A stretch of DNA of 64,000 bases, from positions 1 through 64,000 of the forward strand of contig CALUTL010000001.1 in NCBI GenBank assembly GCA_944323655.1. Direction: 5' to 3'. This document shows positions 1-64,000 of the stretch, in pieces. The DNA is from Candidatus Gastranaerophilales bacterium. GTDB taxonomy: Bacteria > Cyanobacteriota > Vampirovibrionia > Gastranaerophilales > Gastranaerophilaceae. The notes below the pieces were generated by a model, which worked only from the letters and a program-made list of their open reading frames with translations, made no database searches and was not told where the DNA came from. Numbering within the stretch: position 1 is the stretch's first letter; every line of letters starts with the position of its first letter. A program made the translations under genes and the position numbers.

Positions 1-9
1 AAACTGGAC

Positions 10-90
10 GTCATTCTGAGCCGAAGGCGAAGAATCCCATAAAACAGAGGGGTCATCCTGAGCGTCAGCGAAGGATCCCCCTAAAAACAA
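10..90. repeat. Short palindromic REP-like repeats
   Basis: Two related units lie side by side, at about 10-40 and 52-82. Each has the pattern TCATyCTGAG, a short spacer, then CGAAGrATCC. The pattern can fold because CTGAG-type and GGATyC-type ends are partly complementary. Sequences of this type are widespread intergenic repeats in many bacterial genomes. No open frame of note crosses them. The exact boundaries are uncertain because the window starts close by. Confidence 0.55.
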
Positions 91-94
91 GAAC

Positions 95-181
95 AAACCA
101 TTTTGTCATGCTGAGTTTATCTCAGCATCTCAACGAGATTCTGAAACAAGTTCAGAATGACAGTGGAAGACAAAATGGTTT
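95..181. repeat. 87-bp inverted-repeat element (MITE/REP-like)
   Basis: The element is bounded by a perfect 13-bp inverted repeat: AAACCATTTTGTC at 95-107 and GACAAAATGGTTT at 169-181. Inside are two further hairpins: ATGCTGAG/CTCAGCAT at 108-128 and ATTCTGAA/TTCAGAAT at 138-158. The whole can form a branched cruciform or RNA. It has no coding capacity. Non-autonomous mobile element or composite REP are both possible; no target duplication is obvious. Confidence 0.6.
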
Positions 182-234
182 AGTGAGAAACCTTTAACAT
201 TTGCATAATATAAGTTACAAAAATGCAAATTGCC

Positions 235-269
235 AAAAGCCTTGCTTGTAACAAACAAGCAGGGCTTTT
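235..269. terminator. Hairpin, probable intrinsic terminator
   Basis: AAAAGCC followed by TTGCTTGT pairs with ACAAGCA followed by GGGCTTTT around a short loop. The A-rich left arm and T-rich right arm make it a plausible bidirectional terminator. No complete gene lies immediately upstream in the window, so it probably ends a transcript from outside or from the repeat region. Confidence 0.5.
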
Positions 270-345
270 AGGTTAAGTCACCTAAACTTCCGACTTACTT
301 CAACTAATAAAAAAAGACTTTTTAATAAACTATTTGTTATAATTC

Positions 346-380
346 TCGCCTAAGCTCACCTTGGGCGATTTTCCTTTTTA
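346..380 (+). terminator. Probable intrinsic terminator
   Basis: TCGCCTAAG at 346-354 pairs with CTTGGGCGA at 360-368 (one G-T wobble, 5-base loop) and is followed by a T-rich tail at 369-380. It insulates the BlaI-like gene's promoter from upstream transcription. Confidence 0.55.
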
Positions 381-433
381 TCAGACACTTAAAAAAAATT
401 TAAAATTATCACTAAATAACCTTAAAAAAGTGC

Positions 434-461
434 TTGAAATATAATTCTTTTATGTTACAAT
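434..461 (+). promoter_or_regulatory. Sigma70-type promoter of the BlaI-like operon
   Basis: TTGAAA at 434-439, a 16-base spacer and TACAAT at 456-461, with an extended -10 TG at 453-454. It lies about 50 bases before the ATG at 515. No BlaI-type operator palindrome was recognised by eye. Confidence 0.6.
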
Positions 462-514
462 GTTAGTAATTCGTTGGTATAAATATAGATAAGACAATAG
501 AAAAGTGAGGAAAA

Positions 515-856
515 ATGGCTTGCGGCAAACTGGAAATTGATATTTTAAACACAATTTGGACTCTTACCGCAGAGTGTGAAGAACGTGATATTTCCATTCA
601 AGATGTTGTAGATACTCTTTCCGCTAACGGCATTGAAAGAGCTTACACAACAATCAAAACGGTTATGGACAGACTTACCCTGAAAAGTATTTTGGTTAGA
701 TATAAGGTTGGTAAAAAATTCTTCTACCGTGCAGCTTTGAACAAACGTGAAATGGCACTTGATGCACTTAATACGGTTGCAGAACAGTTTTTCGATAAAA
801 ATTACGCTGAAATGATAAGATTTATCGAAAAAGAACACAGCGGACTTCTTGTATAA
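515..856 (+). CDS. BlaI/MecI/CopY-family transcriptional regulator
   Basis: This 113-residue protein matches the size and layout of the BlaI/MecI penicillinase-repressor family: an N-terminal winged helix (about residues 5-75, with a helix-turn-helix and the basic wing region around RYKVGKKFFYRA) and a C-terminal dimerisation helix. Family members repress their own operon and a neighbouring target, and are usually inactivated by cleavage by a membrane metallopeptidase (BlaR1/MecR1). No such M56 peptidase gene is adjacent. The stop overlaps the next ATG by one base (TAATG), so the two genes are translationally coupled. A GTGAGG ribosome site precedes the ATG. The target is unknown; autoregulation is inference. 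Confidence 0.8.
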   Translation: MACGKLEIDILNTIWTLTAECEERDISIQDVVDTLSANGIERAYTTIKTVMDRLTLKSILVRYKVGKKFFYRAALNKREMALDALNTVAEQFFDKNYAEMIRFIEKEHSGLLV

Positions 857-1224
857 TGGATATTGAAAAAGAAGAACGGCTTCTTGTATCCGAGCTTGTC
901 AAAAAAGCTTTGCTCGGCTATATTCCTGTACGTGAAGCACTTTTAAGGTTTCCGCCCGATACAAAGGATAAAAGCATTCACGCAGCCTTTCATGCCCTTG
1001 TTCACTTGGAGGCTGACGAGGATTTGAGAAAACGTGACATCGACTATCGGGAAGAGCAGGATGAGTATTTGGCGCTTATTTCCGAAATACTTGCAAGCGG
1101 AGAAGATTTGCCTGATAATATTATCAGAAATTATGAAAAATACTATAAAGAAGCCGATATTCCGCATGCTAAAAATGCATCAGGTAATATTAAAAGTTTC
1201 TTTAGATTTTTGAATTTGGACTAA
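856..1224 (+). CDS. Hypothetical protein coupled to the BlaI-like regulator
   Basis: A 122-residue, charged, mostly helical soluble protein with no signal peptide or membrane segment. I do not recognise the family. It begins inside the stop codon of the upstream regulator, so it is co-translated with it and may act in the same response. In canonical systems this position is held by the BlaR1/MecR1 sensor, but nothing here resembles a zinc peptidase: there is no HExxH motif and no membrane helices. It is followed after 34 bases by another gene with its own ribosome site. Confidence 0.65.
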   Translation: MDIEKEERLLVSELVKKALLGYIPVREALLRFPPDTKDKSIHAAFHALVHLEADEDLRKRDIDYREEQDEYLALISEILASGEDLPDNIIRNYEKYYKEADIPHAKNASGNIKSFFRFLNLD

Positions 1225-1258
1225 AAAACACGTGGACTGTAAAAATAAAGGAGAAAAT

Positions 1259-2479
1259 ATGAAAAAATTATTTGCATTTATTGCACTGTTCGCCGTAAGT
1301 TTTGGAATAGGTTTTGCTTTAAGCCGCCTAACCCCAAAAGAGGTACTTGCTATCGGTAAAGACAAAACAAATACGGATTTTGTTCTTGTCCCGACTATGC
1401 AATCCAAAACCGAACAGCAAAACCGGGCATGGGTAGGAACATTCCAGCTTGTATGGAATGATTTTCAGGACAATATTGTAAAAGGTCCGGTAAAATTTGT
1501 AGATGATGAAAAAAATGTATATGCTAAACAATTAAACAAACAAAAATTTAAATCTGATATGATCAGCGCAAACTCTTATTATAAGACTTTTGGTCTTGTT
1601 TCTCCTGATTTGAAAACTCAAATTGAAACAGCTTTAATGCAAAAATTCAACGAGACAAGCGAGATTTTGGATGCTTTAGACTGGACTCCGGCTCCGAACA
1701 AATATTTGTTTTATGCAATGTTAAAGAAAAACTTCAAATTTATAACAGCATTTGACAAGCTTGAACCTGCAAGATTTTCAAAATTTAGCGGAAAAGTTGA
1801 CTATTTCGGAATAGGACCAAAATCTGATTCAAAACTTGATGATATGGTAAGAATTCTGTTTTATAATTCCAGAGATGATTTTGCTGTTTCAATCAAGACC
1901 GAAGGTAAAGATATTGTCTATCTGTATAGAACAGACGATAACAAAACATTCGACAAATTGTATAAAGATATGATTTACAAAGAACGTGGATACATGGGCT
2001 GGCATGAATTTTTACAGAAAGACGAATTGAGAGTCCCGAATTTGAATTTATATAAAATGCAAAAGTATCCGGAATTAACCCAGAAACAAATAAAGGGTAC
2101 TGATTTAATGATAGATGATGCTATACAGACTTTGCAATTCACAATGAATAACGAAGGGGTCAAATTAAAAAGCGAAGCTGCTATGATTGCTAAAATGTCA
2201 GCTTTGGTTCCTGAAAGAAAACAATCTCCGAGAAAATGTTATCTTGATGATACTTTTGTTGTATTTTTACAGGAATATGACCGAAAAGCGCCGTATTTTG
2301 CCATTAGAGTTTACGACTTAAATTTGATTAATTCGACAGGTAAGCCTATTGTTGAAGAGCAGGCAGAAGATGCTTCGTCAACGGAAGTTGAAAAAATGCA
2401 AAACTCAGAAAATCCAAAAGCTTCTGACTCGCATGTTGAAAACAGCCAACAACCAGAAAACACATCAGATAACAAATAA
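1259..2479 (+). CDS. Hypothetical membrane-anchored or secreted protein
   Basis: I place the start at the ATG at 1259, which has an AAAGGAG site 6-7 bases upstream; a GTG at 1232 would add nine polar residues and has no ribosome site. The 406-residue product starts with KK and a hydrophobic stretch (about residues 4-22), consistent with an uncleaved signal anchor or signal peptide, followed by a large mixed alpha/beta region without recognised motifs and an acidic, Ser/Asn/Gln-rich tail from about residue 365. Probably envelope-located. It may be the last gene of the BlaI-like operon. Function unknown. Confidence 0.65.
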   Translation: MKKLFAFIALFAVSFGIGFALSRLTPKEVLAIGKDKTNTDFVLVPTMQSKTEQQNRAWVGTFQLVWNDFQDNIVKGPVKFVDDEKNVYAKQLNKQKFKSDMISANSYYKTFGLVSPDLKTQIETALMQKFNETSEILDALDWTPAPNKYLFYAMLKKNFKFITAFDKLEPARFSKFSGKVDYFGIGPKSDSKLDDMVRILFYNSRDDFAVSIKTEGKDIVYLYRTDDNKTFDKLYKDMIYKERGYMGWHEFLQKDELRVPNLNLYKMQKYPELTQKQIKGTDLMIDDAIQTLQFTMNNEGVKLKSEAAMIAKMSALVPERKQSPRKCYLDDTFVVFLQEYDRKAPYFAIRVYDLNLINSTGKPIVEEQAEDASSTEVEKMQNSENPKASDSHVENSQQPENTSDNK

Positions 2480-2490
2480 AAGCATAAATG

Positions 2491-2510
2491 GGCGCCGCTT
2501 CCGCGGCGCC
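2491..2510 (+). terminator. GC-rich hairpin after the envelope gene
   Basis: A perfect 8-bp stem (GGCGCCGC/GCGGCGCC) with a TTCC loop lies 12 bases after the stop at 2479. The T-tract is short (TT then AAACAT), so it may terminate weakly or protect the mRNA 3' end. Its high GC content stands out in this AT-rich region. Confidence 0.5.
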
Positions 2511-2595
2511 TTAAACATAACATATTTAACCATTGAAAAAACAAAACGCAAATGATAAAATATAAGTGTAAATAAAAGGAAAGGAGTCTGAAAGT

Positions 2596-3322
2596 ATGAT
2601 AGGACAAGGATTTAAGGGGGGGGGGGGGCACCCCAAATAAGCTTCTGAAAGGGTTTACGTTGGCGGAGGTATTGATAACCCTTGGTGTATTGGGTATTGT
2701 AATAGCGATGACACTTCCGACATTAGTTCAAAAGCATAAAGAGCGTGTATTAGTTGCAAAGCTTCAAAAATTTTACTCGACAATGAATCAGGCAATAATG
2801 CTGGCCGAAAATGTATATGGAGAAAGAGAAACCTGGTTTGAAGACATCTATGGTGTGGATGAAGACGGAAATTCTCTTAATCAGGTCTGGTTTGACAGAT
2901 ATTTAAGGAAATATTTGAACATATTAAAAGAAGAAGATCTCAAAAAAGGTGATGGTAAAATCTTATACTATCTTACAGATGGCGGAGCATTTATGAATGC
3001 AGGTAGCAACGGACGTGATTGGTTCTTTTTTCCCGGAAATCCAAAACGTTGTTTAGAAAAATATAAGTATAATGTTCAAAAAATAGCGGGAATATGCGGA
3101 TTTCCGTTTTATTACAATCCTGCAAATACATCAAAAAACCTGCGGGCAAGAGAATTTGCGCCATATGGTATGAACGCCTGGGATGGTAAAGAATCATCTC
3201 TTTACGATCATTCTAGTTTTGGATGTAGTGAAAATTCAGAATGGGGAGGTTTCTGCACATTGTTAATCCAATTTAACGGCTGGAAAATTCCTAAAGATTA
3301 CCCGTTTAAAATATGGTTTTAA
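2596..3322 (+). CDS. Prepilin-like protein, out of frame at a G tract
   Basis: A type IV prepilin-like protein of roughly 230 residues. It carries the class III signal region GFTLAEVLITLGVLG followed by a hydrophobic helix and a soluble C-terminal domain with several Cys and a terminal NGWKIPKDYPF-type ending. The ATG at 2596 has an AAGGAG site 9 bases upstream, but a run of 13 G (2616-2628) puts it out of frame: translation gives MIGQGFKGGGGHPK and stops at 2638. One G fewer would join it to the prepilin frame as a Gly4-Thr-Pro leader. The prepilin frame itself is closed upstream by a TAG at 2600, leaving only weak internal TTG/CTG starts, for example TTG at 2660. Pre-pilins are cleaved after the Gly by PilD and anchored in the inner membrane or a pilus/T2SS fibre. 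Confidence 0.75.
2616..2628 (+). repeat. Poly-G tract (13 G) at the prepilin 5' end
   Basis: An uninterrupted run of 13 G followed by CACCCC lies between the start codon at 2596 and the prepilin cleavage region. Twelve G would restore the frame. Long G runs are rare in such AT-rich DNA and are classic contingency (slipped-strand) sites. Confidence 0.9.
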
Positions 3323-3327
3323 ATTTT

Positions 3328-3364
3328 AAATAAAGGCGGCTCGTGCAGACGCCTTTATTTTTTA
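3328..3364 (+). terminator. Intrinsic terminator after the prepilin gene
   Basis: AAATAAAGGCG at 3328-3338 pairs perfectly with CGCCTTTATTT at 3350-3360 and is followed by more T residues. It ends the prepilin transcript 5 bases after its stop codon. Confidence 0.8.
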
Positions 3365-3367
3365 TTA

Positions 3368-3396
3368 TTGACTAACCGTGGGAAGAATAATATAAT
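3368..3396 (+). promoter_or_regulatory. radA promoter, start codon at the expected TSS
   Basis: TTGACT at 3368-3373, exactly 17 bases, then a perfect TATAAT at 3391-3396. The radA ATG is at 3403, only 6 bases downstream, so the message probably begins at or within a base of the start codon (leaderless). There is no Shine-Dalgarno sequence in AATCAGCTT. Confidence 0.75.
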
Positions 3397-3402
3397 CAGC
3401 TT

Positions 3403-4776
3403 ATGGCAAAGTTGAAGTCAAAATGGATTTGTACAGAATGCGGGTATGAAACAGCAGGATACCTTGGAAAATGTCCTGAATGTGGAAGCTGGGGAACTTT
3501 AACGGAAGAAGTTCAATTTACCGGAAAAACTCCGAATGCTGTGGCAAATGAGTTTATAAACACCGAAAAGCCAAAGCTGTTAAAAGATATTGAAGTCGAT
3601 GAGAGTGTCAGGTTGCGGACTAATATATCAGAATTTGACAGAATTTTAGGCGGTGGCTTTGTTGAAGGATCTCTTGTCCTTCTTGCTGGCGATCCTGGAA
3701 TCGGAAAATCTACAATAACACTTCAAACCTGCGGAGAAATTTGCAAAAACGGTAAAAAAGTTCTTTATGTTTCTGCAGAAGAAAGCGCAAATCAGCTTAA
3801 GCTCAGGGCAGACAGGCTCGGAATAAATTCCGGTCACCTCTATATTTATCCGCAGACAAATATGGAAAATATTAAAATCCAGATTGAAGAACTGATGCCG
3901 GATTTTGTTGTGATAGATAGTATTCAGGCAATTTATTCAAATAATGTAGCAAGCACTGCGGGCAGTGTTTCTCAAATTAGAGAGTGCTGTAATATATTGA
4001 TGCATATTGCAAAAAGCAAAAACATTACAACAGTTGTAATCGGCCATGTCACAAAAGAAGGAAGCATTGCAGGCCCGAAAGTTCTTGAACACATGGTTGA
4101 TACCGTAATTTATTTTGAAGGCGACAAGTATAAGTCTTACAGAATGCTCCGTTCTATGAAAAACCGTTTCGGAAACACATCAGAGGTCGGGATTTTTGAG
4201 ATGAACGCAGACGGGTTAAAATGTATTACAAACCCGAACGAACTGTTTTTAAACGAGCGTTCTCAAGGTTCTGTTCCGGGAAGCGCAATTATTGTAACAA
4301 ATGAAGGCACAAGACCTCTGCTGGTGGAAATTCAGGCTCTTGTCGGCACAACCCCTTACGCTGCCCCAAGACGTGTCACAAACGGAGTTGATTTAAGCCG
4401 ACTTCACCAAATTCTGGCGGTCTTGGAAAAGAGAATTGGACTTAACCTTTCAAAACAGGATGTTTATGTAAATGTTACAGGCGGAATTGAAGTTGACGAG
4501 CCAAGTGCTGATTTAGGAATTGCGATTGCCGTCGCCACCTGCGCAAGAGATGTCGTTGTAGACAGCCAAACCGTAATCATCGGTGAAATCGGGCTTTCAG
4601 GAGAAATTCATCCCGTAAATAATATCGAAAAACGACTTAACGAAGCGATAGCAACAGGGTTTAAAAAAGCGATTATTCCTTTTTCAAATGATGTTCCGGA
4701 AAATATCGGAAAAATTGAAATCGTAAAAGTCAAAAGGCTTATGGACGCAATCACAGCCTGCGTTTCACCGCAGTAA
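3403..4776 (+). CDS. DNA repair protein RadA/Sms
   Basis: 457 residues, the usual RadA length. Order: an N-terminal four-cysteine zinc finger (CTECGYETAGYLGKCPEC, residues about 10-27), a RecA-like ATPase with Walker A GDPGIGKST near residue 97, the RadA-specific KNRFG motif near residue 252, and a Lon-protease-like C-terminal domain. RadA is a branch-migration helicase that processes recombination intermediates in the cytoplasm. It appears to be transcribed alone from a strong promoter and translated as a leaderless message. The convergent gene on the other strand ends one base after its stop. Confidence 0.97.
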   Translation: MAKLKSKWICTECGYETAGYLGKCPECGSWGTLTEEVQFTGKTPNAVANEFINTEKPKLLKDIEVDESVRLRTNISEFDRILGGGFVEGSLVLLAGDPGIGKSTITLQTCGEICKNGKKVLYVSAEESANQLKLRADRLGINSGHLYIYPQTNMENIKIQIEELMPDFVVIDSIQAIYSNNVASTAGSVSQIRECCNILMHIAKSKNITTVVIGHVTKEGSIAGPKVLEHMVDTVIYFEGDKYKSYRMLRSMKNRFGNTSEVGIFEMNADGLKCITNPNELFLNERSQGSVPGSAIIVTNEGTRPLLVEIQALVGTTPYAAPRRVTNGVDLSRLHQILAVLEKRIGLNLSKQDVYVNVTGGIEVDEPSADLGIAIAVATCARDVVVDSQTVIIGEIGLSGEIHPVNNIEKRLNEAIATGFKKAIIPFSNDVPENIGKIEIVKVKRLMDAITACVSPQ

Positions 4777-4777
4777 A

Positions 4778-5107
4778 TTATTTTATTTTTTCGACACCTT
4801 TAGCATCTTTAACAATAAACGGTCTGACAAATGCCCAAGTCCCGTATAGCGATGCCAAAAGTCCTGCCGCCATAGTACCCTTGAATATTTTAGGATGCTT
4901 TGCTTTATTCACAAGCCCGCCAAGCGTTACAATAGTTGTTCCTGTCATTATCCCTAAATAGCCTTTGAATATGGTTCTGGGTACAACTATTGCATCTGTC
5001 ATATCGGCTTTGTTTTTTGTGTTTTCGTGAATCCTGTCAAGCCAACTCTTTTTAGCTTGAAAATTGCTTGAAAAACTGCTTGAACTTGTTACTGATACTA
5101 CCTTCAT
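4778..5107 (-). CDS. Small hypothetical membrane protein with NFQAK motif
   Basis: 109 residues. A Ser-rich N-terminus (TSSSSFSSNFQAKK, about residues 7-20) is followed by a polar segment and two hydrophobic helices (about 48-65 and 75-95), separated by a basic loop. This suggests a two-helix inner-membrane protein with both ends in the cytoplasm; topology is inferred. The N-terminal Ser/Asn-Phe-x-x-Lys motif recurs in other uncharacterised proteins of this window. Function unknown. It converges on radA with almost no gap. Confidence 0.65.
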   Translation of the reverse strand: MKVVSVTSSSSFSSNFQAKKSWLDRIHENTKNKADMTDAIVVPRTIFKGYLGIMTGTTIVTLGGLVNKAKHPKIFKGTMAAGLLASLYGTWAFVRPFIVKDAKGVEKIK

Positions 5108-5186
5108 AGTAAAACTTTACAACAAAAAAATTCTTTTTTAAATGAAATATTAACTTTTTCTTAATAATTCAAACAGTCTAAACCTA

Positions 5187-5215
5187 TTGATTAGTTTTTT
5201 TGTTGGTGATATAAA
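5187..5215 (+). promoter_or_regulatory. gapA promoter
   Basis: TTGATT at 5187-5192, a 17-base spacer, and TATAAA at 5210-5215 with an extended -10 TG at 5207-5208. A conventional leader with an AAGGAG site follows before the ATG at 5258. Confidence 0.6.
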
Positions 5216-5257
5216 TTACATGTTATAAATTTACATAATAAGAAGGAGTAAAGACTT

Positions 5258-6268
5258 ATGACAAAAAGAAAAGTTGCTATCAATGGTTTTGGTAGAATCG
5301 GCCGTAACACATTACGTGCTGCTATTAGAGAAGGTATTTTTGATGAAATCGATTATGTAGCAATCAATGACCCTGGTTTGAAACCGGAAGATGCTGCTCG
5401 TATTTTCAAATATGACTCAGTTATGGGCAAATTTGACGGTACTGTTGAAGCTTATGAAGAAGGCATTATCGTAAACGGTAAAAAAATTAAATTCTTCGCA
5501 GAAAAAGATCCTGCTCAATTGCCTTGGAAAGATCTTGGTGTAGAAGTTGTTGTTGAATCAACAGGTTTCTTCACAGATGCTGAAAAAGCTAAAGCTCACA
5601 TCGCTGCCGGCGCTAAGAAAGTTATCATCTCAGCTCCTGCAACTAACGAAGATAAAACTATCGTTTTAGGCGTTAACGAAAAAGAATACGATCCGGCTAA
5701 ACACAACGTAATTTCAATGGCTTCTTGCACAACTAACTGCTTAGCTCCTGTTGCTAAAGTTATTGATGAAAAATTCGGTATCGTTAAAGGTTTGATGACA
5801 ACTGTTCACTCATATACAGGTGACCAGAGAATCCTTGACGCAGGTCACAAAGATCCTCGTCGTGCTAGAGCTGGCGCTCTTAACATCGTTCCGACTAAAA
5901 CAGGTGCTGCTAAAGCTGTTGCTCTTGTTTTACCGCAACTTAAAGGTAAATTGGACGGTTTCGCTATGAGAGTTCCTACTCCGGACGTTTCATTGGTTGA
6001 CGTTGTATTCGAACTTTCTAAAGATGTTACTGTTGAAGAAGTTAACGCAGCTTTAAAAGAAGGTGCTGACGGACACGTTCTTTGCTACACTGAAGAACCG
6101 CTTGTATCTTCTGACTACATCGGAACTTCTCAATCATCTACAGTTGACGCTCTATTAACTCGTGTTATGGGCGGAAACCAAGTTAAAATCATTTCTTGGT
6201 ACGACAACGAAATGGGTTACTCAACTCGTTTGGCTGAAACTACTAAAATGGTTGCTGAAAAATTATAA
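5258..6268 (+). CDS. gapA: Glyceraldehyde-3-phosphate dehydrogenase
   Basis: 336 residues, full family length. It contains the NAD-binding GFGRIGRN motif at the N-terminus, the catalytic cysteine in SCTTNC near residue 153, and the usual HSYTGDQ and WYDNEMGYS motifs. It converts glyceraldehyde-3-phosphate to 1,3-bisphosphoglycerate in glycolysis. The codon choice (many GCT, GTT and AAA) looks like that of a highly expressed gene. It is monocistronic, with a strong ribosome site and a terminator right behind it. The residue after the first dinucleotide-binding strand fits an NAD-type catabolic enzyme, but I cannot decide cofactor preference securely. Confidence 0.98.
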   Translation: MTKRKVAINGFGRIGRNTLRAAIREGIFDEIDYVAINDPGLKPEDAARIFKYDSVMGKFDGTVEAYEEGIIVNGKKIKFFAEKDPAQLPWKDLGVEVVVESTGFFTDAEKAKAHIAAGAKKVIISAPATNEDKTIVLGVNEKEYDPAKHNVISMASCTTNCLAPVAKVIDEKFGIVKGLMTTVHSYTGDQRILDAGHKDPRRARAGALNIVPTKTGAAKAVALVLPQLKGKLDGFAMRVPTPDVSLVDVVFELSKDVTVEEVNAALKEGADGHVLCYTEEPLVSSDYIGTSQSSTVDALLTRVMGGNQVKIISWYDNEMGYSTRLAETTKMVAEKL

Positions 6269-6292
6269 TTTTTTAATAAATTATAAAATCTT

Positions 6293-6328
6293 AAACAAGT
6301 CCGAATTTATTTTCGGGCTTGTTTTTTA
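6293..6328 (+). terminator. gapA intrinsic terminator
   Basis: AAACAAGTCCGAA pairs with TTCGGGCTTGTTT (one wobble) around a TTTATT loop and ends in a T6 run. It lies 24 bases after the gapA stop. Confidence 0.85.
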
Positions 6329-6427
6329 TTGCCTTGTTTTTAAAAATATGTAAACTCCGGTAATAACTATTTAGAGAATGTAATTTATTTTGAAGTAAAT
6401 TATATTATGCTTAAAAGGAGATGTTTT

Positions 6428-6631
6428 ATGCATATTTTAAAAATTATAACATTTGTACTTGTACTTATCGGTGCTATTAACTGGGGGCTTGTGGGAGCTT
6501 TCGGGATTGACCTTGTGGCTTTAATCTTCGGGGATATGACCTTATTAGCAAGAATTGTTTATATTCTTGTCGGAGTTTCCGCTATAATCTATGCGATTAC
6601 TGCTTACAGAGACCTTTCAAAATTTGATTAA
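6428..6631 (+). CDS. DUF378 family small membrane protein
   Basis: 67 residues from the ATG at 6428, which has an AAAAGGAG site 7 bases upstream; an upstream ATG at 6407 would consume that site. Two hydrophobic helices (about 4-36 and 42-58) contain the family-typical INWGLVG sequence in the first. DUF378 proteins are short inner-membrane proteins of unknown function found in many bacteria. It ends 25 bases from the convergent protease gene. Confidence 0.8.
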   Translation: MHILKIITFVLVLIGAINWGLVGAFGIDLVALIFGDMTLLARIVYILVGVSAIIYAITAYRDLSKFD

Positions 6632-6655
6632 TCAAAGACAGTTTTGAACCCGAAA

Positions 6656-9484
6656 TTACTCTGATTTTTCAAGTGAAGCCAGATAATCCTTGTTGGCATT
6701 CAAAGTATTTTCGGTTGCAACGACGGAATAAACAGGTTTGCCTTTAAATATGTAATTTGCAGCATTATAAATATCGTCTGCGGTTATACTGTCTATGGTT
6801 TCAAGAATTAAATTCTCCTGACCTAATCCGTAAGGCGAAATAAGCCCGTATCCGAGAGATTTATTTTTACCGCTGTTGGACTCGTTTGAATTTAATACGG
6901 AATTTTTCAAACTGCGTTTTGCATTTTCAAGTTCGGCATCCGTAACATGCTCGGTTTTCATTTTTTGAATATGCTTGTTAAATCCGTCTATGGATTTTTT
7001 AAGGTTATCAAAGCTGACTTCTCCGGTTTCTTTATTTTCGGTAGTAGTGCCTATTTCAAGCTCAATTACACCGATATCGCCTACAATATCAGAATTTGAA
7101 TGAACTGAATATGCAAGTTTTTGGCTTTCTCTCAAATCCTGAAACAATCGTGAAGACGGATTTCCGCCCAATATTGTGTTCAAAAGATTTAGAGTAATTT
7201 CGTCTTTTAAGTTTTGATTAACCTGAAATTTATAAGCTTTTATAATATGCGCCTGCGGTTTTGCGTAAACATCAGTCATCACTTTTGTTTGAGGGATTTC
7301 TGTATAAACTTTGGCTATATCTGAATTTTTTGGCGCAACTTTCGGCAAAGCCGCAATCTCATCAAATACAAGCTGTTTTAATTCAGGTTTCTGCGAAAAC
7401 GGCGCTGATACAACTATATTTGCCTGCCCGTTTTTGATTATAAAGTCATACAAGTTCTTCAAATCATCCAAAGTTACGGAATCAATTGAATTTAAAATTT
7501 CCTCTTTTGAATATCCGCTCTGTATTCCCTTATACAACTCCGGCAAAAGCTTATCATTAGCGGTTTTCTCTGAAGTTAGAATTTCATCTTTTAATTCGCT
7601 TTTCATTTTATCAAGAGTTGACTGCTTAAATCTTGGTGTTTGAATAACTTCTTTTACTGCCTTTAAAGCCTTTTGCATATCGCTTGCAAAGAAATTCGAT
7701 CTGGCAATCAAGTCTGTCTGACCGGAAACAAATACCATATCTATTGAATCCTTATCCAATCCTTGTTGATATTCAATTTCACTCTTATTAATTGTGCCGG
7801 AATTTAAAATTTTAAACAACAACGGCGCTGCGGCAGGTTTTGAATTTTTCGGAATATTGCTGTTTGAATATAATATATTAAAACAAGCATTGTCATTTTT
7901 GATGTCTTGCAGAACAACTTCAAAATTATTATTCAGACGATATTCTTTTACGGTATCCATATTAACAGCGTGTTTTTTTGCGGCGGTTCCCGAAAAAGCG
8001 ACATCCGAAGCTTTATTATAATTTTCTTTAATACTTTCTTGTGTTGCGGTTGACGGATGAACTACCGTCATAGAACATTTATTCAAGTCCAAATATTTTT
8101 TAGCGGCATTTGTAATATCCTGAGGCGTAATCTCATTTATAATCTTAGTGAAATCCGTCACCATATTAAGATCATTATCAAGAAATACTCCGCCAATAAG
8201 TGCATTTGTGTAAGCTGAATATTCAAAAAGGCTTGAAAAATCCTTTAAAATACGTTTTTTAACAACATTTAATTCGTCATCCGTCGGCGGATTTGTCGAA
8301 ATTTTAGCAATTTCATTGTAAATCGTCTTTATAATCTTTTCGGAATTTTCCTCCGTCCCGTCTGCCATAATTATTATTGCACGACCATCATTAGGTTTGG
8401 TACTTATACGCTCAATTTGAGTAATGGAGCTGCTGTTTAAATCCTTCAGCTTTTTATCAATTCGAGAAGTTTTTGACATTGTTAAAATTTGAGCCAAAGC
8501 TTGAGACAGAATTTTTTCTTTTGCATCATTATTTTTCGGCCCGTCAAATGCAAGAATTACGGACGTTGCGGTTGCTTTATCGGAAATAATATCCTCTCGC
8601 ACCGGCTTATCAAGCGGAGCAAGCTTTTCAAAATATCTTGATTCCGGCGGTTTCTTATTCTGCGTAAAGTATTTTGAAATTAAACTCATTGTTTTTTCAG
8701 GCTCAACTTCACCGGTCACAACCGTTGTCATATTGGCAGGATAATAATTGTTGTTGAAATAATTTACAACATCTTCTCTTGTAAGATTTGTTATATTTGA
8801 AGTCGTGCCGCCAATCATATCAACGGATTTTGTCTGAACTTTATATAAATTTTTCAATGCCTTGTTTAAACCGACGTTAACAGGGTCGCCAGTTATCATA
8901 TTTATCTCGGAATTTACAATTCCCTTTTCTTTTTCAAGCATATTTTCAGCAAACTTTGGAGTCTCAAGCATTGAGGCATGAAGCTTTATTTTTTGTTCCA
9001 AGTCCTCTTTTTCAAGCAAGTTTGAGCTTATAAAATAATTAGTTTCGGCAAATCCTGTACTTGCATTTGTATTAGCTCCCATTTCGTCAACTTTTTTGAA
9101 AAATTCGCCTGCCTCTAGCCCGTCTGAACCGTTAAAAAGATTGTGTTCTATATAATGGCTTATTCCTCTTAAATTGTCAGGTTCGTTCATTGAACCGGTG
9201 TTTACATAAGTTTTAACAACAGTTTTACCTTCTTTTGGAATGATTACAACTCTCTGACCGTTAGAAAGCTTATAAAGCGTTGCCTCTAAGTCGAAAGGAA
9301 GCTCAAATTTCCCGATTTTTGAGTATTTCAAAGGCGTCTTAACCGCATAATCAGGTGTAACATTTGATAAAGATTTAATCTCCCTTTCTGGCTCTGATAC
9401 AGGCTTTGATTTATTTTGCATTTCTGATGACGCCTGCATATCAGCAACTTTTCCGGTGCCAAAACTTGGGGTAAATTTTATCAT
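6656..9484 (-). CDS. M16 family zinc metalloprotease, two-domain
   Basis: 942 residues, the size of a full M16 peptidase with two homologous halves. The N-terminal half has the inverted zinc motif HxxEH (HYIEH, near residue 109) and the downstream glutamate in EKGIVNSEINM. The C-terminal half has the M16 pattern (LGGNPSSRLFQDLRE, then LAYSVHS) but no HxxEH, as expected for the inactive half. There is no signal peptide; instead the first 50 residues are Ser/Lys-rich and begin MIKFTPSFGTGK. It probably degrades or processes peptides in a clamshell chamber. Location and substrate are unknown. An AAGGA ribosome site supports the start. Confidence 0.88.
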   Translation of the reverse strand: MIKFTPSFGTGKVADMQASSEMQNKSKPVSEPEREIKSLSNVTPDYAVKTPLKYSKIGKFELPFDLEATLYKLSNGQRVVIIPKEGKTVVKTYVNTGSMNEPDNLRGISHYIEHNLFNGSDGLEAGEFFKKVDEMGANTNASTGFAETNYFISSNLLEKEDLEQKIKLHASMLETPKFAENMLEKEKGIVNSEINMITGDPVNVGLNKALKNLYKVQTKSVDMIGGTTSNITNLTREDVVNYFNNNYYPANMTTVVTGEVEPEKTMSLISKYFTQNKKPPESRYFEKLAPLDKPVREDIISDKATATSVILAFDGPKNNDAKEKILSQALAQILTMSKTSRIDKKLKDLNSSSITQIERISTKPNDGRAIIIMADGTEENSEKIIKTIYNEIAKISTNPPTDDELNVVKKRILKDFSSLFEYSAYTNALIGGVFLDNDLNMVTDFTKIINEITPQDITNAAKKYLDLNKCSMTVVHPSTATQESIKENYNKASDVAFSGTAAKKHAVNMDTVKEYRLNNNFEVVLQDIKNDNACFNILYSNSNIPKNSKPAAAPLLFKILNSGTINKSEIEYQQGLDKDSIDMVFVSGQTDLIARSNFFASDMQKALKAVKEVIQTPRFKQSTLDKMKSELKDEILTSEKTANDKLLPELYKGIQSGYSKEEILNSIDSVTLDDLKNLYDFIIKNGQANIVVSAPFSQKPELKQLVFDEIAALPKVAPKNSDIAKVYTEIPQTKVMTDVYAKPQAHIIKAYKFQVNQNLKDEITLNLLNTILGGNPSSRLFQDLRESQKLAYSVHSNSDIVGDIGVIELEIGTTTENKETGEVSFDNLKKSIDGFNKHIQKMKTEHVTDAELENAKRSLKNSVLNSNESNSGKNKSLGYGLISPYGLGQENLILETIDSITADDIYNAANYIFKGKPVYSVVATENTLNANKDYLASLEKSE

Positions 9485-9597
9485 ACACTTTTCCTTCCTA
9501 ACTTATATGATAATAAAAACATAAGCAAAATAAAAATTGCCTTTATGTAAATTTTTATATCCGAAAAACGCATCAGACTTGAAGTGCGGATTAATTT

Positions 9598-10872
9598 TTA
9601 TTTAAAAATAGTCTGTTCTCTATCCGGTCCCACACTCACAATTGAAACAGGAACGCCAAGAATTTCTTCCAATCTTTCAAGATATTTTCTGCAATTTTCA
9701 GGAAGTTTTCCGTATTCTCTAATTTGAGAAATATCAGATTTCCAGCCCTTATGAGTTTCGTAAACAGGCTCTAAGTATTTGTGCATAAACACATCTGTCG
9801 GATAACTTTTATAAATTTGACCGTTTCTTGTGTCTTTATAAGCCGTACAAACTTTAATTTCATCAAAAGTATCGAAAACATCAGCTTTAGTAAGTGCAAT
9901 TGAAGTTAAACCGCCGACAAGCACAGAATAGCGCATAATAACGGCATCAAACCATCCGCAGCGGCGCGGTCTGCCTGTTGTTACACCAAACTCATGACCG
10001 ATTTGTCTGATTTTTTCGCCTATTTCGTCGTTTAATTCAGTTACAAAAGGCCCTTCTCCTACTCTTGTAACGTAAGCCTTAGCTACCCCTATAACCTCAT
10101 CAATCATAGTTGGCCCGTAACCGCTTCCTGTCGCAGCTCCGCCGCCTATCGGATTTGAAGAAGTTACAAAAGGATAAGTCCCGTAATCTACATCAAGCAT
10201 AACCCCTTGCGCGCCTTCAAACAAAATCGTCTTATTGCGGGAATTTTCTAGCATCTCTTGCCAGTCAAAACATACATAAGGCTTAAAAATTTGCGCATAC
10301 TTTTCGCAAAGAGAAAGTACGCATTCTTTTGTATATGGCTGAAGTCCGTAAACCTTTTCAAGCATTTTATTTTTTATCGGAAGAATAATATCAAGTTTTT
10401 CGTTTAAAGTTTCAAGATTATACAAATCGCCGACTTTCAAACCTAATCTTGCGGCTTTATCGGTATAAGTAGGCCCGATGCCTTTTTTAGTAGTCCCGAT
10501 TTTGCCCTTGCCTGCCGTTTGCTCAGAATACCCGTCAATTTCCGTATGATAAGGCATTGTAATTGATGCAAGAGGGCTTATCTTCAAACCTGAAACATCT
10601 ATGCCTTCAGCTATCAGATCATTCACTTCGCTTTCAAAAAATTCAGGCAATATAACAGTTCCCGCACCCAAAAAGCAGGTTTTACCTTTATACAAAATTC
10701 CGGACGGAATAAGATGGAATTTAAAAGTTTTGTTATCCGCCACAACAGTATGCCCTGCATTACATCCGCCCTGATATCTTATAATCAAATCAGCGTCATG
10801 CGCAAGAATATCGGTAATCTTTGCCTTACCTTCATCTCCCCACTGTGAGCCTACTACAACTTTATTTGCCAT
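9598..10872 (-). CDS. purA: Adenylosuccinate synthetase
   Basis: 424 residues, normal length. It contains the P-loop-like GSQWGDEGKAK (the usual GDEGKGK with Ala for the second Gly), the GTTKKGIGPTYTDKA IMP-binding region near residue 125, the VTTGRPRRCGWFD motif near residue 298, and a C-terminal nucleotide-binding region. It joins IMP and aspartate using GTP to make adenylosuccinate, the first step from IMP to AMP. An AAGGGA site lies before the ATG. A 113-base gap separates it from the downstream protease gene on the same strand. Confidence 0.97.
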   Translation of the reverse strand: MANKVVVGSQWGDEGKAKITDILAHDADLIIRYQGGCNAGHTVVADNKTFKFHLIPSGILYKGKTCFLGAGTVILPEFFESEVNDLIAEGIDVSGLKISPLASITMPYHTEIDGYSEQTAGKGKIGTTKKGIGPTYTDKAARLGLKVGDLYNLETLNEKLDIILPIKNKMLEKVYGLQPYTKECVLSLCEKYAQIFKPYVCFDWQEMLENSRNKTILFEGAQGVMLDVDYGTYPFVTSSNPIGGGAATGSGYGPTMIDEVIGVAKAYVTRVGEGPFVTELNDEIGEKIRQIGHEFGVTTGRPRRCGWFDAVIMRYSVLVGGLTSIALTKADVFDTFDEIKVCTAYKDTRNGQIYKSYPTDVFMHKYLEPVYETHKGWKSDISQIREYGKLPENCRKYLERLEEILGVPVSIVSVGPDREQTIFK

Positions 10873-10947
10873 ATCATATCCCTTCCGTAAAAACCTTACT
10901 TCAACTAACTTATTTTAACACAAAAGGAATTAATTTAAACAAAATTG

Positions 10948-12099
10948 TTAAATATCATCAAGAAGATCAGGCTCTTTTTTGTAGTTGGTTTTGCGTCTGG
11001 CTTTTTTAATATTTTTCTTCTTTTGTTTTTCGGGAAGTTTTCTGTAAGCGTTATCAAGTGAAATTTTTGTAACAGCAGTTCCGCTTCTTCTGTCAAAAAA
11101 GGCAAGCCAAAAACTTCTGTTCACGTTATCAACAGTAAACGAAATGTTCCCAAGAATTTTGTCGCCTGAATTAATTTTCCGAAACATCATCTTGGTATCC
11201 CCGAAAATTGACGGGCGAAAAACCTTGTTGTAATCGTTAACCAATGCCATATCAAGCCCCGAAAAATCCTTATCTGACATATTAGAAATCAACAAAGTTA
11301 TAGTGATTGTATTTAATTCACCGAAAGGATCTTCTTCGTGTTCGATATTACTTATACTTATATCAAGCCCCGGATAAAATATTTCGTGCTGTTTTAAAGC
11401 AGTGTCCTTATAGACAGGCAAAGGAACAGTAGTGTTAATTTTAACCCGAATTTCATCCCCCGGAGCGATTAAGACTTCATTACCTTTTCTCATCAAAGCC
11501 ATTCCAAGCCCGATAACTCCACCCACAGCGGCACCGCCCGCCAGAGTATAACCTTGAGAAGCAATAGCCGCCTCAAGCCCTAGCCAATTCAATGCCATCA
11601 ATCCTCCAACGGCACCGCCTGCCACGGTATATCCGACATCCTGCACCAGAATTTTCGTAGTTTCAACTGCCGGATGAAGCTTTGTTGACATTTTACCTTC
11701 AATCGGGATTTCTCTTCCATCCGGAGTCACAAGATAATCAAAAGAAAGTTCAAGCCAGGCATCTCGTCCCATCCTCTTCGGGTCGCCCGAATGAGTAATC
11801 TTGCCGTGCGCTATTGTTCCTTTCGGGATAATTACACCCTTATCACCGCTTACTTCATTCGTAACTTCAGCAAAAAACTCGTCCCCTTCCATATTAATAC
11901 TTCCGTCCAAGACCTGCGAAACTGTCATATTAATTATGTCTTTGCGCTCAAGATGTTCGACTTCTCCCGTAAAAAGTTCCGTTGCCTCCTGCCTGTACTG
12001 GTCACTGTATTCCGCATGACCTTCAAAAACAGGATCGGCAAATGCAGCCGAGGTAAAAATCATTGAACTTATTAATACTGCTGAAATTATCTTTTTCAT
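10948..12099 (-). CDS. Secreted hypothetical protein with glycine-rich hairpin
   Basis: 383 residues with a clear signal peptide (KK, hydrophobic core, cleavage after AAFA near residue 21). The central part has two Gly/Ala-rich hydrophobic stretches (about 155-205) that could form a membrane hairpin, framed by beta-rich segments that repeat ideas of 'GVIIPKGT' and 'EVLIAPGDEI'. The layout resembles VirB10/TrbI-type envelope proteins, but there is no proof of homology. The C-terminus is very basic (KKKNIKKARRKTNYKK). Its ATG sits 6 bases after a TATAAT, so the mRNA is probably leaderless. Function unknown, envelope location likely. Confidence 0.65.
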   Translation of the reverse strand: MKKIISAVLISSMIFTSAAFADPVFEGHAEYSDQYRQEATELFTGEVEHLERKDIINMTVSQVLDGSINMEGDEFFAEVTNEVSGDKGVIIPKGTIAHGKITHSGDPKRMGRDAWLELSFDYLVTPDGREIPIEGKMSTKLHPAVETTKILVQDVGYTVAGGAVGGLMALNWLGLEAAIASQGYTLAGGAAVGGVIGLGMALMRKGNEVLIAPGDEIRVKINTTVPLPVYKDTALKQHEIFYPGLDISISNIEHEEDPFGELNTITITLLISNMSDKDFSGLDMALVNDYNKVFRPSIFGDTKMMFRKINSGDKILGNISFTVDNVNRSFWLAFFDRRSGTAVTKISLDNAYRKLPEKQKKKNIKKARRKTNYKKEPDLLDDI

Positions 12100-12105
12100 A
12101 ACAGA

Positions 12106-12134
12106 ATTATACTACTTTAAACAAACTATAACAA
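12106..12134 (-). promoter_or_regulatory. Promoter of the secreted protein, leaderless
   Basis: On the minus strand, TTGTTA (12134-12129), 17 bases, then TATAAT (12111-12106); the ATG at 12099 follows after only TCTGTT. There is no Shine-Dalgarno sequence, so transcription should start at the first codon. Confidence 0.7.
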
Positions 12135-12194
12135 ATTTATACAATTTATGATAATATAAACACTATAGTAAGGCAAAAATTTTACGGGGGTTTT

Positions 12195-12500
12195 ATGAAT
12201 TTCAAACGCTGGTATGATATAGATGCAACAATGAGCAGAGCGATTGCTATTTGGGAAAAAGCAGACGAAAATATTCAGACAATTTGCGCAGATTATGTTA
12301 TCGACAAACTTAAAGACTTAGATTTTGAGATGTCGCTTGACGAACAGTACAACTACATTATGCGAAGATGGTACGACAAAAACATCAGGGTTTCTCACGC
12401 TATGGAATATCTAAAACACGCACCTGTTGAAATTCAACGACAGCTTGCTCTTGACATTATTGAATACATTGAACAAAATAAAGAAGAAAACAACAAATAA
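12195..12500 (+). CDS. Hypothetical protein, 101 residues
   Basis: A small acidic, helical, soluble protein with two similar halves: each has an R-W-Y-D element (near residues 5-8 and 56-59) followed by a stretch with Ser-(His/Arg)-Ala and a hydrophobic helix. This hints at an internal duplication of a helical unit of about 50 residues. No recognised domain and no signal peptide. A GGGGG ribosome site precedes the ATG. It is divergent from the secreted-protein gene. Confidence 0.6.
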   Translation: MNFKRWYDIDATMSRAIAIWEKADENIQTICADYVIDKLKDLDFEMSLDEQYNYIMRRWYDKNIRVSHAMEYLKHAPVEIQRQLALDIIEYIEQNKEENNK

Positions 12501-12581
12501 TTTGGCAAAAATTTTAAGCCGTTAATCTTCAATTTTCTTTACATATAGCCATGCCGGTCGTTGTCATATTAAACTAATATT

Positions 12582-12929
12582 ATGAGTGACGAAATTAACC
12601 GCAAAGTTATAAATATATTTTCAAGGCACAATAAAGAGCTTCCGCCGGCATCATCCGGCGAGAAAGTTAAGTATTATGCCGGATTTAATTATGTAAAACT
12701 TAACAAAGACCATAACGGAAACTTCTTTAACAAAGAACATTTGATTAAGTATTCAAAGACCTGCCACTACATTGTAAGGGTAATGAGGGAACTTGACGGT
12801 GAAGTTGTTTTGTATAATTATGATGTTCCAAACGATGAACTTTTCAGATTTTTAAAATCGTTTGAAGATAAAACGCTTGACGGGACGATTATCGAAATAG
12901 ACAAATACTTCCCAGACAATCCGGCATAA
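12582..12929 (+). CDS. Hypothetical protein, 115 residues
   Basis: A small soluble protein, basic at the N-terminus and acidic at the C-terminus, without signal peptide or membrane helix. I do not recognise it. No Shine-Dalgarno sequence precedes the ATG (AAACTAATATT), and a weak -10-like TAAACT ends 6 bases upstream, so a leaderless start is possible but without a convincing -35. It is followed 37 bases later by the radical SAM gene and may share its transcript. Confidence 0.55.
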   Translation: MSDEINRKVINIFSRHNKELPPASSGEKVKYYAGFNYVKLNKDHNGNFFNKEHLIKYSKTCHYIVRVMRELDGEVVLYNYDVPNDELFRFLKSFEDKTLDGTIIEIDKYFPDNPA

Positions 12930-12966
12930 ATACAATCACTCTCAAAATATAGCCAGCACAAGAATT

Positions 12967-15510
12967 ATGAATTGTTTTTTCAGAAAGTATCACGAAAGTT
13001 TATATAACTGCACAAAGCCATACCAATACGTAGGCGGGGAATTTTTATCCTTTAACAAGGATTTTGACAAAGCCAAAGTAAAGTTTGCCTTTGCATTCCC
13101 CGACAAATACGAAATCGGGATAAGCAATTTAGGTTTAAGAGTGCTTTACAATCAAGTTAATTCACATCCTGATTATATGGCAGATAGAGTCTACGCCCCG
13201 GAAGCAGACTTCAAACCGCAGCCTCTGTATGCACTTGAAAGCAAGCGTGCAATTAAAGATTTTGATGCGGTCGGGTTTTCAATACAGTATGAACTTGCCT
13301 ATCCTACGATTTTAAAGATGCTTGATATGGCGGGAATTCCATACAAAAATTCCGAAAGAACCGACGAACATCCGATAATTCTTGCAGGCGGGCCTTGTGC
13401 TTATAATCCTTTGCCGATTGCGGATTTTGTAGACGGATTTTTAATCGGTGACGGAGAAGATTCTATCCTTGAAGTCTGCGAAGTTCTTGAAAAAACAAAA
13501 GAACTTTCAAGAGCCGAAAGAATTAAAGAGCTTGCCAAAATTGACGGAGTCTGGTGTTCGGATTATCCAAAACATGTCACAAAAAGAATTGCGCAATTAA
13601 ATTACGAAACAGCCTTAAAATCTTATCCGATACCGTTTTCATCCTCTGTTCACGACAGAGCAATAGTTGAAATAAGACGCGGCTGCGGCAGAATGTGCAG
13701 ATTTTGCCAGCCGGGACACGTAAATCTTCCGATTAGAGAAAGAAGTGCCGAAGATATTATAAAAATAGCAAAAGAACTTGTTGAAAATACAGGTTATGAT
13801 GAATATTCACTTCTTTCACTGTCTTCCAACGATTATTCCAACATAAATGAAGTTATAAAAGAGCTTGCGGTAGATTTTAATGAAAAGAAAATTTCCGTTT
13901 CACTTCCAAGCCAGAGAATAGACGGGTTTAATCTTGAGCTTGCAAATCTTGTCCAAAGTGTCAGAAAATCCACAATGACGCTTGCCCCTGAAGCAGGATC
14001 ACAAAGGTTACGTGACGTTATTAAGAAAAACATCACGGAAGATATGATTTTGAATGCGATTTTAACTCTGTACGAAAACGGCTGGTCAAAAGTTAAACTG
14101 TATTTTATCTGCGGGCTTCCGACAGAAACCTTAAAAGATATGGACGAGATGGCGGAACTTTTACAAAAAATAAAATACCGCGCAAAACTTATAAAAAAAG
14201 AAAAAGGCCTAACCCACGGACTTGATATAACATGCACTCTGTCAATTTTTGTCCCAAAACCCTTTACCCCGTTCCAATGGCACGGTCAGATGAATTTGGA
14301 TGAAGTAACAGAGCATATAAATTATTTGAAAGAAAAAACTTCACACCTTAAAGGGGTTAAAATCAACTACCACGACAAGTTTGTCTCAAGACTGGAAGTT
14401 GTTCTGACACGAGGCGACAGAAGTCTTTGCCAATACATTGAAGCCCTCTATAAAAAAGGCTGCTATCTTGATGCTTGGGGAGAATATTTTGATAAAAACA
14501 TCTGGCACCAAACAGCGGAAGAATGCGGAATTTCACTTCAAGAACTTGCAGAAATGAATTACAATACGGAAAATCCGCTTCCTTGGGATTTTATAAATAT
14601 CGGAGTTGATAAAGAGTGGTTTAAAGAAGAATATAAAAAAGCGCTTTCGATTCCTGAAATTATAACCACTGAAGAAAACACTTCGCACATAGTTCCGACC
14701 TGCGAAAAAGGATGCGTAAATTGCGGAGTGTGCAAAAATTTAAAAACCCGAAAAATCCTTGCCCCCGCCTTTAAAGCTTCAGATAAAGCACAAAAACTTG
14801 ATTTTACACCTGTGGATCCTCACACAAGAGAAACTGACAAACGAGAAGTATTTAAATACAGAATTAAACTCACCAAAACCGGGATTTTAAGGTATTTTTC
14901 ACACCTTGACTGGCAAAATACCTTCTTAAAAGTTTTATCCAGAAGCGGATTGAATATAGCGTATTCACAAGGGTTTAACCCGACAATGAAGGTTTCAATG
15001 GGGGTAGCACTTCCTCTGTTTGCCCAAAGCATTTGTGAATTAGTCGACATTGAGCTTTATGAAGATTTACCAACAGATATTATCAAACAAAAGTTGGAAT
15101 CCTCACTTCCCGCAGGCTCAAAAATACTAAGTATTGTAAAAATAGATAAATCCTCAAAATCCATTGATACAACAGTATTTTGGGCGGAATATGAAGTCAA
15201 ACTTTTTGATGATACCCTTTACGATTTTGAAAATTTTAAGTATAATACAAACAGAGTTTTGAATTCTCAGGAAATTTTTATTGAGAAGAAAAACAAAAAA
15301 GGTTTAATTAAAAAAATAGACATCAAACCGTGCATAAAATCGTACAAATTCGACGGGAACAGTCTATTCATAATTTTAAAAACCGGTCAGAACCTTGAAG
15401 GCGGAATACCGTCACTGAGAGCAGATGTGCTTATGGAGCTTATCGCACCGGATGTAAAAACAGACATCACACGAACAAGGTTCTTTGACGAAAACAATAG
15501 AGAGTTATAG
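12967..15510 (+). CDS. B12-binding-type radical SAM protein fused to TIGR03936-type domain
   Basis: 847 residues. The first part (about 1-620) is a TIGR03960-like radical SAM protein with an N-terminal B12-binding-like region and the cluster motif CxxxCxxC (GCGRMCRFCQ, near residue 241). The C-terminal part (about 625-847) begins YRIKLTKTGILRYFSHLDWQ and matches the TIGR03936/DUF2344 domain. A Cys-rich linker (CEKGCVNCGVC, near residue 580) may bind a second metal centre. In many bacteria this gene pair or fusion sits beside RNase G, as here, 20 bases upstream. The reaction is not established; RNA or ribosome modification is a reasonable inference from context. Confidence 0.87.
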   Translation: MNCFFRKYHESLYNCTKPYQYVGGEFLSFNKDFDKAKVKFAFAFPDKYEIGISNLGLRVLYNQVNSHPDYMADRVYAPEADFKPQPLYALESKRAIKDFDAVGFSIQYELAYPTILKMLDMAGIPYKNSERTDEHPIILAGGPCAYNPLPIADFVDGFLIGDGEDSILEVCEVLEKTKELSRAERIKELAKIDGVWCSDYPKHVTKRIAQLNYETALKSYPIPFSSSVHDRAIVEIRRGCGRMCRFCQPGHVNLPIRERSAEDIIKIAKELVENTGYDEYSLLSLSSNDYSNINEVIKELAVDFNEKKISVSLPSQRIDGFNLELANLVQSVRKSTMTLAPEAGSQRLRDVIKKNITEDMILNAILTLYENGWSKVKLYFICGLPTETLKDMDEMAELLQKIKYRAKLIKKEKGLTHGLDITCTLSIFVPKPFTPFQWHGQMNLDEVTEHINYLKEKTSHLKGVKINYHDKFVSRLEVVLTRGDRSLCQYIEALYKKGCYLDAWGEYFDKNIWHQTAEECGISLQELAEMNYNTENPLPWDFINIGVDKEWFKEEYKKALSIPEIITTEENTSHIVPTCEKGCVNCGVCKNLKTRKILAPAFKASDKAQKLDFTPVDPHTRETDKREVFKYRIKLTKTGILRYFSHLDWQNTFLKVLSRSGLNIAYSQGFNPTMKVSMGVALPLFAQSICELVDIELYEDLPTDIIKQKLESSLPAGSKILSIVKIDKSSKSIDTTVFWAEYEVKLFDDTLYDFENFKYNTNRVLNSQEIFIEKKNKKGLIKKIDIKPCIKSYKFDGNSLFIILKTGQNLEGGIPSLRADVLMELIAPDVKTDITRTRFFDENNREL

Positions 15511-15530
15511 GTTTAAGCAAAGGATTTTTT

Positions 15531-17471
15531 ATGAACAACAAAAACTACAATGCGCCACAGCCGGCACCTAAGAAAATAGTTATAGCAGAGCGTGATAACA
15601 TTGCTGCTGTTTTAGAAGGCAAAAAAGTTACAGATTTCTTTATTCACAGAGGCGAAGTTTTATTAGGCGATGTTTACCTGGCAACTGTAGACAATATTTT
15701 ACCAAGTATTGATGCGGCTTTTGTAAACGTCGGAACAGATAAAATGGGCTTTCTTCACGCTCAGGACGTTATGGGAAAAGGCAGTTTAAAAGAAAAACTT
15801 TCTCCGAAACAAAGACTTATCGTTCAGGTAGTAAAAGAACCAACAGGACATAAAGGGCCTAGAGTTACAACTCAAATAAGCCTTCCCGGAAGATTTTTGG
15901 TCTTGATGCCTTATGAACCCGGTGTCAGCGTTTCTAAAAAGATTGAAAACTCAAGAGAACGCGCAAGGCTGAAAGCAATAATGAATCTTATAAAACCCGT
16001 CGGAGTGGGCGTTATTATAAGAACCGAAGCCGAAGGACAAAGCGAAGCTGATATTCAGGAAGATTTGGAAATTCTGCTCGAAAAATGGAACAACATCATA
16101 ACGGCAGCAGAAACAATGACACCTCCAAACCTGATTTACAGAGATCAGGATCTTCTTTACCGTGTAATAAGAGAGGCTTGCACGGAAGATACAAAAGAAA
16201 TCATAGTTGACACAGCATTTGCAATGAACAGAGTTCAAAACCTTCTGCAAAACTGGCACATGAACAAAAACATTGATGTCACTTTATACAAAGGTACAGA
16301 GCCCCTGCTTGTTGCAATGGATATCCACAAAGAAATAAAAGCCGCACTAAATATAAAAGTAAATATGCCTTCAGGCGGATATCTGTTTATCCAACAGACA
16401 GAGGCTTTGACGGTAATTGATGTAAACAGCGGTAAGTTCGTAAGCTCTGCAACTCAGGATGAAACGATTTTAAAAACAAATATTGAAGCAGTTCACGAAA
16501 TTGCACGACAGTTAAGGCTCAGAAACATCGGCGGTATGATTATCATAGACTTTATTGATATGCTATCCCGCGCTGACAAGCTTGCAATTATGGAAGAATT
16601 GGAAATTGCACTTGAACCTGACAAAGCAAAACCGCAAGTCGGACAACTTTCGGATTTAGGACTTGTAGAACTAACACGCCATCGTCAGGGGCAAAGTCTT
16701 GCGGAAATATTTACGAAAAAATGCCCTCACTGCCAAGGCACAGGCTGCTCGGTTATTGACTTTAACTTCGCAACCCCGACAGCAGAAGGCGAATACAGAG
16801 CTAAAGCCGCAAAACTTAAGCTTCCTGTAACAAACTTCAAGAAAAACAACAATAATAATAACAAAAATAAAAATCAGCAAATGCCTCAGCAACAGGAAAC
16901 CACACCTCAGATTGAACAGCAGCAGCCGATTCAACCGTCGATAGAAGTTGAAAATCCGGCTCAAACAGCAGTTCAAGAAGTTGAAAAGCGCGAAAACAAT
17001 AAAAAACAAAAGAACAGACGCAAAAAATTTGACCGTCAGGATCGCGAACAAACGGCAGAAATTCAAGCAGAAATCAAGTCTAATGAAAGCATTCCGACAG
17101 CAGAAACCGTTCTGAAACCGGAAGAAGAATTTAAACCTGTAATTGAAGCTCAGCCAACCCCTGAGATGCCAGTACAAGCGGAACAACCATCAGAACAAAC
17201 CCCAGCTCCGCAGCCTGCAAAACAAGAAAAGCGGACTAAAAAAATCAGAGGCAAAAGAAATAAAAAGCAAGAGGCGGAAGCGCAATTAAATCAGCCGGAA
17301 GTTCAAGCTGAAACAACAAAAGAAGTTCCCGCTGCCGAACCTAAACCGGAAGTAACGGCAGAAACAGTTACAGAAGAAACACCTAAAAAATCACGTCGTC
17401 CAAATCGCGGTTCTTCTAAAAAAAGCAAAACTAAAAAAGTAAATGAGGAAAAAATTGAAACAACAACATAA
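15531..17471 (+). CDS. rng: Ribonuclease E/G family endoribonuclease
   Basis: 646 residues. Residues about 15-430 form the conserved Rne/Rng core: an S1 RNA-binding region near 38-125, the catalytic aspartates in VIDVNSG and IDFIDM, and the Zn-link cysteines in CPHCQGTG near residue 398. From about 430 on the protein is a Pro/Gln/Glu/Lys-rich low-complexity tail, like the scaffold tails of RNase E that recruit degradosome partners. It cleaves single-stranded RNA for rRNA/tRNA maturation and mRNA decay. It likely forms an operon with the upstream radical SAM gene; an AAAGGA site precedes the ATG. Confidence 0.95.
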   Translation: MNNKNYNAPQPAPKKIVIAERDNIAAVLEGKKVTDFFIHRGEVLLGDVYLATVDNILPSIDAAFVNVGTDKMGFLHAQDVMGKGSLKEKLSPKQRLIVQVVKEPTGHKGPRVTTQISLPGRFLVLMPYEPGVSVSKKIENSRERARLKAIMNLIKPVGVGVIIRTEAEGQSEADIQEDLEILLEKWNNIITAAETMTPPNLIYRDQDLLYRVIREACTEDTKEIIVDTAFAMNRVQNLLQNWHMNKNIDVTLYKGTEPLLVAMDIHKEIKAALNIKVNMPSGGYLFIQQTEALTVIDVNSGKFVSSATQDETILKTNIEAVHEIARQLRLRNIGGMIIIDFIDMLSRADKLAIMEELEIALEPDKAKPQVGQLSDLGLVELTRHRQGQSLAEIFTKKCPHCQGTGCSVIDFNFATPTAEGEYRAKAAKLKLPVTNFKKNNNNNNKNKNQQMPQQQETTPQIEQQQPIQPSIEVENPAQTAVQEVEKRENNKKQKNRRKKFDRQDREQTAEIQAEIKSNESIPTAETVLKPEEEFKPVIEAQPTPEMPVQAEQPSEQTPAPQPAKQEKRTKKIRGKRNKKQEAEAQLNQPEVQAETTKEVPAAEPKPEVTAETVTEETPKKSRRPNRGSSKKSKTKKVNEEKIETTT

Positions 17472-17832
17472 AACTTATTTAAAAATGTTTTCAATAATGC
17501 TTTTAGCGGCAATAATAACAGTTATTGCCGCTCAGGCAGGATTTTGCGATCCCTCAACCGTTGCAGACCAAGTTCCTGCGGCTGCCGCAACAACCGCAAA
17601 CGCAGTTCAAACGGCTGAACAAAGCAAATCGGATGCAATTGTCAAATTTCTTATTGCAATGGGCGGGGTTGCACTTTCATCAATTGTAATTTTTTTAGGG
17701 CTTACAATTTACAACAAATTTTTTGTTGATAAAAAGCTATTTGAACCGAACAATCCTGATGATGCGCTTAACACACCTGAAACAGTAGAAGAAGCTGTTA
17801 CTCTCTACATAAAAAGGAACAAACTATGCTAA
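17443..17832 (+). CDS. Small membrane protein overlapping the RNase E/G gene
   Basis: 129 residues if it begins at the ATG at 17443, which lies inside the last ten codons of the RNase gene in another frame; an in-frame ATG at 17485 is the alternative. Neither has a good ribosome site, suggesting translational coupling. It has a signal-peptide-like N-terminus (hydrophobic 14-32, possible cleavage near AQAGFCDP), an Ala/Thr-rich linker, a second hydrophobic helix (about 66-88), and a polar tail. Function unknown. It overlaps the next small gene by 7 bases, so the three are probably one transcript. Confidence 0.6.
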   Translation: MRKKLKQQHKTYLKMFSIMLLAAIITVIAAQAGFCDPSTVADQVPAAAATTANAVQTAEQSKSDAIVKFLIAMGGVALSSIVIFLGLTIYNKFFVDKKLFEPNNPDDALNTPETVEEAVTLYIKRNKLC

Positions 17833-18044
17833 AACCCGCATTTGGCGCTGTCGGTATGCTGCTTACCATTTTAATTATAGGGTTAATCGCCGTGATGACG
17901 CTTCCGATGCTTAAATCGACTTCAGGCACCAATTTAAACAACTCTTCCATAAATTACGAAAGCGCAGAAGATAAAGCTAATGAAATGATTGATGATATTC
18001 AAAAGAAACGTCAAGAAGCTATTGAATATTACAACAATCAATAA
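17826..18044 (+). CDS. 72-residue single-pass membrane protein
   Basis: A short N-terminus, one hydrophobic helix (about residues 7-29, ending MTLPML) and a polar, helical tail of about 40 residues. An AAAAAGGAAC site precedes the ATG, which overlaps the end of the preceding gene. The helix ending in a MTLP-type sequence resembles the helix of the prepilins in this window, but the charged cleavage motif is missing, so I do not call it a pilin. Its stop overlaps the convergent LysM gene by 7 bases. Confidence 0.55.
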   Translation: MLKPAFGAVGMLLTILIIGLIAVMTLPMLKSTSGTNLNNSSINYESAEDKANEMIDDIQKKRQEAIEYYNNQ

Positions 18045-18724
18045 AACCTTTTAGGATTTTTCTTGTAATTTTCATATTGATTATAAATTTCTTTAAACAA
18101 GGCTTCTTTATCTTCTTGTTTAAGTTGTTGTACCGGTGGTTTTGGGTATACATTTGTTTTAGCTTGCCCGTTAGCATCTATATCATAATCCAAACTGATA
18201 CGATTTAAATTTTTCACATCATCAATCGAAACGCTTCGGATTTTGTTGTTTTTGTCCAAAGTAAAATAAAGAAGATGACTTTCTAAAGGCGGCATTCCTT
18301 GAACAAAAGATCTTTTACGGAACACGTGATATGAATTTATAAAATCCGGTGTTGCCTTTCTTACATAAATAGTTTTGTCATTTCGCAAAATATCTATAAC
18401 ACTATCAACTGATTTTTCAAGCTCTGTACGTGCTTGCGGGTCTGTCGGATTTTTACCTGCTATATCTTGCGGCAGGTAAATTTTTTGATTTGCGTAAAGC
18501 CCGTTCATTTTTTCGACAGTTGTAAGATTATTTAACTTTGCAATCAATAGCATATAATCTCTTATTTCACGATTGGAAAGTTTTTTTCCGCCCAATTCCT
18601 TTTTGGCAATATTCCATAAAGAATCGCCTGACTTAAGTGTGTATTCCTTCTTCGATTTAACCTCAGGCAAAGATGCCATTACCTGATTAATCACAGCTTG
18701 TTCTGCTGAAATTCCATCAACCAT
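18038..18724 (-). CDS. LysM domain protein
   Basis: 228 residues. A LysM domain (about 27-80) is visible from YTLKSGDSLWNIAKKELGG to NLTTVEKMNGLYANQKIYLP, with the usual insertion between its helices. LysM binds N-acetylglucosamine polymers such as peptidoglycan. The rest has no recognised domain and ends basic (NPKRFY). There is no signal peptide, so export would need another route. An AAAAAGGA ribosome site supports the start. Confidence 0.8.
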   Translation of the reverse strand: MVDGISAEQAVINQVMASLPEVKSKKEYTLKSGDSLWNIAKKELGGKKLSNREIRDYMLLIAKLNNLTTVEKMNGLYANQKIYLPQDIAGKNPTDPQARTELEKSVDSVIDILRNDKTIYVRKATPDFINSYHVFRKRSFVQGMPPLESHLLYFTLDKNNKIRSVSIDDVKNLNRISLDYDIDANGQAKTNVYPKPPVQQLKQEDKEALFKEIYNQYENYKKNPKRFY

Positions 18725-18851
18725 AATAAATTCCTTTTTCCTTTTCCCCTTTTCTATATAAAAAAATTATCTGGTTAAAAAATGACTTTTTTTGAATAAA
18801 ACTTAACATTTTGTATAACTTTTTTAATAATTAAAAAAGCAGAACAAGCTT

Positions 18852-19787
18852 CTATGGTTGTAAATCCTGATTTTTATGAATAATTTCAATCATTTCTTTA
18901 ATAATTTTGTTGTAAGGAGTCGGGATATTATACTTTTCACCTAATTTAACAACAGTACCCGAAAACAATTCTATCTCAGTCTTTCGCCCGGCTTCTATAT
19001 CTTGAAGCATTGAAGTCTTGCCGTCAGGAATCATTGAGTTAAAAAGCCCAATAGCATCTTGAAGCATTGTATCGGAATTTTTTATTCCTTCTTCAATCGC
19101 TATTTGCTGCGCTTCCGCAATAACTTTATTTGCCATATCCATAAAATTCTGATTTTGCATCATTTCGCCAAAGGTCATTTTAAAAATTGCACTTAGTGGA
19201 TTTGCGCTGATATTTAACATAAATTTAAGCCACATTGAGCGCTTGATATCGTCGGGAATTTCATAATCAATTCCGCACTCTTCAAAAAATGCCTTAACCC
19301 TTAAAACATTATCTTTTGAATTTTCCCCAAACTCATTTTCCCCAAAGACAATCTTGCTTACTCCGTCATGCATAACACTGCGCCCGCATCTTACGGAACT
19401 ATGACAAATACAGTAAGAATAAAGAACCTTGTCCCATCCATAAAGCTTTGCCAGCGCTTTTTCTGTTGTTACGCCGTTTAATAATGACAAAATAATCGTA
19501 TCGTCTTTTACAAAATTTCTGATGTCTTCCTTTGCCTGAGCAAACCCTGAATATTTAGTTGCGATTATAATTAAATCAGCCTTGAAATTTTCTTCATCAG
19601 GCAGAATATAATCAAAATCACATTCCAAACCGTTATAAATAAGAGGCGAAGACTTGTACACATTTAATCTTTCTGCGCTAGCCAAAACCTTCAAACTGCC
19701 GCCTTTTAAACAGTTTTTAATTTTAACCGCATAAATGCTTCCAATAGCTCCAAGCCCGCAGATTAAAACTTTTTTAATTTCACTCAT
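18852..19787 (-). CDS. panE: Ketopantoate reductase family protein
   Basis: 311 residues, normal for PanE/ApbA. It has an N-terminal Rossmann motif (LICGLGAIGS), the segment LSLLNGVTTEKAL, the catalytic lysine in SMWLKFMLNISANPLSA near residue 190, and a C-terminal helical domain ending in TPYNKIIKEM. PanE reduces ketopantoate with NADPH on the route to pantothenate and coenzyme A. The family also contains paralogues with other substrates, and no other pan gene is nearby, so the exact substrate is a moderate inference. It follows the RDD gene by 17 bases on the same strand. Confidence 0.85.
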   Translation of the reverse strand: MSEIKKVLICGLGAIGSIYAVKIKNCLKGGSLKVLASAERLNVYKSSPLIYNGLECDFDYILPDEENFKADLIIIATKYSGFAQAKEDIRNFVKDDTIILSLLNGVTTEKALAKLYGWDKVLYSYCICHSSVRCGRSVMHDGVSKIVFGENEFGENSKDNVLRVKAFFEECGIDYEIPDDIKRSMWLKFMLNISANPLSAIFKMTFGEMMQNQNFMDMANKVIAEAQQIAIEEGIKNSDTMLQDAIGLFNSMIPDGKTSMLQDIEAGRKTEIELFSGTVVKLGEKYNIPTPYNKIIKEMIEIIHKNQDLQP

Positions 19788-19804
19788 AGCTTCAATGCTT
19801 ACAC

Positions 19805-20794
19805 CTATTTAAGCCTTTCACTATGCGAAACCGGAATATCAGCCCCGCTTATCCAATCCTGCATAGCAGCCTTTTTAGAAAACATTTCTATTCTTGAATT
19901 TGTTCCTAAAGTCGCATAATTTGCAATCCCGACCGTCATAAAATCAATATCATCTTTTCTAAATTCAGAATTAATAAAGATTTTAGCATAATCATTTATT
20001 CTTGCTGATGCAAAATTCATATCATGAAAATCTTTGCTATTTTCAGAAACAGTTAAAGAGATTCCTTTTTTAGTGACACTTTCCTTAGTATTATAGTTGT
20101 AATCGTAACTGTATTGAATAGCATACCCAACCAAATTCAAATCGTTTTGACTGTATAACTTTGCAACACTGTTAATTTCCCCTAAGTTCATGCCTATTTT
20201 CGGAATATAAACAAAACATACTAAAACTAATAAAACAGTTAAAACAACCCCGATTGAAATTATAATAACGGGTTTGCGAGTTTTAACAATCTCAACAGCC
20301 TCACAAGTATTATCAACAACAACACTTCCCGCAACAAGATCATGCAACGACCTTCTTTGAGGGGAATTAAACAAAAACAGCATTACTATAACAAATGAAA
20401 TAAACCCTATAAATATTGAATAAATAATAACAACATTTCCAACAGGCAGAAACAAAGAACCGAATACAAACATCGGAGTAAGAATTAACGCACGCAGCAT
20501 TGATTTTCTGACAGATAAAAATTGATTGTCCATATCCACGACTTTAATCTTGAATAACCTTTTGCCCAAAGTCTGCCCGCCGCAAAGTCTGCTATTTTTA
20601 AGTCCGTAATAGAGCATAAAAATCACAAACCCGATTAATATTCCCCAATTTCCGATGTTTAAAAGCGGATCTTTAAACAGACTCAACAACAAATATGCAA
20701 CAACCAAAAGCACAATTGAATCTGTCCAAAATGCTAAAATTCTTTTCCAAAATACATAACAATTATTCTTAACATTACTATTATTATCTTCCAT
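19805..20794 (-). CDS. RDD family membrane protein
   Basis: I start it at the ATG at 20794, preceded by AAAGGGGG; a start at 20839 would read through that site. The 329-residue product has an RDD domain (about 20-170): Arg-Ile-Leu-Ala-Phe-Trp-Thr-Asp in the first helix, LCGGQTLGKRLFKIKV in the middle and SLHDLVAGSVVV at the end. Another hydrophobic helix (about 180-202) leads to an extracytoplasmic tail of about 125 residues. RDD proteins are polytopic membrane proteins, some involved in ion or osmotic transport. Function here is unknown. Confidence 0.8.
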   Translation of the reverse strand: MEDNNSNVKNNCYVFWKRILAFWTDSIVLLVVAYLLLSLFKDPLLNIGNWGILIGFVIFMLYYGLKNSRLCGGQTLGKRLFKIKVVDMDNQFLSVRKSMLRALILTPMFVFGSLFLPVGNVVIIYSIFIGFISFVIVMLFLFNSPQRRSLHDLVAGSVVVDNTCEAVEIVKTRKPVIIISIGVVLTVLLVLVCFVYIPKIGMNLGEINSVAKLYSQNDLNLVGYAIQYSYDYNYNTKESVTKKGISLTVSENSKDFHDMNFASARINDYAKIFINSEFRKDDIDFMTVGIANYATLGTNSRIEMFSKKAAMQDWISGADIPVSHSERLK

Positions 20795-20934
20795 AAAATC
20801 CCCCTTTACATAAATTTTATCAAACCAAAACAATTTCACAAAAAAAGTTAATTTTTTTTAACATAAATGCAATTTTGCCCTCAAAAAATACTTTATTAAT
20901 ACATAAGTGTAGTAGAAATAGGTGTGTGTAAAAT

Positions 20935-21714
20935 ATGGGATTGGAAATAAATTCCTTATTACGTACGTATGGACTTAACGGAATTGAACTTCAGAATAAG
21001 CCCTCAAGCGTAAGTTTCCGGCAAAATTCTTCCGAAGACAAGTTTGAAAGCAACTTGCCCGAAAGATTTGCTAACGAAGCCGTAATAACAAAACTTGTAA
21101 ACACAAATCCCAAAATCCAAAGCATTTTAAAAGAAGTCGGAGTTGAACCCATACTTAATTTTCAGGACTTAAAACCGCTTTTGAATAACCACTGCACAGA
21201 TGTCAGAAATATTTCATCAGGAATTGTTCAAAATCTGCCGTTTTCACTTAGAAACTTTGTCGATGAAAAAGCAATTTTAGATGCTTCCTATCTTCACGAC
21301 ATCGGAAAAGTCCTTATACCGAGTGAAATTCTAAACAAGCAAGGAAAACTTAACGAAACCGAAACAAAAATAATGCACAAGCACTCCGAACTTAGTTATG
21401 AAATTTTAAAGAACACTAATCTTGATAAAAAAACGCTTAACCTTATCAGAAACCATCATCAAAATGCAAAGAAAAGCGGATATCCTTTTGTTACGCAAGA
21501 TTTTATGGCAGATTTAAACTTACAAATTCTATCTATGGCTGACAAATATTCTGCGCTAACGGAAAAAAGACCTTATAAAGAAGCATTTACCCCTCAGCAA
21601 GCATTGACTATAATTTACGCAGACGTAAAAGACGGTAAATTGCATCCGTTTGTTTTTAAAGCACTCACAAACTACGTCAATAAAACATCAAACATAAATC
21701 TACAACTTACTTAG
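20935..21714 (+). CDS. HD-GYP-like metal-dependent phosphohydrolase
   Basis: 259 residues. An HD-GYP-like domain spans about 75-245: YLHDIGKVLIPSEIL near residue 119, HxELSYEIL, the RNHHQ pair, and a SGYP sequence in place of the GYP motif region, followed by LSMADKYSALT. HD-GYP enzymes hydrolyse cyclic di-GMP or related dinucleotides. The first 40 residues are polar and include SSVSFRQNS, like the N-terminal motif of other window proteins. No sensor domain is attached. An AGGTG ribosome site lies about 10 bases upstream. Confidence 0.8.
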   Translation: MGLEINSLLRTYGLNGIELQNKPSSVSFRQNSSEDKFESNLPERFANEAVITKLVNTNPKIQSILKEVGVEPILNFQDLKPLLNNHCTDVRNISSGIVQNLPFSLRNFVDEKAILDASYLHDIGKVLIPSEILNKQGKLNETETKIMHKHSELSYEILKNTNLDKKTLNLIRNHHQNAKKSGYPFVTQDFMADLNLQILSMADKYSALTEKRPYKEAFTPQQALTIIYADVKDGKLHPFVFKALTNYVNKTSNINLQLT

Positions 21715-21771
21715 CTGCCATTTTATTGTTACAAATAAATACACCTTAAAAACATTTGTTCATGTTTATAT

Positions 21772-21777
21772 TATAAT
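21772..21777 (+). promoter_or_regulatory. -10 element just before the AgcS symporter gene
   Basis: A perfect TATAAT ends 7 bases before the ATG at 21785, with no Shine-Dalgarno sequence in TAAGTAG. No good -35 is present at the standard spacing. This fits a leaderless message. Confidence 0.5.
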
Positions 21778-21784
21778 TAAGTAG

Positions 21785-23308
21785 ATGAGTTTAGATAATC
21801 TAATAGATAGCTTTTTATCACCAATAGCCGATAAAATATCAGGGATAATTTTTTGCTCCGTAAATATTCACGGGGTTGAAGTTCAGCTGCTTGTGGCACT
21901 TTTAATGACTGCCGCAATCTATTTTACCCTAAGAACAGGTTTTATCGGAATATGGGGTTTTAAGCACGCCATAAAATTAATTACCAAAAATTACGAACAT
22001 AAAGACCTCATTAAAAGGAAAAAGAAAGGTGAAGTTTCATCTTTTCAGGCACTTACTGCCACAATCTCGGCTTCTGCAGGAATAGGAAATGTCGCAGGAT
22101 CTGCTGCTGCCGTTTCTATCGGAGGCCCGGGGGTAATTTTTTGGATGGTTGTCGCAGGTTTCTTCTCTATGGCACTGAAATTTGCAGAAGTCCTTTTAGG
22201 GCTTAAATTTAGAGAAGTTCATCCTGACGGAACCGTTGACGGCGGGCCAATGTATTATATTCAAAACGGGCTTAAAAACCACAAAATTTTCGGGAAATTT
22301 GCACCGTATTTATCTAAAATCTATGCACTTTGCTGTATCTTTGCAATGATCGGCGGATGGAATTTGTTTCAAATTAACGCTATGACAACACAGATTACGG
22401 AAGTTACGGGCGGCGATAAAAGCTTCTTTGCCGAACAAAGCTGGCTTTTGGGTTTGATTGTTGCCGTTATAACTTACTTTACTATTATCGGCGGAATTAA
22501 GGCTATCGGAAAGTTTACATCAAAAGTAACACCTGTTATGTGCAGTTTGTATGTTTTAACCGCTTTTACAATATGCCTTTTTAATATCCACCATTTTCCT
22601 CATGCAATTTCTCTTGTGATTAAAGAAGCCTTTAAACCTCAAGCACTTGCAGGCGGAATGTTTGCGTGCATGTTATGGGGATTCAGAAGGGCTATGTTTG
22701 CAAACGAATCAGGGCTTGGAACGGCTCCGATTGCGTTTTCTGCCGTAAAAACCAGCAAACCCGCAGTACAAGCCTTTATTGCTATGCTTCAGCCTTTTGT
22801 CGATACAGTAATCGTCGGAAGTGCTACGGCTTTTGTTATTGTTATTTCAGGTGCTTATCTTGATAATACCGGATTAGCGGGAATTGAACTAACCTCAAAG
22901 GCTTTCGGCTCCGTTTGTCCGTTCTTCCCGATACTTTTAACCATTATGGCAAGCTGCTTTGTGCTTTCAACCATGCTCTGCGGTTCATACTACGGAATAA
23001 AAAGCTGGAACTTCCTCTTTGGTAATTCTAAATTGAAAACACGCACTTTTCAGGTTATATATTGTTTATTCATAGTAGTTGGTTCTGCTATGAACTTTAA
23101 AAGTATCATAAATCTTTCGGATGCCTTCACTTTATTCCTTGCAGTTCCGAATTTGTTTGCGGTTTTCATACTTTCGGAGGTTGTCATGAAAGATTTGAAA
23201 CGATATTGTAAGAAATATAATGTAGGATTATTCAAAAATAACACTGATAAACAAGGAGAGAGAAAAGATGAAAGAACAATGTCTGGAGATAGTAAGACAA
23301 AAGTGTAA
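21785..23308 (+). CDS. Alanine/glycine:cation symporter (AgcS/AlsT family)
   Basis: 507 residues, polytopic. Family motifs include the TATISASAGIGNVAGSAAA region near residue 97, GGPMYYIQNGL near 155, and NESGLGTAPIAFSA near 306. The family couples uptake of alanine, glycine or glutamine to Na+ or H+; substrate cannot be fixed from sequence. It sits in the inner membrane. Its last 13 codons overlap the start of the uracil-DNA glycosylase gene in another frame, so the two are coupled. Confidence 0.93.
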   Translation: MSLDNLIDSFLSPIADKISGIIFCSVNIHGVEVQLLVALLMTAAIYFTLRTGFIGIWGFKHAIKLITKNYEHKDLIKRKKKGEVSSFQALTATISASAGIGNVAGSAAAVSIGGPGVIFWMVVAGFFSMALKFAEVLLGLKFREVHPDGTVDGGPMYYIQNGLKNHKIFGKFAPYLSKIYALCCIFAMIGGWNLFQINAMTTQITEVTGGDKSFFAEQSWLLGLIVAVITYFTIIGGIKAIGKFTSKVTPVMCSLYVLTAFTICLFNIHHFPHAISLVIKEAFKPQALAGGMFACMLWGFRRAMFANESGLGTAPIAFSAVKTSKPAVQAFIAMLQPFVDTVIVGSATAFVIVISGAYLDNTGLAGIELTSKAFGSVCPFFPILLTIMASCFVLSTMLCGSYYGIKSWNFLFGNSKLKTRTFQVIYCLFIVVGSAMNFKSIINLSDAFTLFLAVPNLFAVFILSEVVMKDLKRYCKKYNVGLFKNNTDKQGERKDERTMSGDSKTKV

Positions 23309-23924
23309 CGGATGCAAAGGCTGCGCTTTAGCTAATACTCGTAAAAACGTAGTTTTTGGCGACGGAAATGCTGACAAAGCAAAAATCGTTTTTATCGGAG
23401 AAGCACCCGGCGAAATGGAAGATGAAAGCGGAAGACCATTCTCAGGCCGCGCAGGTCAACTTTTGGATGAATTTTTGGCTGCTGCAGGAATCTCCAGAGA
23501 AGAAGATTTATATATTACAAACACCGTAAAATGCAGACCTCCGGAAAACAGAGTTCCAACTGACGAAGAAAAAGAAGCATGCCGCAAATTCTTAAATGCA
23601 CAAATTGACTTTATCAAACCGCGTGCTATTATCCTTTGTGGTGCAACTGCTTTAAAATCATTCGTAGAACTTGATAAGAAAACAACTATTTCTAAAATAA
23701 GAGGTCAGTGGATGACTATTACGGTTGATGGCGTTGAATATCCTGCTATGACAATTTTCCACCCGTCATATTTGTTAAGAAACCATTCACTTGCTGAAAA
23801 CGCACCAAGAACTCTTATGGCAAAAGATTTGAGAGAAATCAAAAACACTTACCTTAACGATGTTCAAAGATTTAATGACGTTGTTACGGGAAATGCTGAA
23901 AACAAAGAGTTCGCTTGCGTATAA
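23268..23924 (+). CDS. Uracil-DNA glycosylase, family 4 (Fe-S)
   Basis: 218 residues. It has the family-4 pattern: N-terminal cysteines CNGCKGC for the 4Fe-4S cluster, motif GEAPGEMEDESGRPFSGRAG near residue 44, the second Cys group around VKCRPPENR and EEKEAC, and the C-terminal HPSYLLRN motif. It removes uracil from DNA to begin base-excision repair. An AAGGAGAG site lies inside the end of the symporter gene. A terminator follows. Confidence 0.95.
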   Translation: MKEQCLEIVRQKCNGCKGCALANTRKNVVFGDGNADKAKIVFIGEAPGEMEDESGRPFSGRAGQLLDEFLAAAGISREEDLYITNTVKCRPPENRVPTDEEKEACRKFLNAQIDFIKPRAIILCGATALKSFVELDKKTTISKIRGQWMTITVDGVEYPAMTIFHPSYLLRNHSLAENAPRTLMAKDLREIKNTYLNDVQRFNDVVTGNAENKEFACV

Positions 23925-23945
23925 ATTAATAAACTAAATAACAAC

Positions 23946-23975
23946 AAAAAGGCGGGTATTATGCCCGTCTTTTTT
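23946..23975. terminator. Bidirectional terminator between convergent genes
   Basis: AAAAAGGCGGGTA pairs with TGCCCGTCTTTTT (two wobbles) and both arms end in A or T runs, so it can serve the glycosylase gene on the plus strand and the hypothetical gene on the minus strand. Confidence 0.8.
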
Positions 23976-23998
23976 GTTATTAAAATTAAAGCAAACAT

Positions 23999-25372
23999 TT
24001 AGTCTACAATTCCGGGTTCAAGCTTAGAGCCTGTGTACCATTCCCTAAACATATATTGAACTTTAGGTAAACAATATGCAAGAAGAAAACTGCTTAATCC
24101 GACATTAGTTAAAATATTCAAAGATTTTACAAATTTAGCTTTCTTAGCAAATCTTTGAACGGCATCCAAAGGTGAAGTTCCGGCTGAAGCTCTTGCTTTT
24201 TGTGCAAATTCTTCTATGGATTTTTTAAATTTTGCGAGCTCTTTTATATCAACGTAAGCTTTAGGATCTCTAATTCCGTTTTGCTTAATTTTCGGATTTT
24301 CGTAGAGAAGTTTTACTTTTTCAAATTTTGCGGCATATTTTGTAAACAGAGCATCAGGGTTTTCGTCAATAAACTTCAAAAGAGCTTTTCCGTCGTTACC
24401 GTTTGGAAGCTTCAATGATTTATCCGCAATTTGCTGCAAAAATTCTTTATCTGCAAGCATAATAGGATCAAGTTTTACATCCAGATTGAGCGCTTTATTA
24501 GCGGCAGAATCCAGAATTTTTTCAATATATTTGGGCGCAACGTAATTTAAGAACATCATTCCAAGCATCTTGAAGCCTAAATCGACCGCCTCATTTTTCT
24601 TTCTTGATGTAACAACACGCCCGACAGCATAACCGCCGTCAATCGCTGCCATCTTTTGGTAAGTCGTAAAGTTAGCAATCGAAGATGCCATATTTCCGCC
24701 AAAAGCGACAGGAGAAGATTTGCTTAAAGACATCGACGAAAATACATCCCTTTTTAAAGTTCCAAAGGGGACATTAGCATTCTGTAAAGGATTGCTGTTG
24801 TTAAGTTGCTTCTTCTCATCACGTTCTTTTTGAGCGGCTTTGGTTTTTGCAGTAAGCCTGAATACCATTTTCGGGATTATGAAGCCCATAAAGGCTATCG
24901 GAATAATCGTTGCGGCACCGAATTTAACGGATAAAAGTTTTTCATATAAAGCTTTATTGCCCTTAACTTTTTTCAAATCCTCAAGCGATTGCTCAATTTT
25001 CTTCGCCATATTTCCGGTAATTTCGCCGTTTTTAATTCGTTCAGTAAACGATTTTGTATTATATTCCAACCCCTGACAATCCGATTCTTTAAATAGTTTT
25101 AAATTAACGTCAGGCGCAAAACCTTTTCTTTTTATTATAAATTTATTGACTAATCTTTCAACAAGCGGAATTCCTCCAAGCCACACCGCTGAAGTTGCGT
25201 ATTCATCAATAATTCGTTCTCTTGTCGCCAAAAATGCAACATCTTTGTCGTCTTTGTTTTCCTGATAAGTCAGATAAACTTTTGACGGAATCTCAACCCC
25301 GCAATCACGAAGTATAAGAGGGTAAACACTGCTGGTATTGCCTATTGCCGATATTATATTTGTTAATGACAT
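23999..25372 (-). CDS. Hypothetical membrane protein behind a His attenuator
   Basis: 457 residues, family not recognised. It is mostly helical and basic, with hydrophobic segments near residues 152-172, 270-285 and 425-445, a coiled-coil-like region near 385-400, and a Ser-rich spot with SPVAFGGN in the middle. No signal peptide; probably membrane-associated. The only weak ribosome site is TTGGAG about 13 bases before the ATG. Directly upstream (25431-25584) lies a complete histidine-type attenuator, so its expression should rise when charged His-tRNA falls. Nothing in the protein looks like a histidine biosynthesis enzyme or a known transporter. Confidence 0.7.
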   Translation of the reverse strand: MSLTNIISAIGNTSSVYPLILRDCGVEIPSKVYLTYQENKDDKDVAFLATRERIIDEYATSAVWLGGIPLVERLVNKFIIKRKGFAPDVNLKLFKESDCQGLEYNTKSFTERIKNGEITGNMAKKIEQSLEDLKKVKGNKALYEKLLSVKFGAATIIPIAFMGFIIPKMVFRLTAKTKAAQKERDEKKQLNNSNPLQNANVPFGTLKRDVFSSMSLSKSSPVAFGGNMASSIANFTTYQKMAAIDGGYAVGRVVTSRKKNEAVDLGFKMLGMMFLNYVAPKYIEKILDSAANKALNLDVKLDPIMLADKEFLQQIADKSLKLPNGNDGKALLKFIDENPDALFTKYAAKFEKVKLLYENPKIKQNGIRDPKAYVDIKELAKFKKSIEEFAQKARASAGTSPLDAVQRFAKKAKFVKSLNILTNVGLSSFLLAYCLPKVQYMFREWYTGSKLEPGIVD

Positions 25373-25430
25373 TTTATTTTCTTTTCTCCAATTCTAAACT
25401 TTTGACTTTCAAATTTAACCCGTTTGGGGC

Positions 25431-25466
25431 AAAAAATAACCTTTCACGCTTATCTCCCGAGAAAGG
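25431..25466 (-). terminator. Attenuator terminator hairpin
   Basis: On the minus strand CCTTTCTCG (25466-25458) pairs with CGTGAAAGG (25448-25440) with one T-T mismatch, followed by TTATTTTTT (25439-25431). The left arm can instead pair with the leader segment 25537-25527. Confidence 0.8.
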
Positions 25467-25512
25467 CCATTTTCTTATTTAGAATTGAATTGATTTTAAA
25501 CTTTCGCGCGCA

Positions 25513-25584
25513 CTACCAATTCACAGCCCTTCTCAGGTCGCTATGATGATGGTGATGATGAAGTTTTAAAATCTTATTTTCCAT
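25513..25584 (-). CDS. His-rich leader peptide, 23 residues
   Basis: ATG at 25584 to TAG at 25515-25513. The product begins MENKILKL, continues with six histidines and ends SDLRRAVNW. It is too short to function on its own and is best read as the sensing element of the attenuator. His codons are CAT CAT CAC CAT CAT CAT. An AAAGGG site lies 6-7 bases upstream of the ATG. Confidence 0.75.
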   Translation of the reverse strand: MENKILKLHHHHHHSDLRRAVNW

Positions 25585-25642
25585 TATTTTCCCTTTGCTA
25601 TTAATTCTATTATAAAAAAATTATTTTTCAAGCCGCATTAAA

Positions 25643-26164
25643 TTAAGACTTTACAATATTTTTTGCTTGATAAAACAGATCAATAACCGTATTATCATCC
25701 AACTTTTCTACAGCCTTAGAAACTTCTTTTTCATTGTTTTTGCCATAAAGCATCGCTCTGACAACCACATTATCAGCCATAGAAACAAGCCCTTGACGTT
25801 TTTCTTCAATCATTTCTTTTAACATTTTTTCGGCATTTTTAATATCTTCCGGCTTTATGTTAAACCAAGCTTCAAGAAGATTTCCTTTGCTCGCCTTAGC
25901 TAGAGGCTTTTCATAAGCCGTCGTGATTGACGGATTTTTAAGCATAAATGTATCACCGTCTTTACCGCGTACAAGATAAAGCTCCGAACTGTCCATTCCT
26001 GAAGCTCTTAACCTTTCGTACTGCTGAACGTATGAAGGCATATATTTATTTAATTTCTGATCATAAATTTCTTTACAGATTTCACTTGAAACTTTTCCGT
26101 TGATTTTTATGCCGAAATTCAAATTATTTTTTGAATTGCTTTGGGTAACTGTATTGACTTGCAT
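25643..26164 (-). CDS. Hypothetical protein with NFGIK N-terminal motif
   Basis: 173 residues, soluble, helical, no signal peptide. The first 25 residues are Asn/Ser/Gln-rich and end in NLNFGIKING, matching the short motif seen in neighbouring families. The rest (about 30-173) has charged helices and no recognised domain. It precedes the attenuator on the same strand and follows a related-looking gene by 19 bases, so these two are probably co-transcribed. Function unknown. Confidence 0.62.
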   Translation of the reverse strand: MQVNTVTQSNSKNNLNFGIKINGKVSSEICKEIYDQKLNKYMPSYVQQYERLRASGMDSSELYLVRGKDGDTFMLKNPSITTAYEKPLAKASKGNLLEAWFNIKPEDIKNAEKMLKEMIEEKRQGLVSMADNVVVRAMLYGKNNEKEVSKAVEKLDDNTVIDLFYQAKNIVKS

Positions 26165-26183
26165 TCACTGTCCTTTCTTATAT

Positions 26184-26552
26184 TTAATTGTCTATCAGAC
26201 AAATTGTATCATAAAGTAATTTCTCGCTTTTTCTTATTAAGCTTTCCGTTAATACATCAAATGCACCGCAGACACTTTCGCCATAAGTCATTGATACAAA
26301 AACTCTTTGTGACATTTTGGGATTTCTTATCGTTATATAATTTAATGCCTCCGACGGAGAATACTTGGTGTCAATAATACTATCCGGCTTCCCCCACCTT
26401 TCCACTTTCGATATTTTATATTCTAAGCGGTCAAGACCATCTTTATTTTTTGCCAATACTTCCGACTTTAATACTTTTCTTAATTCCGGTGACAATTTTA
26501 CACCAAACGCTGTCGAATTGTAATTATTTGCATCTACTGCAGAAATCTTCAT
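26184..26552 (-). CDS. Hypothetical protein with AFGVK N-terminal motif
   Basis: 122 residues, soluble. It starts MKISAVDANNYNSTAFGVKL, that is, a polar leader with the recurring Phe-Gly-x-Lys motif at about residues 16-19. The middle contains a YSPSEALNYITIRNPKM-type segment; the C-terminus is helical. The family is not recognised. An AAAGGA ribosome site is present. It is probably in an operon with the NFGIK gene downstream. Confidence 0.62.
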   Translation of the reverse strand: MKISAVDANNYNSTAFGVKLSPELRKVLKSEVLAKNKDGLDRLEYKISKVERWGKPDSIIDTKYSPSEALNYITIRNPKMSQRVFVSMTYGESVCGAFDVLTESLIRKSEKLLYDTICLIDN

Positions 26553-26615
26553 TATCTATTTCCTTTTTATATAACTATCACGCTATTATTAAATACCGTA
26601 AAATTTTTTTTTGCA

Positions 26616-26900
26616 CTATTTCAAAAAATTTCTCAAATTTTGTAACTTTTCTTCATCCAAAACACTCACCGACAAAGTTTTATCCTTGGAGGTTTCTCCT
26701 TTTATTATCTTAAAAGATGTTTTCGGAATTTTGAAAGTCTTTGATAAAAATTCGACAAGAGCCTTATTGGCCTTCCCGTCAACCGGAGGGGCCGTTATTT
26801 TAACTTTTATCATACCTTCGGTTTTTATAATTTCGTTTTTTGATGAATTTGGTATAATTCTTAATGTCAAAAGAATTTGATTTTTTTCTTCCGCTGCCAT
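26616..26900 (-). CDS. DUF167/YggU family protein
   Basis: 94 residues, the family's usual length. It has the DUF167 pattern: a beta strand beginning LTLRIIPNSSKNEI, then VKITAPPVDGKANKALVEFLSK, then GETSKDKTLSVS. The structure of the family is known but its function is not. An AAGGA site precedes the ATG. It is divergent from relA with 88 bases between. Confidence 0.9.
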   Translation of the reverse strand: MAAEEKNQILLTLRIIPNSSKNEIIKTEGMIKVKITAPPVDGKANKALVEFLSKTFKIPKTSFKIIKGETSKDKTLSVSVLDEEKLQNLRNFLK

Positions 26901-26959
26901 AATTTTTCCTTCCGCATGTCGCTTATATGGATGAAATTTGTCGATTTTACTTGAAAATT

Positions 26960-26982
26960 ACCGATAAAATCGGTATTATAAT
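26960..26982 (+). promoter_or_regulatory. relA -10 region with an overlapping dyad
   Basis: A 15-base perfect palindrome with a 3-base centre, ACCGAT-AAA-ATCGGT (26960-26974), lies directly before TATAAT (26977-26982). The ATG of the (p)ppGpp synthetase at 26989 is 6 bases after the -10 box and has no Shine-Dalgarno sequence. The dyad could be an operator placed in the promoter spacer; the -35 is weak. Confidence 0.5.
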
Positions 26983-26988
26983 TATACC

Positions 26989-29211
26989 ATGTCTGAAAAA
27001 CCGCTTTTTGATGAAATAAAAGAAAAATTAATCGCACAAAACAGAGATGAAGAAGATATAAAGCAAATTGAAAAAGCTTACCTTTTTGCAAAAAAACTTC
27101 ACGAAGGTCAGTACAGAATTTCGGAAGAACCATATATTATTCATCCCGTTGAAGTTGCAAAGATTCTTGTTGACTTGAAAGTCGACACTCATACCCTTAT
27201 TGCGGCTTTTTTGCACGATATTCTTGAAGATACAGACACCAAACCCGAAGAAATTAAAGAATTATTCGGCGATGATGTTTTAACTCTTGTTCAAGGGGTT
27301 ACAAAGCTTGGAAAATTGCAGTTCAAATCCAACGAAGAACGTCAGGCGGAAAATTTCCGAAGACTTTTTATCGCTATGGCAAACGATATCAGAATAATTT
27401 TCCTTAAACTTGCTGACCGGCTTCACAATATGCGAACCCTGAATTTTATGGCACCGAACAAGCAACAAAAAATTGCACGCGAAACTCTTGATATTTTTGC
27501 ACCCCTTGCTAACCGACTGGGTATCGGACGTATTAAAGCCGAATTGGAAGATCTTTCTTTAAGATATCTTGAACCCGATAAATATTTTGAAATAGCTCAG
27601 CTTGTGTCGCAAACTAAAGCCGAAAGAGAAATGACCGTTAATCTGCTTATAGATAAGATTTCACAAGACGTTAAAAAAAGCGGAATTAACGCACAGATTA
27701 CGGGACGTGCAAAGCATTATTACAGTATTTACAGCAAAATGAAACGCTTAAATATTGCTTTTCACGATCTTTATGACATAACAGCAGTCCGAGTTATTGT
27801 TGATACGGAAAAAGAATGCTACGAAGTTTTAGGGCTTATTCACTCACAATTTAAGCCGATTCCGGGAAGATTTAAAGATTATATCGCAATGCCGAAAGGC
27901 AACATGTATCAATCACTTCACACCTCAGTTATAGGCCCCAGATCCAAACCCCTTGAAGTTCAAATCCGAACCTGGGAAATGCACGAAGTCGCTGAATATG
28001 GTGTCGCTGCGCACTGGAGATATAAGGAAAAAGGTTCACAAAAAGCTAACAACCCAACTGATATGCAGTTTAGCTGGATGCGCAAAATGGCAGAATACGG
28101 CAAAGATATGACAAATGCCGAAGATTATGTGAATTCGGTTAAACTTGACTTATTTTCAGATCAAGTATTTGCTTTCACGCCAAACGGAGATGTCCTTGAT
28201 TTACCGATAAATGCTACCCCTGTCGATTTTGCATACAGAATCCATTCTGACGTCGGACACAGAACCGTCGGTGCCTTAATTAACGGACGTATTGCACAGC
28301 TTGATACGAAATTAAACAACGGCGATATAGTAGAGATTTTAACTTCAAAAACCCAAGCTCCACGCCTTGATTGGCTTAATTTCGTCGTTACAAAGCAAGC
28401 TTCCTCAAAAATTAAACAATGGTTCAAGAAAAATAACCGCGAAGACCATATTGAAGTCGGTAAAGCCAACCTTGAACACGAACTTACTAAAGCCGTTTTT
28501 GACGATTACGTAAAATCAGGCGAGTTCGACAAGGTTGCCGTTGCAATGAACTACCAATCCGCTGACGACCTTTTCGCAGCTCTCGGATACGGGGAAACTA
28601 CTTTAAATAAAATCATAAATAAACTTAAAAAACCGGAAAAGAAAACACCTGAAACCAGTTTTCACACAACTAAAAAGAAAAAATCAGAAAAGGATATTAT
28701 AGGGCTTGAAGGTCTTATGTACTCGTTTGCAAGATGCTGTTCGCCGATTCCTGGAGAACCCATTGTGGGAGTTGTTACAAAATCCAAAGGGGTTTCTGTC
28801 CACAGAATCGACTGCAAAACATTAGAAAACGTTCCGCCTGAAAGAATGATGGATATCAGATGGTCAGGCGATCATACAACTAAAACTTACAGCACAACAA
28901 TAAGAGTTGAAACAGCAGAAAAAATGGGACTTCTTAAAGATATTATTTCCGCAGTTTCCGACAACAATACCAACATAAATTATGCAAACGTAAAATCCAA
29001 AAATAACAAAATCGGTATTATTGAACTCGGTATTGAATTAAACAACATCGACACCCTTAAAAAAGTTATAAACAGCATTCAATCTATTCCCGACGTTTAC
29101 AGCGTAAAACGTATCCAAACCTCCTACGCTCATTCAAATCAGCCTAGAAACCAAAAAAATAACAAACAAAATAATAAACAACGAAATTCTAAACAACATA
29201 AGAAAAATTAA
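26989..29211 (+). CDS. relA: Bifunctional (p)ppGpp synthetase/hydrolase RelA/SpoT
   Basis: 740 residues, a full Rel-type protein. Order: HD hydrolase domain with HDILEDT near residue 77, synthetase domain with YQSLHTSVIGP near residue 305, TGS domain near 385-445 (VFAFTPNGDVLDLP), a conserved Cys-rich segment (ARCCSPIPGE) near 585, and a C-terminal ACT domain near 650-715. The intact HD site suggests both synthesis and hydrolysis of the stringent-response alarmone. The extreme C-terminus is an Asn/Lys-rich tail. The message is probably leaderless. A hairpin follows the stop. Confidence 0.95.
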   Translation: MSEKPLFDEIKEKLIAQNRDEEDIKQIEKAYLFAKKLHEGQYRISEEPYIIHPVEVAKILVDLKVDTHTLIAAFLHDILEDTDTKPEEIKELFGDDVLTLVQGVTKLGKLQFKSNEERQAENFRRLFIAMANDIRIIFLKLADRLHNMRTLNFMAPNKQQKIARETLDIFAPLANRLGIGRIKAELEDLSLRYLEPDKYFEIAQLVSQTKAEREMTVNLLIDKISQDVKKSGINAQITGRAKHYYSIYSKMKRLNIAFHDLYDITAVRVIVDTEKECYEVLGLIHSQFKPIPGRFKDYIAMPKGNMYQSLHTSVIGPRSKPLEVQIRTWEMHEVAEYGVAAHWRYKEKGSQKANNPTDMQFSWMRKMAEYGKDMTNAEDYVNSVKLDLFSDQVFAFTPNGDVLDLPINATPVDFAYRIHSDVGHRTVGALINGRIAQLDTKLNNGDIVEILTSKTQAPRLDWLNFVVTKQASSKIKQWFKKNNREDHIEVGKANLEHELTKAVFDDYVKSGEFDKVAVAMNYQSADDLFAALGYGETTLNKIINKLKKPEKKTPETSFHTTKKKKSEKDIIGLEGLMYSFARCCSPIPGEPIVGVVTKSKGVSVHRIDCKTLENVPPERMMDIRWSGDHTTKTYSTTIRVETAEKMGLLKDIISAVSDNNTNINYANVKSKNNKIGIIELGIELNNIDTLKKVINSIQSIPDVYSVKRIQTSYAHSNQPRNQKNNKQNNKQRNSKQHKKN

Positions 29212-29239
29212 AATCCCCGCCTTTTATAAGCAGGGATTT
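29211..29239 (-). terminator. Terminator between relA and the convergent gene
   Basis: AAATCCCCGC pairs with GCAGGGATTT with one mismatch. On the minus strand it is followed by TTTTAATTTTT, so it best serves the minus-strand hypothetical gene; it may also stop relA transcripts. Confidence 0.65.
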
Positions 29240-29268
29240 ATCAGTCTTGAATGGCAGGGAAATCTTAT

Positions 29269-30279
29269 TTATTCTGCTCCGTTAATCGCCTCATCATATT
29301 GAAGCCATTGCATAAACATGTTGTAATCGTTGAAATCATCAACTCTTTTATCATAAACAGCACCCTCCGGATATGTAATTCTTACGACTTTTTCATTTTC
29401 ATCCAATACATAAATTACAACACCCGTAAAAGATCTGCCGTCTTCACCCATTAAAGTTTCACGGCGGAAATACTCTGTTTTATAACCATTACCGTTATAG
29501 CGCATCATTTCCGAATACTTCGCATCTGATTTGTCATTTTCATATTTATATTTTTCATAAAACCCTGCGGTATTATTTATACGGGTTACGACCTGCCCGT
29601 TATCGTTATATTGGTATCCGTCAATACCTTCTTGAACATTATAAGATGCATCATTATCAGGAACAAAAGCATCAATTTCCTTCTGTACATCATCTGCTAA
29701 GCCGGTAAAATCAAATGCCGTAGTTCCGTTTGCTTTGGCTTCCGCAAGTTTTGCATCAATTCTTTCCATAGCTGCGATACTGACTGGACTGTTTTCAATT
29801 TCTGCTAAAAATTGACGCATCTGCTCCGGTGTTTTTTCGTTACTTGCTGTCTTCTCAGGAATTAAAACAGGTTCCGCCTTTTTGGCATCAGGTTTTCTTA
29901 TAATCTGTTCTCGTACAAACAGATTTATCTCTGAAAAAGTAACTTTGTTATCTCCTTCAAACATCGCCTTCATATCATCGTATGAGGGAATATTTACACC
30001 GGTGAATTCTTTTCCGACTTCTTTTTTAATTTGTTTGCTGATATTTTTTACGGCTTTTTCATATTCTTCTCTTGTTATATTAAACTCTGAGGTATCTATA
30101 ACTCCGTCAGGTCTTTCAAAAGTATAGCTGCTGGTCTGGACAGTTTCGCCTTTCTTATCAAAAATTGAAAGAACCGCAAGACTTGCTAAATCTTCCTGCG
30201 TCAAATCCCTAAATGCTACTCCTGTTGTATTCGTTTTTAAATAATAATCCATTAAGCCTTTGATGGTGAATTTGTCCAT
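29269..30279 (-). CDS. Hypothetical protein, 336 residues
   Basis: A soluble, acidic protein with no signal peptide. The N-terminal part (1-150) is helical, with Asp/Glu-rich loops; the C-terminal part (from about 225) is beta-rich with many Tyr and Asn and a YNDNGQVVTRINN-type segment, resembling YD/RHS-like or MORN-like strands, but not enough to name a domain. A GGAGAAAAAC ribosome site precedes the ATG. It follows another large hypothetical gene on the same strand after 159 bases. Function unknown. Confidence 0.65.
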   Translation of the reverse strand: MDKFTIKGLMDYYLKTNTTGVAFRDLTQEDLASLAVLSIFDKKGETVQTSSYTFERPDGVIDTSEFNITREEYEKAVKNISKQIKKEVGKEFTGVNIPSYDDMKAMFEGDNKVTFSEINLFVREQIIRKPDAKKAEPVLIPEKTASNEKTPEQMRQFLAEIENSPVSIAAMERIDAKLAEAKANGTTAFDFTGLADDVQKEIDAFVPDNDASYNVQEGIDGYQYNDNGQVVTRINNTAGFYEKYKYENDKSDAKYSEMMRYNGNGYKTEYFRRETLMGEDGRSFTGVVIYVLDENEKVVRITYPEGAVYDKRVDDFNDYNMFMQWLQYDEAINGAE

Positions 30280-30438
30280 TTGTTTTTCTCCTTATATTAC
30301 ACTGCACATTCACTAATTCTATCTATATCTGTCTGAAATAACTTCAAAATATCCTTCGTGCAAAACGAAACCTTAAATATCATTTTGCACAAACTTTTAT
30401 ATTATTTTTTTTAGCCACACCGCTTCACGCTGCCTCCT

Positions 30439-32130
30439 TTATGAATACAGTTTTAAATTACGTTCTATTGTTTTTTCTATTATTGATTTTATACTGTCGT
30501 ATTCTGTTTGCAGAGCATTATGCTCTGTGTCAAGAATCTTCAATTGATTATCAAATTGCTTGTCTTTTGCTTCAATATCATTTAAAGCCTGTTCATACTT
30601 GATTTCAGCCAAAGTTATTGCTGTTTCATTCTGGCTTTCAGTAATATCGGCTGCGTTTGTCCAGATTATTGAAGTCCATTCGCAATCTGCAAGTCCGGTT
30701 CCAACTTCAGTTTCTTCTACGAACTGAACCTGTTCTAAAGTGACAGTTCCATTTTCAAGAGCAGACTGAAGCCATCCCGGATTATCCATCAATCCGTCTT
30801 CCAATACTTTATATAACGGACGTCCGCCTGTTGTTTTACCGCCTTCGACGACAGTACCGTCTTCAAGAACAGTGCCGGCTTTTTCTTCACTCGGGCCGTT
30901 CATTCTGTGCCACAAATTGATGTACCACTGGCCTTTGTCTTTGTTTTCGATAGTCGGAACAGCTTCATCAATATAATACGGGGTTTCCGGCTTGTCAGGC
31001 TCGTCTGCCAGCCATGCATTGTATTCACCGTCATAAAGATCTTTTTTAAATACATTCTCGGTAAAGGCGTATTCCATATCTGCCTGGAATGTTGCAAGAA
31101 TAGGTTGACAATCATTGTAGTAATCTAAACCAAAATCTTTATAGTAAGTTAAAAGATAGTACAGATCAATACATTTTTGTTTAAGAGTTTTTAACTGAGC
31201 ATCGCCATTTGCATCTATATAATAATTACTCATCAACGAAACAGCATCTTTTCTTTTCTGGTCGACTGTTGGATCATTCATTGTATCTAACAATTCCTGC
31301 TTCATTCCCTCATTTTCTGCGCAATAAATAATATCAGACGTGTCACACACAGCATCGGATACAGGTATCATATCAGGAGTTTTGCCTGTATTATTAATTG
31401 CTGAACCGTTAATAAAATCCCAGCCTATATCAATATTATTACCTGTAATTGTCTGATATTTTTTTGAGCCACCCTCAGGAAACTCTGACATCAATAAATG
31501 TGCCAAAACATGCTTATAACACCTTGAAGACATGGTTTCATCTAATGACCCCGCAGCTCCCATCATTGCATTACTATAACAAGAGGCAGAAGCTTCTTTA
31601 AATTTTTGATACAATTCAGTGTTTACACCGCTTACTTCTTCCCAGTATTTTTCGTCACTTCTGTCCGGTTTTTTAAGAAGCCAATCTGCATAATCCTGAT
31701 TATATTTGTCCCAGTCTATCTGCCACTGCGGGTTTTCCACCTGAACAGTTTCCCATTCACTTTCAGGAGCAATAACACCATATTTATCCAAAAAGTCATA
31801 CATATCAGAACTTGTTTCGTAATTTGTTGCATCAAGTTCTGATACAAGAATTTGCCCGTGCTGGTTAATTATTCCGTATTGGTTTTTCAATTCTCCGTAC
31901 TGGCTTAAAGAAACACCAGTCAATTTTTCCGTTACTTTGTTTCCGCCGCCATCATAGGTTGTATACAATAATTCTGTTGAATTTAAGGCATCCATGTAAG
32001 CTGCACTTGCTGCTGTTGTTTCATTAGCAAGTGAAGTTTTTGCAGTCGTGATTGTCTGACTGCGCAATTCATTATCTGACAGTCTTGAGGTTATGCTTAA
32101 CAATCTCGCTTGTGATGCCGATAAACCCAT
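30439..32130 (-). CDS. Large hypothetical protein with MGLSASQ N-terminus
   Basis: 563 residues. The N-terminus, MGLSASQARLLSITSRLSD, followed by a helical stretch and the Ser/Thr/Ala-rich segment to about residue 60, resembles the helical start of flagellar/hook-type or other secreted fibre proteins and is followed by a Tyr/Asp-rich central part. The C-terminal 75 residues (from about 490) form a charged coiled coil. Such N- plus C-terminal helices around a variable centre suggest a surface or assembly protein; this is inference. No signal peptide and no recognised domain. Confidence 0.62.
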   Translation of the reverse strand: MGLSASQARLLSITSRLSDNELRSQTITTAKTSLANETTAASAAYMDALNSTELLYTTYDGGGNKVTEKLTGVSLSQYGELKNQYGIINQHGQILVSELDATNYETSSDMYDFLDKYGVIAPESEWETVQVENPQWQIDWDKYNQDYADWLLKKPDRSDEKYWEEVSGVNTELYQKFKEASASCYSNAMMGAAGSLDETMSSRCYKHVLAHLLMSEFPEGGSKKYQTITGNNIDIGWDFINGSAINNTGKTPDMIPVSDAVCDTSDIIYCAENEGMKQELLDTMNDPTVDQKRKDAVSLMSNYYIDANGDAQLKTLKQKCIDLYYLLTYYKDFGLDYYNDCQPILATFQADMEYAFTENVFKKDLYDGEYNAWLADEPDKPETPYYIDEAVPTIENKDKGQWYINLWHRMNGPSEEKAGTVLEDGTVVEGGKTTGGRPLYKVLEDGLMDNPGWLQSALENGTVTLEQVQFVEETEVGTGLADCEWTSIIWTNAADITESQNETAITLAEIKYEQALNDIEAKDKQFDNQLKILDTEHNALQTEYDSIKSIIEKTIERNLKLYS

Positions 32131-32270
32131 TTATGAGTCCTTTCCTATTATATTTCTTATCTTCTAATACGGACTTTATCTTGCAGTTCTTTAATTTTTT
32201 TGACATCTTTTTTATTTTCTTTACAATTATTTACATTTCGTTTTTTACTTATTTTTGAACTCTTTACATA

Positions 32271-32299
32271 TTTGCAATTACAGGATTTATTGCTACCAT
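32271..32299 (+). promoter_or_regulatory. Sensor-kinase promoter, leaderless
   Basis: TTTGCA at 32271-32276, 17 bases, then TACCAT at 32294-32299 with an extended -10 TG at 32291-32292. The ATG at 32306 is 6 bases downstream, and no Shine-Dalgarno sequence is present. Confidence 0.5.
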
Positions 32300-32305
32300 G
32301 AAATT

Positions 32306-34015
32306 ATGACTAGAATTTTTCTCATTTCAGACAGGACAGAGGTAATTGAAAAATACGGCAGGCTTTGCCGCGAAAATTCTTATGATTTTAACAGTTCTGC
32401 TGATGTAAAGCTCATTACAAATATTTTCAGTGCGGAAAATCAAGATATTGTACTTTTAGATAATGAAACCTCCTTATTTAATGTAAAAGAAGTTCTGAAA
32501 AGCATAAGAAATCTGGTCGAAAACTCAATTGTTATACTTATTACCGGCGAAAAAACTCCGGATAAAGACCTCTCAAAATCAATAAATGCGATTATTTCAG
32601 ATAATTTTTCGGATTCAATGATTCTTTCGGCGCTAAGTATAAACATACGTGCGCAAAATTCACTTAAAAAACTTGCTGATACAAACAAAGATCTTGCGGC
32701 AAGCCTTTACAGACAAAACACGCTTTATGGCATAAGTTCACAGTTTGCAAGCACTCTTAATAGAGAAAAGCTTCTTGAATTTATGATTGAAGGGTTAGAT
32801 AAAACCCTTAGTTTTTCACTTGCCTGCACGCTTTCCTTCTGCTCAAGCGAAGAACCCGTTTTAATATTAAATTCTCTATATGAAATTTCCGATGAACTTT
32901 TAAATGCAATTAAAGTCCGAACAATTTATAATTACAACTCACTTTTTGAAAACGGGGAAGTCCCTTTTAAAATTGACGAAAACAATTTAAAAGTCGTCAA
33001 ATTCGTAAAATATCCCGCAAACCGTTTTAACTTTACGCTTTTCAGGTTTGATAATATGTTTGCGCGAATTGCATTGGGAGATACTTTTTACGGGTGCGTT
33101 GAAGTATTTAAGGAAAACCATTTTTCGCCCGAGGATTCAAAATGCTTCCAAACCATTGTTCAGCAAGTAACTTTACCTTTAAAAAACGCTTCTTTGTATC
33201 AGGAAATAATTGAAACAAACAAAAAACTTGAACGGCTTGAGAAGCTTAAATCAGAATTTATTTCGATAGTTTCGCACGAACTTAGAACCCCATTGACTTC
33301 AATTAAAAATTCGCTTGATATACTTTTAAGCGGGCGCTGCGGAGAAGTTACGGAAAATTCCGAAAAGTTTTTATCCATGGCAAAGCGTAATGTCACAAGG
33401 CTTTCAGGGATCATAAACGACCTTCTGGATCTTTCTAAAATTGAAGCGGGCAAAATGGATTTTCAATTCAAGCCGATTTCTGTTAATACGGTTATAGATT
33501 ACGTCAAATCCGCACTATCAGGACTTGCCAAAGAAAAATCCCTTAATCTTATAATTAGAACGGAAGATAATTTACCTGATATTATGGGAGATTCTCAACG
33601 ACTGGAGCAGGTTTTGACCAACCTTCTTTCAAACGCTATTAAATTTACTCCTGAAGGTAAAAATATTACCCTTAAATCGGAACTTAAAAATGCGAATGAT
33701 ATAAAATATCCTCCGTGTTTTGCGGAATATATGAAAAATTTAAAAGGTGATTACGTTATAGTTTCTGTTGAGGATGAAGGAATCGGAATTGCCGAAAACG
33801 AATATTTGCACGCATTCGACAAATTTGCGCAAATTGAAAATTCACTTTCACGCAAAGCCGGCGGAACAGGTCTTGGGCTTCCGATTGCAAGACAGCTTCT
33901 GGAAGCCCATAACGGCGCTATTTGGTGCGACAGTGTCCTTAACAAAGGTTCTAACTTCCACTTTGCCTTACCTGTTGCATCAGCGAATATTAAACCCGAA
34001 GAAATTTTAGTATAA
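32306..34015 (+). CDS. Sensor histidine kinase with receiver-like and GAF-like domains
   Basis: I take the ATG at 32306; an upstream TTG at 32255 would add 17 residues with no ribosome site. The 569-residue protein has a receiver-like N-terminal domain (about 1-115; the phospho-acceptor region is DIVLLDNETS), a GAF-like domain (about 135-290), the phosphorylated histidine at about residue 324 in SHELRTPLTS, and a HATPase with NLLSNAIKFTPEG, DEGIGIAEN and GTGLGLPIA. There are no membrane helices, so it senses a cytoplasmic signal. It overlaps the convergent hypothetical gene by 9 bases. Its partner may be the CheY-like protein 1.9 kb away. Confidence 0.9.
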   Translation: MTRIFLISDRTEVIEKYGRLCRENSYDFNSSADVKLITNIFSAENQDIVLLDNETSLFNVKEVLKSIRNLVENSIVILITGEKTPDKDLSKSINAIISDNFSDSMILSALSINIRAQNSLKKLADTNKDLAASLYRQNTLYGISSQFASTLNREKLLEFMIEGLDKTLSFSLACTLSFCSSEEPVLILNSLYEISDELLNAIKVRTIYNYNSLFENGEVPFKIDENNLKVVKFVKYPANRFNFTLFRFDNMFARIALGDTFYGCVEVFKENHFSPEDSKCFQTIVQQVTLPLKNASLYQEIIETNKKLERLEKLKSEFISIVSHELRTPLTSIKNSLDILLSGRCGEVTENSEKFLSMAKRNVTRLSGIINDLLDLSKIEAGKMDFQFKPISVNTVIDYVKSALSGLAKEKSLNLIIRTEDNLPDIMGDSQRLEQVLTNLLSNAIKFTPEGKNITLKSELKNANDIKYPPCFAEYMKNLKGDYVIVSVEDEGIGIAENEYLHAFDKFAQIENSLSRKAGGTGLGLPIARQLLEAHNGAIWCDSVLNKGSNFHFALPVASANIKPEEILV

Positions 34016-34792
34016 ATTGGTATTTCTGTTCACAAATTTGCCGGCATCAAGAATTTTGCCTTCTCTAACAAACATATCTGCAACTTGTTCTACAGTATTC
34101 AAATTATCTTCAACTTTGGAAACAGGTGCCTTGTTTGCTACAAACTCGAACAAATTAAAATATGCTTTATTGGCAATTTTGTTATAAAAATCTTTTACAA
34201 GCGAAATTTTTTCAGGATTTGCCTTTGCATTTACAACAGACTTAACAAGGAGCATAAAGTTTTTCTGATTGTCAAAACTATATGGATTCGGTGTATTAAG
34301 AGTCTGTTTTGCAAAAATTTCTACCAGTGGCGTTGCGGTCTTAAATTGCTTTGAAAAATCCTTATTTTCTAAAACGCCGCCCGCCGATTCCAGAAAAAAC
34401 ACCTTTGCAGTTCTGGAGTCAGTGTTATTTATAACTTCCTGAGCAAAATCCAAAGCTTCAGGATTTTCTGTTGAAGCAACCTTATAAGAATCCAACATTA
34501 AACCTAAAATACTTTTCCCGTTTGCTTCAACAGGCTCTATCAAATTTATATCATTAGGAAGCATCGCACGCCTCATTGAAAGCTCTATAGTATCCGCAAC
34601 TAAGCCTAAATGTTTCTCTCGGATTTCTTTCAAATGCGGAAGAAACTCTTTTACTTCCTTATTTGCAAGTGCCCATAATTTGATTGTTTCTTTTAATTCT
34701 TCTGCTGTTCTCGTATCTGCCGGATGCTTTACTGCTCCCATAGTACGCCAGCCGTCAAACCTTGTTAATGGTGCCGTTAATTTTATTGACAT
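34007..34792 (-). CDS. Hypothetical protein, PADTRT paralogue A
   Basis: 261 residues, soluble and helical, without signal peptide. It shares with the next gene an N-terminal signature: RF-D/E-GW, two or three residues, MG, then K-x-PADTRT, then ELK-x-TI, and later KHLGLVADTIELS. The similarity continues at lower level to the end, so the two are tandem paralogues. An AAGGAG ribosome site is present. The family is not recognised; similar position and length suggest one shared role. Confidence 0.68.
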   Translation of the reverse strand: MSIKLTAPLTRFDGWRTMGAVKHPADTRTAEELKETIKLWALANKEVKEFLPHLKEIREKHLGLVADTIELSMRRAMLPNDINLIEPVEANGKSILGLMLDSYKVASTENPEALDFAQEVINNTDSRTAKVFFLESAGGVLENKDFSKQFKTATPLVEIFAKQTLNTPNPYSFDNQKNFMLLVKSVVNAKANPEKISLVKDFYNKIANKAYFNLFEFVANKAPVSKVEDNLNTVEQVADMFVREGKILDAGKFVNRNTNLY

Positions 34793-34870
34793 AATTTCTC
34801 CTTTTTATTTCTTACTTTTATTTTAAAGTCAAACAAAATATTTTTTGCCGTTTTGTCAGCAACTTGCAAA

Positions 34871-35752
34871 TTAAATGTAATTTCCTGTTCTGAATCTTTC
34901 AGTTAATTCATCCGGTGTAATCCGATGCAATACCGTATCATTCCAGTTACGAAAAGGAATTCTTTTATCTTCAGGATTCTTCGTCAAATACTCATTTACA
35001 TTAACTATCTTGCCGTATGCGTATGCTAAACCTAAATCATCCTTTATTGTCTTTAAATTTTCCTTTATCACATCAGGTGAAACATCTCTTTTTATAAGAT
35101 CACCAAAGTCAAATTCTTTTAAAGACTTAGTTTTTATAGCTTCATAAACATCTTTAAGTAAGGCTATTTTCTCCGGATCAGAATCTTTTTCTATTATTGC
35201 AAGCACTGAACCCACAAACTCTGCCTCACGCCCAAAATCTTCGGCTGGAACTGTCATTGACTCTCTTGCAATATTTTCAACTATTGGAATTGCATTTTGA
35301 AAATGCTTGTCAACACCATCATCCAGTAAAAATTCAGTATCTGCTGCGGCTTTTAGATAAAACTTCGACATCATTTTTCCAGTAGTATCAACAACCTCTT
35401 GCGAAAAATCCATAGCATGCGGATTTTTTCTTGATATCATCGGAAAAATTGCCATTAATTTTTCTAAAGGATTAAATGGGCCGAATCTTTCATCAGGATT
35501 CACCATATCTACATCATTAAACTTGTTTGCGGGTTTTTGCGAAAGCTCTATTGTATCTGCAACAAGCCCCAAGTGCTTCGGATTCATACTGCCAAGCTCA
35601 GGCAAAATTGCTTTTACATCACCTACTCGTCTTGACCAAGCCTCTATCGTTCCTTTTAATTCATCAATAGTTCTTGTATCCGCCGGTCTTTTATATAATC
35701 CCATCGGTTCCCAGCCTTCAAATCTCAATTTAGGATGCAGTAATTTTATCAT
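34871..35752 (-). CDS. Hypothetical protein, PADTRT paralogue B
   Basis: 293 residues. The first 75 residues align closely with the downstream paralogue (RFEGWEPMG, RPADTRT, KHLGLVADTIELS), and the helical middle aligns more weakly. The C-terminal 30 residues (RNWNDTVLHRITPDELTER) are extra relative to A. A strong GGAGG ribosome site precedes the ATG. The two genes lie 78 bases apart on the same strand and probably form one transcript. Function unknown. Confidence 0.68.
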   Translation of the reverse strand: MIKLLHPKLRFEGWEPMGLYKRPADTRTIDELKGTIEAWSRRVGDVKAILPELGSMNPKHLGLVADTIELSQKPANKFNDVDMVNPDERFGPFNPLEKLMAIFPMISRKNPHAMDFSQEVVDTTGKMMSKFYLKAAADTEFLLDDGVDKHFQNAIPIVENIARESMTVPAEDFGREAEFVGSVLAIIEKDSDPEKIALLKDVYEAIKTKSLKEFDFGDLIKRDVSPDVIKENLKTIKDDLGLAYAYGKIVNVNEYLTKNPEDKRIPFRNWNDTVLHRITPDELTERFRTGNYI

Positions 35753-35847
35753 TTTTAACCTCCGTTTCTTTTGATTTCAATGTTACTTTAAAAATAACTG
35801 TCGGAAACTAAAAAGTACTAAAAACAATTTACAAATTTTAACAATAC

Positions 35848-35874
35848 CTGACACCGTTTTTAGTGTGCTATAAT
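35848..35874 (+). promoter_or_regulatory. Promoter of the CheY/PilB-like operon
   Basis: CTGACA at 35848-35853, a 15-base spacer, and TATAAT at 35869-35874 with an extended -10 TG at 35866-35867. A 32-base leader with an AGGGGA ribosome site follows. Confidence 0.6.
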
Positions 35875-35906
35875 ACTTTTATAGAAGATTTTGACCAGGG
35901 GAAATT

Positions 35907-36278
35907 ATGAAAAATATTTTAATTGTTGATGATGAACAAGATATAGTTGAAAGTTTAAAATTCGTGCTTGAGGCTGCCGGATTCAACTGCTACACCGCAT
36001 TTGACGGCGAAGAAGGGCTTCGGCTTGCAAAAGAAATTATTCCTGATTTAATGATACTCGACGTTATGATGCCAAAGATTAACGGCTACAAAATCAGCAG
36101 ACTTTTGAAATATGACAGCAAATATAAAGAAATTCCGATTTTAATGATAACGGCACGCTCACAAGAAGAAGACAAACTTATCGGGGAAGAAACAGGTGCT
36201 GATGAGTATATTACAAAACCCTTTGACCTTGATGAAGTCTTAAAACAAGTCGAAAAATACTTAGGTAAACAAAATTGA
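35907..36278 (+). CDS. CheY-like response regulator receiver
   Basis: 123 residues: one receiver domain and nothing else. The acidic pocket is DDEQD at the N-terminus, the phosphorylated Asp is in LMILDVMMP near residue 53, the Thr is in MITARS, and the Lys is in YITKPF. It lacks an output domain, so it acts by protein contact. It overlaps the PilB-like gene (TGATG), suggesting that it controls that ATPase, as CheY-like proteins do in twitching systems. The kinase at 32.3-34.0 kb is a plausible donor. Confidence 0.93.
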   Translation: MKNILIVDDEQDIVESLKFVLEAAGFNCYTAFDGEEGLRLAKEIIPDLMILDVMMPKINGYKISRLLKYDSKYKEIPILMITARSQEEDKLIGEETGADEYITKPFDLDEVLKQVEKYLGKQN

Positions 36279-37666
36279 TGGAAACTGTAACTAACAAAAC
36301 TTTGGAAAAACTTAAATACGATCTTGTAAGATCCGGTCTTATTCAATACGAAACCCTTGAACAAGCTCAAGAAATTGCGGCTGCCCAAAATATTAATATC
36401 GGTCAAGCTCTTATTAATTCCGGAATGCTGACTGAAGCAAGTTTGGTTAAATTTCTTGAGACCAAGCTTCATACACCTTTTGTTAATCTTGAAGATTACA
36501 CAATTGATCCTAAATGCTTGAAATACATCAACTATTCAGACGCAAAACGCTTCAGGATTCTTCCTTTATTTAAAATTGAAGACACTCTGACAGTTGCAAT
36601 GGCAGATCCGCTGGATCTTTTTGCAATAGACAAAATCGTTGAATCAGCGGAATGCTCAATTGAACCTGTTCTGGCTTCAGAATCCGTAATTATCAAAAAA
36701 ATTGACGAGTATTACCCGAATGACATTAGCGTAGGTGATATTTATACCGACTCGGACGGAAAAAATTTTGACTGGAGAGATGAACTTCACAGCGAAGATT
36801 TGTCAGATACGCATATTCAAAAAATTATCCGCGCAATCCTAAAACAAGCACTCACTGAAGATGTTCATGAAGTTCTGTTCCAAAAAGAAGACTCCGGACT
36901 TGGAGTTAATTTCAAAAAAAACGGAGAAGTTATAAATAAAGGAATAATTCCGCAAGTATTAACGCTTTCCTTTACCGCAAAGCTTAAAACACTTGCTGAA
37001 CTTGATCCTTCCGTAAGCGAAGTGCCTCAGCTTGGAAAATTGAACTTTAAAGTCGATGATATTTCCATTGTAACAAGCATTTCAACATTCCCGACAATTA
37101 TGGGCGAGAGAATTTTCCTGAAAATTTACAAACCGCCTAAGGCTTTAAATAAAATTATAGTTAACAAATCTCAGCTTAACATCGTCAAAAACGCCCTTGA
37201 TACCCCCGGCGTAATTCTTGTTTGCGGTTCACCTCTAAGCGGGAAAACTCACGTTATTTACTCGCTTTTAACTGAATGCGCAAACAAAAATAAAAATAAA
37301 AACATTATGACTCTTGAAAGCATTGCAAAATATAATTTGCAAAACATTAACCAGTGCGAGTTGAACGAGAATATAGGCTTTAATATGGATAAAGCCTCAC
37401 GCTTTATAGAATTCCAATCTCCTGATATTATCTATTTGGAAGGGATTAAAAACAAAGAATCCTTCGATTATTTTTCAAACCTTGTATACGATGACAAAAC
37501 TGTAATAATGGAATTTCTTGCAAATAATATGGAAGACTTGAGAAATAAAATGGCAATCTCAGACTTTGAAACCCTCAAATCCATAATCGGCTGTATAATT
37601 TTCATTCACTCCAAAAACAGCATCGAAGTCTTTGACAAAAGCACCGCCCAAAAATATTTGGCTTAA
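36278..37666 (+). CDS. Degenerate GspE/PilB-like ATPase
   Basis: 462 residues from the ATG at 36278; a TTG one codon earlier is also in frame. The N-terminal half has a GspE/MshEN-type domain (about 15-145; the GQALINSGMLTEASLVKFL and LPLFKIEDTLTVAMADPLD pattern). The C-terminal half has an STFPTIMGERIFLKI segment and a Walker A GSPLSGKT near residue 312. The Walker B/Asp-box area reads SPDIIYLEGIKNKES in place of the usual PDI-x-x-x-GEIRD-x-E, and the four-cysteine zinc element is absent. It may be an ATPase-weak relative of the type IV pilus/type II secretion motor, coupled to the receiver protein upstream. Assignment to the family is firm; activity is not. Confidence 0.82.
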   Translation: METVTNKTLEKLKYDLVRSGLIQYETLEQAQEIAAAQNINIGQALINSGMLTEASLVKFLETKLHTPFVNLEDYTIDPKCLKYINYSDAKRFRILPLFKIEDTLTVAMADPLDLFAIDKIVESAECSIEPVLASESVIIKKIDEYYPNDISVGDIYTDSDGKNFDWRDELHSEDLSDTHIQKIIRAILKQALTEDVHEVLFQKEDSGLGVNFKKNGEVINKGIIPQVLTLSFTAKLKTLAELDPSVSEVPQLGKLNFKVDDISIVTSISTFPTIMGERIFLKIYKPPKALNKIIVNKSQLNIVKNALDTPGVILVCGSPLSGKTHVIYSLLTECANKNKNKNIMTLESIAKYNLQNINQCELNENIGFNMDKASRFIEFQSPDIIYLEGIKNKESFDYFSNLVYDDKTVIMEFLANNMEDLRNKMAISDFETLKSIIGCIIFIHSKNSIEVFDKSTAQKYLA

Positions 37667-37671
37667 AAATT

Positions 37672-38406
37672 TTACTTAATATAAAACACTAAATTAATAA
37701 GAAAATCAGCTATAAGCATATAAACCGTCGACAAAATAGCCGCTTGAGTGGTTGAAATTCCGACTTCCTTTGCCCCGCCTCTGGTTTCATAACCTTGTGT
37801 TGCACATACTAAAGCAATCAATGCCCCGAAAATCGAAGCTTTTAATAGGCTTATATAAATATCTTTCGTACTTAACCAAGCCCAAACAGAATACATATAA
37901 CGATCAGGGTGCAAGTTTATAGTAAGATAAGAAACAAGCATTCCGCCTGCCGTTCCGATAACTTCTGCCAGCAAAACCACCATCGGAACAGTAATTGCAG
38001 CAGCTATAATTCTCGGAGTAAAATAATACCCGACAGGATCAACTTTTAACGTTTTCATTGCATCAACCTGACTTGTAACCTGCATGTTGGCAATTTCGGC
38101 CGAAATCGCAGTTCCCGCTCTTGCTCCTATCGCTAAAGCTACAAACCCCGGTGCAATTTCTCTTATCAATACAATTACAATCGTTCCGCCGATATAAGCT
38201 TCCGCTCCGCTCATTAAAAACTGTTTGGAAACCTGTATCGTTATAACTGCCGCCGATATAAACGCTATTATTAATGAAATCGAAAGTGAATCATAACTGA
38301 TTAAGGCAGCTTTATTTATTACCTCAGAAAACCTTAATTGTCCACTCACAAGATACTTTATACTCTTTATTAAATTTTGAACACAAAGCCCTAAAAATTC
38401 AATCAA
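37672..38406 (-). CDS. MlaE-family ABC transporter permease
   Basis: 244 residues with about five hydrophobic segments and the family motif region IAPGFVALAIGARAGTAISAEIANM near residue 86. MlaE-type permeases move phospholipids or other lipids between membranes with an ATPase and an MCE protein. Neither partner is adjacent, so this is an orphan permease gene here. The start is a TTG at 38406 with GGTGG 6 bases upstream. It lies downstream of ilvE across a terminator. Lipid transport is a family inference. Confidence 0.88.
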   Translation of the reverse strand: MIEFLGLCVQNLIKSIKYLVSGQLRFSEVINKAALISYDSLSISLIIAFISAAVITIQVSKQFLMSGAEAYIGGTIVIVLIREIAPGFVALAIGARAGTAISAEIANMQVTSQVDAMKTLKVDPVGYYFTPRIIAAAITVPMVVLLAEVIGTAGGMLVSYLTINLHPDRYMYSVWAWLSTKDIYISLLKASIFGALIALVCATQGYETRGGAKEVGISTTQAAILSTVYMLIADFLINLVFYIK

Positions 38407-38431
38407 TTATTCCACCAAACTTTTTTAAAAT

Positions 38432-38455
38432 CAGCCTCCCGCTAAAAGGAGGCTG
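38432..38455 (-). terminator. ilvE terminator
   Basis: CAGCCTCC pairs with GGAGGCTG around CGCTAAAA. On the minus strand it is followed by ATTTTAAAAAAG and separates ilvE from the permease gene. Confidence 0.65.
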
Positions 38456-38466
38456 ATAATGATTTT

Positions 38467-39381
38467 TTAGTAAACCGGCATACACCATTTTTTGTATTTC
38501 GGGACTTTACCTTTAACAACTTCAAAATAAAGTTTTTGAAGATCTTTTGCAATCGGCCCGACATTTCCGTCGCCAAGTTTTCGATTATCAATTTTGACAA
38601 TCGGGCTGACCTGAGCTCCTGTTCCACAGTAAAATGCTTCATCCGAAATATAAAGTTCTGTTCTATCTATCGCTCTTTCTTCAACTTCTAGGCCTAAAAC
38701 GTCTTTCGCAAGTTCTATAATGGTATTTCTTGTAACACCGACAAGAATATCATCAGTCTTCATTGTTGTAACAAGCTTTCCGTTCTGAATGATAAATAAG
38801 TTCATAGCAGAACCTTCCGTAACTTTTCCTTGCTCATCTAATACAATTGCATCGTCAAAACCTGCGTTGTGCGCATCTGTCTTAATCAAAGCAGCATTAG
38901 CGTATCCTCCAGCAACTTTAGCTCTCGGAGGAATTGCGTTATCACTGTTTCTTCTCCAGCTTGAAACACATACACTCAAACCTTTTGATGTATCTATATA
39001 ATCGCCCATTTTGTTCGAAATTATCATAAATGAATCCGGATTATCAAAAAGACCAGGTCCGACTTTTTGCGCTGATTTATACAATGTCGGACGCATATAA
39101 GCATCTTCTCTGTAATTGTTCTTTTTCATTAAGTCAACCGTTATTTTACAGTATTCTTCAACTGTATGAGGACTTTCCATATACATAATTTTTGCACTGC
39201 GCTGAAGTCTTTCATAATGCTCTTTTGCTCTGAAAACGTAAAGCTGTTTTTCTTCTTCATTCCAATACGCTCTGATACCTTCAAAAACCGCTGTACCATA
39301 CAAAAAAGCATGCGTGCGAACCGGAATGGAAGCCTTTGCTATATCGACATATTCACCATTTAAGTAAACGTACTCTGTCAT
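38467..39381 (-). CDS. ilvE: Branched-chain amino acid aminotransferase
   Basis: 304 residues, class IV aminotransferase fold. The PLP lysine lies in YANAALIKTDA and the conserved glutamate in VTEGSAMNLF; the segment GGYANAA is typical of IlvE. It makes or breaks down leucine, isoleucine and valine by transamination with glutamate. A GGAGGG ribosome site supports the start. IlvC, the ketol-acid reductoisomerase of the same pathway, lies 18 kb away and is not in the same operon. Confidence 0.94.
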   Translation of the reverse strand: MTEYVYLNGEYVDIAKASIPVRTHAFLYGTAVFEGIRAYWNEEEKQLYVFRAKEHYERLQRSAKIMYMESPHTVEEYCKITVDLMKKNNYREDAYMRPTLYKSAQKVGPGLFDNPDSFMIISNKMGDYIDTSKGLSVCVSSWRRNSDNAIPPRAKVAGGYANAALIKTDAHNAGFDDAIVLDEQGKVTEGSAMNLFIIQNGKLVTTMKTDDILVGVTRNTIIELAKDVLGLEVEERAIDRTELYISDEAFYCGTGAQVSPIVKIDNRKLGDGNVGPIAKDLQKLYFEVVKGKVPKYKKWCMPVY

Positions 39382-39457
39382 TTAACCCTCCTTATTTCCT
39401 AACCTACACTTTTGAGTATAACACGAAAATATAAATATAGCTTATTTTGTAAACAAT

Positions 39458-39489
39458 AAAACGGGATTCTGTTTTCAGAACCCCGTTTT
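39458..39489 (-). terminator. Terminator of the TDT-repeat protein gene
   Basis: AAAACGGG-A-TTCTG pairs with CAGAA-C-CCCGTTTT (one mismatch) and on the minus strand ends in TTTTATTGTTT, 22 bases after the stop at 39512. Confidence 0.8.
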
Positions 39490-39511
39490 GAGGATATTAT
39501 GGAAAATTGTT

Positions 39512-40954
39512 TTATTGAGGATCTTTTGCGTCATTACCGCCGATTACATAAACATCTTTTAGAAGCCATTCTGATCCGTACTGATTTATTTTCTTAATTG
39601 TATTCGGTTCCGGTCCTCTTTCATATCTGAAGCCGTCACTTGATTCCCAAACTCCGTCTGCTACTTTCTTATATGATACCGGTGCTTGACGTAACCAGTT
39701 TCCGGGTTCTGCGGTCGACTGATTCGGATCAAAGATAAACCAGTTTGGTGCGCCATTTCCGTTGGAAACATTTATGTCTTTTGCCGGAAGGTTAACACAG
39801 TTGCTTAATTGTTCACTATCGTTTACGTATAATTCGTGGCGTTTGAATTCTTCGTTTTTACCGAATACATAAGTTTCATCCGGATTTGACCATTTCGTTC
39901 CAATATCATTCATTATGTATACATCACCATCACGGCTTGTTCTTCCGCCATCCCAAAGAGTTCTGTGAACCTGATTATTTTTAACATCTTGCCAATCTAA
40001 ACCGTATACAAACTTGCCGACTCCGGTTGTATCAATGCCCAAATCATAAAGCATTTCTTTCATTTTTTCCGGTACTTCCGATTCAAAGTTTTCTTTTACG
40101 TATATCGTTTCACCCGGAACCGGTATATAAACAGGCTTTTCGACATATTGTGTATCAGTTTTGGTCTGATATACAGTATCCCATTTGGTTATATATTCCG
40201 GAACTTTTACTGTATCAGTTTGCCATACTGTATCTGTCTGATGTATTATTTCTGGTACTTTGATCGTATCTGTTTTCCATATTGTATCTGTCTGATGTAT
40301 TATTTCTGGTACTTTTACCGTATCTGTTTTCCATATTGTATCTGTCTGATGTATTATTTCTGGTACTTTAATTGTGTCTGTTTGCCATATTGTATCCGTC
40401 TTTTCAATATATTCTGGAATACCAATGGTGTCCGTTTTATAAACGGTATCTGTCTTTGTTATATATACAGGTTTTTCAATAATCTTCTCGACATATTCGG
40501 TTTCTGTTATTGTATCTGTCGGCAAAGGAACATAATGATTATGGATTTCATCAAGCTGATCCGCACAACCAACTGCTAACGAACCTCCGGCTAAAAGACC
40601 TACCGCACCTAATGCGTGTGATGCCTTTAATCCTTTTTGAGCTTGATTTGTATGTGTTGCAAGTTGTGTTGCTGTTTTAAATGCTTTACCTAAAGATGGT
40701 TTTAACAAATATAATGCTGTTCCTGCTGCACCTAATAGTGTGGCTCCAAGCCCTAACTTAGCTCCGGTTGATAATCCATCCTTCTTTTTAAGCTCTGTCG
40801 GCAGCGCTTTAGATTCTTTGCCGGATGCACTTGACGTTTGCCCACTTGACAAAGCTTTTGATAATTCGGATTTATCCTCCGATCTTTTTGTCGCAAGTTT
40901 TAGATCTTTCTTCTGAACTTCCGCATCAGAAACTTTAGAAACTTCTAATCCCAT
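39512..40954 (-). CDS. Surface-type protein with 18-residue TDT repeats
   Basis: 480 residues. Order: a polar Ser/Lys-rich start (1-60), two hydrophobic Gly/Ala segments (about 62-85 and 112-130, the second ending LAVGCAD, lipobox-like but internal), then a rigid repeat region (167-256) of five 18-residue units of the type QTDTIWKTDTIKVPEIIH, then a C-terminal domain (about 290-480) rich in Trp, Asp and Asn. Repeats of this kind usually form an extended stalk presenting a terminal domain. Envelope exposure is likely; the mode of export is unclear because there is no classic signal peptide. Family not recognised. Confidence 0.68.
   Translation of the reverse strand: MGLEVSKVSDAEVQKKDLKLATKRSEDKSELSKALSSGQTSSASGKESKALPTELKKKDGLSTGAKLGLGATLLGAAGTALYLLKPSLGKAFKTATQLATHTNQAQKGLKASHALGAVGLLAGGSLAVGCADQLDEIHNHYVPLPTDTITETEYVEKIIEKPVYITKTDTVYKTDTIGIPEYIEKTDTIWQTDTIKVPEIIHQTDTIWKTDTVKVPEIIHQTDTIWKTDTIKVPEIIHQTDTVWQTDTVKVPEYITKWDTVYQTKTDTQYVEKPVYIPVPGETIYVKENFESEVPEKMKEMLYDLGIDTTGVGKFVYGLDWQDVKNNQVHRTLWDGGRTSRDGDVYIMNDIGTKWSNPDETYVFGKNEEFKRHELYVNDSEQLSNCVNLPAKDINVSNGNGAPNWFIFDPNQSTAEPGNWLRQAPVSYKKVADGVWESSDGFRYERGPEPNTIKKINQYGSEWLLKDVYVIGGNDAKDPQ
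40187..40456 (-). repeat. Five in-frame 54-bp tandem repeats
   Basis: The DNA encoding residues 167-256 is five units of exactly 54 bp. Units 2-4 are nearly identical in DNA; units 1 and 5 are diverged. Near-identity in DNA suggests recent gain or loss of units, so length polymorphism between strains is likely. Confidence 0.85.
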
Positions 40955-41126
40955 TTCTTAACTCCTTTTTCCTAAACTATAATTTTCCCCTTAGTGTTTC
41001 CACTTATATTTAGATAAAGTTTTTTATTTGCTTAGAGTTGCCTCGGACAACCTTTCTTTTTTCATAAAATTTAGCTGTATTATAGGATTTAAAAGCATTT
41101 TAACTTATATTTACATTTCGTAATAA

Positions 41127-41807
41127 TTATTGTTTTTGACTTACTTTTACAGTTTCTATGAATTTTTTTGCATCATTAATCGGAATTGCAAATCCTATTC
41201 CGATATTGGAAATGTTGTTATCGGGGTTGTAAATAGACTGGTTTATGCCGATAACTTCACCTGAAGAATTTAACAACGGCCCGCCTGAACATCCGGGATT
41301 TATGGCCGCATCAGTCTGAATTTTATTTTTTGTATAGTCTATTCTTGATACTATTCCCTGCGTCAAGGTTCCGGAAAATCCAAACGGATTACCTATTGCA
41401 AGAACTTTTTGTCCGACTTTGATATCCTGAGAATCCCCGAATTTTATTGTTTGAAGTTTTGTTTTCGGAGAAATCTTTATAAGCGCCAAATCCTTGTTTT
41501 TACCCATTTTAGAAATAAGTTCCGCCTTATAAACCTGACCGTTAGACATTGTAACTTCTATGCTTTTTGAATCATCTACAACATGTGAACCGGTTAATAT
41601 AAGCCCGTCCGAACTTACTATACAACCCGTTCCCGCTGAAATCCCGTCCGAAGTCTGCGCATCTATTGCAACTATTGCTGGATTTATTCTTTCGTAAACG
41701 GTTATATTAATCTCCTCATCCGGCTCGTAAGTTTTCGCAATTCCTGCATTCACGAAGCTTAATGACATTATTAACGATATAAATAAAAACAATATCTTTC
41801 TTTTCAT
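41127..41807 (-). CDS. Secreted trypsin-like serine protease (HtrA-type domain, no PDZ)
   Basis: 226 residues with a signal peptide (about 1-24, ending in VNAGIAK). The triad is visible: His in TGSHVVDD near residue 77, Asp in KDLALIKI near 108, Ser in PGCSGGPLLNS near 174. Unlike DegP/HtrA there is no PDZ domain, so substrate choice and oligomerisation should be simpler. It should act in the periplasm or outside the cell, in protein quality control or processing. Its start has an AGGAG-like site. It lies 172 bases upstream of no gene on its own strand, and divergent to ycf23. Confidence 0.88.
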   Translation of the reverse strand: MKRKILFLFISLIMSLSFVNAGIAKTYEPDEEINITVYERINPAIVAIDAQTSDGISAGTGCIVSSDGLILTGSHVVDDSKSIEVTMSNGQVYKAELISKMGKNKDLALIKISPKTKLQTIKFGDSQDIKVGQKVLAIGNPFGFSGTLTQGIVSRIDYTKNKIQTDAAINPGCSGGPLLNSSGEVIGINQSIYNPDNNISNIGIGFAIPINDAKKFIETVKVSQKQ

Positions 41808-41884
41808 AACAGTACCTCTCCTTTTTATTATTTATTAATTCCGATTATTTTCATTATATTTACGTGATTTGTAGCGGTTAGTTA

Positions 41885-41913
41885 TTGAAATTATTAAAAT
41901 TTTAATGTATAAT
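41885..41913 (+). promoter_or_regulatory. ycf23 promoter
   Basis: TTGAAA at 41885-41890, 17 bases, then TATAAT at 41908-41913. The leader of about 40 bases has an AAGGAG site before the ATG at 41959. Confidence 0.7.
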
Positions 41914-41958
41914 TCAGAAAAGATTTAACAATTTTTATCAGTTAAGGAGATTACACAT

Positions 41959-42717
41959 ATGGAAAGAATTAACTTATTCAAAAAACATTTGGAAGAAAAA
42001 AGAGCAGTAAAAATTATTGCAGGTATCGACAACTTTGATATGGAAAGCGTAAAAAAAGTTGTTACAGCTGCTGACAAAACAGGCGCTAGCGCTGTTGATA
42101 TTTGTGCTGATGAAGATATTATTAAAGCAGTCAGAGAAATGACTGATATGCCGATATTCGTATCATCAATTATCCCTTCAAAACTTGCAAGAGCAGTTGA
42201 ACTCGGAGCTGATGCTATTGAACTTGGCAACTTTGATGTTCTTTATAAAAGCGGTAAAACTTTTACGGCAGGCGAAGTTCTTGAACTTGCAAAAGAAACT
42301 CTTTCACTTTTGAAAGGACAACACGTATTTTTCTGCGTTACTATCCCGGGTGAAATAGAAATTTCCGAACAAATTGCATTAGCTCGCGAACTTGAAGTTT
42401 TAGGAATTGACCTAATCCAAACTGAAGGACACTTCTCTAAATCAGAACAGGCTAACGGCGTTAGAGGTTTGATGGAAAGAGTTGAACTTACTATTTCTAA
42501 CACTATTGAACTTGTTAGAAATGTTGATATACCTGTTATGACAGCAACAGGAATTAACCCGACAACTGCACCGTTTGCATTTGCAGCTGGTGCAAGCGCT
42601 ATCGGATGCGGTTCTTGCGTTAACAAGTTGACTTCTGAAATTGCTATGATTGCAACTTCTCAACAACTTGTTGAAATTGCTTCTCGCAACGCTGAAAAAG
42701 TTGCTGAACTTGTTTAA
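41959..42717 (+). CDS. ycf23: Ycf23 family protein (DUF561)
   Basis: 252 residues. The sequence AVKIIAGIDNFD, SASVDIC-type segments with Ala-Ser-Ala-Val-Asp, IFVSSI, GADAIELGNFDVLY and TATGINPTTAPFAFAAGASAIG is the pattern of DUF561/Ycf23, a TIM-barrel-like family otherwise known from cyanobacteria and algal plastids. Its function is not established. Its presence supports a cyanobacterial-lineage host. The codon use (many GCT, GTT) suggests strong expression, and it has its own promoter and terminator. Confidence 0.88.
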   Translation: MERINLFKKHLEEKRAVKIIAGIDNFDMESVKKVVTAADKTGASAVDICADEDIIKAVREMTDMPIFVSSIIPSKLARAVELGADAIELGNFDVLYKSGKTFTAGEVLELAKETLSLLKGQHVFFCVTIPGEIEISEQIALARELEVLGIDLIQTEGHFSKSEQANGVRGLMERVELTISNTIELVRNVDIPVMTATGINPTTAPFAFAAGASAIGCGSCVNKLTSEIAMIATSQQLVEIASRNAEKVAELV

Positions 42718-42742
42718 GCTTTTAATAAAAGTTGATTGAATT

Positions 42743-42786
42743 AAAAATGCCTCAGATGTTTTATAATCGGGGCATTTTTATTTTTA
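42743..42786 (+). terminator. ycf23 intrinsic terminator
   Basis: AAAAATGCC pairs with GGCATTTTT (loop of about 19 bases) followed by ATTTTT, about 25 bases after the stop. Confidence 0.8.
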
Positions 42787-42888
42787 AAAATACTAATTAC
42801 GAACTCCGTTTTTTCACAAATATTAACATTAAATGGAAATTTCATCAGGTTTTAACTACAATATTTCTGTAGAATTAAGAGGGATATT

Positions 42889-44448
42889 ATGGAATTAATT
42901 TTAGATATTTTATACATTTACGCAGCGCTTTACACTGTATTTTTCCTTGCGCTGTCTATTCGTAATCTTAGCGATAAAAAATTCAGACGTGAAAAAAAAT
43001 ATTCTCAATATGAAGAAAAAGACAACCTTGCAGTTGTAATTTATGCTCACAACAACGCTGATACATTAGAAAATTTAATTAACGAAATTAAATCGCAGGA
43101 TTATCCGATTGGAAATTTTAAAGTATTTTTAATTCTGGACAACTGCACTGACGGCTCGCAAAATCTTTATACAAACGATGATTTTATCCACACAATCAAT
43201 ATCAAAGATGTCGGAACTATCGGCAAAGATCAAGCTATTTCTATTCTTTTAGAACAACTTTCACATGATGATTTTATTGATTCATTTGTATTTATTGATG
43301 CGGACAGAAGTATAGCACCTGACTTTTTGACAACGGTTAATGCCGCGCTTGCCAAAAACAGCGTGCTTAGCGGCGAAACTATTATTGATATTGAAAATTT
43401 CGGACCTATTGATAAGATTAAAGCCGCTTATCAAAAATACCACATGAATTTCTTACGCCGTGCCCGCTCACTTTTTGGGCTTGCTTCTCAAGCTGACAGC
43501 GGTGTTTTCATTATCAAAAAAGATATCGTAAATGAAATCGGCGATGTTGATTTTAAGGATATAAATTCAGAGCTTAAATACAGCCTTTTACTTTCTAAAA
43601 TAGGCTTCAAATGCACCTACAACCCTAACATCCAGACTATTGTCGATAATACAAACTATGAATTTAAGAAACCCAGACTATCGGCCAGAATGAATCTTTT
43701 CAGAAACGGGATTTTGCAGATATTTTCAAAGAATTTTGTATTCAATGAACATGTACTTTCTCTTATTTACCCGAACATCTGGACGCTTTTGATTATTTAC
43801 GCAATTGTACTTCACCACTCTTACAACTCTTATTTCTTCCTTGATTTTAAATTTGTTTTATTTACTTTTATTCTTTTGGCTGTCGGGTTTGCATTAAGCC
43901 TTGTTGAATCAAAGCTTACTAAAGTTGAAATTTTCAGACTTTTTATGTACCCGATTTATTCTTTCGGGCACATTATCAAAAACCTTCCGCCTGTCAGAAA
44001 GTTGATAAACAAGCTTATGAACAGAGAAGATTTGTCTGAAGATACTCAAAAATTTGACGTGGATGTTGTTGTTTCTACAAACAGAAGCAACCTGAACTGT
44101 AAAATGCAATTTATTTCAGACCACGGGCTTGCCAAAATCAGATTTTTCTATAAGAACAAAAAATTCACAACAGGCACTCATTTAAGAATGATTGACGCTT
44201 TGCAGGAATTAAAAACAAAGCTTGACGATTACGGTTTTGTGTTAAGAATTTGCAGTTGCTGTACTCATTTTACACCGAATGTCGACGGCTCGACTAATAT
44301 GCTTAAAGGCTTCTGTAACAGCGATTATCCGTCGCCTTCCATTAAAGAGCCTAAGCCGACATTAATCTGGAACACCTGCAACGACTTCTGTCCGGCAGAG
44401 CTTAATAATTTGATTACGGAAATGGTTAAAGAAAGCAATCAGAACTAA
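42889..44448 (+). CDS. Membrane glycosyltransferase, family 2-like
   Basis: 519 residues. N-terminal hydrophobic helix (about 3-25), then a GT-A domain with the nucleotide-binding strand NLAVVIYAHNNADTLENLI, the metal-binding DADRS motif near residue 141, and the acceptor-side segment with a Gln-x-x-x-x-W-type region, here weak. Two or three hydrophobic helices near 295-345 anchor the protein. The C-terminal 130 residues are Cys-rich (CSCCTHF, SDYPSPS) and unusual. It should build a cell-envelope polysaccharide or glycolipid. A GAGGGA site precedes the ATG. Its end overlaps folC by 23 bases, convergent. Confidence 0.8.
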   Translation: MELILDILYIYAALYTVFFLALSIRNLSDKKFRREKKYSQYEEKDNLAVVIYAHNNADTLENLINEIKSQDYPIGNFKVFLILDNCTDGSQNLYTNDDFIHTINIKDVGTIGKDQAISILLEQLSHDDFIDSFVFIDADRSIAPDFLTTVNAALAKNSVLSGETIIDIENFGPIDKIKAAYQKYHMNFLRRARSLFGLASQADSGVFIIKKDIVNEIGDVDFKDINSELKYSLLLSKIGFKCTYNPNIQTIVDNTNYEFKKPRLSARMNLFRNGILQIFSKNFVFNEHVLSLIYPNIWTLLIIYAIVLHHSYNSYFFLDFKFVLFTFILLAVGFALSLVESKLTKVEIFRLFMYPIYSFGHIIKNLPPVRKLINKLMNREDLSEDTQKFDVDVVVSTNRSNLNCKMQFISDHGLAKIRFFYKNKKFTTGTHLRMIDALQELKTKLDDYGFVLRICSCCTHFTPNVDGSTNMLKGFCNSDYPSPSIKEPKPTLIWNTCNDFCPAELNNLITEMVKESNQN

Positions 44449-45592
44449 CAACTTCGTTAATCATATAAAATGATCCGCAAATTATTGTCAAAGTATCTTC
44501 TCTGTATTCAAATTCCGCAAGAGATTTGAATTTTTGGGAAGGAAATTCACAAGCCTCTTGAAGTTCTTCAACCGTGCAGGAATTAGGATTGCTGAAATGA
44601 TTAAAATAAATCTCATCATTTTTGTCGAACAATAAATTCATCATTTTTTTGTAATCTTTATTCCTTAAACAACCAAAGACAAATCGGCGTTTTTTATTCG
44701 GAAAATAGAAATCCAAGCTTTCTCTTAAAGCTAAAATTCCGTTAGGGTTGTGCGCTCCGTCTATTATAAGATTTTTATTTTCTATAAACTGAAACCTTGC
44801 AGGATGCTTAACTTTTGAAAGTGCTGCCTGAATTACACACTCCGGAATTTCAGGAAAAACAAGCCTTATTGCAGCAAGTGCCAGCGAAAGATTTTCTTGC
44901 TGATAAAGCCCTTTTAAGGAAAGATTTGTTGTATCTTCAAAAGGTGCGGTCATAAGTAATAAAGAATCATTCTTGTCTGCCGCATCCCGAATAGCTTCAT
45001 ACCCTTCAGACGTCACAACAGGACAGCCTTTTTTAATTATTCCGGCTTTTTCAAACGCAATTTTATCTTTTGTATCACCTAACCGCTCGGTGTGATCAAG
45101 ATCAATATGCGTAATAATTGCGCAAAGATTGCTTTTGATAACGTTTGTAGCATCAAACCTTCCGCCTAAACCAGTTTCCAAAACAACCACATCAACATTA
45201 TTGTCAGCAAAATACTTAAATGCAGCCACCGTTAAAATTTCAAATTCCGTCAAATGAATTTCATGCTCATCTGCCTTTTTACAAATATCAAAAACAAGCT
45301 TTGAAAAATCTTCATCCGAAATATCAATCCCGTTTATTTTTATTCGCTCGGTATATTTAAAAATATGCGGACTTGTATAAAGCCCAGTTTTTTTGCCGGC
45401 TTCTTGTAAAACGCTGTCAAGAATAGCACAAACGCTTCCTTTACCGTTTGTTCCTGCAACATGGATACATTTAAGTTTATCCTGTGGATTACCTAAAAGC
45501 TCAAGAATTGCTGAAATTCTATCTAATCCAAGTTTTATATAAAACTTCCCGCTTGAAGTTAAAAGCTCTTTTGCCTCATTATAAGAGTTCAT
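44426..45592 (-). CDS. folC: Folylpolyglutamate/dihydrofolate synthase
   Basis: I start at the ATG at 45592, with AGAGGTG 6 bases upstream; the longer frame to 45616 would overlap the murG end. The 388-residue product has the Mur-ligase fold with P-loop GTNGKGSVCAI near residue 39, the second motif ETGLGGRFDATN, and HIDLDHTERLG. It adds glutamate to dihydropteroate and/or folates. It is the last gene of the wall operon; the link to peptidoglycan is its shared fold, not its pathway. Confidence 0.94.
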   Translation of the reverse strand: MNSYNEAKELLTSSGKFYIKLGLDRISAILELLGNPQDKLKCIHVAGTNGKGSVCAILDSVLQEAGKKTGLYTSPHIFKYTERIKINGIDISDEDFSKLVFDICKKADEHEIHLTEFEILTVAAFKYFADNNVDVVVLETGLGGRFDATNVIKSNLCAIITHIDLDHTERLGDTKDKIAFEKAGIIKKGCPVVTSEGYEAIRDAADKNDSLLLMTAPFEDTTNLSLKGLYQQENLSLALAAIRLVFPEIPECVIQAALSKVKHPARFQFIENKNLIIDGAHNPNGILALRESLDFYFPNKKRRFVFGCLRNKDYKKMMNLLFDKNDEIYFNHFSNPNSCTVEELQEACEFPSQKFKSLAEFEYREDTLTIICGSFYMINEVVSSDCFL

Positions 45593-45596
45593 TAAA

Positions 45597-46736
45597 TCAC
45601 CTCTTTTGGCTTGCAATCTCTATTAATTTTTTGCAAATCTCGTCAACAGCATCGTATTTTGCAAGAGAAAGTGCTTTATTTTGAAGTTCAGAAAGTTTTT
45701 GAGAAGAATTAATTAGAGATAAAATGTTTTCAGACAAAGTATCTGCGTTTAATTCATCGTCCTCTAAATAAAGAGAAGCGCCTTTTTCCTGCATATATTT
45801 AGCGTTTTTGCGCTGATGATCAGCCGCTGCGTGCGGATACGGTACAAGAATTGAAGCAATACCTGATGCGCAAAGTTCCGAAATACTTAAAGATCCGGCT
45901 CTTGATACCGCTATATCAGATGCTTTTAAGACCGTCACCATATCATCAAAATAAGGTTTTACTATCAAATTCCTGTCACTTTCGTATTCCGGATAATTTT
46001 TTATCAACTGCTCAATTACACGCTCGAAATTCTTCTTCCCTGTCTGGAAAATTATCTGCAAATCAAATTCTTTTGAAAGTTTTTTAATAATCTCCACAGC
46101 CGCATCATTAATTGCTCTTGCACCTTGAGAGCCGCCCATTATACAAAGTGTTGTTTTATCTGAAATCCCAAGATTTTTGCGGGCTTCCGTTTTGGTTAAA
46201 ATCTTAAAAGATTTTCTTATAGGATTCCCATTTATAAGGCAATTGTCATTAGCAATCTCATTTTTGGCACAATCAAACGCTAAAGAAACTGCCGACGCAT
46301 TAAAGGCTAACTTTCGTGTCACAAGCCCCGGTTTTGCATCGCAATCATGCATCATATATGGAATTTTCAAGATTTTAGCTGCGATTAAAGCTGGTGCCGA
46401 AACATAACCACCCGTTCCAAAAACAGCATCCGGCTTGTATTTTAGAATATAAAAGCAGCTTTTCATAATTGCAAAAGATAATTCTACACACCATTTGATA
46501 AGCCCCACATCCTTTTTCCTCGGCATTCCGTGAACATTAACAGGCAAAAACTTATACCCTTTGGCTTTTACAATATCAAACTCAAGATTTTTAGGATTGC
46601 CGACATAAAAAACTTTTTCTCTTTTTTCAATTAAAGCATCCGCAATCGCAACCGCAGGGTAAATATGCCCTCCTGTTCCGCCTCCTGTTACGAAAAACGT
46701 TAAATTATCTTCTCTCTGCTCTTTCTCTTTCTTCAT
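45597..46736 (-). CDS. murG: UDP-GlcNAc--undecaprenyl-pyrophosphoryl-MurNAc-pentapeptide transferase MurG
   Basis: 379 residues. It has the N-terminal VTGGGTGGHIYPA motif near residue 18, the GSQGARAIN motif in the C-terminal Rossmann domain, and the ISRAGS/SISELCASGIASILVPYP segment for UDP-GlcNAc. It converts lipid I to lipid II on the cytoplasmic face of the membrane. An AAGGA site lies inside the end of ftsW, which it overlaps by 32 bases, so the two are translationally coupled. Confidence 0.96.
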   Translation of the reverse strand: MKKEKEQREDNLTFFVTGGGTGGHIYPAVAIADALIEKREKVFYVGNPKNLEFDIVKAKGYKFLPVNVHGMPRKKDVGLIKWCVELSFAIMKSCFYILKYKPDAVFGTGGYVSAPALIAAKILKIPYMMHDCDAKPGLVTRKLAFNASAVSLAFDCAKNEIANDNCLINGNPIRKSFKILTKTEARKNLGISDKTTLCIMGGSQGARAINDAAVEIIKKLSKEFDLQIIFQTGKKNFERVIEQLIKNYPEYESDRNLIVKPYFDDMVTVLKASDIAVSRAGSLSISELCASGIASILVPYPHAAADHQRKNAKYMQEKGASLYLEDDELNADTLSENILSLINSSQKLSELQNKALSLAKYDAVDEICKKLIEIASQKR

Positions 46737-47919
46737 CCTGATTCCTTATCTTCTTAATCCTTTTTTTAGATATGTTTAATAAAATTCCGACCATCCAAAG
46801 TGAAACAATTAATGACGATCCGCCGTAACTTATGAACGGAAGCGGCACACCAGTTGTCGGCAAGAAAGAACTTGCGACACTTATATTCAAAAATGCCTGA
46901 AAACCTATCGCAAAAGTAATCCCGACCGCCAAAAGCCTTCCGTACAAATCAGGACAGCGGGAAGCAATAATAAATCCTCTATGTACAAGCGTCCAGAAAA
47001 GCCCGATTACAAGCACGCAGCCAATAAATCCCAATTCTTCCGCTAAAATTGCAAAAATAAAATCCGTATGACATTCGGGCAAATACGCAAGTTTCTGAAT
47101 AGAACCGCCATATCCGACCCCGTTAAATCCGCCTGATGCAAAAGCAATTAAAGATTGGATTATGTTATACCCAGCCCCCTGAGGATCAGTTTCCGGATGA
47201 CGCCAAATTCTTAATCTCTGGAGCTGATAAGGTTTAATAATCGTTGTTAAAGCAAGAATTATTGTCGTAACTCCTGCCGCAAGACAGCTGAAAAACAGCT
47301 TCAAAGACCCACCCCCGCACAAAAACATCACAACACAAACCGATAAAAGCAAAATTACCATACTTAAATTCGGCTGCATAAAAATAAATGCCATCATTAC
47401 AAGTATCGGAATAAAATATTTAAACCACTTTGTCTCATCAAACAAATTCGGATTATCTTTGAAAGCAGATGCCATAAGCAATACTACGGCCGGCTTTGCA
47501 AATTCAGATGGCTGAAGCTGAAATCCGAAAAGGTTTATCCACCTTTTTGCACCGTTTACGGTAACCCCTAAAGGCGTAAAATCTACCAGCATCAGAGCGA
47601 TAATTATACCCGCCGCAAGCAAAGTATTCCACTGCGCCAACTTTTTGTAATCGTAATTTGTAAAAAACTTAAGCCCGATAAACCCGACAATAAAACATAT
47701 TATCTGTTTAATCAAAAATTGAGCGGGATTAACCCCCTCATCAAGACACTTCGGCGCAGAGGCCGAAAATATCATCATAAAGCCTATCATAACAAGGAAA
47801 GTCACGACAATCAAAAGGGTTCTGTCAGGTGAAGATATAATAACCCTTTGAATTGAAGACCTGCTGCTGCGGGTTCTTTCAGAATCGTAATGACCTCTAT
47901 CATAATCTCGATAAGACAT
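46705..47919 (-). CDS. ftsW: Peptidoglycan glycosyltransferase FtsW (SEDS family)
   Basis: 404 residues from the ATG at 47919; the longer frame to 48000 would read far into murD. It has an N-terminal polar tail (1-40), about ten membrane helices, and SEDS motifs: GAKRWI near residue 128, YQLQRLRIW with the PETDPQGAGYN segment, FAILAEELGF, and GVPLPFISYGGSS near 365. It polymerises lipid II at the septum with a partner transpeptidase. It overlaps the end of murD by 20 bases. Confidence 0.95.
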   Translation of the reverse strand: MSYRDYDRGHYDSERTRSSRSSIQRVIISSPDRTLLIVVTFLVMIGFMMIFSASAPKCLDEGVNPAQFLIKQIICFIVGFIGLKFFTNYDYKKLAQWNTLLAAGIIIALMLVDFTPLGVTVNGAKRWINLFGFQLQPSEFAKPAVVLLMASAFKDNPNLFDETKWFKYFIPILVMMAFIFMQPNLSMVILLLSVCVVMFLCGGGSLKLFFSCLAAGVTTIILALTTIIKPYQLQRLRIWRHPETDPQGAGYNIIQSLIAFASGGFNGVGYGGSIQKLAYLPECHTDFIFAILAEELGFIGCVLVIGLFWTLVHRGFIIASRCPDLYGRLLAVGITFAIGFQAFLNISVASSFLPTTGVPLPFISYGGSSLIVSLWMVGILLNISKKRIKKIRNQDEERERAERR

Positions 47920-49249
47920 AATCTTTAAAGACCTTTCCTCTTTCCTCGTATCCGCTGAACATATCGAAACTTGCGCACGCTGGCGACAAAAGCACCACAT
48001 CGGGCTTTAATTCAACTGCTCTGTCAACTGCATTCTGAAGCGAACTTTCTCTTATAATATTTTCAAATCCGTCGGATTTCAAATTTTCTTCAAACCTGTC
48101 TGCCGCCTCGCCTATTAAAATTATTGTTTTAATGTGTTTTTTACAAGCTTCGTCAAACTCTTTCAAATCCGTATTTTTATCTCTTCCGCCTGCAATCAAA
48201 ACAACATCTTCATCATTAAAAGATCTTATTGCAACCAGAGAAGCCTCCGGATTTGTTGCTTTTGAATCGTTATAAAATTCAATCCCGTCTTTCTGTGCAA
48301 ATTTTTCAAGCCTGTGTTCCGGAACCTTGAACGACATAATCGCATCTTTTATGTTTTCATTAGAAACACCTTCCAATTTTGCTGCAATTACGGCGCACAT
48401 TACGTTTTGATAATTATGTTCTCCGATCAGCGGACAATCTTTAAGATCAATTATATGTTCTTCTTTGCCGCCACGCTTAAAATAAATTGCTTCATTCTTT
48501 TGATAACAGCAATTCTCGCCTATTTCACCGTCAAACATAAATACTGTTCCGCCGCATTCTTTAGAAATTTCCAAAAGCTTCGGATCCTTTGCATTTAAAA
48601 CAGAAAATGCAGGCTCTTGAGGCGTTTTAAAGATTTTTGCTTTTGCTTTGAAGTAATTTTCAAGCGAGCCGTGCCAGCTAATGTGATCAGGAGTAAAATT
48701 AGTCCAAATCGAAATTTGCGGCTGAAAAGCGTTGCTGTATTCAAGCTGGAAAGAACTTACTTCACAAACAAAAATTTCGACATCTCCATCCAGAAGGTCA
48801 CAAGGCGGAACCCCGTAATTTCCGCAAGGATATGCCTTAAAATCCTTACTCAAAATATGTGCCGCTAAAGCCGTTGTAGTCGTTTTGCCATTTGTTCCTG
48901 TTATTGCAACAAAAGGTTTTTGTGTCTGAGTATATGCAAGCTCAATTTCTGATATCACCGAAATCTTTTCATCTTTCAGGCGCTTCATAATTTCAGCTTC
49001 AGGCGGAATACCAGGGCTTGTCACCGCTATATAAGAATCTTTGATAAACTCATCCGAATGAGAGCCCATTTCAACCTTGATTCCTAAAAGCTCCAATTCA
49101 GCAATCGTTTTATTATCTTCATCTTTTCTCTCACGGCTTTCGGTGATATAAACGTCAGCCCCGTGTTTATTCAGATATTTAGCCGCAGAAATTCCGCTTT
49201 TTGACAATCCTAATACCAGAACTTTTCTTTCACGCCAGCCTGTTTTCAT
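47900..49249 (-). CDS. murD: UDP-N-acetylmuramoylalanine--D-glutamate ligase MurD
   Basis: 449 residues. Order: N-terminal UDP-binding Rossmann-like domain with LVLGLSKSGISAAKYL, central ATPase domain with GTNGKTTTTAL near residue 118, the HISWHGSLENYFKAKAKIF segment, and the C-terminal domain with NDSKATNPEAS near residue 311. It adds D-glutamate to UDP-MurNAc-L-Ala in the cytoplasm. It begins 2 bases after mraY ends. Confidence 0.97.
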   Translation of the reverse strand: MKTGWRERKVLVLGLSKSGISAAKYLNKHGADVYITESRERKDEDNKTIAELELLGIKVEMGSHSDEFIKDSYIAVTSPGIPPEAEIMKRLKDEKISVISEIELAYTQTQKPFVAITGTNGKTTTTALAAHILSKDFKAYPCGNYGVPPCDLLDGDVEIFVCEVSSFQLEYSNAFQPQISIWTNFTPDHISWHGSLENYFKAKAKIFKTPQEPAFSVLNAKDPKLLEISKECGGTVFMFDGEIGENCCYQKNEAIYFKRGGKEEHIIDLKDCPLIGEHNYQNVMCAVIAAKLEGVSNENIKDAIMSFKVPEHRLEKFAQKDGIEFYNDSKATNPEASLVAIRSFNDEDVVLIAGGRDKNTDLKEFDEACKKHIKTIILIGEAADRFEENLKSDGFENIIRESSLQNAVDRAVELKPDVVLLSPACASFDMFSGYEERGKVFKDYVLSRL

Positions 49250-49251
49250 AA

Positions 49252-50232
49252 TTAAATTATTCCTTTCAGAGTTAAATAAAACAACGTCAACGCAAACGCG
49301 CCTAACAAAGCGGAAATAAACGCAAAAGTTACTACAATTCTTTTTTCACTCCATCCGCAAAGTTCAAAATGATGATGAATCGGTGCCATTTTAAAAATTC
49401 TTTTTCCGGTCGTTTTAAAACTTGTAACTTGCAAAATTACCGAAAGCGCTTCAACGACGAAAATTCCGCCTATAAAAATAAGCAGAAATTCAAATTTGCC
49501 AATTACAGCAAGAGTCCCGAGCAAGCCGCCGATTGCAAGAGAACCAGTATCGCCCATAAAAACTTCAGCTTTAGGCTTGTTATATTTCAAAAATCCGAAC
49601 AATGCCCCGGCAACTGATGCTGCTATTATAGCAGCACCGGGATGTCCGTTTAATAAAAGTATTACAGCACACGCGGCAAATGCAAAAACCCCAGTGGAAG
49701 ACGCAAGCCCGTCCAACCCGTCAGTCAAATTGTAAGCATTAGAAGCACCCGTAATTACGATAACCGAAAATATCGGATACAGCCATTTTAAATCGACAGC
49801 GATACTTCCTATAGAAAAATAAGTACCTTCATTATTAGTCATCATAACAAATGCCGTAGGTAAAAGTGCAATTGCAATCTGTCTTAATAATTTCCCCTTA
49901 GCGCTCAACCCGTCATTATGCTTGCCTTTCAGCTTCAGATAATCGTCCTGAAAACCTGCAAATGCATAGAAAATAAATGTTATCAAAATTATAAAAACTT
50001 CTTCCGAAAATCTTTGCGCAAGCATCAGGGCAATAATTGAAGCGATAATCGCCGCAACAATTATGAACACACCGCCGGTTGTCGGAGTACCTTCTTTCTT
50101 TTGATGAGCCTCAGGCGCTAAATCCTTTACATATTGCCCTATCATTTTCTTTTTCAGAAATGAAATATACGGAACTCCAAATAACAGGCATAATATCATT
50201 CCAAGCAAAAATGCCACTGCTACCATTATCAT
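49252..50232 (-). CDS. mraY: Phospho-N-acetylmuramoyl-pentapeptide transferase MraY
   Basis: 326 residues with about ten membrane helices. It has GGVFIIVAAI, the Mg-binding FQDDYLKLKGKHNDG loop, NAYNLTDGLDGLAS, MGDTGSLAIGG and APIHHHFELCGWSE, all MraY signatures. It makes lipid I from UDP-MurNAc-pentapeptide and undecaprenyl phosphate. Its ATG overlaps the murF stop (ATGA), showing coupling. Confidence 0.98.
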   Translation of the reverse strand: MIMVAVAFLLGMILCLLFGVPYISFLKKKMIGQYVKDLAPEAHQKKEGTPTTGGVFIIVAAIIASIIALMLAQRFSEEVFIILITFIFYAFAGFQDDYLKLKGKHNDGLSAKGKLLRQIAIALLPTAFVMMTNNEGTYFSIGSIAVDLKWLYPIFSVIVITGASNAYNLTDGLDGLASSTGVFAFAACAVILLLNGHPGAAIIAASVAGALFGFLKYNKPKAEVFMGDTGSLAIGGLLGTLAVIGKFEFLLIFIGGIFVVEALSVILQVTSFKTTGKRIFKMAPIHHHFELCGWSEKRIVVTFAFISALLGAFALTLFYLTLKGII

Positions 50233-51584
50233 GACTTCTTATTCTCCCTTAAATATTCGATTATTTCTTCAAACTTCATTGACCTTGAGGCTTTCAAGAA
50301 TATTGTACTTCCCTCATCTATATTCTCAAGGACGTAATGCGCCGCATCAAGATTAGTTGCAAAATTTCTGACAAAAATTCCTTGTTTTTCAAGACTTTCC
50401 CCGATTTTTTCGGCTAAATGTCCAACTGTCAAAAACTTAACCTCTTTCAGCGCAGAATTTTTTGAAATCTTATCCGCTAAAAATTTTCCGACTTCACTGT
50501 GCAATTCTTCTTCCTGTGAGCCAAGCTCGCCCATGTTGCCAAGTATTACCACAGGATTTTTGTACAAGGATAAAAATGTCGAAACAGATGCCTTCATCGA
50601 CTCGGGATTTGCGTTGTAGCTGTCATTAATAACGCTGAATCCACCGATTTTCTCTGCCTCCCACCTTTTTTCTATCGGATGGTAAGCCAAAAGTCCTGAT
50701 TTAACTTCGTCATAAGACATTCCTATTTTTAAAGCAACTTCTATTGCTGAAAGAGAATTTTCGATATTATAACCCCCTTCAACATTTAGCTCGTATTCTT
50801 GACCTTTATATAAATATTTTGAATACCCTTGTCTTTGCTCCAAAATTTCGACATCGGTAATTGAAAACCAAACCCTTTCTCCTTTATAATTTTCGGTAAA
50901 CTTGTGCAAACGGGGATTATCATTTGCGATCAAGACTCCATTTATATTTAAATGATTTACGATTTCAGACTTTGCTTTTGCGATATTATCGAGGCTTCCA
51001 AGACGTCCCAAATGCGCAGATCCGGCATTCGTAATAATTGCATAATCAGGTTCTGAATACTTTGAAAGAAGCTCTATTTCGCCTAAACCTCTCATGCCCA
51101 TCTCAACTATAAGCGCCTGAGTATCCTCTTTAATCCCCAAAATTGTCTGACAAAGCCCGATTTCATTATTATGATTTGATAAAGTTTTTTGCGTATTAAA
51201 TTTTTCACTTAAAACAGCATAAACCATTTCTTTAGTTGTGGTTTTGCCTGAACTTCCGGTAATTGCAACGGTTTTGGGAGAATATTTCCGCCTTACAAAC
51301 CTTGCAAGTTCTAAATAAGCAGTCAAAGTATTTTCAACCTTAAAAACGACTTCGGCGCCTTCTAAAACCTCGCTGCCTGTTGTAAAATACCCGACAGCAC
51401 CTTTTTCTAAAGCCTGAGGTATAAACTTCTCACCGTCAAAAGTCTCGCCCTTTAAAGGAAGGTAAATCTGCCCCTCTTTTATCGTTCTGGTATCTGTCGA
51501 AATCTCAAACAATAAACCGTTATTACTCTTTTTTAGCACTTCCGCACTGCAAGCGGTAAGAATTTCTTTCTCATTAAACTTCAT
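50229..51584 (-). CDS. murF: UDP-MurNAc-tripeptide--D-alanyl-D-alanine ligase MurF
   Basis: 451 residues: N-terminal domain with DTRTIKEGQIYLPLKG, central ATPase domain with GSSGKTTTKEM near residue 112, HNNEIGLC, and a C-terminal domain with NDSYNANPESMKAS. It completes the cytoplasmic pentapeptide precursor. It is the first gene of the minus-strand wall operon and divergent from rplU. No Shine-Dalgarno sequence is seen; a TAAAAT box ends 7 bases before the ATG, so a leaderless start is possible. Confidence 0.96.
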   Translation of the reverse strand: MKFNEKEILTACSAEVLKKSNNGLLFEISTDTRTIKEGQIYLPLKGETFDGEKFIPQALEKGAVGYFTTGSEVLEGAEVVFKVENTLTAYLELARFVRRKYSPKTVAITGSSGKTTTKEMVYAVLSEKFNTQKTLSNHNNEIGLCQTILGIKEDTQALIVEMGMRGLGEIELLSKYSEPDYAIITNAGSAHLGRLGSLDNIAKAKSEIVNHLNINGVLIANDNPRLHKFTENYKGERVWFSITDVEILEQRQGYSKYLYKGQEYELNVEGGYNIENSLSAIEVALKIGMSYDEVKSGLLAYHPIEKRWEAEKIGGFSVINDSYNANPESMKASVSTFLSLYKNPVVILGNMGELGSQEEELHSEVGKFLADKISKNSALKEVKFLTVGHLAEKIGESLEKQGIFVRNFATNLDAAHYVLENIDEGSTIFLKASRSMKFEEIIEYLRENKKS

Positions 51585-51644
51585 ACTTATAATTTTACTT
51601 CAAACAAAACAGGAGAGTAAAAAGTTAATAAATATTAATACTGC

Positions 51645-51673
51645 TTGACATCGGGCTTTGAGTATCTGATAAT
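51645..51673 (+). promoter_or_regulatory. rplU-rpmA promoter
   Basis: A perfect TTGACA at 51645-51650, 17 bases, then GATAAT at 51668-51673. A 90-base leader follows; AACCC (51707-51711) and GGGTT (51733-51737) could pair there, as in leaders that control ribosomal protein operons, but the fold is only suggestive. Confidence 0.75.
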
Positions 51674-51766
51674 AATTATACGTGTATTATAGGTAAATCG
51701 TTGACAAAACCCCGACTAGCCGTATGCTGTAAGGGTTACGACACCTCAATTAGAAAGGACAAACAA

Positions 51767-52123
51767 ATGTACGCAATTGTAGAAACAGGCGGAAAACAGT
51801 ACCAAGTAGAAGAAGGTCGTTACGTTGATATCGAACTTCTTAATCAGGAAGCTGATTCAAAAGTTGTTTTTGACAACATCGTTATGATAGTAAACGGTAA
51901 AAAATCAAAAGTAGGTCAGCCTTACGTTGCAGGTGCTTCAGTAGAAGGAACCGTTGTTAAGGAAGACAAAGCTAAGAAAATTATCGTTTTCAAACAAAGA
52001 CCTAAAAAAGGTTACAGAAAAAAACAAGGACACAGACAAGGCTTCACAAGAGTAATGATTAACAAAATCAGAACTTCAGCCCAGAAAAAAGCTTCAGAAG
52101 CAGAATCAACCGAAGAAGCTTAA
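51767..52123 (+). CDS. rplU: 50S ribosomal protein L21
   Basis: 118 residues from the ATG at 51767, which has GAAAGGAC upstream; the longer frame from 51701 lacks one. The start MYAIVETGGKQYQVEEGR and the central FKQRPKKGYRKKQGHRQGFT motif are typical. The C-terminal 15 residues (Ala/Glu-rich) extend beyond the core. L21 binds 23S rRNA in the large subunit. Confidence 0.97.
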   Translation: MYAIVETGGKQYQVEEGRYVDIELLNQEADSKVVFDNIVMIVNGKKSKVGQPYVAGASVEGTVVKEDKAKKIIVFKQRPKKGYRKKQGHRQGFTRVMINKIRTSAQKKASEAESTEEA

Positions 52124-52205
52124 TTAACCAAAAGCCGAAAATAAAAGGCACTAAGTGATACAACAATCGTACACAAAAGTGTGCGAACCAATAGGAGATA
52201 TAATC

Positions 52206-52460
52206 ATGGCACATAAAAAAGGTATGGGATCAACCCGTAACGGACGCGATTCAGAAGCGAAACGACTCGGCGTTAAGAAATTCGGCGGCGAAGCTGTTAA
52301 AGCCGGAAATATTCTTGTTCGTCAGCGCGGAACTAAAATCCACCCCGGAAACAATGTAGGTATCGGATCTGATGACACTTTGTTTGCATTGATTGACGGT
52401 CAGGTAAAATTTGAACCTCACAGACGTGACAGAAAACAAGTTAGCGTTTACGCTGTGTAA
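52206..52460 (+). CDS. rpmA: 50S ribosomal protein L27
   Basis: 84 residues from the ATG at 52206 with TAGGAGATAT upstream; an upstream in-frame ATA would be a poor start. It begins [16 protein letters not shown], so it lacks the cleavable N-terminal extension seen in Firmicutes, and no Prp protease gene lies between it and rplU. L27 reaches the peptidyl-transferase centre. It is cotranscribed with rplU and ends at a strong terminator. Confidence 0.97.
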
Positions 52461-52483
52461 AATAAAAAAATATAAAAATATTT

Positions 52484-52521
52484 AAAAGAGCCTTCATTTT
52501 CACAAATGGAGGCTCTTTTTT
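52484..52521 (+). terminator. rplU-rpmA terminator
   Basis: AAAAGAGCCTTCATTT pairs with AAATGGAGGCTCTTTT, followed by T residues: a long, strong hairpin 24 bases after the rpmA stop. Confidence 0.88.
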
Positions 52522-52585
52522 GCTAACAAGTTGCTTGAATGCGCTAAACAATTATTTTGGTCCGTCTTTCCGACGCATTTATTAT

Positions 52586-53297
52586 CTATTGTAAAAGCCA
52601 TGTCGTATATAGGCAATGCCCACTAGGACACCAACGCCCTTTTTTCTCTATATCCTCCCAGGGTTTAATAACATTTGCTTCTGATACATAAAAACTACTT
52701 GCATTTCTACTGTCAGCAAAGCGCATAACAAATCGGTCTTGACCTAATCTGTTAGGACGTTTATCTCCGTTTACATCAACTAAAATCGGCCATTCATTAT
52801 TATTATATAAATACCACGCCATACCTGAATTATCTTTAAATGCATAACTTGTTTTAACACATCCCAACCAGTCAGGAGCACCAGATGACGGTTTTCCAGC
52901 TTGTCCTTCAGCACATACCCAGCATTCATCTGCATTATTATCAAAGCAAGTTTTTACAGCATTAAAATATTTAGATATAATTTTAAAATTTTTACCTGAT
53001 GCTGAAGTATATGCAGTTCCATCATCCCCATAACTTTCCGGCCTCATACTGATAAATTCGCCACTCTCCTGCATTCTTAAAAAAGCCTGTGAAAAAGCAG
53101 AATAAGCTTTCTTATATGCGACTTTCCACTCTTTTTCTTGATGTTTAGCAATCAATGACAGCAACGTCAGTGCCGCAACTACACCAATAATTCCAATCGT
53201 TATTAAAACTTCTGCTAATGTAAAACCGGTTTCTTTCCCTCTTAAGGAGCTATTCTCGGGTGCCCCCCCCCCCCTGTAATTCAATCATATCAAGCAT
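52586..53297 (-). CDS. Prepilin-like protein, out of frame at a G tract
   Basis: About 230 residues in the prepilin frame, with the class III signal region ETGFTLAEVLITIGIIG, a hydrophobic helix, and a soluble domain with Cys pairs (NADECWVCAEG). The ATG at 53297 has an AAGGAG site 6-7 bases upstream, and a second ATG in the same frame lies at 53288, but a run of 12 G on this strand (53274-53263) puts both out of frame: translation gives MLDMIELQGGGGTRE and a TAG. With 11 G it would read Gly3-Ala-Pro-Glu into the prepilin. In the prepilin frame a TGA at 53287-53285 leaves only a TTG at 53284, far from the ribosome site. Confidence 0.75.
53263..53274 (-). repeat. Poly-G tract (12 G on the minus strand)
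   Basis: Twelve C on the plus strand, read as G on the coding strand, followed by CACCC exactly as in the first prepilin gene. Eleven G would restore the frame. Confidence 0.9.
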
Positions 53298-53405
53298 TTC
53301 CAGCTCCTTATCTTTTCTATGCTACTATTTTATTATACCAACCCTTTTTATTTTTGACAAGTATTTAGATTTTATGCACGCACAAAAGCACTAACCAATC
53401 CTTGC

Positions 53406-53425
53406 GGTGCGTCAAAAGACGCACC
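53406..53425. repeat. Palindromic repeat GGTGCGTC/GACGCACC
   Basis: A perfect 8-bp inverted repeat with an AAAA centre. A related hairpin (GGTGCGTCG/CGGCGCACC) follows ilvC at 58208. They look like members of one small intergenic repeat family. Confidence 0.5.
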
Positions 53426-53578
53426 CTACTTAAAATAACCAAAACTTAAAAAATTATTAAAAATCCACCTCTCCCAAATATGTTAAACAATGTTAACAAA
53501 TTCCAAAAATTTTTTAAAGTTTTGTCAAAAGCTTGTCGATAACAAAAGTGTAACTAGACAAATTGGAGAACAAGATAT

Positions 53579-53734
53579 ATGCTCAAAAAGATAGTAAAAC
53601 CTGCGTGTAACGTTAGCGGCAGTGTTGAATACATATTAAGAGGAGCGAGAAAACGCCGTTCTATGGCGGTGGCTAATGCCAGAAACATCAACATGGAATC
53701 AGGCATAAAGCCAAAACTTGCTGTCATTAAGTAA
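53579..53734 (+). CDS. 51-residue basic protein
   Basis: ATG at 53579, preceded by TTGGAG about 11 bases upstream, through TAA at 53734. The product is basic (MLKKIVKPAC, then RGARKRRSM, then IKPKLAVIK), has one Cys and no membrane segment. It ends 38 bases before a strong terminator, so a real short transcript is likely. The 530-base region from 53285 to 53815 otherwise holds only the palindromic repeat. RNA or DNA binding is possible from charge alone; the family is not recognised. Confidence 0.5.
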   Translation: MLKKIVKPACNVSGSVEYILRGARKRRSMAVANARNINMESGIKPKLAVIK

Positions 53735-53771
53735 GTGTGTTGCAGCAAGATTTAAAGAAGTTGAGAGCTAT

Positions 53772-53804
53772 AAAAGGACTGAGAAACAAAACCTCAGTCC
53801 TTTT
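53772..53804. terminator. Bidirectional terminator
   Basis: AAAAGGACTGAG pairs perfectly with CTCAGTCCTTTT around AAACAAAAC. It serves the small basic ORF (plus) and the dehydrogenase gene (minus). Confidence 0.85.
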
Positions 53805-53815
53805 AATTTGCAAAA

Positions 53816-54862
53816 TTATTTTTCAATCCCCCAAGGTTTTATCAAAAATTTTACAGCACGTCCAGCGATATGCTCTTGCATAGCATATTCAACATCTTTA
53901 AGTTCTAATGTTTTTGTAATCAGCTTTTCTACTTCGACCTCACCAGAAGCGATATAATCAAGAGCTTTTTTAAAGTACTCCGGAGTATGATGAAAAACGC
54001 TCATTAACCTTATATCGCCGTAATGCATTTTGGTAGTGTCAAAAGTTACGGTAGAACCTGATTTACAGCCGCCAAAAAAGTGAACTGTTCCGCCCGGGCG
54101 GACAAATGTAAAAATTCTTTCCCAAATCTCGGGCAATCCTACGCACTCAACCGCAACATCAAGCCCTTTATGTTCTTCCGTAAAATCCATAAAGATTTTT
54201 TCTGGATTAGGATACTTATTCAAATCCACAACTTCGTCTGCGTAAGCAAATTCTTCGGCAAGTTTAAGTTTTATCGGATTTCTGCCTGCTGCAATAACCC
54301 TTGCGCCTTTAAGCTTTGCAAGACGTGCAAACATAAGCCCGATTGGTCCTATACCGATAATTCCGACAGTATCGCCTTTGTTAATTCCTGTTCTTTCAAC
54401 CCCATGAACCACATTTGCCAATGGTTCACAAAACGCAGCTCTGTCAAAGCTTAGATTGTCAGGCAAAATATAAGTATTTTTTTCGACTATTCTTGCAGGA
54501 ATCGTTATAAATTGAGCATAAGCACCGTTTAATAAATCAAGATTTTCGCACAAATTATACTCTTTTCGCCTGCAATAGAAACAGTGTCCGCAAGGGGCTG
54601 AATTTGCACAGACAACCCTGTCGCCTGGCTTAAATTTTGTAACCCCTAACCCAACTTTTTCGACAACCCCAGAAAACTCATGCCCAAAACCTGACGGAAT
54701 ATTTTTTATTAATACAGGATGTCCTCTTCTGAAAGTCTTAACATCCGTACCGCAAGTAAGAGCCGACATTATTTTCACAACAATTTCGCCTTCCTCGGGC
54801 GGTTTTACCATAACGTCCTCATATATTATATTCTGCGGTCCGTAATATTGTATTGATTTCAT
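53816..54862 (-). CDS. Zinc-dependent medium-chain dehydrogenase A
   Basis: 348 residues. GroES-like domain with the catalytic zinc ligands in TCGTDVKTF and GFGHEFSG, the structural-zinc four-cysteine loop CGHCFYCRRKEYNLC, and a Rossmann domain with GIIGIGPIGLM. This is the alcohol/sorbitol/threonine-dehydrogenase superfamily, oxidising a secondary alcohol or polyol with NAD(P). The substrate cannot be decided; pairing with a second such gene immediately upstream suggests a polyol or sugar pathway. Confidence 0.88.
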   Translation of the reverse strand: MKSIQYYGPQNIIYEDVMVKPPEEGEIVVKIMSALTCGTDVKTFRRGHPVLIKNIPSGFGHEFSGVVEKVGLGVTKFKPGDRVVCANSAPCGHCFYCRRKEYNLCENLDLLNGAYAQFITIPARIVEKNTYILPDNLSFDRAAFCEPLANVVHGVERTGINKGDTVGIIGIGPIGLMFARLAKLKGARVIAAGRNPIKLKLAEEFAYADEVVDLNKYPNPEKIFMDFTEEHKGLDVAVECVGLPEIWERIFTFVRPGGTVHFFGGCKSGSTVTFDTTKMHYGDIRLMSVFHHTPEYFKKALDYIASGEVEVEKLITKTLELKDVEYAMQEHIAGRAVKFLIKPWGIEK

Positions 54863-54899
54863 ATTATTTCCTTTATCGGGATTTTTAAGCTTTTGGATA

Positions 54900-55910
54900 T
54901 TATGAAATTTTTATGTAAGCTTTCAAAATCTTATTTGCAATTGTATCTTTAAACGCCTCGTTTATTTTATCAAACTCATACACTGTTGACAAATTCTTAA
55001 CCTTGACCTTGCCGCTTTTTAAAAGCTCTAACGATTCTCTTAAATCCGAAGGGGCGGGAGAATAGCTGCCAAGAACCGTTAATTCTCTGTAATAAATTTC
55101 ATTATTAGCATAACCAAAATTTTTCGGAGTACTTGCAAAAACAAGAATTTTACCGCCGTTTCTGACCATTTTGAGAGCGAATTCAATCGCCTTGTCTGCT
55201 CCCGACGTCATAAATACAGCATCAACTCCGTAATTTTCAGTCTTTTCAAAAATATATTGCTTTGTATCATCAAAATTTGAGGAATTTACGGCCTTAATTC
55301 CAAACCCTTTTAACAACTCAACTCTTTCATCTATTAGGTCACACCCGATAACATTCATACCGTGGGCTTTCAAAGCCTGAGCCATCAAAATTCCGATAGA
55401 ACCCAAGCCAACTACAAGAACAGTTGAATTTACTTTTAAATCGGCTCTATGAACAGCTCTTACACAGCATCCGAGAGGTTCATAAAAAGAGCCTTCTATT
55501 TCACTTAAATTTTCAGGAAGAAGATGAGCAACATTCATCAAGTGTTCTTCCGACAAATACACAAATTCGCTAAAACCTCCCGGAATAATGTTTGTTTTTT
55601 TAAAATGTTCACACATAGAAACGTTTCCGGCTCTGCAAAAAACACACTTTCCGCACGGAATATGATGCGAAGTTACAATCGTATCTCCGCGCTTAAAAGT
55701 TGTATCAGAATTAATTTCAACTATTCTTGCAACAATTTCGTGACCTAAAACTGTTCCGTCCGGTGAAATTTTCTCTCTGAATTTAACAATATCAGATCCG
55801 CAAAGTCCGCATCCTATTACTTTTACAATTGCGCCTTTTTGTGTCCCTAATATTAAATTTTCAGAATTTTTAATTTCAATTTTATTGTGATTTATAACGG
55901 CTGTCCGCAT
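54900..55910 (-). CDS. Zinc-dependent medium-chain dehydrogenase B
   Basis: 336 residues. The same architecture as its neighbour: GLCGSDIVKF, VLGHEIVAR, structural-zinc loop CGKCVFCRAGNVSMC, Rossmann motif VVGLGSIGIL. Identity to dehydrogenase A is low, so they are old paralogues or recruited separately. It lies 37 bases upstream of dehydrogenase A on the same strand. The substrate is unknown. Confidence 0.88.
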   Translation of the reverse strand: MRTAVINHNKIEIKNSENLILGTQKGAIVKVIGCGLCGSDIVKFREKISPDGTVLGHEIVARIVEINSDTTFKRGDTIVTSHHIPCGKCVFCRAGNVSMCEHFKKTNIIPGGFSEFVYLSEEHLMNVAHLLPENLSEIEGSFYEPLGCCVRAVHRADLKVNSTVLVVGLGSIGILMAQALKAHGMNVIGCDLIDERVELLKGFGIKAVNSSNFDDTKQYIFEKTENYGVDAVFMTSGADKAIEFALKMVRNGGKILVFASTPKNFGYANNEIYYRELTVLGSYSPAPSDLRESLELLKSGKVKVKNLSTVYEFDKINEAFKDTIANKILKAYIKIS

Positions 55911-55950
55911 TTAATACCATCTCCCTCAATACAAAAATTTTAACACAAAC

Positions 55951-55979
55951 TTGCGAAACATTAAAATAAAATATATAAT
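55951..55979 (+). promoter_or_regulatory. Promoter of the GNAT-like gene, leaderless
   Basis: TTGCGA at 55951-55956, 17 bases, then TATAAT at 55974-55979; the ATG at 55986 follows after 6 bases. No Shine-Dalgarno sequence. Confidence 0.65.
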
Positions 55980-55985
55980 TATAAT

Positions 55986-56975
55986 ATGACACGTATCCGA
56001 AAGTTAAATTGTTTTGACTATCCTAAGTTAAAAAAAATGATCTCTTATTTAGGTTCAGCCGAGGGTGAGTTTTTCTATAAAGCATTTTTGAATGAACCAT
56101 TCGGGATAATCAGTTCTGTTTTGCCGTTAAAATACAAATTTTTAAAAGAATCTTACATACTTCTTGACGGCAAAGAAATACTAGGACTAATTACGATTGA
56201 ACCCACTATCGGAAATCCTTACAAAATAAACATTACCCGGCTAGTATTCCGAAATAATTTTTACGATTCCGGCAAACAGCTTATTGATTTTGTGACTTCA
56301 AGATATTCAGCAAAAGGCGCAACTTCATTTATAGTTTCGGTTGACGAATGCCACGATGAACTTTTAAAACTATTCACAGACGGCTGCGGATTCCGCCAGT
56401 GCGCAAGCGAAACTTTATGGAAAATAGAAGATTTTAACAAAAATCCCGAAGTCCCTCTGGGTTTCAGACATTTCTGCAACGGGGACTCTAAAACTGTTTG
56501 CAAACTCTACAACTCAGAAATTGAAACCATTTATAAACCCTCACTTGAGAGAATTAAACAAGAATTTGAAGACCCGATTTTCGGCGGGTATTCACAATTT
56601 TATAAAAACCGCTACGTTATAGAAGAATCGGCAAAAAAACAAATTATTGGATACATTTCGATTACAACAAGCGACAACATAAATTTCATAATAGATTTCA
56701 TAACAAATGACGGATACGAAATTTCTTATGATGATATTCTTAATTATGCAATATCTGAAATCAGCCGCAGAAGAACAGTTTTTTATCCGTTTGTAAAGCA
56801 AAAAAATTACACCAAAACCGCAGAAAAACTTGGCGAACATTTAAGGAACAAAAATTACCAGCCGATACAAAATCAGGTACTTCTGGTAAAAAACTTTTAC
56901 AGGCCTGTAAAAACCGCTGAGAATGCGCTTCAGGTATTTTTGTTTGGAGAGAACAGCAAAATCGTGACAAATTAA
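55986..56975 (+). CDS. GNAT-like acetyltransferase-fold protein
   Basis: 329 residues. The first 130 residues have a GNAT-like order of strands and helices (YILLDGKEILGLITIE, then LVFRNNFYDSGKQLIDFV, then FIVSVDECHDELLKLFTDGCGF); the second half looks like a further, degenerate copy. The acetyl-CoA loop (usually Q/RxxGxG/A) is weak, so activity and substrate are uncertain. Probably a cytoplasmic protein. Confidence 0.65.
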   Translation: MTRIRKLNCFDYPKLKKMISYLGSAEGEFFYKAFLNEPFGIISSVLPLKYKFLKESYILLDGKEILGLITIEPTIGNPYKINITRLVFRNNFYDSGKQLIDFVTSRYSAKGATSFIVSVDECHDELLKLFTDGCGFRQCASETLWKIEDFNKNPEVPLGFRHFCNGDSKTVCKLYNSEIETIYKPSLERIKQEFEDPIFGGYSQFYKNRYVIEESAKKQIIGYISITTSDNINFIIDFITNDGYEISYDDILNYAISEISRRRTVFYPFVKQKNYTKTAEKLGEHLRNKNYQPIQNQVLLVKNFYRPVKTAENALQVFLFGENSKIVTN

Positions 56976-57137
56976 AAACTTGATTTTTCTTGGTGCATCA
57001 AACGATGTCCCATGCAGAGCCACAAAACCTATTTTTACAAATGGAATTTGTGCTCTATTTTTCGTTTATAATCTTTTGTTTCTTTTTCTCTTTGTGCTAG
57101 AATTAAGCCGAGGAGTGTAAACAGAAAGAGGTATAAA

Positions 57138-58163
57138 ATGAGCGAATTAAAAATTTATCTTGACAAAGATATCAACAGGGATTTGATTAAAACGAAAAAA
57201 ATTGCAATAATCGGATTTGGCTCACAAGGTTACGGACAGTCAATGAATTTAAAAGATTCCGGCTGCGATGTTATTCTTGGGCTAAGAGAAGACGGCAAGA
57301 GTGCTGAAAAAGCAAGAAAATACGGATTTAAAGTAATGAACATTGAAGATGCCGTAAAAGAAGCCGATGTTGTACAAATTCTAATCCCTGATGAAATTCA
57401 AGCAGAAGTTTTTGAGCGTCAAATTAAACCTAATATGCACAAAGGTCAATATTTAATGTTTTCACACGGATTTAACATTCACTTCAAAAAAATTGTGGCA
57501 CCCGAAGATGTCAACGTAATCATGGTAGCCCCCAAAGGTCCCGGTCACACCGTCAGAAGCGAATATGAATTAGGTAAAGGAGTTCCGTCTTTAATTGCAA
57601 TTTACCAAGACGGAACAGGAGATTCAAAAGAAGTTGCACTTTCTTACGCATCAGCAATAGGCGCAGGACGTGCAGGAATTATTGAAACAACCTTCCGCGA
57701 AGAAACAGAAACGGATCTTTTCGGAGAACAAGCTGTAATCTGCGGCGGTGTCAGCGCACTTATTAAAGCAGGATACGAAACACTTGTAGAAGCAGGCTAT
57801 TCACCGTATATGGCTTATTTTGAAACTTTGCACGAAATGAAACTTATAGTAGATTTAATTTGCGAAGGCGGCTTGGGTAATATGCGCTATTCTATATCCA
57901 ACACAGCAGAATACGGCGATATGACAAGAGGCCCGAGAGTAATCGGCAAAGATTCAAAAGACGCAATGAAAAAAATCTTGGAAGACATTCAAAGCGGTAA
58001 ATTTTCAGATGAATTTATGACAGAAATGAAAAGCGGATGCGCCGTATTTGATGAACTTCGCAGAGTAAACCGTGAACACTCTCTTGAAAAAGTAGGTGAA
58101 GAAATCCGCTCATCATTTGTCTGGGGTAAAGACAAAAAAATCGTAGACAGAACCAGAAATTAA
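57138..58163 (+). CDS. ilvC: Ketol-acid reductoisomerase
   Basis: 341 residues, the short class I form. N-terminal NAD(P)-binding [17 protein letters not shown] near residue 26, the [10 protein letters not shown] loop near 131, and the C-terminal knotted domain with [17 protein letters not shown], binding Mg. It makes the dihydroxy acids of valine and isoleucine synthesis. AAAGAGG lies before the ATG; a TATAAT at 57067-57072 probably belongs to its promoter. Confidence 0.97.
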
Positions 58164-58207
58164 AAAAGATAATTTGAATATCAAATTTTCAATTTATAAA
58201 ACTCTTA

Positions 58208-58228
58208 GGTGCGTCGTTCCGGCGCACC
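58208..58228 (+). terminator. ilvC 3' hairpin
   Basis: GGTGCGTCG pairs with CGGCGCACC around TTC (one wobble), followed by ATTCTTTT. It lies 45 bases after the ilvC stop and resembles the palindrome at 53406. Confidence 0.6.
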
Positions 58229-58328
58229 ATTCTTTTAAGATTTAATAGTTATAAAATTTAATATCATCTATTAATATCAATTCTTTATGATAGAATTAGG
58301 TATAAAAGTATTTAAAAAGGATTTTTTT

Positions 58329-59162
58329 ATGTTCAGCAGAGATATAATTTATGAAGTAGTAATATTTTCGATAGGCGACACGAAAGCCGGCACAAAAATG
58401 GGGAAGCTTCAACTAAAAAGCACTGAAGACGGCTCTTTACTAAATTGCATACTGTGGGAAGAAGCCTTAAACCGAATGGACAGCAAGCTTTTCAGATGCG
58501 GAAATCAGTTAAGAATAGTATCAGGCTCGTTTAATGAAAAGTTCAACAATTGTCTTATAAACTCGCTTGAACTTGTAAAAGAAGCGAAAATGGGGCTTGA
58601 CGAAAATGAGCGTGACGAATATTACAAAAATTTGACTTCATATTTTGAAAAAATTCAAAATCCGGAACTAAAAAAATTCATAAGCGATTATTTTGCAGAA
58701 CACGAAGAGCAAATAAAAATTGCGCCTGCGGCAAAGCTTATGCACCACAATTATATAGGCGGGCTTATGGTTCATACATTAGAGTGCTTGGAGTTTGCAG
58801 AAATTAATATGGATATGATGTCATACAAACCAAATCGTGACAATATTCTTGCAGCGTGCATACTTCACGACATAGGTAAAATTTTCGAATACACTGTTGA
58901 TCTTGAAACAGGCCTGATAGATTATGATGAAAATTTTCGCAGCGAATGGCTGACACATTCGCAGTACGGTTTTTCAATATGTATGACCAAAGGCTTTAAA
59001 GAAATCGCCAAAATGATTGCAGCACATCACGGAAGAGCAGAATGGGGTGCAATTATAGACTTAGATGAAAAAGATCTCGAACCGGAACTTTATCTGGTAC
59101 ATCTCATAGACAATATGTCTGCCAAGTTCGGCAAAATAAATGCGTCTATGCTTGAGGCATAA
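58329..59162 (+). CDS. HD-domain nuclease, YhaM-like (OB fold plus HD)
   Basis: I start at the ATG at 58329 with AAGGA upstream; a longer frame from 58287 has none. The 277-residue protein has an N-terminal OB-fold-like region (about 1-90: GKLQLKSTEDGSLLNCILW) and an HD domain (about 130-270: MHHNYIGGLMVHTLE, ACILHDIGKIFEY, AAHHGRAEWG). YhaM/CbF1-type enzymes are 3'-5' exoribonucleases that need metal. It starts an operon with two thymidylate-kinase-like genes. Confidence 0.85.
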   Translation: MFSRDIIYEVVIFSIGDTKAGTKMGKLQLKSTEDGSLLNCILWEEALNRMDSKLFRCGNQLRIVSGSFNEKFNNCLINSLELVKEAKMGLDENERDEYYKNLTSYFEKIQNPELKKFISDYFAEHEEQIKIAPAAKLMHHNYIGGLMVHTLECLEFAEINMDMMSYKPNRDNILAACILHDIGKIFEYTVDLETGLIDYDENFRSEWLTHSQYGFSICMTKGFKEIAKMIAAHHGRAEWGAIIDLDEKDLEPELYLVHLIDNMSAKFGKINASMLEA

Positions 59163-59185
59163 TGAAAGAATAAGGAGTTATTAAT

Positions 59186-59860
59186 TTGTCTAAACTAAAA
59201 GAAAAACATAACTTAAAGGGGACACTAATTTGTGTTGAAGGGATTGACGGAAGCGGAAAATCAACCCAGCTTGCGCTTCTTCGTGACTGGCTGAAATCAA
59301 TCGGACAGGATGTTATATTCACCGAGTGGAATTCGTCTGAATTAATAAGCAAGACGACAAAGTTAGCAAAGAAAAAAAATATGCTTTCCCCAAGAACATT
59401 TTCGCTACTTCACGCAGTAGATTTTGCGGACAGACTTAAGCAGGTTATAGATCCGGCTTTGAAGGCAGGATTTATAGTACTTGCCGACCGATACGCATAT
59501 ACAGCATTTGCAAGAGATGTAGCAAGAGGGGTTGATTCACAATGGGTAAGAAAGGTTTATGATTTTGCAATTAAGCCGGATTTGGCGGTATACTTTGACA
59601 TTAATCCGAAAACTTCAATGGAAAGAATTTGCTCTAACCGTGCGCCCAAATTTTACGAAGCCGGAATGGATCTAAAACTTAGCAACGACCCTTATGAAAG
59701 CTATATGATTTTTCAAAGCAGAGTTATAAAAGAATACCAAAAAATGGTAGATGAATTCGGGCTTATAAAAATAGACGCAACCGAATCCATCCACAAAAAA
59801 CAAACCAAAATCAGGGAACTTCTGAGAGAAGTTTTAAAAGCAAAAGGAGTTGAGATTTAA
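59186..59860 (+). CDS. Thymidylate-kinase-like P-loop kinase A
   Basis: 224 residues with a TTG start at 59186 and AAGGAG 8 bases upstream. P-loop EGIDGSGKSTQ near residue 23, DRY motif in VLADRYAYTAFARDV near 95. The overall order is that of thymidylate kinase, but the usual TREPGGT segment is replaced by FTEWNSSELI, so the substrate base or sugar may differ. It overlaps the next gene by one base. It is a tandem paralogue of gene B. Confidence 0.8.
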   Translation: MSKLKEKHNLKGTLICVEGIDGSGKSTQLALLRDWLKSIGQDVIFTEWNSSELISKTTKLAKKKNMLSPRTFSLLHAVDFADRLKQVIDPALKAGFIVLADRYAYTAFARDVARGVDSQWVRKVYDFAIKPDLAVYFDINPKTSMERICSNRAPKFYEAGMDLKLSNDPYESYMIFQSRVIKEYQKMVDEFGLIKIDATESIHKKQTKIRELLREVLKAKGVEI

Positions 59861-60531
59861 TGGAAAAATTCAAGAAAAAACATAACTACGACGGGCTTTT
59901 AATAGTCATAGAAGGAACGGACGGAAGCGGAAAATCAACTCAGCTTGAACTTTTAAAACGCTCAATCGAAGATCAATCTTACGGGGTTATGGTTTCAGAA
60001 TGGAAGACTTCAAGGTTGATAGCAAAAGTTATAGATGATGCAAAAGACAGAAATTTATTGAATGCAACAACTTACAGCCTTCTATATGCAGCAGACTTTG
60101 CAGACAGACTTGAAAACACAATAATACCTGCCTTAAAATCAGGATTTATCGTGCTTCTTGACAGATACTATTATACAGCACTTGCTCGAGATGTCGTAAG
60201 AGGGCAGGATATAGAATGGGTTAAAAACTTGTACGAATATGCACCGGAACCGGATTTAATTTTTTATCTTGATATGCCGGTAGACGTTCTTCTAAAACGC
60301 ATAATCGGCACAACAGGTCTGGATTTTTACGAAAGCGGCAGAGATGTCGGTTTTTCAACAGACTTTTACAAAAGTTTTGAAATTTACCAGAAAAAATGTT
60401 TGGAAGAATACAACAATATGAAAAGCACTTACAATTTCATAAGCATAGACGGAACAAAACCGATAGCAGAAATTCATACAATTATGCAATCGGAAGTGCA
60501 GAAAATCCTTGATTCCGGAGTTATGTATTAA
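59860..60531 (+). CDS. Thymidylate-kinase-like P-loop kinase B
   Basis: 223 residues, alignable along its whole length with gene A: EGTDGSGKSTQ, SEWKTSRLI, LLYAADFADRLENTI, VLLDRYYYTALARDV. It begins in the last base of gene A. Two paralogues side by side may act on different monophosphates or form a heteromer. The canonical tmk may lie elsewhere in the genome. Confidence 0.8.
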   Translation: MEKFKKKHNYDGLLIVIEGTDGSGKSTQLELLKRSIEDQSYGVMVSEWKTSRLIAKVIDDAKDRNLLNATTYSLLYAADFADRLENTIIPALKSGFIVLLDRYYYTALARDVVRGQDIEWVKNLYEYAPEPDLIFYLDMPVDVLLKRIIGTTGLDFYESGRDVGFSTDFYKSFEIYQKKCLEEYNNMKSTYNFISIDGTKPIAEIHTIMQSEVQKILDSGVMY

Positions 60532-60685
60532 ATTGGAACTACTTTACAAATAGTTTTTCAATACTTTGTAAACTAATAAACATAAAAATTTACGTACCGA
60601 AACATTTTGCGCCAAAACACAGAATTTATGGTACATTAAGAATAGTTAGTGAACGAATTATAGTGTAGTAAAAGGAGATTAGTTA

Positions 60686-61414
60686 ATGTCTGAATACCTG
60701 AGCAAAGAAGAGATAAAACAATGGAGAAGCTCATTAGAAAAGATTACATTAGAAGAATTTGCGGCAAGGTTGGGAAAAAAGATTGAAGAAGCAAAACCTA
60801 CAAACGATTTGGTTGATATAGTTTTAAAAGGCAAACCCGTAGTATCAACATCAGACGACTGGATGCCTTCAAAAGCAGAAAGACTAAGTACAATAGCAGA
60901 TCGAGCATTTGAAAGAGAAAGAGAAATAGCACCGTCGCCATTTTCAATTTCAAATATAAAAATTGATGCAGATGTAAAAGAAGAAGTTGAAAAAGCAGCA
61001 AAAGCTCACCAAGCTAAAAAAGCAGCCGCAGCCAAAATAACAAAAACCGTCAAACCGGAAAAGAAAACTAAAACAACAACAAAAGCTGCAAAACAAACAA
61101 AAACTGAAAAAATCGAAAAAGCAGCCAAAACAGCAAAAGCATTAAAAAAATCTTCTAAAACTACCTCAGCAAAAACTGACAGTCTAAGAGAAGAAGTAAG
61201 AATTGTATTCAAAAAAGCATTAACAGACAGAGAACAGAAAGTTTTCGATTATTTTTTGGAAAACAGTAACAAAATCGTATACGCAAAAGACTTGGCATCA
61301 CTTTTAGAATTACCGAGAGATTACGTATACAAATACATTAAAAACCTTCGTGCAAAGATTGACGGAGATAAACTCAACAACGCTGATAAAGGCGGATTTG
61401 TTTTGCATGTGTAA
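60686..61414 (+). CDS. Lys/Ala-rich protein with C-terminal winged helix
   Basis: 242 residues. N-terminal region (1-100) is acidic and helical. The middle (about 105-165) is a histone-H1-like run of Lys, Ala and Thr. The C-terminus (about 175-242) looks like a winged helix: LTDREQKVFDYFLENSNK, AKDLASLLELPRDYVYKYIKNLRAKI and a wing DKGGFVLHV. This suggests a DNA-binding, chromatin-like or response-regulator-type protein. AAGGAG lies before the ATG. It is not in a clear operon. Confidence 0.72.
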   Translation: MSEYLSKEEIKQWRSSLEKITLEEFAARLGKKIEEAKPTNDLVDIVLKGKPVVSTSDDWMPSKAERLSTIADRAFEREREIAPSPFSISNIKIDADVKEEVEKAAKAHQAKKAAAAKITKTVKPEKKTKTTTKAAKQTKTEKIEKAAKTAKALKKSSKTTSAKTDSLREEVRIVFKKALTDREQKVFDYFLENSNKIVYAKDLASLLELPRDYVYKYIKNLRAKIDGDKLNNADKGGFVLHV

Positions 61415-61434
61415 TAACTCCAAAATATAAAACA

Positions 61435-61469
61435 CAAAAAAGCAGGATTTAAAAAATCCTGCTTTTTTG
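61435..61469. terminator. Bidirectional terminator
   Basis: AAAAAAGCAGGATTT pairs with AAATCCTGCTTTTTT. It ends the winged-helix gene on the plus strand and can stop the transporter gene on the minus strand. Confidence 0.88.
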
Positions 61470-61529
61470 TATGCGATAAAAAATTCAAACAAATAAAATC
61501 CAACTTATTCAAAACTTTGATAGAGGATT

Positions 61530-62921
61530 TTATTCCTCAATTTTGGATATTTCTTTAACATTAGCCGCAATAGCAGCCGCAGCAGCAAGACAAATTGCGC
61601 CGATTACAAAAACATATTCCCAGTGGTGATTGACATTTCCGTCAACAACAAAAGAACATTTAGAAATAATCCACGCAACAAGCGTACAAACGAACACTTG
61701 CGGCCCTGCGATAAAGATATTAAATATTCCCATTACAGAACCTTCAGTTCCTTTTTTAATAAACTGCGAAAGCATAGCAAACGGCAAAGCACAAATACTA
61801 GCCCAGCCGATTCCGGCAATTCCCATAAAAACAGCGACCGCAATAGAAGACTTAACAAATGCAAGCCCTAAATATGCAAATATCATTGTAATCAAAGAAA
61901 TCACATGAATTTTTTTATTTCCAAACTTAGCCGACAAAATTCCGATGGGAATAGCCACAAGAAAACAAATAAGATTAAATATCGCAAAACAAATTGATGA
62001 AAAATTAGTACCGTCAGTGACAGCCTGAGCAAACATAGCCTTAACAGCATCTTCAGCCGCCGACAAATCAGGCACCTGATAAATTGTGTGAACGGCAAAC
62101 TGAGTAAAATTAATCAGCAGACACATTGTACCAATCCAAGTGAAGAATTGCATAAGACAAATCTTTGAAACCTCAGGCGAAAGCGCAAAGAAATTTTTAA
62201 CCGAATCAATAAATGAATCTTCTTGTTTTTCAGCAGTATGCGCCAATTCGACTTCTTTTCTCATCGAATGTTCTTTAATTGTAATGCAAGTCCAAAGCAT
62301 TGCAAGAGTAAATGCCAAAGCCCCCATAATAAACTGAGCGGGGATAGACATTTGATAATCAAACACCAGCTTTAAGAAAGGTGCCGTACCTGCAGCCACA
62401 ACAGAACCCAAACCTATTGCAAGAGAGATAAAAGAATTTGCAATTGAATGCTGTTCCGGCGGAACGACATCAGGAATTAAAGCTCTGTAAGGTCCTTGTG
62501 CAATATTAATACAAGCATCAATAACCCAAATCATAATTGCAGCGATTAATAATGCCGTAAGCTCAGGTAAATGCGCTCCCGTTATTTTTGCAAAGAAATC
62601 CGCTACATTTGCAGAATTCGGGAAAATCCATAATGCAATAGAAGCAATTAAAGCACCTCCAAGAAGATACGGCCTTCTTCTTCCGAACGGAGAAATTGTT
62701 TTATCAGAAATTGCACCGATTAAAGGCTGAACGACCATTCCGGTAAAAGGCCCCGCAAGCCAGATTAACCCGTATAAAAACGGCGATGCCCCCAAACTTT
62801 CAGTAACAGGCCCCGACAAAATTATTCTCATCTGCCAAGCGAACTGAAGTCCGAAAAACCCGAGTGCAAAGTTCAAAAACTGAACTGCCGTAAACTTTTT
62901 AAGATTATTTTCTTCCATCAT
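61530..62921 (-). CDS. MFS transporter, SLC45/GPH-like
   Basis: 463 residues with about twelve membrane helices. The A-like motif ISDKTISPFGRRRPYLLGG near residue 68 and GLIWLAGPFTGMVVQPLIG just before it match sugar transporters of the SLC45/glycoside-pentoside type. It probably carries a sugar or glycoside with H+ or Na+. No enzyme for the substrate is adjacent. There is a weak ribosome site. Confidence 0.82.
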   Translation of the reverse strand: MMEENNLKKFTAVQFLNFALGFFGLQFAWQMRIILSGPVTESLGASPFLYGLIWLAGPFTGMVVQPLIGAISDKTISPFGRRRPYLLGGALIASIALWIFPNSANVADFFAKITGAHLPELTALLIAAIMIWVIDACINIAQGPYRALIPDVVPPEQHSIANSFISLAIGLGSVVAAGTAPFLKLVFDYQMSIPAQFIMGALAFTLAMLWTCITIKEHSMRKEVELAHTAEKQEDSFIDSVKNFFALSPEVSKICLMQFFTWIGTMCLLINFTQFAVHTIYQVPDLSAAEDAVKAMFAQAVTDGTNFSSICFAIFNLICFLVAIPIGILSAKFGNKKIHVISLITMIFAYLGLAFVKSSIAVAVFMGIAGIGWASICALPFAMLSQFIKKGTEGSVMGIFNIFIAGPQVFVCTLVAWIISKCSFVVDGNVNHHWEYVFVIGAICLAAAAAIAANVKEISKIEE

Positions 62922-63065
62922 ATCTCCCCAAATAAATTCTTTGCTTTATAAAAATACAATGAACATAAGCCATAGTCAATATCAACACTGCGATTACAAA
63001 CTAATATCAGCGCAAAAATATTTAACAAAAATGCTTAGCATTATAAAATTAAATCAATAATTTTT

Positions 63066-64000
63066 CTACTTAATTTTCTTTATAACGGCATCAATCAAAC
63101 CCTTAAACAAAGGATGCGGTTTTTCAGGACGTGACTTGAATTCAGGATGGAATTGAGATGCCACAAACCAGCTTAAGTTAGGCAACTCAACAACCTCCGC
63201 CAACATCCCGTCAGGCGACATTCCTGAAAATACCAATCCTGCATCTTCAAGCTGTTTAATATATTCATTATTAACTTCATATCTGTGACGATGACGTTCT
63301 GAAATTTTATCTTTGCCGTATGCCTTATGCGCTCTGCTTCCCTTTTTCAATATACAATCGTAAGCCCCAAGCCTCATTGTCCCGCCGTAAGCCTGAACAT
63401 TCTTCTGCTCCAACATCAAATCTATTACGGGATACTGAGCATTTTCATCAAATTCCGCAGAATTTGCCCCCTTTAATCCGACAACATTTCTTGCATATTC
63501 AATTACGGCACACTGCATTCCAAGGCATAATCCCAAAAACGGAACATCGTTTTCTCTTGCATATTTAATTACATTCAACTTGCCTTCGATTCCTCTTATT
63601 CCAAATCCCCCCGGAACAACAACAGCTTGAATATCTTTCATTAACTCTTTACATTTTTTCTCATCAACGCAGTCTTCGGAATTTATCCATTTTATGTCAA
63701 CAGCAGCGTCATTTGCGTAACCCGCGTGTTTCAATGATTCTACAACTGAAATATAAGCATCGGAAAGTTTTGTATACTTGCCTGCAATCGCAACTTTAAT
63801 TGTTTTTTGAGGGTTTTTAATTTTATCAACAAGCTCCTGCCACCCTTTCAAATCAGCTTTTTTATCCTCAACCCTGAGCATATCAAGAACGACATGCGCC
63901 ATATTTTGCTCTTCCAAAGCCAAAGGAACTTCATAAATACTTTTCATATCCCGACATTCAATAACAGCTTCTTTCGGAACCGAACAGAATAAAGCAAGCT
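63066..64000 (-). CDS. pyrG: CTP synthase, 3' part (5' end outside the window)
   Basis: The frame stays open to the window edge (the codons before the ATG at 63947 read SVPKEAVIECRD), so this is a partial gene. Visible: the end of the synthetase domain (SIYEVPLALEEQ), the linker, and the full glutamine amidotransferase domain with GGFGIRG, the nucleophile Cys in FLGLCLGMQ near codon 165 of this part, and the HPEF His-Glu pair. CTP synthase makes CTP from UTP, ATP and glutamine. Confidence 0.96.
   Translation of the reverse strand, partial: LALFCSVPKEAVIECRDMKSIYEVPLALEEQNMAHVVLDMLRVEDKKADLKGWQELVDKIKNPQKTIKVAIAGKYTKLSDAYISVVESLKHAGYANDAAVDIKWINSEDCVDEKKCKELMKDIQAVVVPGGFGIRGIEGKLNVIKYARENDVPFLGLCLGMQCAVIEYARNVVGLKGANSAEFDENAQYPVIDLMLEQKNVQAYGGTMRLGAYDCILKKGSRAHKAYGKDKISERHRHRYEVNNEYIKQLEDAGLVFSGMSPDGMLAEVVELPNLSWFVASQFHPEFKSRPEKPHPLFKGLIDAVIKKIK

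Follow-up and report, generated by a model that had tools for sequence, protein, structure and literature searches.

The closest described systems are found in bacteria of other lineages. In the sortase-dependent pilus of Bifidobacterium breve, a tract of 10-12 G lies close to where a pilin gene begins, and mixed tract lengths were measured in the population (PMC9187656). Neisseria genomes are reported to possess on average 15-19 poly-G tracts in many kinds of genes, with modal lengths of 9-10 G, and repeats are given for only 23 of 607 alleles of pilS (PMC5953494). For C. jejuni, 18-39 phase-variable genes are described, with 81 in one isolate (PMC6321876). A termite-gut relative is described as possessing pilA, pilB, pilC, pilT, and pilD (PMC5877343), and a literature search, with subscription journals and preprints mostly outside it, brought up no study of tracts of this kind in the group.

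The locus described here lies in a window of 64,000 nucleotides (contig CALUTL010000001.1, positions 1 to 64,000) of a Candidatus Gastranaerophilales genome. It resembles the B. breve arrangement in its G tract near a pilin gene start, and the arrangement recurs at other loci of the same genome.

Results

Organization of the two tract-bearing genes

The features of both loci are compiled in Table 1. For gene A, a preliminary description had given a ribosome site and ATG, followed by 13 G and a prepilin frame lying one base out, with the ATG frame closing at a TAA; direct reading agrees with this exactly. The prepilin frame is blocked by a TAG (2600-2602) and then stays open until the stop at 3320-3322. 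Its sole start codon near the tract is a TTG at 2660, which sits within the FTLAE motif, such that a start there would lose the cleavage site; the earlier statement that this frame has no other credible start is borne out, and in the consensus the tract shifts the prepilin frame, itself intact, by one base. In gene B, the second case in the window, 12 G are situated between ribosome site and ATG and a prepilin frame that is likewise one base out. With 13 and 12 G near the start and in the reading frame, both tracts lie above the threshold for contingency genes of at least 9 G/C taken from PMC5953494, and in both it depends on the number of G whether the prepilin frame, intact in other respects, gets read.

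Table 1. Positions of the features of prepilin genes A and B and of the exchanged segment in the window
Feature	Position	Strand	Basis
Exchanged segment spanning gene A; ~99.8% identical to G005 contig C22 (L330/L331), flanks ~80%	1655..4352	.	
Shine-Dalgarno AAGGAG, prepilin gene A	2581..2586	+	sequence; start-scoring script
ATG start, gene A	2596..2598	+	sequence; start-scoring script
13-G tract, gene A; one base too long for prepilin frame	2616..2628	+	
TAA closing ATG frame of gene A at 13 G	2638..2640	+	sequence
Prepilin A past leader: Gly, then FTLAEVLITLG...; mature part 222 aa; C-terminal DUF6613	2651..3322	+	
Prepilin B past leader: Gly-FTLAEVLITIG...	52586..53227	-	PF07963; ORF
TAG closing ATG frame of gene B at 12 G	53250..53252	-	
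12-G tract, gene B; one base too long	53263..53274	-	
ATG start, gene B (first base 53297)	53295..53297	-	
Shine-Dalgarno, prepilin gene B	53304..53309	-	sequence; start-scoring script

Overlapping matches to 8 G number 11 in the window against 0.44 expected (0 of 100 shuffles reach 11); they represent two runs, i.e., the 13 G of gene A and the 12 G of gene B, both situated on the strand of positive GC skew. At the beginning of the window (10-190), several variants of an interspersed, partly palindromic repeat of the type GTCATnCTGAGC are found.

Both proteins exhibit the GF-T-L-x-E cleavage/methylation motif of type IV prepilins, followed by a hydrophobic helix, and in profile searches both are matched by PF07963 at or above the cut-off. 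For prepilin A, TIGR02532 also scores above the cut-off, and DUF6613 (PF20318, E 1.1e-18) is matched in the C-terminal part. The predicted structure of prepilin A (pLDDT 87) comprises a long first helix (3-55) and a beta head, as in pilin, but the matches in structural comparison are weak. Aligned to PAK pilin (1oqw) with VIA-align, the model reaches a best Z of 4.0 (rmsd 3.8 over 111 residues), with unrelated chains tied within 1. Foldseek with this model gave nothing significant (E 0.3 or worse), and a sequence search of the PDB gave no relevant match. The same genome contains one prepilin peptidase gene (PF01478) and a PilC-type assembly platform protein with two PF00482 domains in one frame of 409 aa.

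Tracts in the same genome and in related genomes

The genome (1.95 Mb in 33 contigs) contains nine runs of at least 8 G, eight of which are situated at prepilin gene starts. The sole run outside prepilins (L023; G000:C18:16144-16152) consists of 9 G in a Mur-ligase-like frame with a Gly-Met-Gly-Gly-Gly stretch; this frame and the prepilin on contig C17 were identified by reading the translations. The eight prepilin tracts divide into two that are in frame (C12, C17), five with an excess of one base (A, B, C11, C14, C30), and one in the -1 state (C3). Among the 30 N_methyl matches of the genome, an in-frame start with ribosome site is present in 22 of the 23 genes without a tract versus 1 of the 7 with one, a count that leaves out the TTG inside the motif of gene A.

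The preliminary description had considered a switch of one gene. The tract is as described there, but the phenomenon extends over the genome and the family: within the genus, the strict tract pattern occurs in 11 of 14 genomes (reversed-pattern controls: 0), and within the family the arrangement is found in 26 of 117 sampled genomes. An order-wide draw, the sample of which overlaps that of the family, yielded 41 of 117 genomes; outside the family, 2 of 22 genomes match the pattern, as script matches only. A scan of named-species genomes for at least 12 G returned 76 stretches, mostly from Candidatus Gastranaerophilales or Melainabacteria and some from untitled bins. Concerning other phyla, inspection of three scan matches, which bear the labels Coriobacteriales, Treponema, and Bacilli, showed the arrangement in none of them; among viral contigs only 4 chance-like matches were found. 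The contig binned as Bacilli (L223, CALVID010000031.1) does have 14 G a short distance before a long prepilin-like gene begins, but not within the coding frame.

Genome G034 contains 92 runs of at least 8 G and 91 N_methyl matches. Eighty of these runs were read, and 67 of them precede prepilins, including 7 that appear as runs of C on the coding strand. For the other 13 (among them C1:3037, C2:502, C2:94993, C2:126675, C2:139373, C3:19079, C9:39847, and C11:61105), no prepilin was found within 420 bases. The strand of the G run agrees with the local GC skew in 31 of the 36 runs having enough flank; some prepilin leaders of this genome (e.g., L311, L312, L316, L322, and L329) are poly-C, such that it is still the strand of positive skew that bears the G run. 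At L020, L103, L106, L107, and L109, the contig ends within a few hundred bases of the tract leader, such that assemblies may be interrupted at repeated leaders and the copy numbers are probably underestimates.

Consensus frame of the tracts

The set of 178 tracts, drawn from 34 genomes, comprises 31 in-frame tracts, 89 with one base too many, and 58 with one base too few. Shuffling the lengths within genus or genome gives an expectation of 42.6 in frame (P(<=31) = 0.003), in a test that, like the following ones, assumes independent tracts, though paralogues have leaders in common. In the genus of the window genome, 37 of 50 tracts are at +1, whereas permutation gives a mean of 19.7 and reached 37 in none of 5000 rounds; tracts at -1 are fewer than expected (4 versus 13.8). 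The tract length follows the geometry of the leader, being mostly 13 G where this is 0 mod 3, 12 G at 1, and 11 G at 2. Restricting the genus to one copy per distinct leader leaves +1 in 28 of 38 tracts versus 13.6. Pooling 31 tracts of other genera (without G034, G054, and loci added later) yields 2 in frame versus 9.8 expected.

Individual genomes differ from one another. In G034, 56 of 67 tracts have 10 G, with the same wrong frame (-1) in 56 of 67, and in G158 one wrong frame (+1) is found in 18 of 22; in G054 there is no depletion of the in-frame state (12 of 26, mixed frames), and in G079 4 of 8 tracts are in frame. The offset is thus held within the genus of the window genome, within G034, and within G158, differs between lineages, and is mixed in G054. 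The genus initially pointed to +1 as a universal frame (37 of 52 tracts), an idea rejected as a general rule on account of G034 and G054. An early stop in the observed wrong frame was also considered (85 versus 29 tracts) but dropped, the ratio being 11 to 10 by genome group.

Neutral switching should leave about one third of the tracts in frame, with lengths independent of the geometry; both the 31 of 178 and the dependence on geometry argue against it. The frame of the tracts is not neutral: the in-frame consensus is depleted, and in the genus the length tracks the geometry and thereby keeps the gene one base too long.

Concerning the composition of the sets, L071 and L084, which have no ribosome site with ATG, were left out of a set of 140 tracts, and L372, L377, L385, and L387, for the same reason, also out of the 178. 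C30 (motif FTMAE) and C17 (gene cut by the contig end) do not fit the motif of the script and lie outside both sets. Poly-C leaders are counted among the 80 runs read in G034 and not in the 178-tract frame set, to which this genome contributes 33 tracts.

Comparison with the sister species and among paralogues

Over its length, contig C22 of G005, a sister species, shares about 80% identity with the window, and in the segment spanning gene A the two are nearly identical. Within these ~2.7 kb there are 5 substitutions and 3 indel bases (2615, 2616, 2633), the latter all within 20 bases at the tract, such that the recently exchanged segment is altered in length only there. As judged from this distribution of identity, the segment is a recent recombinational exchange between the species, with apparent breakpoints inside both flanking genes. 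The allele is in frame in G005 and out of frame in the window, and the coding sequence of prepilin A shows no amino-acid change between them (dN 0, dS 0.008). That the near-identical copy of a sister species is in frame makes the G run probably an on/off switch. In G011, G034, and G054, tract length and frame also vary among paralogues whose leaders show no difference in the 30 bases upstream and the 18 downstream. Variation in length between near-identical copies, which is expected of contingency genes, is thus present both between the alleles of gene A and among paralogues with identical leaders. In the comparison of tract lengths in related genomes, as proposed in the preliminary description, lengths and frames vary, and the G005 allele is in frame.

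Shifts of phase between species are also found among orthologues (L010/L081, L093/L105, L014/L108), and the orthologues L017, L064, and L104 exhibit the same out-of-frame state in three species. Out of 27 orthologue-like pairs listed, four without computable dS are omitted; in 22 of the remaining 23, dN/dS ranges from 0.10 to 0.38, and the 23rd is gene A with its sister allele, where dN is zero. In 13 of these 22 pairs, neither copy is in frame in the consensus. Copies that are out of frame are, by these estimates, under purifying selection and not decaying, which argues against pseudogenes.

Complementarity within the leaders

In a number of leaders, the sequence at the ribosome site is complementary to the stretch just past the tract, e.g., AAGGAGCT and AGCTCCTT; such leaders are present in the genus of the window genome, in G034, G085 (L134), G093 (L131), and G007 (L062). 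Of 32 genomes, 23 exceed their shuffles in this complementarity (p 3e-4); outside the genus, 14 of 21 do so (p 0.009). Swapping the partners between genomes has little effect (5.59 versus 5.21, sd 0.19; other genera 5.48 versus 5.29). A hairpin sequestering the Shine-Dalgarno sequence, the loop of which would contain the ATG and the G run, is a possible interpretation, which we consider as a lead only.

Discussion

We consider that the tracts probably represent homopolymer phase variation of type IV prepilin-like genes, with the genes off in most cells and with selection on the consensus length. Gene A is a member of a large Gastranaerophilales family, in which the G tract is situated in the leader just past the start codon. 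Replication slippage at the tract would change the reading frame, such that the ATG would be joined to the prepilin only at tract lengths of one class modulo 3, and the prepilin peptidase should then remove the leader peptide that bears the tract. Because the glycines precede the cleavage site, all in-frame lengths should yield an identical mature protein. With most copies out of frame in most cells, usually by one base, a cell would produce just a few of its many pilins at any one time. Replication slippage as the cause, switching within the population, cleavage, and assembly into a fibre are inferred here from the genome sequences.

The on/off switch of the preliminary description is supported in so far as the sister allele is in frame, paralogues with identical leaders differ, and purifying selection is found; the consensus frame, however, is non-random and in the genus prefers +1, which had not been foreseen and which programmed slippage would explain too. 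The uniformity of the G034 tracts is narrower than fast free slippage would suggest, and the out-of-frame state common to L017, L064, and L104 in three species counts against free switching. For the meningococcus, short G tracts are described as possibly biased towards insertion (PMC4085013), and a bias of this type could favour the +1 frame.

The most serious alternative, although we regard it as clearly the less probable one, is programmed slippage, in which the off-by-one frame is the working state and the RNA polymerase (or the ribosome) slips on a stable tract, giving a small set amount of full-length prepilin. It would account for the +1 frame held in the genus (37 of 50 against a mean of 19.7) with its depleted -1 frame (4 versus 13.8), for the single wrong frames of G034 (56 of 67) and G158 (18 of 22), and for the purifying selection on copies that are out of frame. 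Lineages, however, hold different frames (+1 in the genus and G158 but -1 in G034, with G054 being mixed), the phase changes between orthologues, and gene A has a sister allele that is clearly in frame; the idea of an early stop, moreover, failed by genome (11 to 10). The in-frame allele, the phase shifts, and the lineage-specific frames count against a single fixed recoding; slippage of the RNA polymerase could serve either frame.

Errors of assembly or sequencing, by which true tracts would be in frame and the consensus wrong by one base, appear very unlikely. All data are draft assemblies, and for B. breve the G-tract lengths in databases were shown to differ from those measured in the population (PMC9187656); but errors would not track the geometry of the gene, nor would they add a base in one genus (+1) and remove one in another (-1), and the near-exclusive location of the tracts in prepilin leaders of the window genome would be left unexplained. 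Scarcely more plausible, and if anything less so, is a start at a prepilin-frame TTG between ribosome site and tract, which would make the frame of the tract irrelevant. A start codon in this frame before the motif is present in 23 of the 37 +1 tracts of the genus, mostly as a TTG of the shared leader, as in gene B, but none of the 23 is preceded by a ribosome site, the other 14 tracts lack any start codon, and gene A offers just the TTG within the motif. That the copies are dead and decaying, as the out-of-frame consensus of most of them might suggest, is the least probable of these readings, since the frames past the tract are mostly open over ~210-260 codons and dN/dS is 0.10-0.38 even including the 13 pairs with both copies out of frame.

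We raise only tentatively the further idea that the off-by-one state is itself a selected functional default, i.e., that a pilin family with tens of genes in each genome is kept precisely one base out, with tract length co-evolving with the geometry of the leader. If so, each cell would make rare or low amounts of each pilin by slippage of DNA or RNA, and the arrangement would constitute a stochastic system of pilin choice and not a simple on/off gene.

An uncultured gut lineage related to cyanobacteria may thus vary its surface fibres gene by gene through a homopolymer switch on the pilin subunits, with a putative switch tract preceding at least 67 prepilin genes in one genome. Situated in a peptide that should be removed, such a switch would leave the finished pilin unaffected by tract length. 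Gene callers would mis-annotate or miss the prepilin genes that bear tracts. The non-random frame makes a general question testable, namely whether a phase-variable locus is at neutral equilibrium, selected off, or read by slippage.

Comparison with known systems

The arrangement is similar to that of B. breve, also a gut commensal, in the G tract near the pilin start and in the different frames of secretion signal and pilin body; there, however, sortase pili with one tract per pilus cluster are concerned, whereas the Gastranaerophilales possess type IV prepilins with many tracts per genome, known from assemblies alone (compared with the B. breve system as presented in PMC9187656). With genes of bacteria that are expressed by transcriptional slippage, they have in common that homopolymer runs place a gene in two frames; the runs analysed in that study are of A and T, whereas those described here are of G and known from DNA alone (PMC1088944). 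In pilC of Neisseria, too, a type IV pilus gene contains a poly-G/C tract within its reading frame, but PilC is not a pilin subunit, whereas in the Gastranaerophilales the subunit genes themselves bear the tracts (Neisseria according to PMC5953494). Finally, Campylobacter likewise has poly-G tracts within reading frames; as described in PMC6321876, these belong to many surface-modifying genes, whereas those of the Gastranaerophilales belong almost entirely to one gene family.

Follow-up and report, generated by a model that had tools for sequence, protein, structure and literature searches.

In the genome of a Gastranaerophilales bacterium, a gene that encodes a 457-residue protein lies behind a short reading frame carrying a run of six histidine codons. 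This locus raises the question of whether histidine supply controls the gene and, if so, what a protein under such control would do for its host. We analysed a 64,000-nucleotide stretch from this genome (hereafter, the window) together with related genomes. The parts of the locus are arranged as follows, with the attenuator itself spanning 25631-25386 on the minus strand.

25604-25631, minus strand: sigma-70-type promoter, TTGAAA (25631-25626), 16 nt, TAGAAT (25609-25604); read in the sequence
25591-25596, minus strand: ribosome-binding site of the leader peptide, AAAGGG; read in the sequence
25513-25584, minus strand: leader peptide reading frame, MENKILKLHHHHHHSDLRRAVNW followed by a stop codon, 23 codons, with six consecutive CAY histidine codons at 25560-25543; read in the sequence
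25517-25537, minus strand: segment 2, CCTGAGAAGGGCTGT followed by GAATTG, pairing with segment 3 and CAATTC; from covariation and from the duplex compared with shuffles
25478-25489, minus strand: anti-Shine-Dalgarno, TTCAATTCTAAA, including the CAATTC captured by segment 2; from pairing at register and both-side changes
25456-25470, minus strand: segment 3, ATGGCCTTTCTCGGG, common to antiterminator and terminator; from covariation of both helices
25436-25447, minus strand: segment 4, GTGAAAGGTTAT, 3' arm of the terminator; from covariation and staged folds
25431-25436, minus strand: U-run of the terminator, missing in many relatives; read in the sequence
25386-25398, minus strand: Shine-Dalgarno region of the gene, TTTAGAATTGGAG, sequesterable by 25489-25478; from pairing and folding
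23999-25372, minus strand: regulated gene, the only one downstream, for a 457-residue helical membrane-type protein with zero histidine; from composition, structural model and hydropathy
23946-23974: hairpin terminator between the convergent gene at 23268-23924 and the regulated gene, closing the transcription unit; read in the sequence

Anatomy and conservation of the leader

The 23-residue leader peptide with its six histidine codons and its ribosome site, described in the initial annotation, can be read directly in the sequence, and so can the alternative terminator with a T-rich tail, in which 25470-25456 pairs with 25447-25436 ahead of the U-run at 25436-25431. The antiterminator had been given as about 10 pairs between 25537-25527 and 25466-25456; the pairing holds but its extent does not, as 25537-25523 forms 15 pairs with 25470-25456, plus an inner helix of GAATTG (25522-25517) with CAATTC. 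In addition, the leader contains a complement of the Shine-Dalgarno (SD) region of the gene (25489-25478 with 25398-25387). For the -10 element, TATAAT at 25614-25609 was considered and rejected because its spacing to TTGAAA would be just 11 nt, and TAGAAT at 25609-25604 was taken instead. By eye, TTGAAA and a TA-rich -10 element at 16-17 nt are also found 5' of the gene in several relatives from the genus. The run of six CAY codons is the sole one in the 1.95 Mb genome.

Leaders were examined for 121 orthologs of the downstream protein, down to about 42% identity, with six order-level homologs as outgroup. A His-rich leader precedes all 121 orthologs, the best short upstream reading frame encoding 3-7 histidines with at least three within 8 residues, compared with 0-1 histidine and no His-rich leader for the six outgroup homologs. 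This conservation excludes a chance run of histidine codons. Codons for Tyr, Asn, Thr, Leu or Gln frequently break up the run, while the RNA pairing is kept.

We then looked for covariation in both hairpins, as had been proposed as a check, and found it to be strong in an alignment of 64 leaders. More specifically, the helix of segments 2 and 3 (2:3, the ON state) consists of 87.9% standard pairs, compared with 34-58% when the strands are slid, and has 135 cells with compensatory changes on both sides against 41 (sd 9) in shuffles. The corresponding values for the helix of segments 3 and 4 (3:4, the OFF state) are 86.4% standard pairs against 42-62% slid, and 98 both-side changes against 29 (sd 8). 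Because segment 3 is common to both helices, they are mutually exclusive. Of 83 leaders, 75 have a 2:3 duplex that is better than 95% of shuffles and 43 an anti-SD:SD pairing that is; 53 contain a terminator-like hairpin with U-run. Over the same 83 leaders, the anti-SD:SD pairing shows 85% standard pairs at register against 23-53% slid, with 6 pairs changed on both sides; by eye, lineages with a differing SD have a differing complement too (ATTCTCC:GGAGAAT in L045, CTCCTTT:AAAGGAG in L156). Computation thus establishes the RNA anatomy and its conservation, and, given this conservation and covariation, the attenuator is confirmed as real and chance is out of the question.

Searched against 59 genomes from the order and the class, a covariance model of the leader matched exactly once in each of 23, in every case at the gene of the histidine-free protein; no match was found elsewhere in these genomes or in genomes without the gene. 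The model missed one genome (G022), whose leader, MFTPSVKRHHHNHHHCH, represents another architecture. A scan for other leader peptides in 462 kb of the source genome recovered just this one and a reading frame resembling ribosomal protein L36. Judging from these searches, other histidine genes do not seem to be under the control of this switch.

Proposed switching and its relation to known systems

The leader folds at -43.5 kcal/mol, compared with -29.6 for shuffles (z -3.95). In staged folding of the transcript up to the U-run, the 2:3 antiterminator is the minimum (-34.6 kcal/mol) with a ribosome held at the second histidine codon, and the 3:4 terminator forms with no ribosome or with a ribosome at the stop codon. 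The equilibrium fold of the full-length leader favours the OFF state even when the leader is covered at the histidine codons; the ON state must therefore arise while the RNA is still being transcribed, which is the accepted view of classical attenuators. The gain in SD accessibility is modest on average (0.43 against 0.32, seen in 52 of 77 leaders).

From the RNA anatomy we infer the following switching. With ample histidine, the ribosome would reach the stop codon of the leader and cover segment 2, leaving segment 3 to pair with segment 4, which here makes a terminator; the anti-Shine-Dalgarno would pair with the ribosome site of the gene, and expression would be off at two levels. With scarce histidine, the ribosome would wait on the histidine codons, and segment 2 would capture segment 3 along with the CAATTC of the anti-Shine-Dalgarno; transcription would then continue and the ribosome site of the gene would be freed. 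A product without histidine would still be makeable during the shortage, and in hosts that are histidine auxotrophs it would most likely help to acquire, release or spare histidine. We are confident, though short of certain, that the locus is a ribosome-dependent histidine attenuator and turns on the synthesis of one protein during a shortage of charged His-tRNA, this protein having a probable role in histidine acquisition, release or sparing. That histidine supply controls the downstream gene, at first put forward as conjecture, is strongly supported by the conserved histidine codons, the two covarying alternative helices and the single gene target.

The locus has the parts of a ribosome-mediated histidine attenuator, namely a leader of histidine codons, exclusive covarying helices and a terminator with U-run, and it shares with enterobacterial hisL (Rfam RF00514, His_leader) the run of histidine codons, the exclusive hairpins, the terminator with U-run and the order of parts. 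The RF00514 model aligns over its full length to the leader at 18.8 bits (E 0.59), below the gathering threshold of 49; the leader works like His_leader and is not a member of that Rfam family. Unlike hisL, it precedes one uncharacterised gene instead of the his operon, in a genome without HisD and HisB, and it adds sequestration of the ribosome site of the gene, while the U-run is missing in many relatives. The leader has no Rfam match to a T-box riboswitch, and decoding here proceeds via the leader reading frame. In Firmicutes, His-leader attenuators of his and hisXYZ genes arose independently, some control a transporter, and histidine auxotrophs with a regulated transporter occur (PMC9413887); those attenuators act on biosynthesis or ABC transporter genes that are already known, whereas the gene here belongs to no known family. 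Sequestration of the SD is decided by a stalled ribosome in translational attenuators such as ermB (PMC8274638) and by tRNA in the SD-sequestering T-boxes of Actinobacteria (PMC1262725); in contrast, the signal here is the histidine codons of the leader reading frame, combined with a transcription terminator.

The presence of both a terminator and an anti-Shine-Dalgarno invites the alternative that the leader controls translation only, stalling on the histidine codons serving to free the ribosome site and the terminator being secondary here. In its favour, 30 of the 83 leaders lack a hairpin with U-run at threshold and most of these keep 2:3 and 3:4, and the anti-SD:SD pairing covaries, including in L045 and L156 with their different SD. 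Yet the terminator of the window itself is strong and followed by a U-run, 53 of the 83 leaders keep a terminator-like hairpin, and the anti-SD beats 95% of shuffles in just 43, and we find this alternative somewhat unlikely. We read the whole as two-level control in which the terminator has been lost or weakened in some lineages; for relatives without the U-run, the sequences point to translational control. A different signal altogether, a metal such as Zn or Ni sensed by the histidine run of the nascent peptide in place of charged tRNA, would draw on the general property of His6-like peptides of binding metals, but the frequent interruption of the run by other codons under unchanged RNA pairing, along with a product that is free of histidine and tracks histidine auxotrophy, makes it very improbable.

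The His-leader attenuator is a device of a known kind. New are its lineage, its target, the two-level arrangement in which transcription and translation control are exchanged, the way the target has shed almost all histidine, and the complementary distribution of target and histidine biosynthesis. No published report on histidine control in Gastranaerophilales was found in the literature covered, which omits most subscription journals. The related leaders form a series in which transcriptional attenuation and sequestration of the ribosome site trade places.

A protein nearly devoid of histidine

The initial annotation had named as the target a single gene for an uncharacterised membrane-type protein, and this holds: the next, convergent gene lies across the terminator at 23946-23974. 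Searches of Pfam (E up to 0.1), NCBIfam (E up to 1), PHROGs, PADLOC and PDB sequences assign the 457-residue protein to no family, and Pfam and NCBIfam give no match to a known histidine biosynthesis or transport family; 28 homologs have only scattered, weak family matches. An AlphaFold model built with 14 sequences (pLDDT 76, pTM 0.70) is nearly all helical and has no convincing match in PDB and viral fold searches. Hydropathy indicates two to four possible, weakly hydrophobic membrane segments, the clearest at residues 153-171 and 417-435, and so few segments speak against a classical permease.

What sets the protein apart is its composition. Histidine is absent from 94 of the 121 orthologs (mean length 433 residues) and occurs once in 18 and twice in 9. 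Its frequency is 0.07% in the orthologs, while 18 paralogs have 1.17% and the reading frames of the window 1.48%, and every residue other than histidine lies within 0.45 log2 of the paralogs. Among 140 reading frames of at least 350 residues in 462 kb sampled from the genome, this is the sole histidine-free one. We attribute the near-total loss to selection against histidine in a protein that is made under histidine starvation. A low content of the cognate amino acid in biosynthetic enzymes has a published precedent (PMC4209129), and the principle is the same, that proteins needed during starvation are poor in that amino acid; the present protein differs in not being a known biosynthetic enzyme, in a depletion that is nearly total and in hosts that are auxotrophs, and is an exceptionally clear example of depletion in the cognate amino acid. 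The suggestion that the protein could be His-rich or bind metal through histidine is contradicted by the absence of histidine from it and from most orthologs.

The opposite-strand neighbours, an Na:alanine symporter (PF01235, 21785-23308, plus strand) and a uracil-DNA glycosylase (PF03167, 23268-23924, plus strand), recur beside the gene in genera g1, g7 and g11, though not in g10. As the neighbourhood varies among genera, context does not name the function of the protein. Separately, two uncharacterised neighbours (25643-26164 and 26184-26552, both minus strand) have short N-terminal motifs of the NFG/AFG type (NNLNFGIKING, NSTAFGVKLS), and an SFxG motif occurs inside the histidine-free protein family; together, these may be a lineage-specific sorting motif.

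Histidine auxotrophy and the role of the protein

Of 288 genomes from the same family, 161 have an ortholog. The source genome lacks HisD (PF00815), as do all 14 searched genomes of its genus, and HisB is absent from the source genome as well. Across the 288 genomes, computation shows a marked auxotrophy pattern: 156 have the protein only, 76 HisD only, 5 both and 51 neither (Fisher P 8e-29, genomes not being independent). In each of the 34 genomes tested for HisB (PF00475), among them the five holders of both the protein and HisD, the result matches that for HisD. Within single genera, the protein and HisD are counted 8 and 10 times in g21 with no genome having both, 1 and 16 times in g57, and 10 and 7 times in g6 with three having both. 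Because the protein tree follows genera, the genomes cannot be counted as independent; the P-values come out too small and overstate the evidence.

Since TrpC and ArgG are also rarer in genomes with the protein, general pathway loss was considered as a confounder. Rows for ArgG weaker than E 1e-40, which mostly cover the N-terminal 70 positions, were not counted as ArgG. The HisD pattern persists after removal of genomes with TrpC or ArgG (252 genomes lacking both: 155 with the protein only, 43 HisD only, 5 both, 49 neither; P 2e-17), and general loss as the sole cause was rejected. Horizontal spread of the protein was rejected as well, because the tree follows genera; for the same reason, we read the protein's exclusion with HisD as the outcome of differential loss. 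An ancestor that had both the protein and HisD is suggested by the tree together with the five double holders, the differential loss having come later. One double holder, G197 (L103), a species of genus g54, carries HisD at G197:C10:29542-30756 with E 5e-181, a much stronger score than in the rest of the family; this HisD may be a regained pathway, and the leader of G197 has just three histidine codons.

The distribution gives support to both the histidine carrier and the starvation response suggested in the initial annotation, the protein being found almost only in genomes without histidine biosynthesis. The locus would so be a histidine-starvation module of histidine auxotrophs. A protein that is switched on without charged His-tRNA, needs no histidine and is kept by organisms that do not make it is most simply read as one that obtains or spares histidine. 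We give about an even chance to a role, broadly understood, in acquiring or salvaging histidine, and slightly less than that to the protein being the founder of a new acquisition or salvage class, non-homologous to known transporters and standing in for biosynthesis, with histidine purged so that it can be made when needed.

Narrower readings are less probable. That the protein is an uptake component for histidine or His-peptides replacing biosynthesis is suggested by its near-exclusion with HisD and HisB, and in auxotrophs among Firmicutes and Actinobacteria a transporter, hisXYZ or YuiF, is indeed regulated by histidine (PMC9413887). However, the protein has just two to four weakly hydrophobic helices, no transporter family and no convincing fold match, and the 51 genomes with neither the protein nor HisD show that it is not required for auxotrophy, so that we hold uptake only as a tentative candidate. 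The protein could instead be a starvation-response factor whose action, in growth arrest, proteolysis, translation or membrane stress, would save or release histidine without importing it. Low histidine suits a protein made under starvation, and other family members have a different, regulatory-looking leader peptide (ending in NLIWGL), which suggests a response to translation-linked signals; on the other hand, no known domain is present and absence from most histidine prototrophs suggests a histidine-specific benefit, which leaves this reading somewhat unlikely. Should the protein prove to be a device for histidine acquisition, it would explain how these auxotrophs live. Regulatory RNA, amino acid make-up and phyletic complementarity together provide a functional lead, both strong and testable, for an unannotated family in a gut lineage dominated by uncultured members.

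The paralogs offer some further observations. A third, longer paralog of about 530-550 residues (G000:C7:8571-10031, L172) has counterparts in two relatives (L064, L065) that lack the leader seen before other paralogs and order-level homologs (L046 at G000:C4:111000-114500, L047-L063, L026-L031). There, a conserved leader ends in R-L-M-N-L-x-W-G-L-stop, for example MTLRLRRKSIITKANAPKLRLMNLIWGL followed by a stop codon. These leaders are not His-rich; they show synonymous codon changes, and in many a GCCCC..GGGGC hairpin lies over the leader end. From these sequences, they are possibly arrest leaders or leaders that stall at the stop codon.

Follow-up and report, generated by a model that had tools for sequence, protein, structure and literature searches.

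Why should a prepilin gene be preceded by a pure run of guanines that leaves its start codon one base out of frame? The question is raised by a minus-strand gene (52586-53297) in a 64 kb window, the whole stretch of DNA analysed here, from a bacterium of the Gastranaerophilales. These organisms are common, essentially uncultured, non-photosynthetic gut relatives of cyanobacteria, and to our knowledge little has been learned of their interplay with hosts, phages and neighbours. Sequence comparison makes it, in our opinion, quite probable that the gene is a contingency (phase-variable) pilin locus operated by slipped-strand mispairing, with the assembled 12-G state being OFF. The pilin repertoire of the genome is very probably large, phase-variable and mostly OFF.

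Anatomy of the locus

The elements of the locus and of its counterpart elsewhere in the window are the following.

53332..53360, minus strand: candidate sigma-70-like promoter (sequence match), TTGTCA-17-TATAAT with TG before the -10 element, 11 of 12 positions matching
53304..53309, minus strand: Shine-Dalgarno (SD) sequence AAGGAG of the leader ORF
53297-53295, minus strand: leader start codon ATG
53250..53297, minus strand: leader ORF as assembled (12 G), translated as MLDMIELQGGGGTRE (15 residues), then TAG
53263..53274, minus strand: poly-G tract, 12 G, OFF as assembled; 11 or 8 G would be ON
53258..53262, minus strand: CACCC directly after the tract, a feature of this genus
53252-53250, minus strand: leader stop codon TAG
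53244..53251, minus strand: anti-SD AGCTCCTT, perfect complement of AAGGAGCT (53309-53302), overlapping the leader TAG
52586..53263, minus strand: prepilin frame, coding for 225 aa downstream of the tract, beginning APENSSLRGKETG^FTLAEVLIT
53165..53236, minus strand: prepilin N-terminal methylation motif PF07963 (E 2.3e-05, over the cut-off)
2616..2628, plus strand: first tract, 13 G, OFF (12 G would be ON), in the same arrangement
2630..3322, plus strand: prepilin frame of the first locus, with a DUF6613 body

The earlier note placed 12 G between an AAGGAG/ATG and a prepilin region on the minus strand, which is exact, and held that 12 G lead to a TAG after 15 residues and 11 G to an open frame, with which both translations agree. 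Seven further codons lie between the ATG and the tract, the first G completing the last of them, and by frame arithmetic the ATG joins the prepilin frame when n mod 3 = 2 (n = 11 or 8 G). The prepilin frame, one base off the leader frame, holds the motif GFTLAEVLITIGIIG / GFTLAEVLIT, and its product also scores over the cut-off of TIGR02532, indicating a prepilin cleavage/methylation motif. Like type IV pilins and pseudopilins (PF07963, TIGR02532), the protein combines a GFTLAEV cleavage/methylation motif with a hydrophobic N-terminal helix; ordinary type IV pilins, however, carry a short leader right before the motif, whereas the ON leader here would have about 24 residues, including a glycine run. 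Of the pilin fold, in which a beta-sheet head follows a long N-terminal helix, structure prediction gives a helix at residues 16-66 and an unreliable head (mean pLDDT 48).

These elements suggest the following mode of action. The sigma-70 promoter, whose motif was also seen by eye at three paralogous loci of this genome, and the good ribosome-binding site would always start a short leader ORF that runs into the pure G tract. The number of G residues would then decide the outcome: with 11 the ribosome would continue into the prepilin, and with 12 it would meet the leader stop. Slipped-strand mispairing in replication would now and then add or remove a G, so that the cells of one population would differ in their sets of ON and OFF pilins. 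We infer that slippage is the cause of the length changes, that switching occurs within populations and that the pilin is lost in the OFF state, all of this from sequence; the benefit may lie in adhesion or in evasion of phages or immunity.

The closest full-length relative of the 225-aa prepilin is a gene of another genome (G010:C1:96508-97199), with 78% DNA identity over 683 nt and 76% protein identity (tblastn). The first 100 nt past the tract (53160-53262) are 98% identical to a gene of a third genome (G011:C19:190-289). Because the N-terminal part and the full length thus have different closest relatives, the leader and N-terminus look as if they had been swapped as a module among prepilins.

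G tracts in the genome

The two tracts of the window, described earlier as about 50 kb apart, are separated by 50.6 kb; each is one G away from an open frame, and they are the only runs of at least 8 G or C in the 64 kb. The genome (1.95 Mb in 33 contigs, about 18% G) contains nine runs of at least 8 G, eight of which lie in leaders of prepilin-type genes. A search of the kind proposed in the earlier note, for at least 8 G followed by CACCC before a prepilin-type gene, returned seven loci, including one whose motif is divergent. A prepilin likewise follows the eighth run (12 G), the flanks of which differ from those of the CACCC loci. The ninth (9 G, G000:C18:16144-16152) lies in frame within a Mur-ligase-like gene. 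At this base composition, runs of at least 11 G would be expected almost never in 1.95 Mb; seven are present. The genome thus carries pure tracts of at least 8 G in 5' coding regions at a frequency far above chance, as is characteristic of poly-G contingency loci.

In the assembly, two of the seven CACCC loci are in frame, or ON (L004 and L006). A PF07963 profile search of this genome found 24 prepilins within the E-value limit; about 16 prepilins have no tract, and most of these begin with an ordinary short leader such as MKKGFTIAEV. A prepilin peptidase is encoded as well (PF01478 match at G000:C1:66249-66626). The cell would accordingly possess at least eight switch genes, most of them OFF in the consensus, beside some 16 prepilins with ordinary leaders.

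Distribution across the family and phylum

The claim that the design is not a one-off is borne out well beyond this genome. In the family survey, which sought a G run with a prepilin motif no more than 50 nt downstream and used the reversed pattern as a control, 68 of 239 Gastranaerophilaceae genomes, representing 16 of 41 genera, contained the arrangement; the control gave 0. The arrangement was absent from all 162 sampled genomes of the same phylum outside the family. Within this genus, 13 of 14 genomes contain GGGGGGGGCACCC, in up to 28 copies (reversed-pattern control, 0 matches). A wider scan covered GTDB with one genome per species (84,980 species), and the matches listed were from Gastranaerophilales, Melainabacteria or Cyanobacteria MAGs, unnamed MAGs and a few entries titled Fusobacterium sp. 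One of the latter, JAMPIJ, matches genus g10 in its tract flanks, and its title is therefore taken to be a misnomer.

The CACCC that the earlier note used as a marker holds in this genus; as a general marker it was rejected, since other genera carry other flanks. A phage-borne element was likewise considered and rejected, the 34 viral contigs containing GGGGGGGGCACCCG having unrelated flanks.

Tract length and reading frame

In many pilin genes of the family, a tract of about 8 to 14 G lies near the gene start and is usually one base out of step. Among 257 loci (256 after removal of one duplicate), 45 were in frame, 140 were one G too long and 72 one G too short; these counts come from loci found by pattern, related loci are not independent, and start codons were assigned automatically by a simple SD score. 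Shuffling of lengths within genomes predicts 63.3 +/- 4.5 loci in frame, so that the observed state is rarer than chance (0 of 10,000 within-genome shuffles gave as few as 45), and unstratified shuffles likewise showed in-frame lengths to be depleted. In this genus (99 loci), 19 loci were ON compared with 33.3 +/- 4.0 expected from shuffles, and 71 had one G too many compared with 43.2 +/- 4.0. Tract length follows the flank: a flank shortened by one base often goes with a tract of 13 G, and a flank with an extra CGA goes with one of 11 G. Given in-frame depletion and the tracking of the flank frame by tract length, selection seems to act on frame and not on length alone. A purely hypermutable tract whose OFF state is neutral was rejected as an explanation, as free slipping misfits the single OFF frame shared by most loci of this genus.

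Few copies of the tract are interrupted, almost all being pure G, and tract lengths vary between otherwise matching loci. When loci were grouped by identical 9-nt and 14-nt flanks, 8 of 16 groups held two lengths, always one G apart. The tract of L001 in this genome has 13 G (OFF), and that of its orthologue L076, from a sister species, has 12 G (ON); the two loci are 95% identical over 3 kb and 99.8% over 500 nt of the prepilin part, and indels at the tract and along its borders are among their differences. In some orthologous pairs the length is conserved (L083/L119 and L098/L138). Matching loci, both homologues and an orthologous pair, thus differ by whole G residues, as contingency loci do.

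In Candidatus Gastranaerophilus phascolarctosicola Zag_221, the G runs of two loci (L229 and L231) are broken by assembly gaps (NN), as is expected if reads disagree on the length.

Pairing of the Shine-Dalgarno sequence

About a dozen bases past the tract, loci of this genus carry AGCTCCTT or a variant of it, complementing the SD sequence AAGGAGCT. This anti-SD is kept across the genus even though the prepilin reads it in three frames (SSL, KLL, NAP), and genus g22 has the pair AAGGAGA/TCTCCTT. Complementarity is far above that of shuffled sequence in this genus (mean Z -3.0) and in g22 (mean Z -2.5); it is weak in g3 and g5 and absent in g10, for which reason the pairing was rejected as a universal part of the design. 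Swapping SD and anti-SD partners within the genus caused no significant loss of pairing, because the anti-SD is nearly invariant. A stem of 10 pairs is predicted at the 12-G locus, the overall fold energy of which is not unusual compared with shuffles.

The anti-SD would, by folding back on the SD, damp translation when ribosomes stop at the leader stop. Such an RNA device would limit initiation unless ribosomes pass the anti-SD. A more far-reaching proposal, which we put forward only tentatively and regard as rather doubtful, is that the one-G-off frame and the SD/anti-SD hairpin form a selected device, in which the leader would prime the OFF state, slippage in DNA or RNA would keep the cells or transcripts expressing each of some dozens of pilins to a controlled minority, and combinatorial pili would result throughout this family of gut bacteria.

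Alternative explanations

The main alternative is programmed slippage: the DNA would be held one G off, and a fixed share of transcripts (by polymerase) or of ribosomes would restore the frame, giving low and constant prepilin expression with no genetic switching. The predominance of one G too many in this genus while tract and flank lengths co-vary, the near-constant purity of the tract and the maintenance of the leader stop and anti-SD in place would all fit such an arrangement. The offset, which it implies to be constant, is mostly so in this genus and is different in others: in g22 it is usually one G too few, and g5 and g3 have both offsets. That 45 of the 257 loci are in frame and that identical flanks enclose tracts differing by one G also argue against it, and a survey of bacterial transcriptional slippage analysed A and T runs, with G runs unmentioned (PMC1088944). 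Programmed slippage is, on balance, unlikely.

A second possibility is that prepilin translation begins downstream of the tract or at a codon overlapping it, the tract belonging to a mere leader; an ORF from a TTG at 53284, for example, reads through the 12 G into the prepilin. This TTG lies some 20 nt away from the SD, and many leaders have no such codon. The linkers between tract and prepilin motif provide a broader test. Of 268 sites at which a prepilin motif lies no more than 330 nt from the tract, 266 have a prepilin frame that is stop-free from tract to motif, while the other two frames contain a stop in 459 of 536 cases; in each of the 44 linkers of at least 20 codons, both of these other frames are closed. 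An in-frame ATG, GTG or TTG is present in just 9 of the 202 short linkers. With linkers open and starts rare, the coding region reaches up to the tract and requires a start upstream of it. A downstream start would, moreover, make the frame irrelevant, yet in-frame lengths are depleted; we consider this explanation very improbable. By frame arithmetic and the open linkers, tract length sets whether the product is full-length or truncated, as in known contingency loci. The length-dependent switch proposed in the earlier note is thus backed comparatively by the open prepilin frame, the in-frame depletion and the one-G differences.

Lastly, homopolymers are error-prone and two Zag_221 tracts have gaps inside the run, but the notion that the lengths are sequencing or assembly errors and the true loci all in frame is scarcely credible, since errors would not track the flank frame (13 G with a shorter flank, 11 G with CGA) and the in-frame state is depleted in genomes from many projects.

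Relation to known systems

The mechanism itself is already known, given that a Bifidobacterium breve layout is almost identical and that Neisseria pilC is a classic pilus example. In B. breve, the sortase-dependent pilus loci bbr_0113 and bbr_1889 were shown experimentally to be OFF with G11 and ON with G10; each has a strongly transcribed short upstream ORF, a G tract and a pilin ORF lacking its own SD (PMC9187656). Replication slippage was measured, omission of a single base turned the locus ON, and the ON length was enriched in mice, reaching about 30% at one locus (PMC9187656). The loci described here share with these a gut commensal host, a short leader ORF, a G tract, a downstream pilin ORF with no SD of its own and a usual length of one G too many. 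B. breve is, in contrast, an actinobacterium in which two operons of the strain encode unrelated sortase pili, whereas type IV-type prepilins are the targets here, in at least eight solitary genes and, in a relative, at as many as 28 tract sites that share one flank type, with an SD/anti-SD hairpin in some genera.

In Neisseria, pilC1 and pilC2 have an intragenic poly-G/C tract of 9-20 that turns a pilus gene ON or OFF by frame (PMC5953494). The likeness lies in the intragenic G tract and its control of a pilus gene through frame; unlike the proteins described here, PilC is a pilus accessory protein and not a pilin, it is present in one or two copies, and there is no known relation by descent between the two systems.

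A literature search found no paper linking Melainabacteria/Gastranaerophilales or Vampirovibrionia with pilin phase variation. What is new is the lineage, the type IV-type prepilins as target, how many such loci one genome contains, and the conservation of an off-by-one frame accompanied by the SD hairpin. If the phase-variation reading is true, a family-restricted set of eight to dozens of switchable pilins per genome would be a strong case of G-tract phase variation beyond the classic pathogens. The reading is open to a read-level check in existing metagenomes. Gene callers probably truncate or miss the tract-led pilins in most assemblies.

Mismatch repair and locus arrangement

Missing mismatch repair was rejected as the cause of the tracts, since this genome, like most others with tracts, has MutL (PF01119). 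Two genomes, G054 (g3) and the incomplete G017 (g5), have no MutL (PF01119) match. In G054, 8 of 17 tracts are in frame and lengths of 9, 10 and 11 are mixed, ON being rare in MutL-bearing relatives; in G017, 0 of 9 tracts are in frame. The tracts may become looser when mismatch repair is lost, with G054 as the only case.

Three contigs of G054 (C1, C2 and C4) have adjacent tract-bearing prepilins about 1 kb apart in places, resembling tandem arrays. Two loci of a single genome (L113 and L117, both in G010) have prepilins identical over 500 nt and leaders that differ around the tract, a pattern that suggests gene conversion. Several loci (L041, L043, L053, L063, L086 and others) have long tract-prepilin linkers with a repeated coding motif, CHPEG..RRIS..ILRFAQND; the open frame of these linkers reads through this interspersed repeat.
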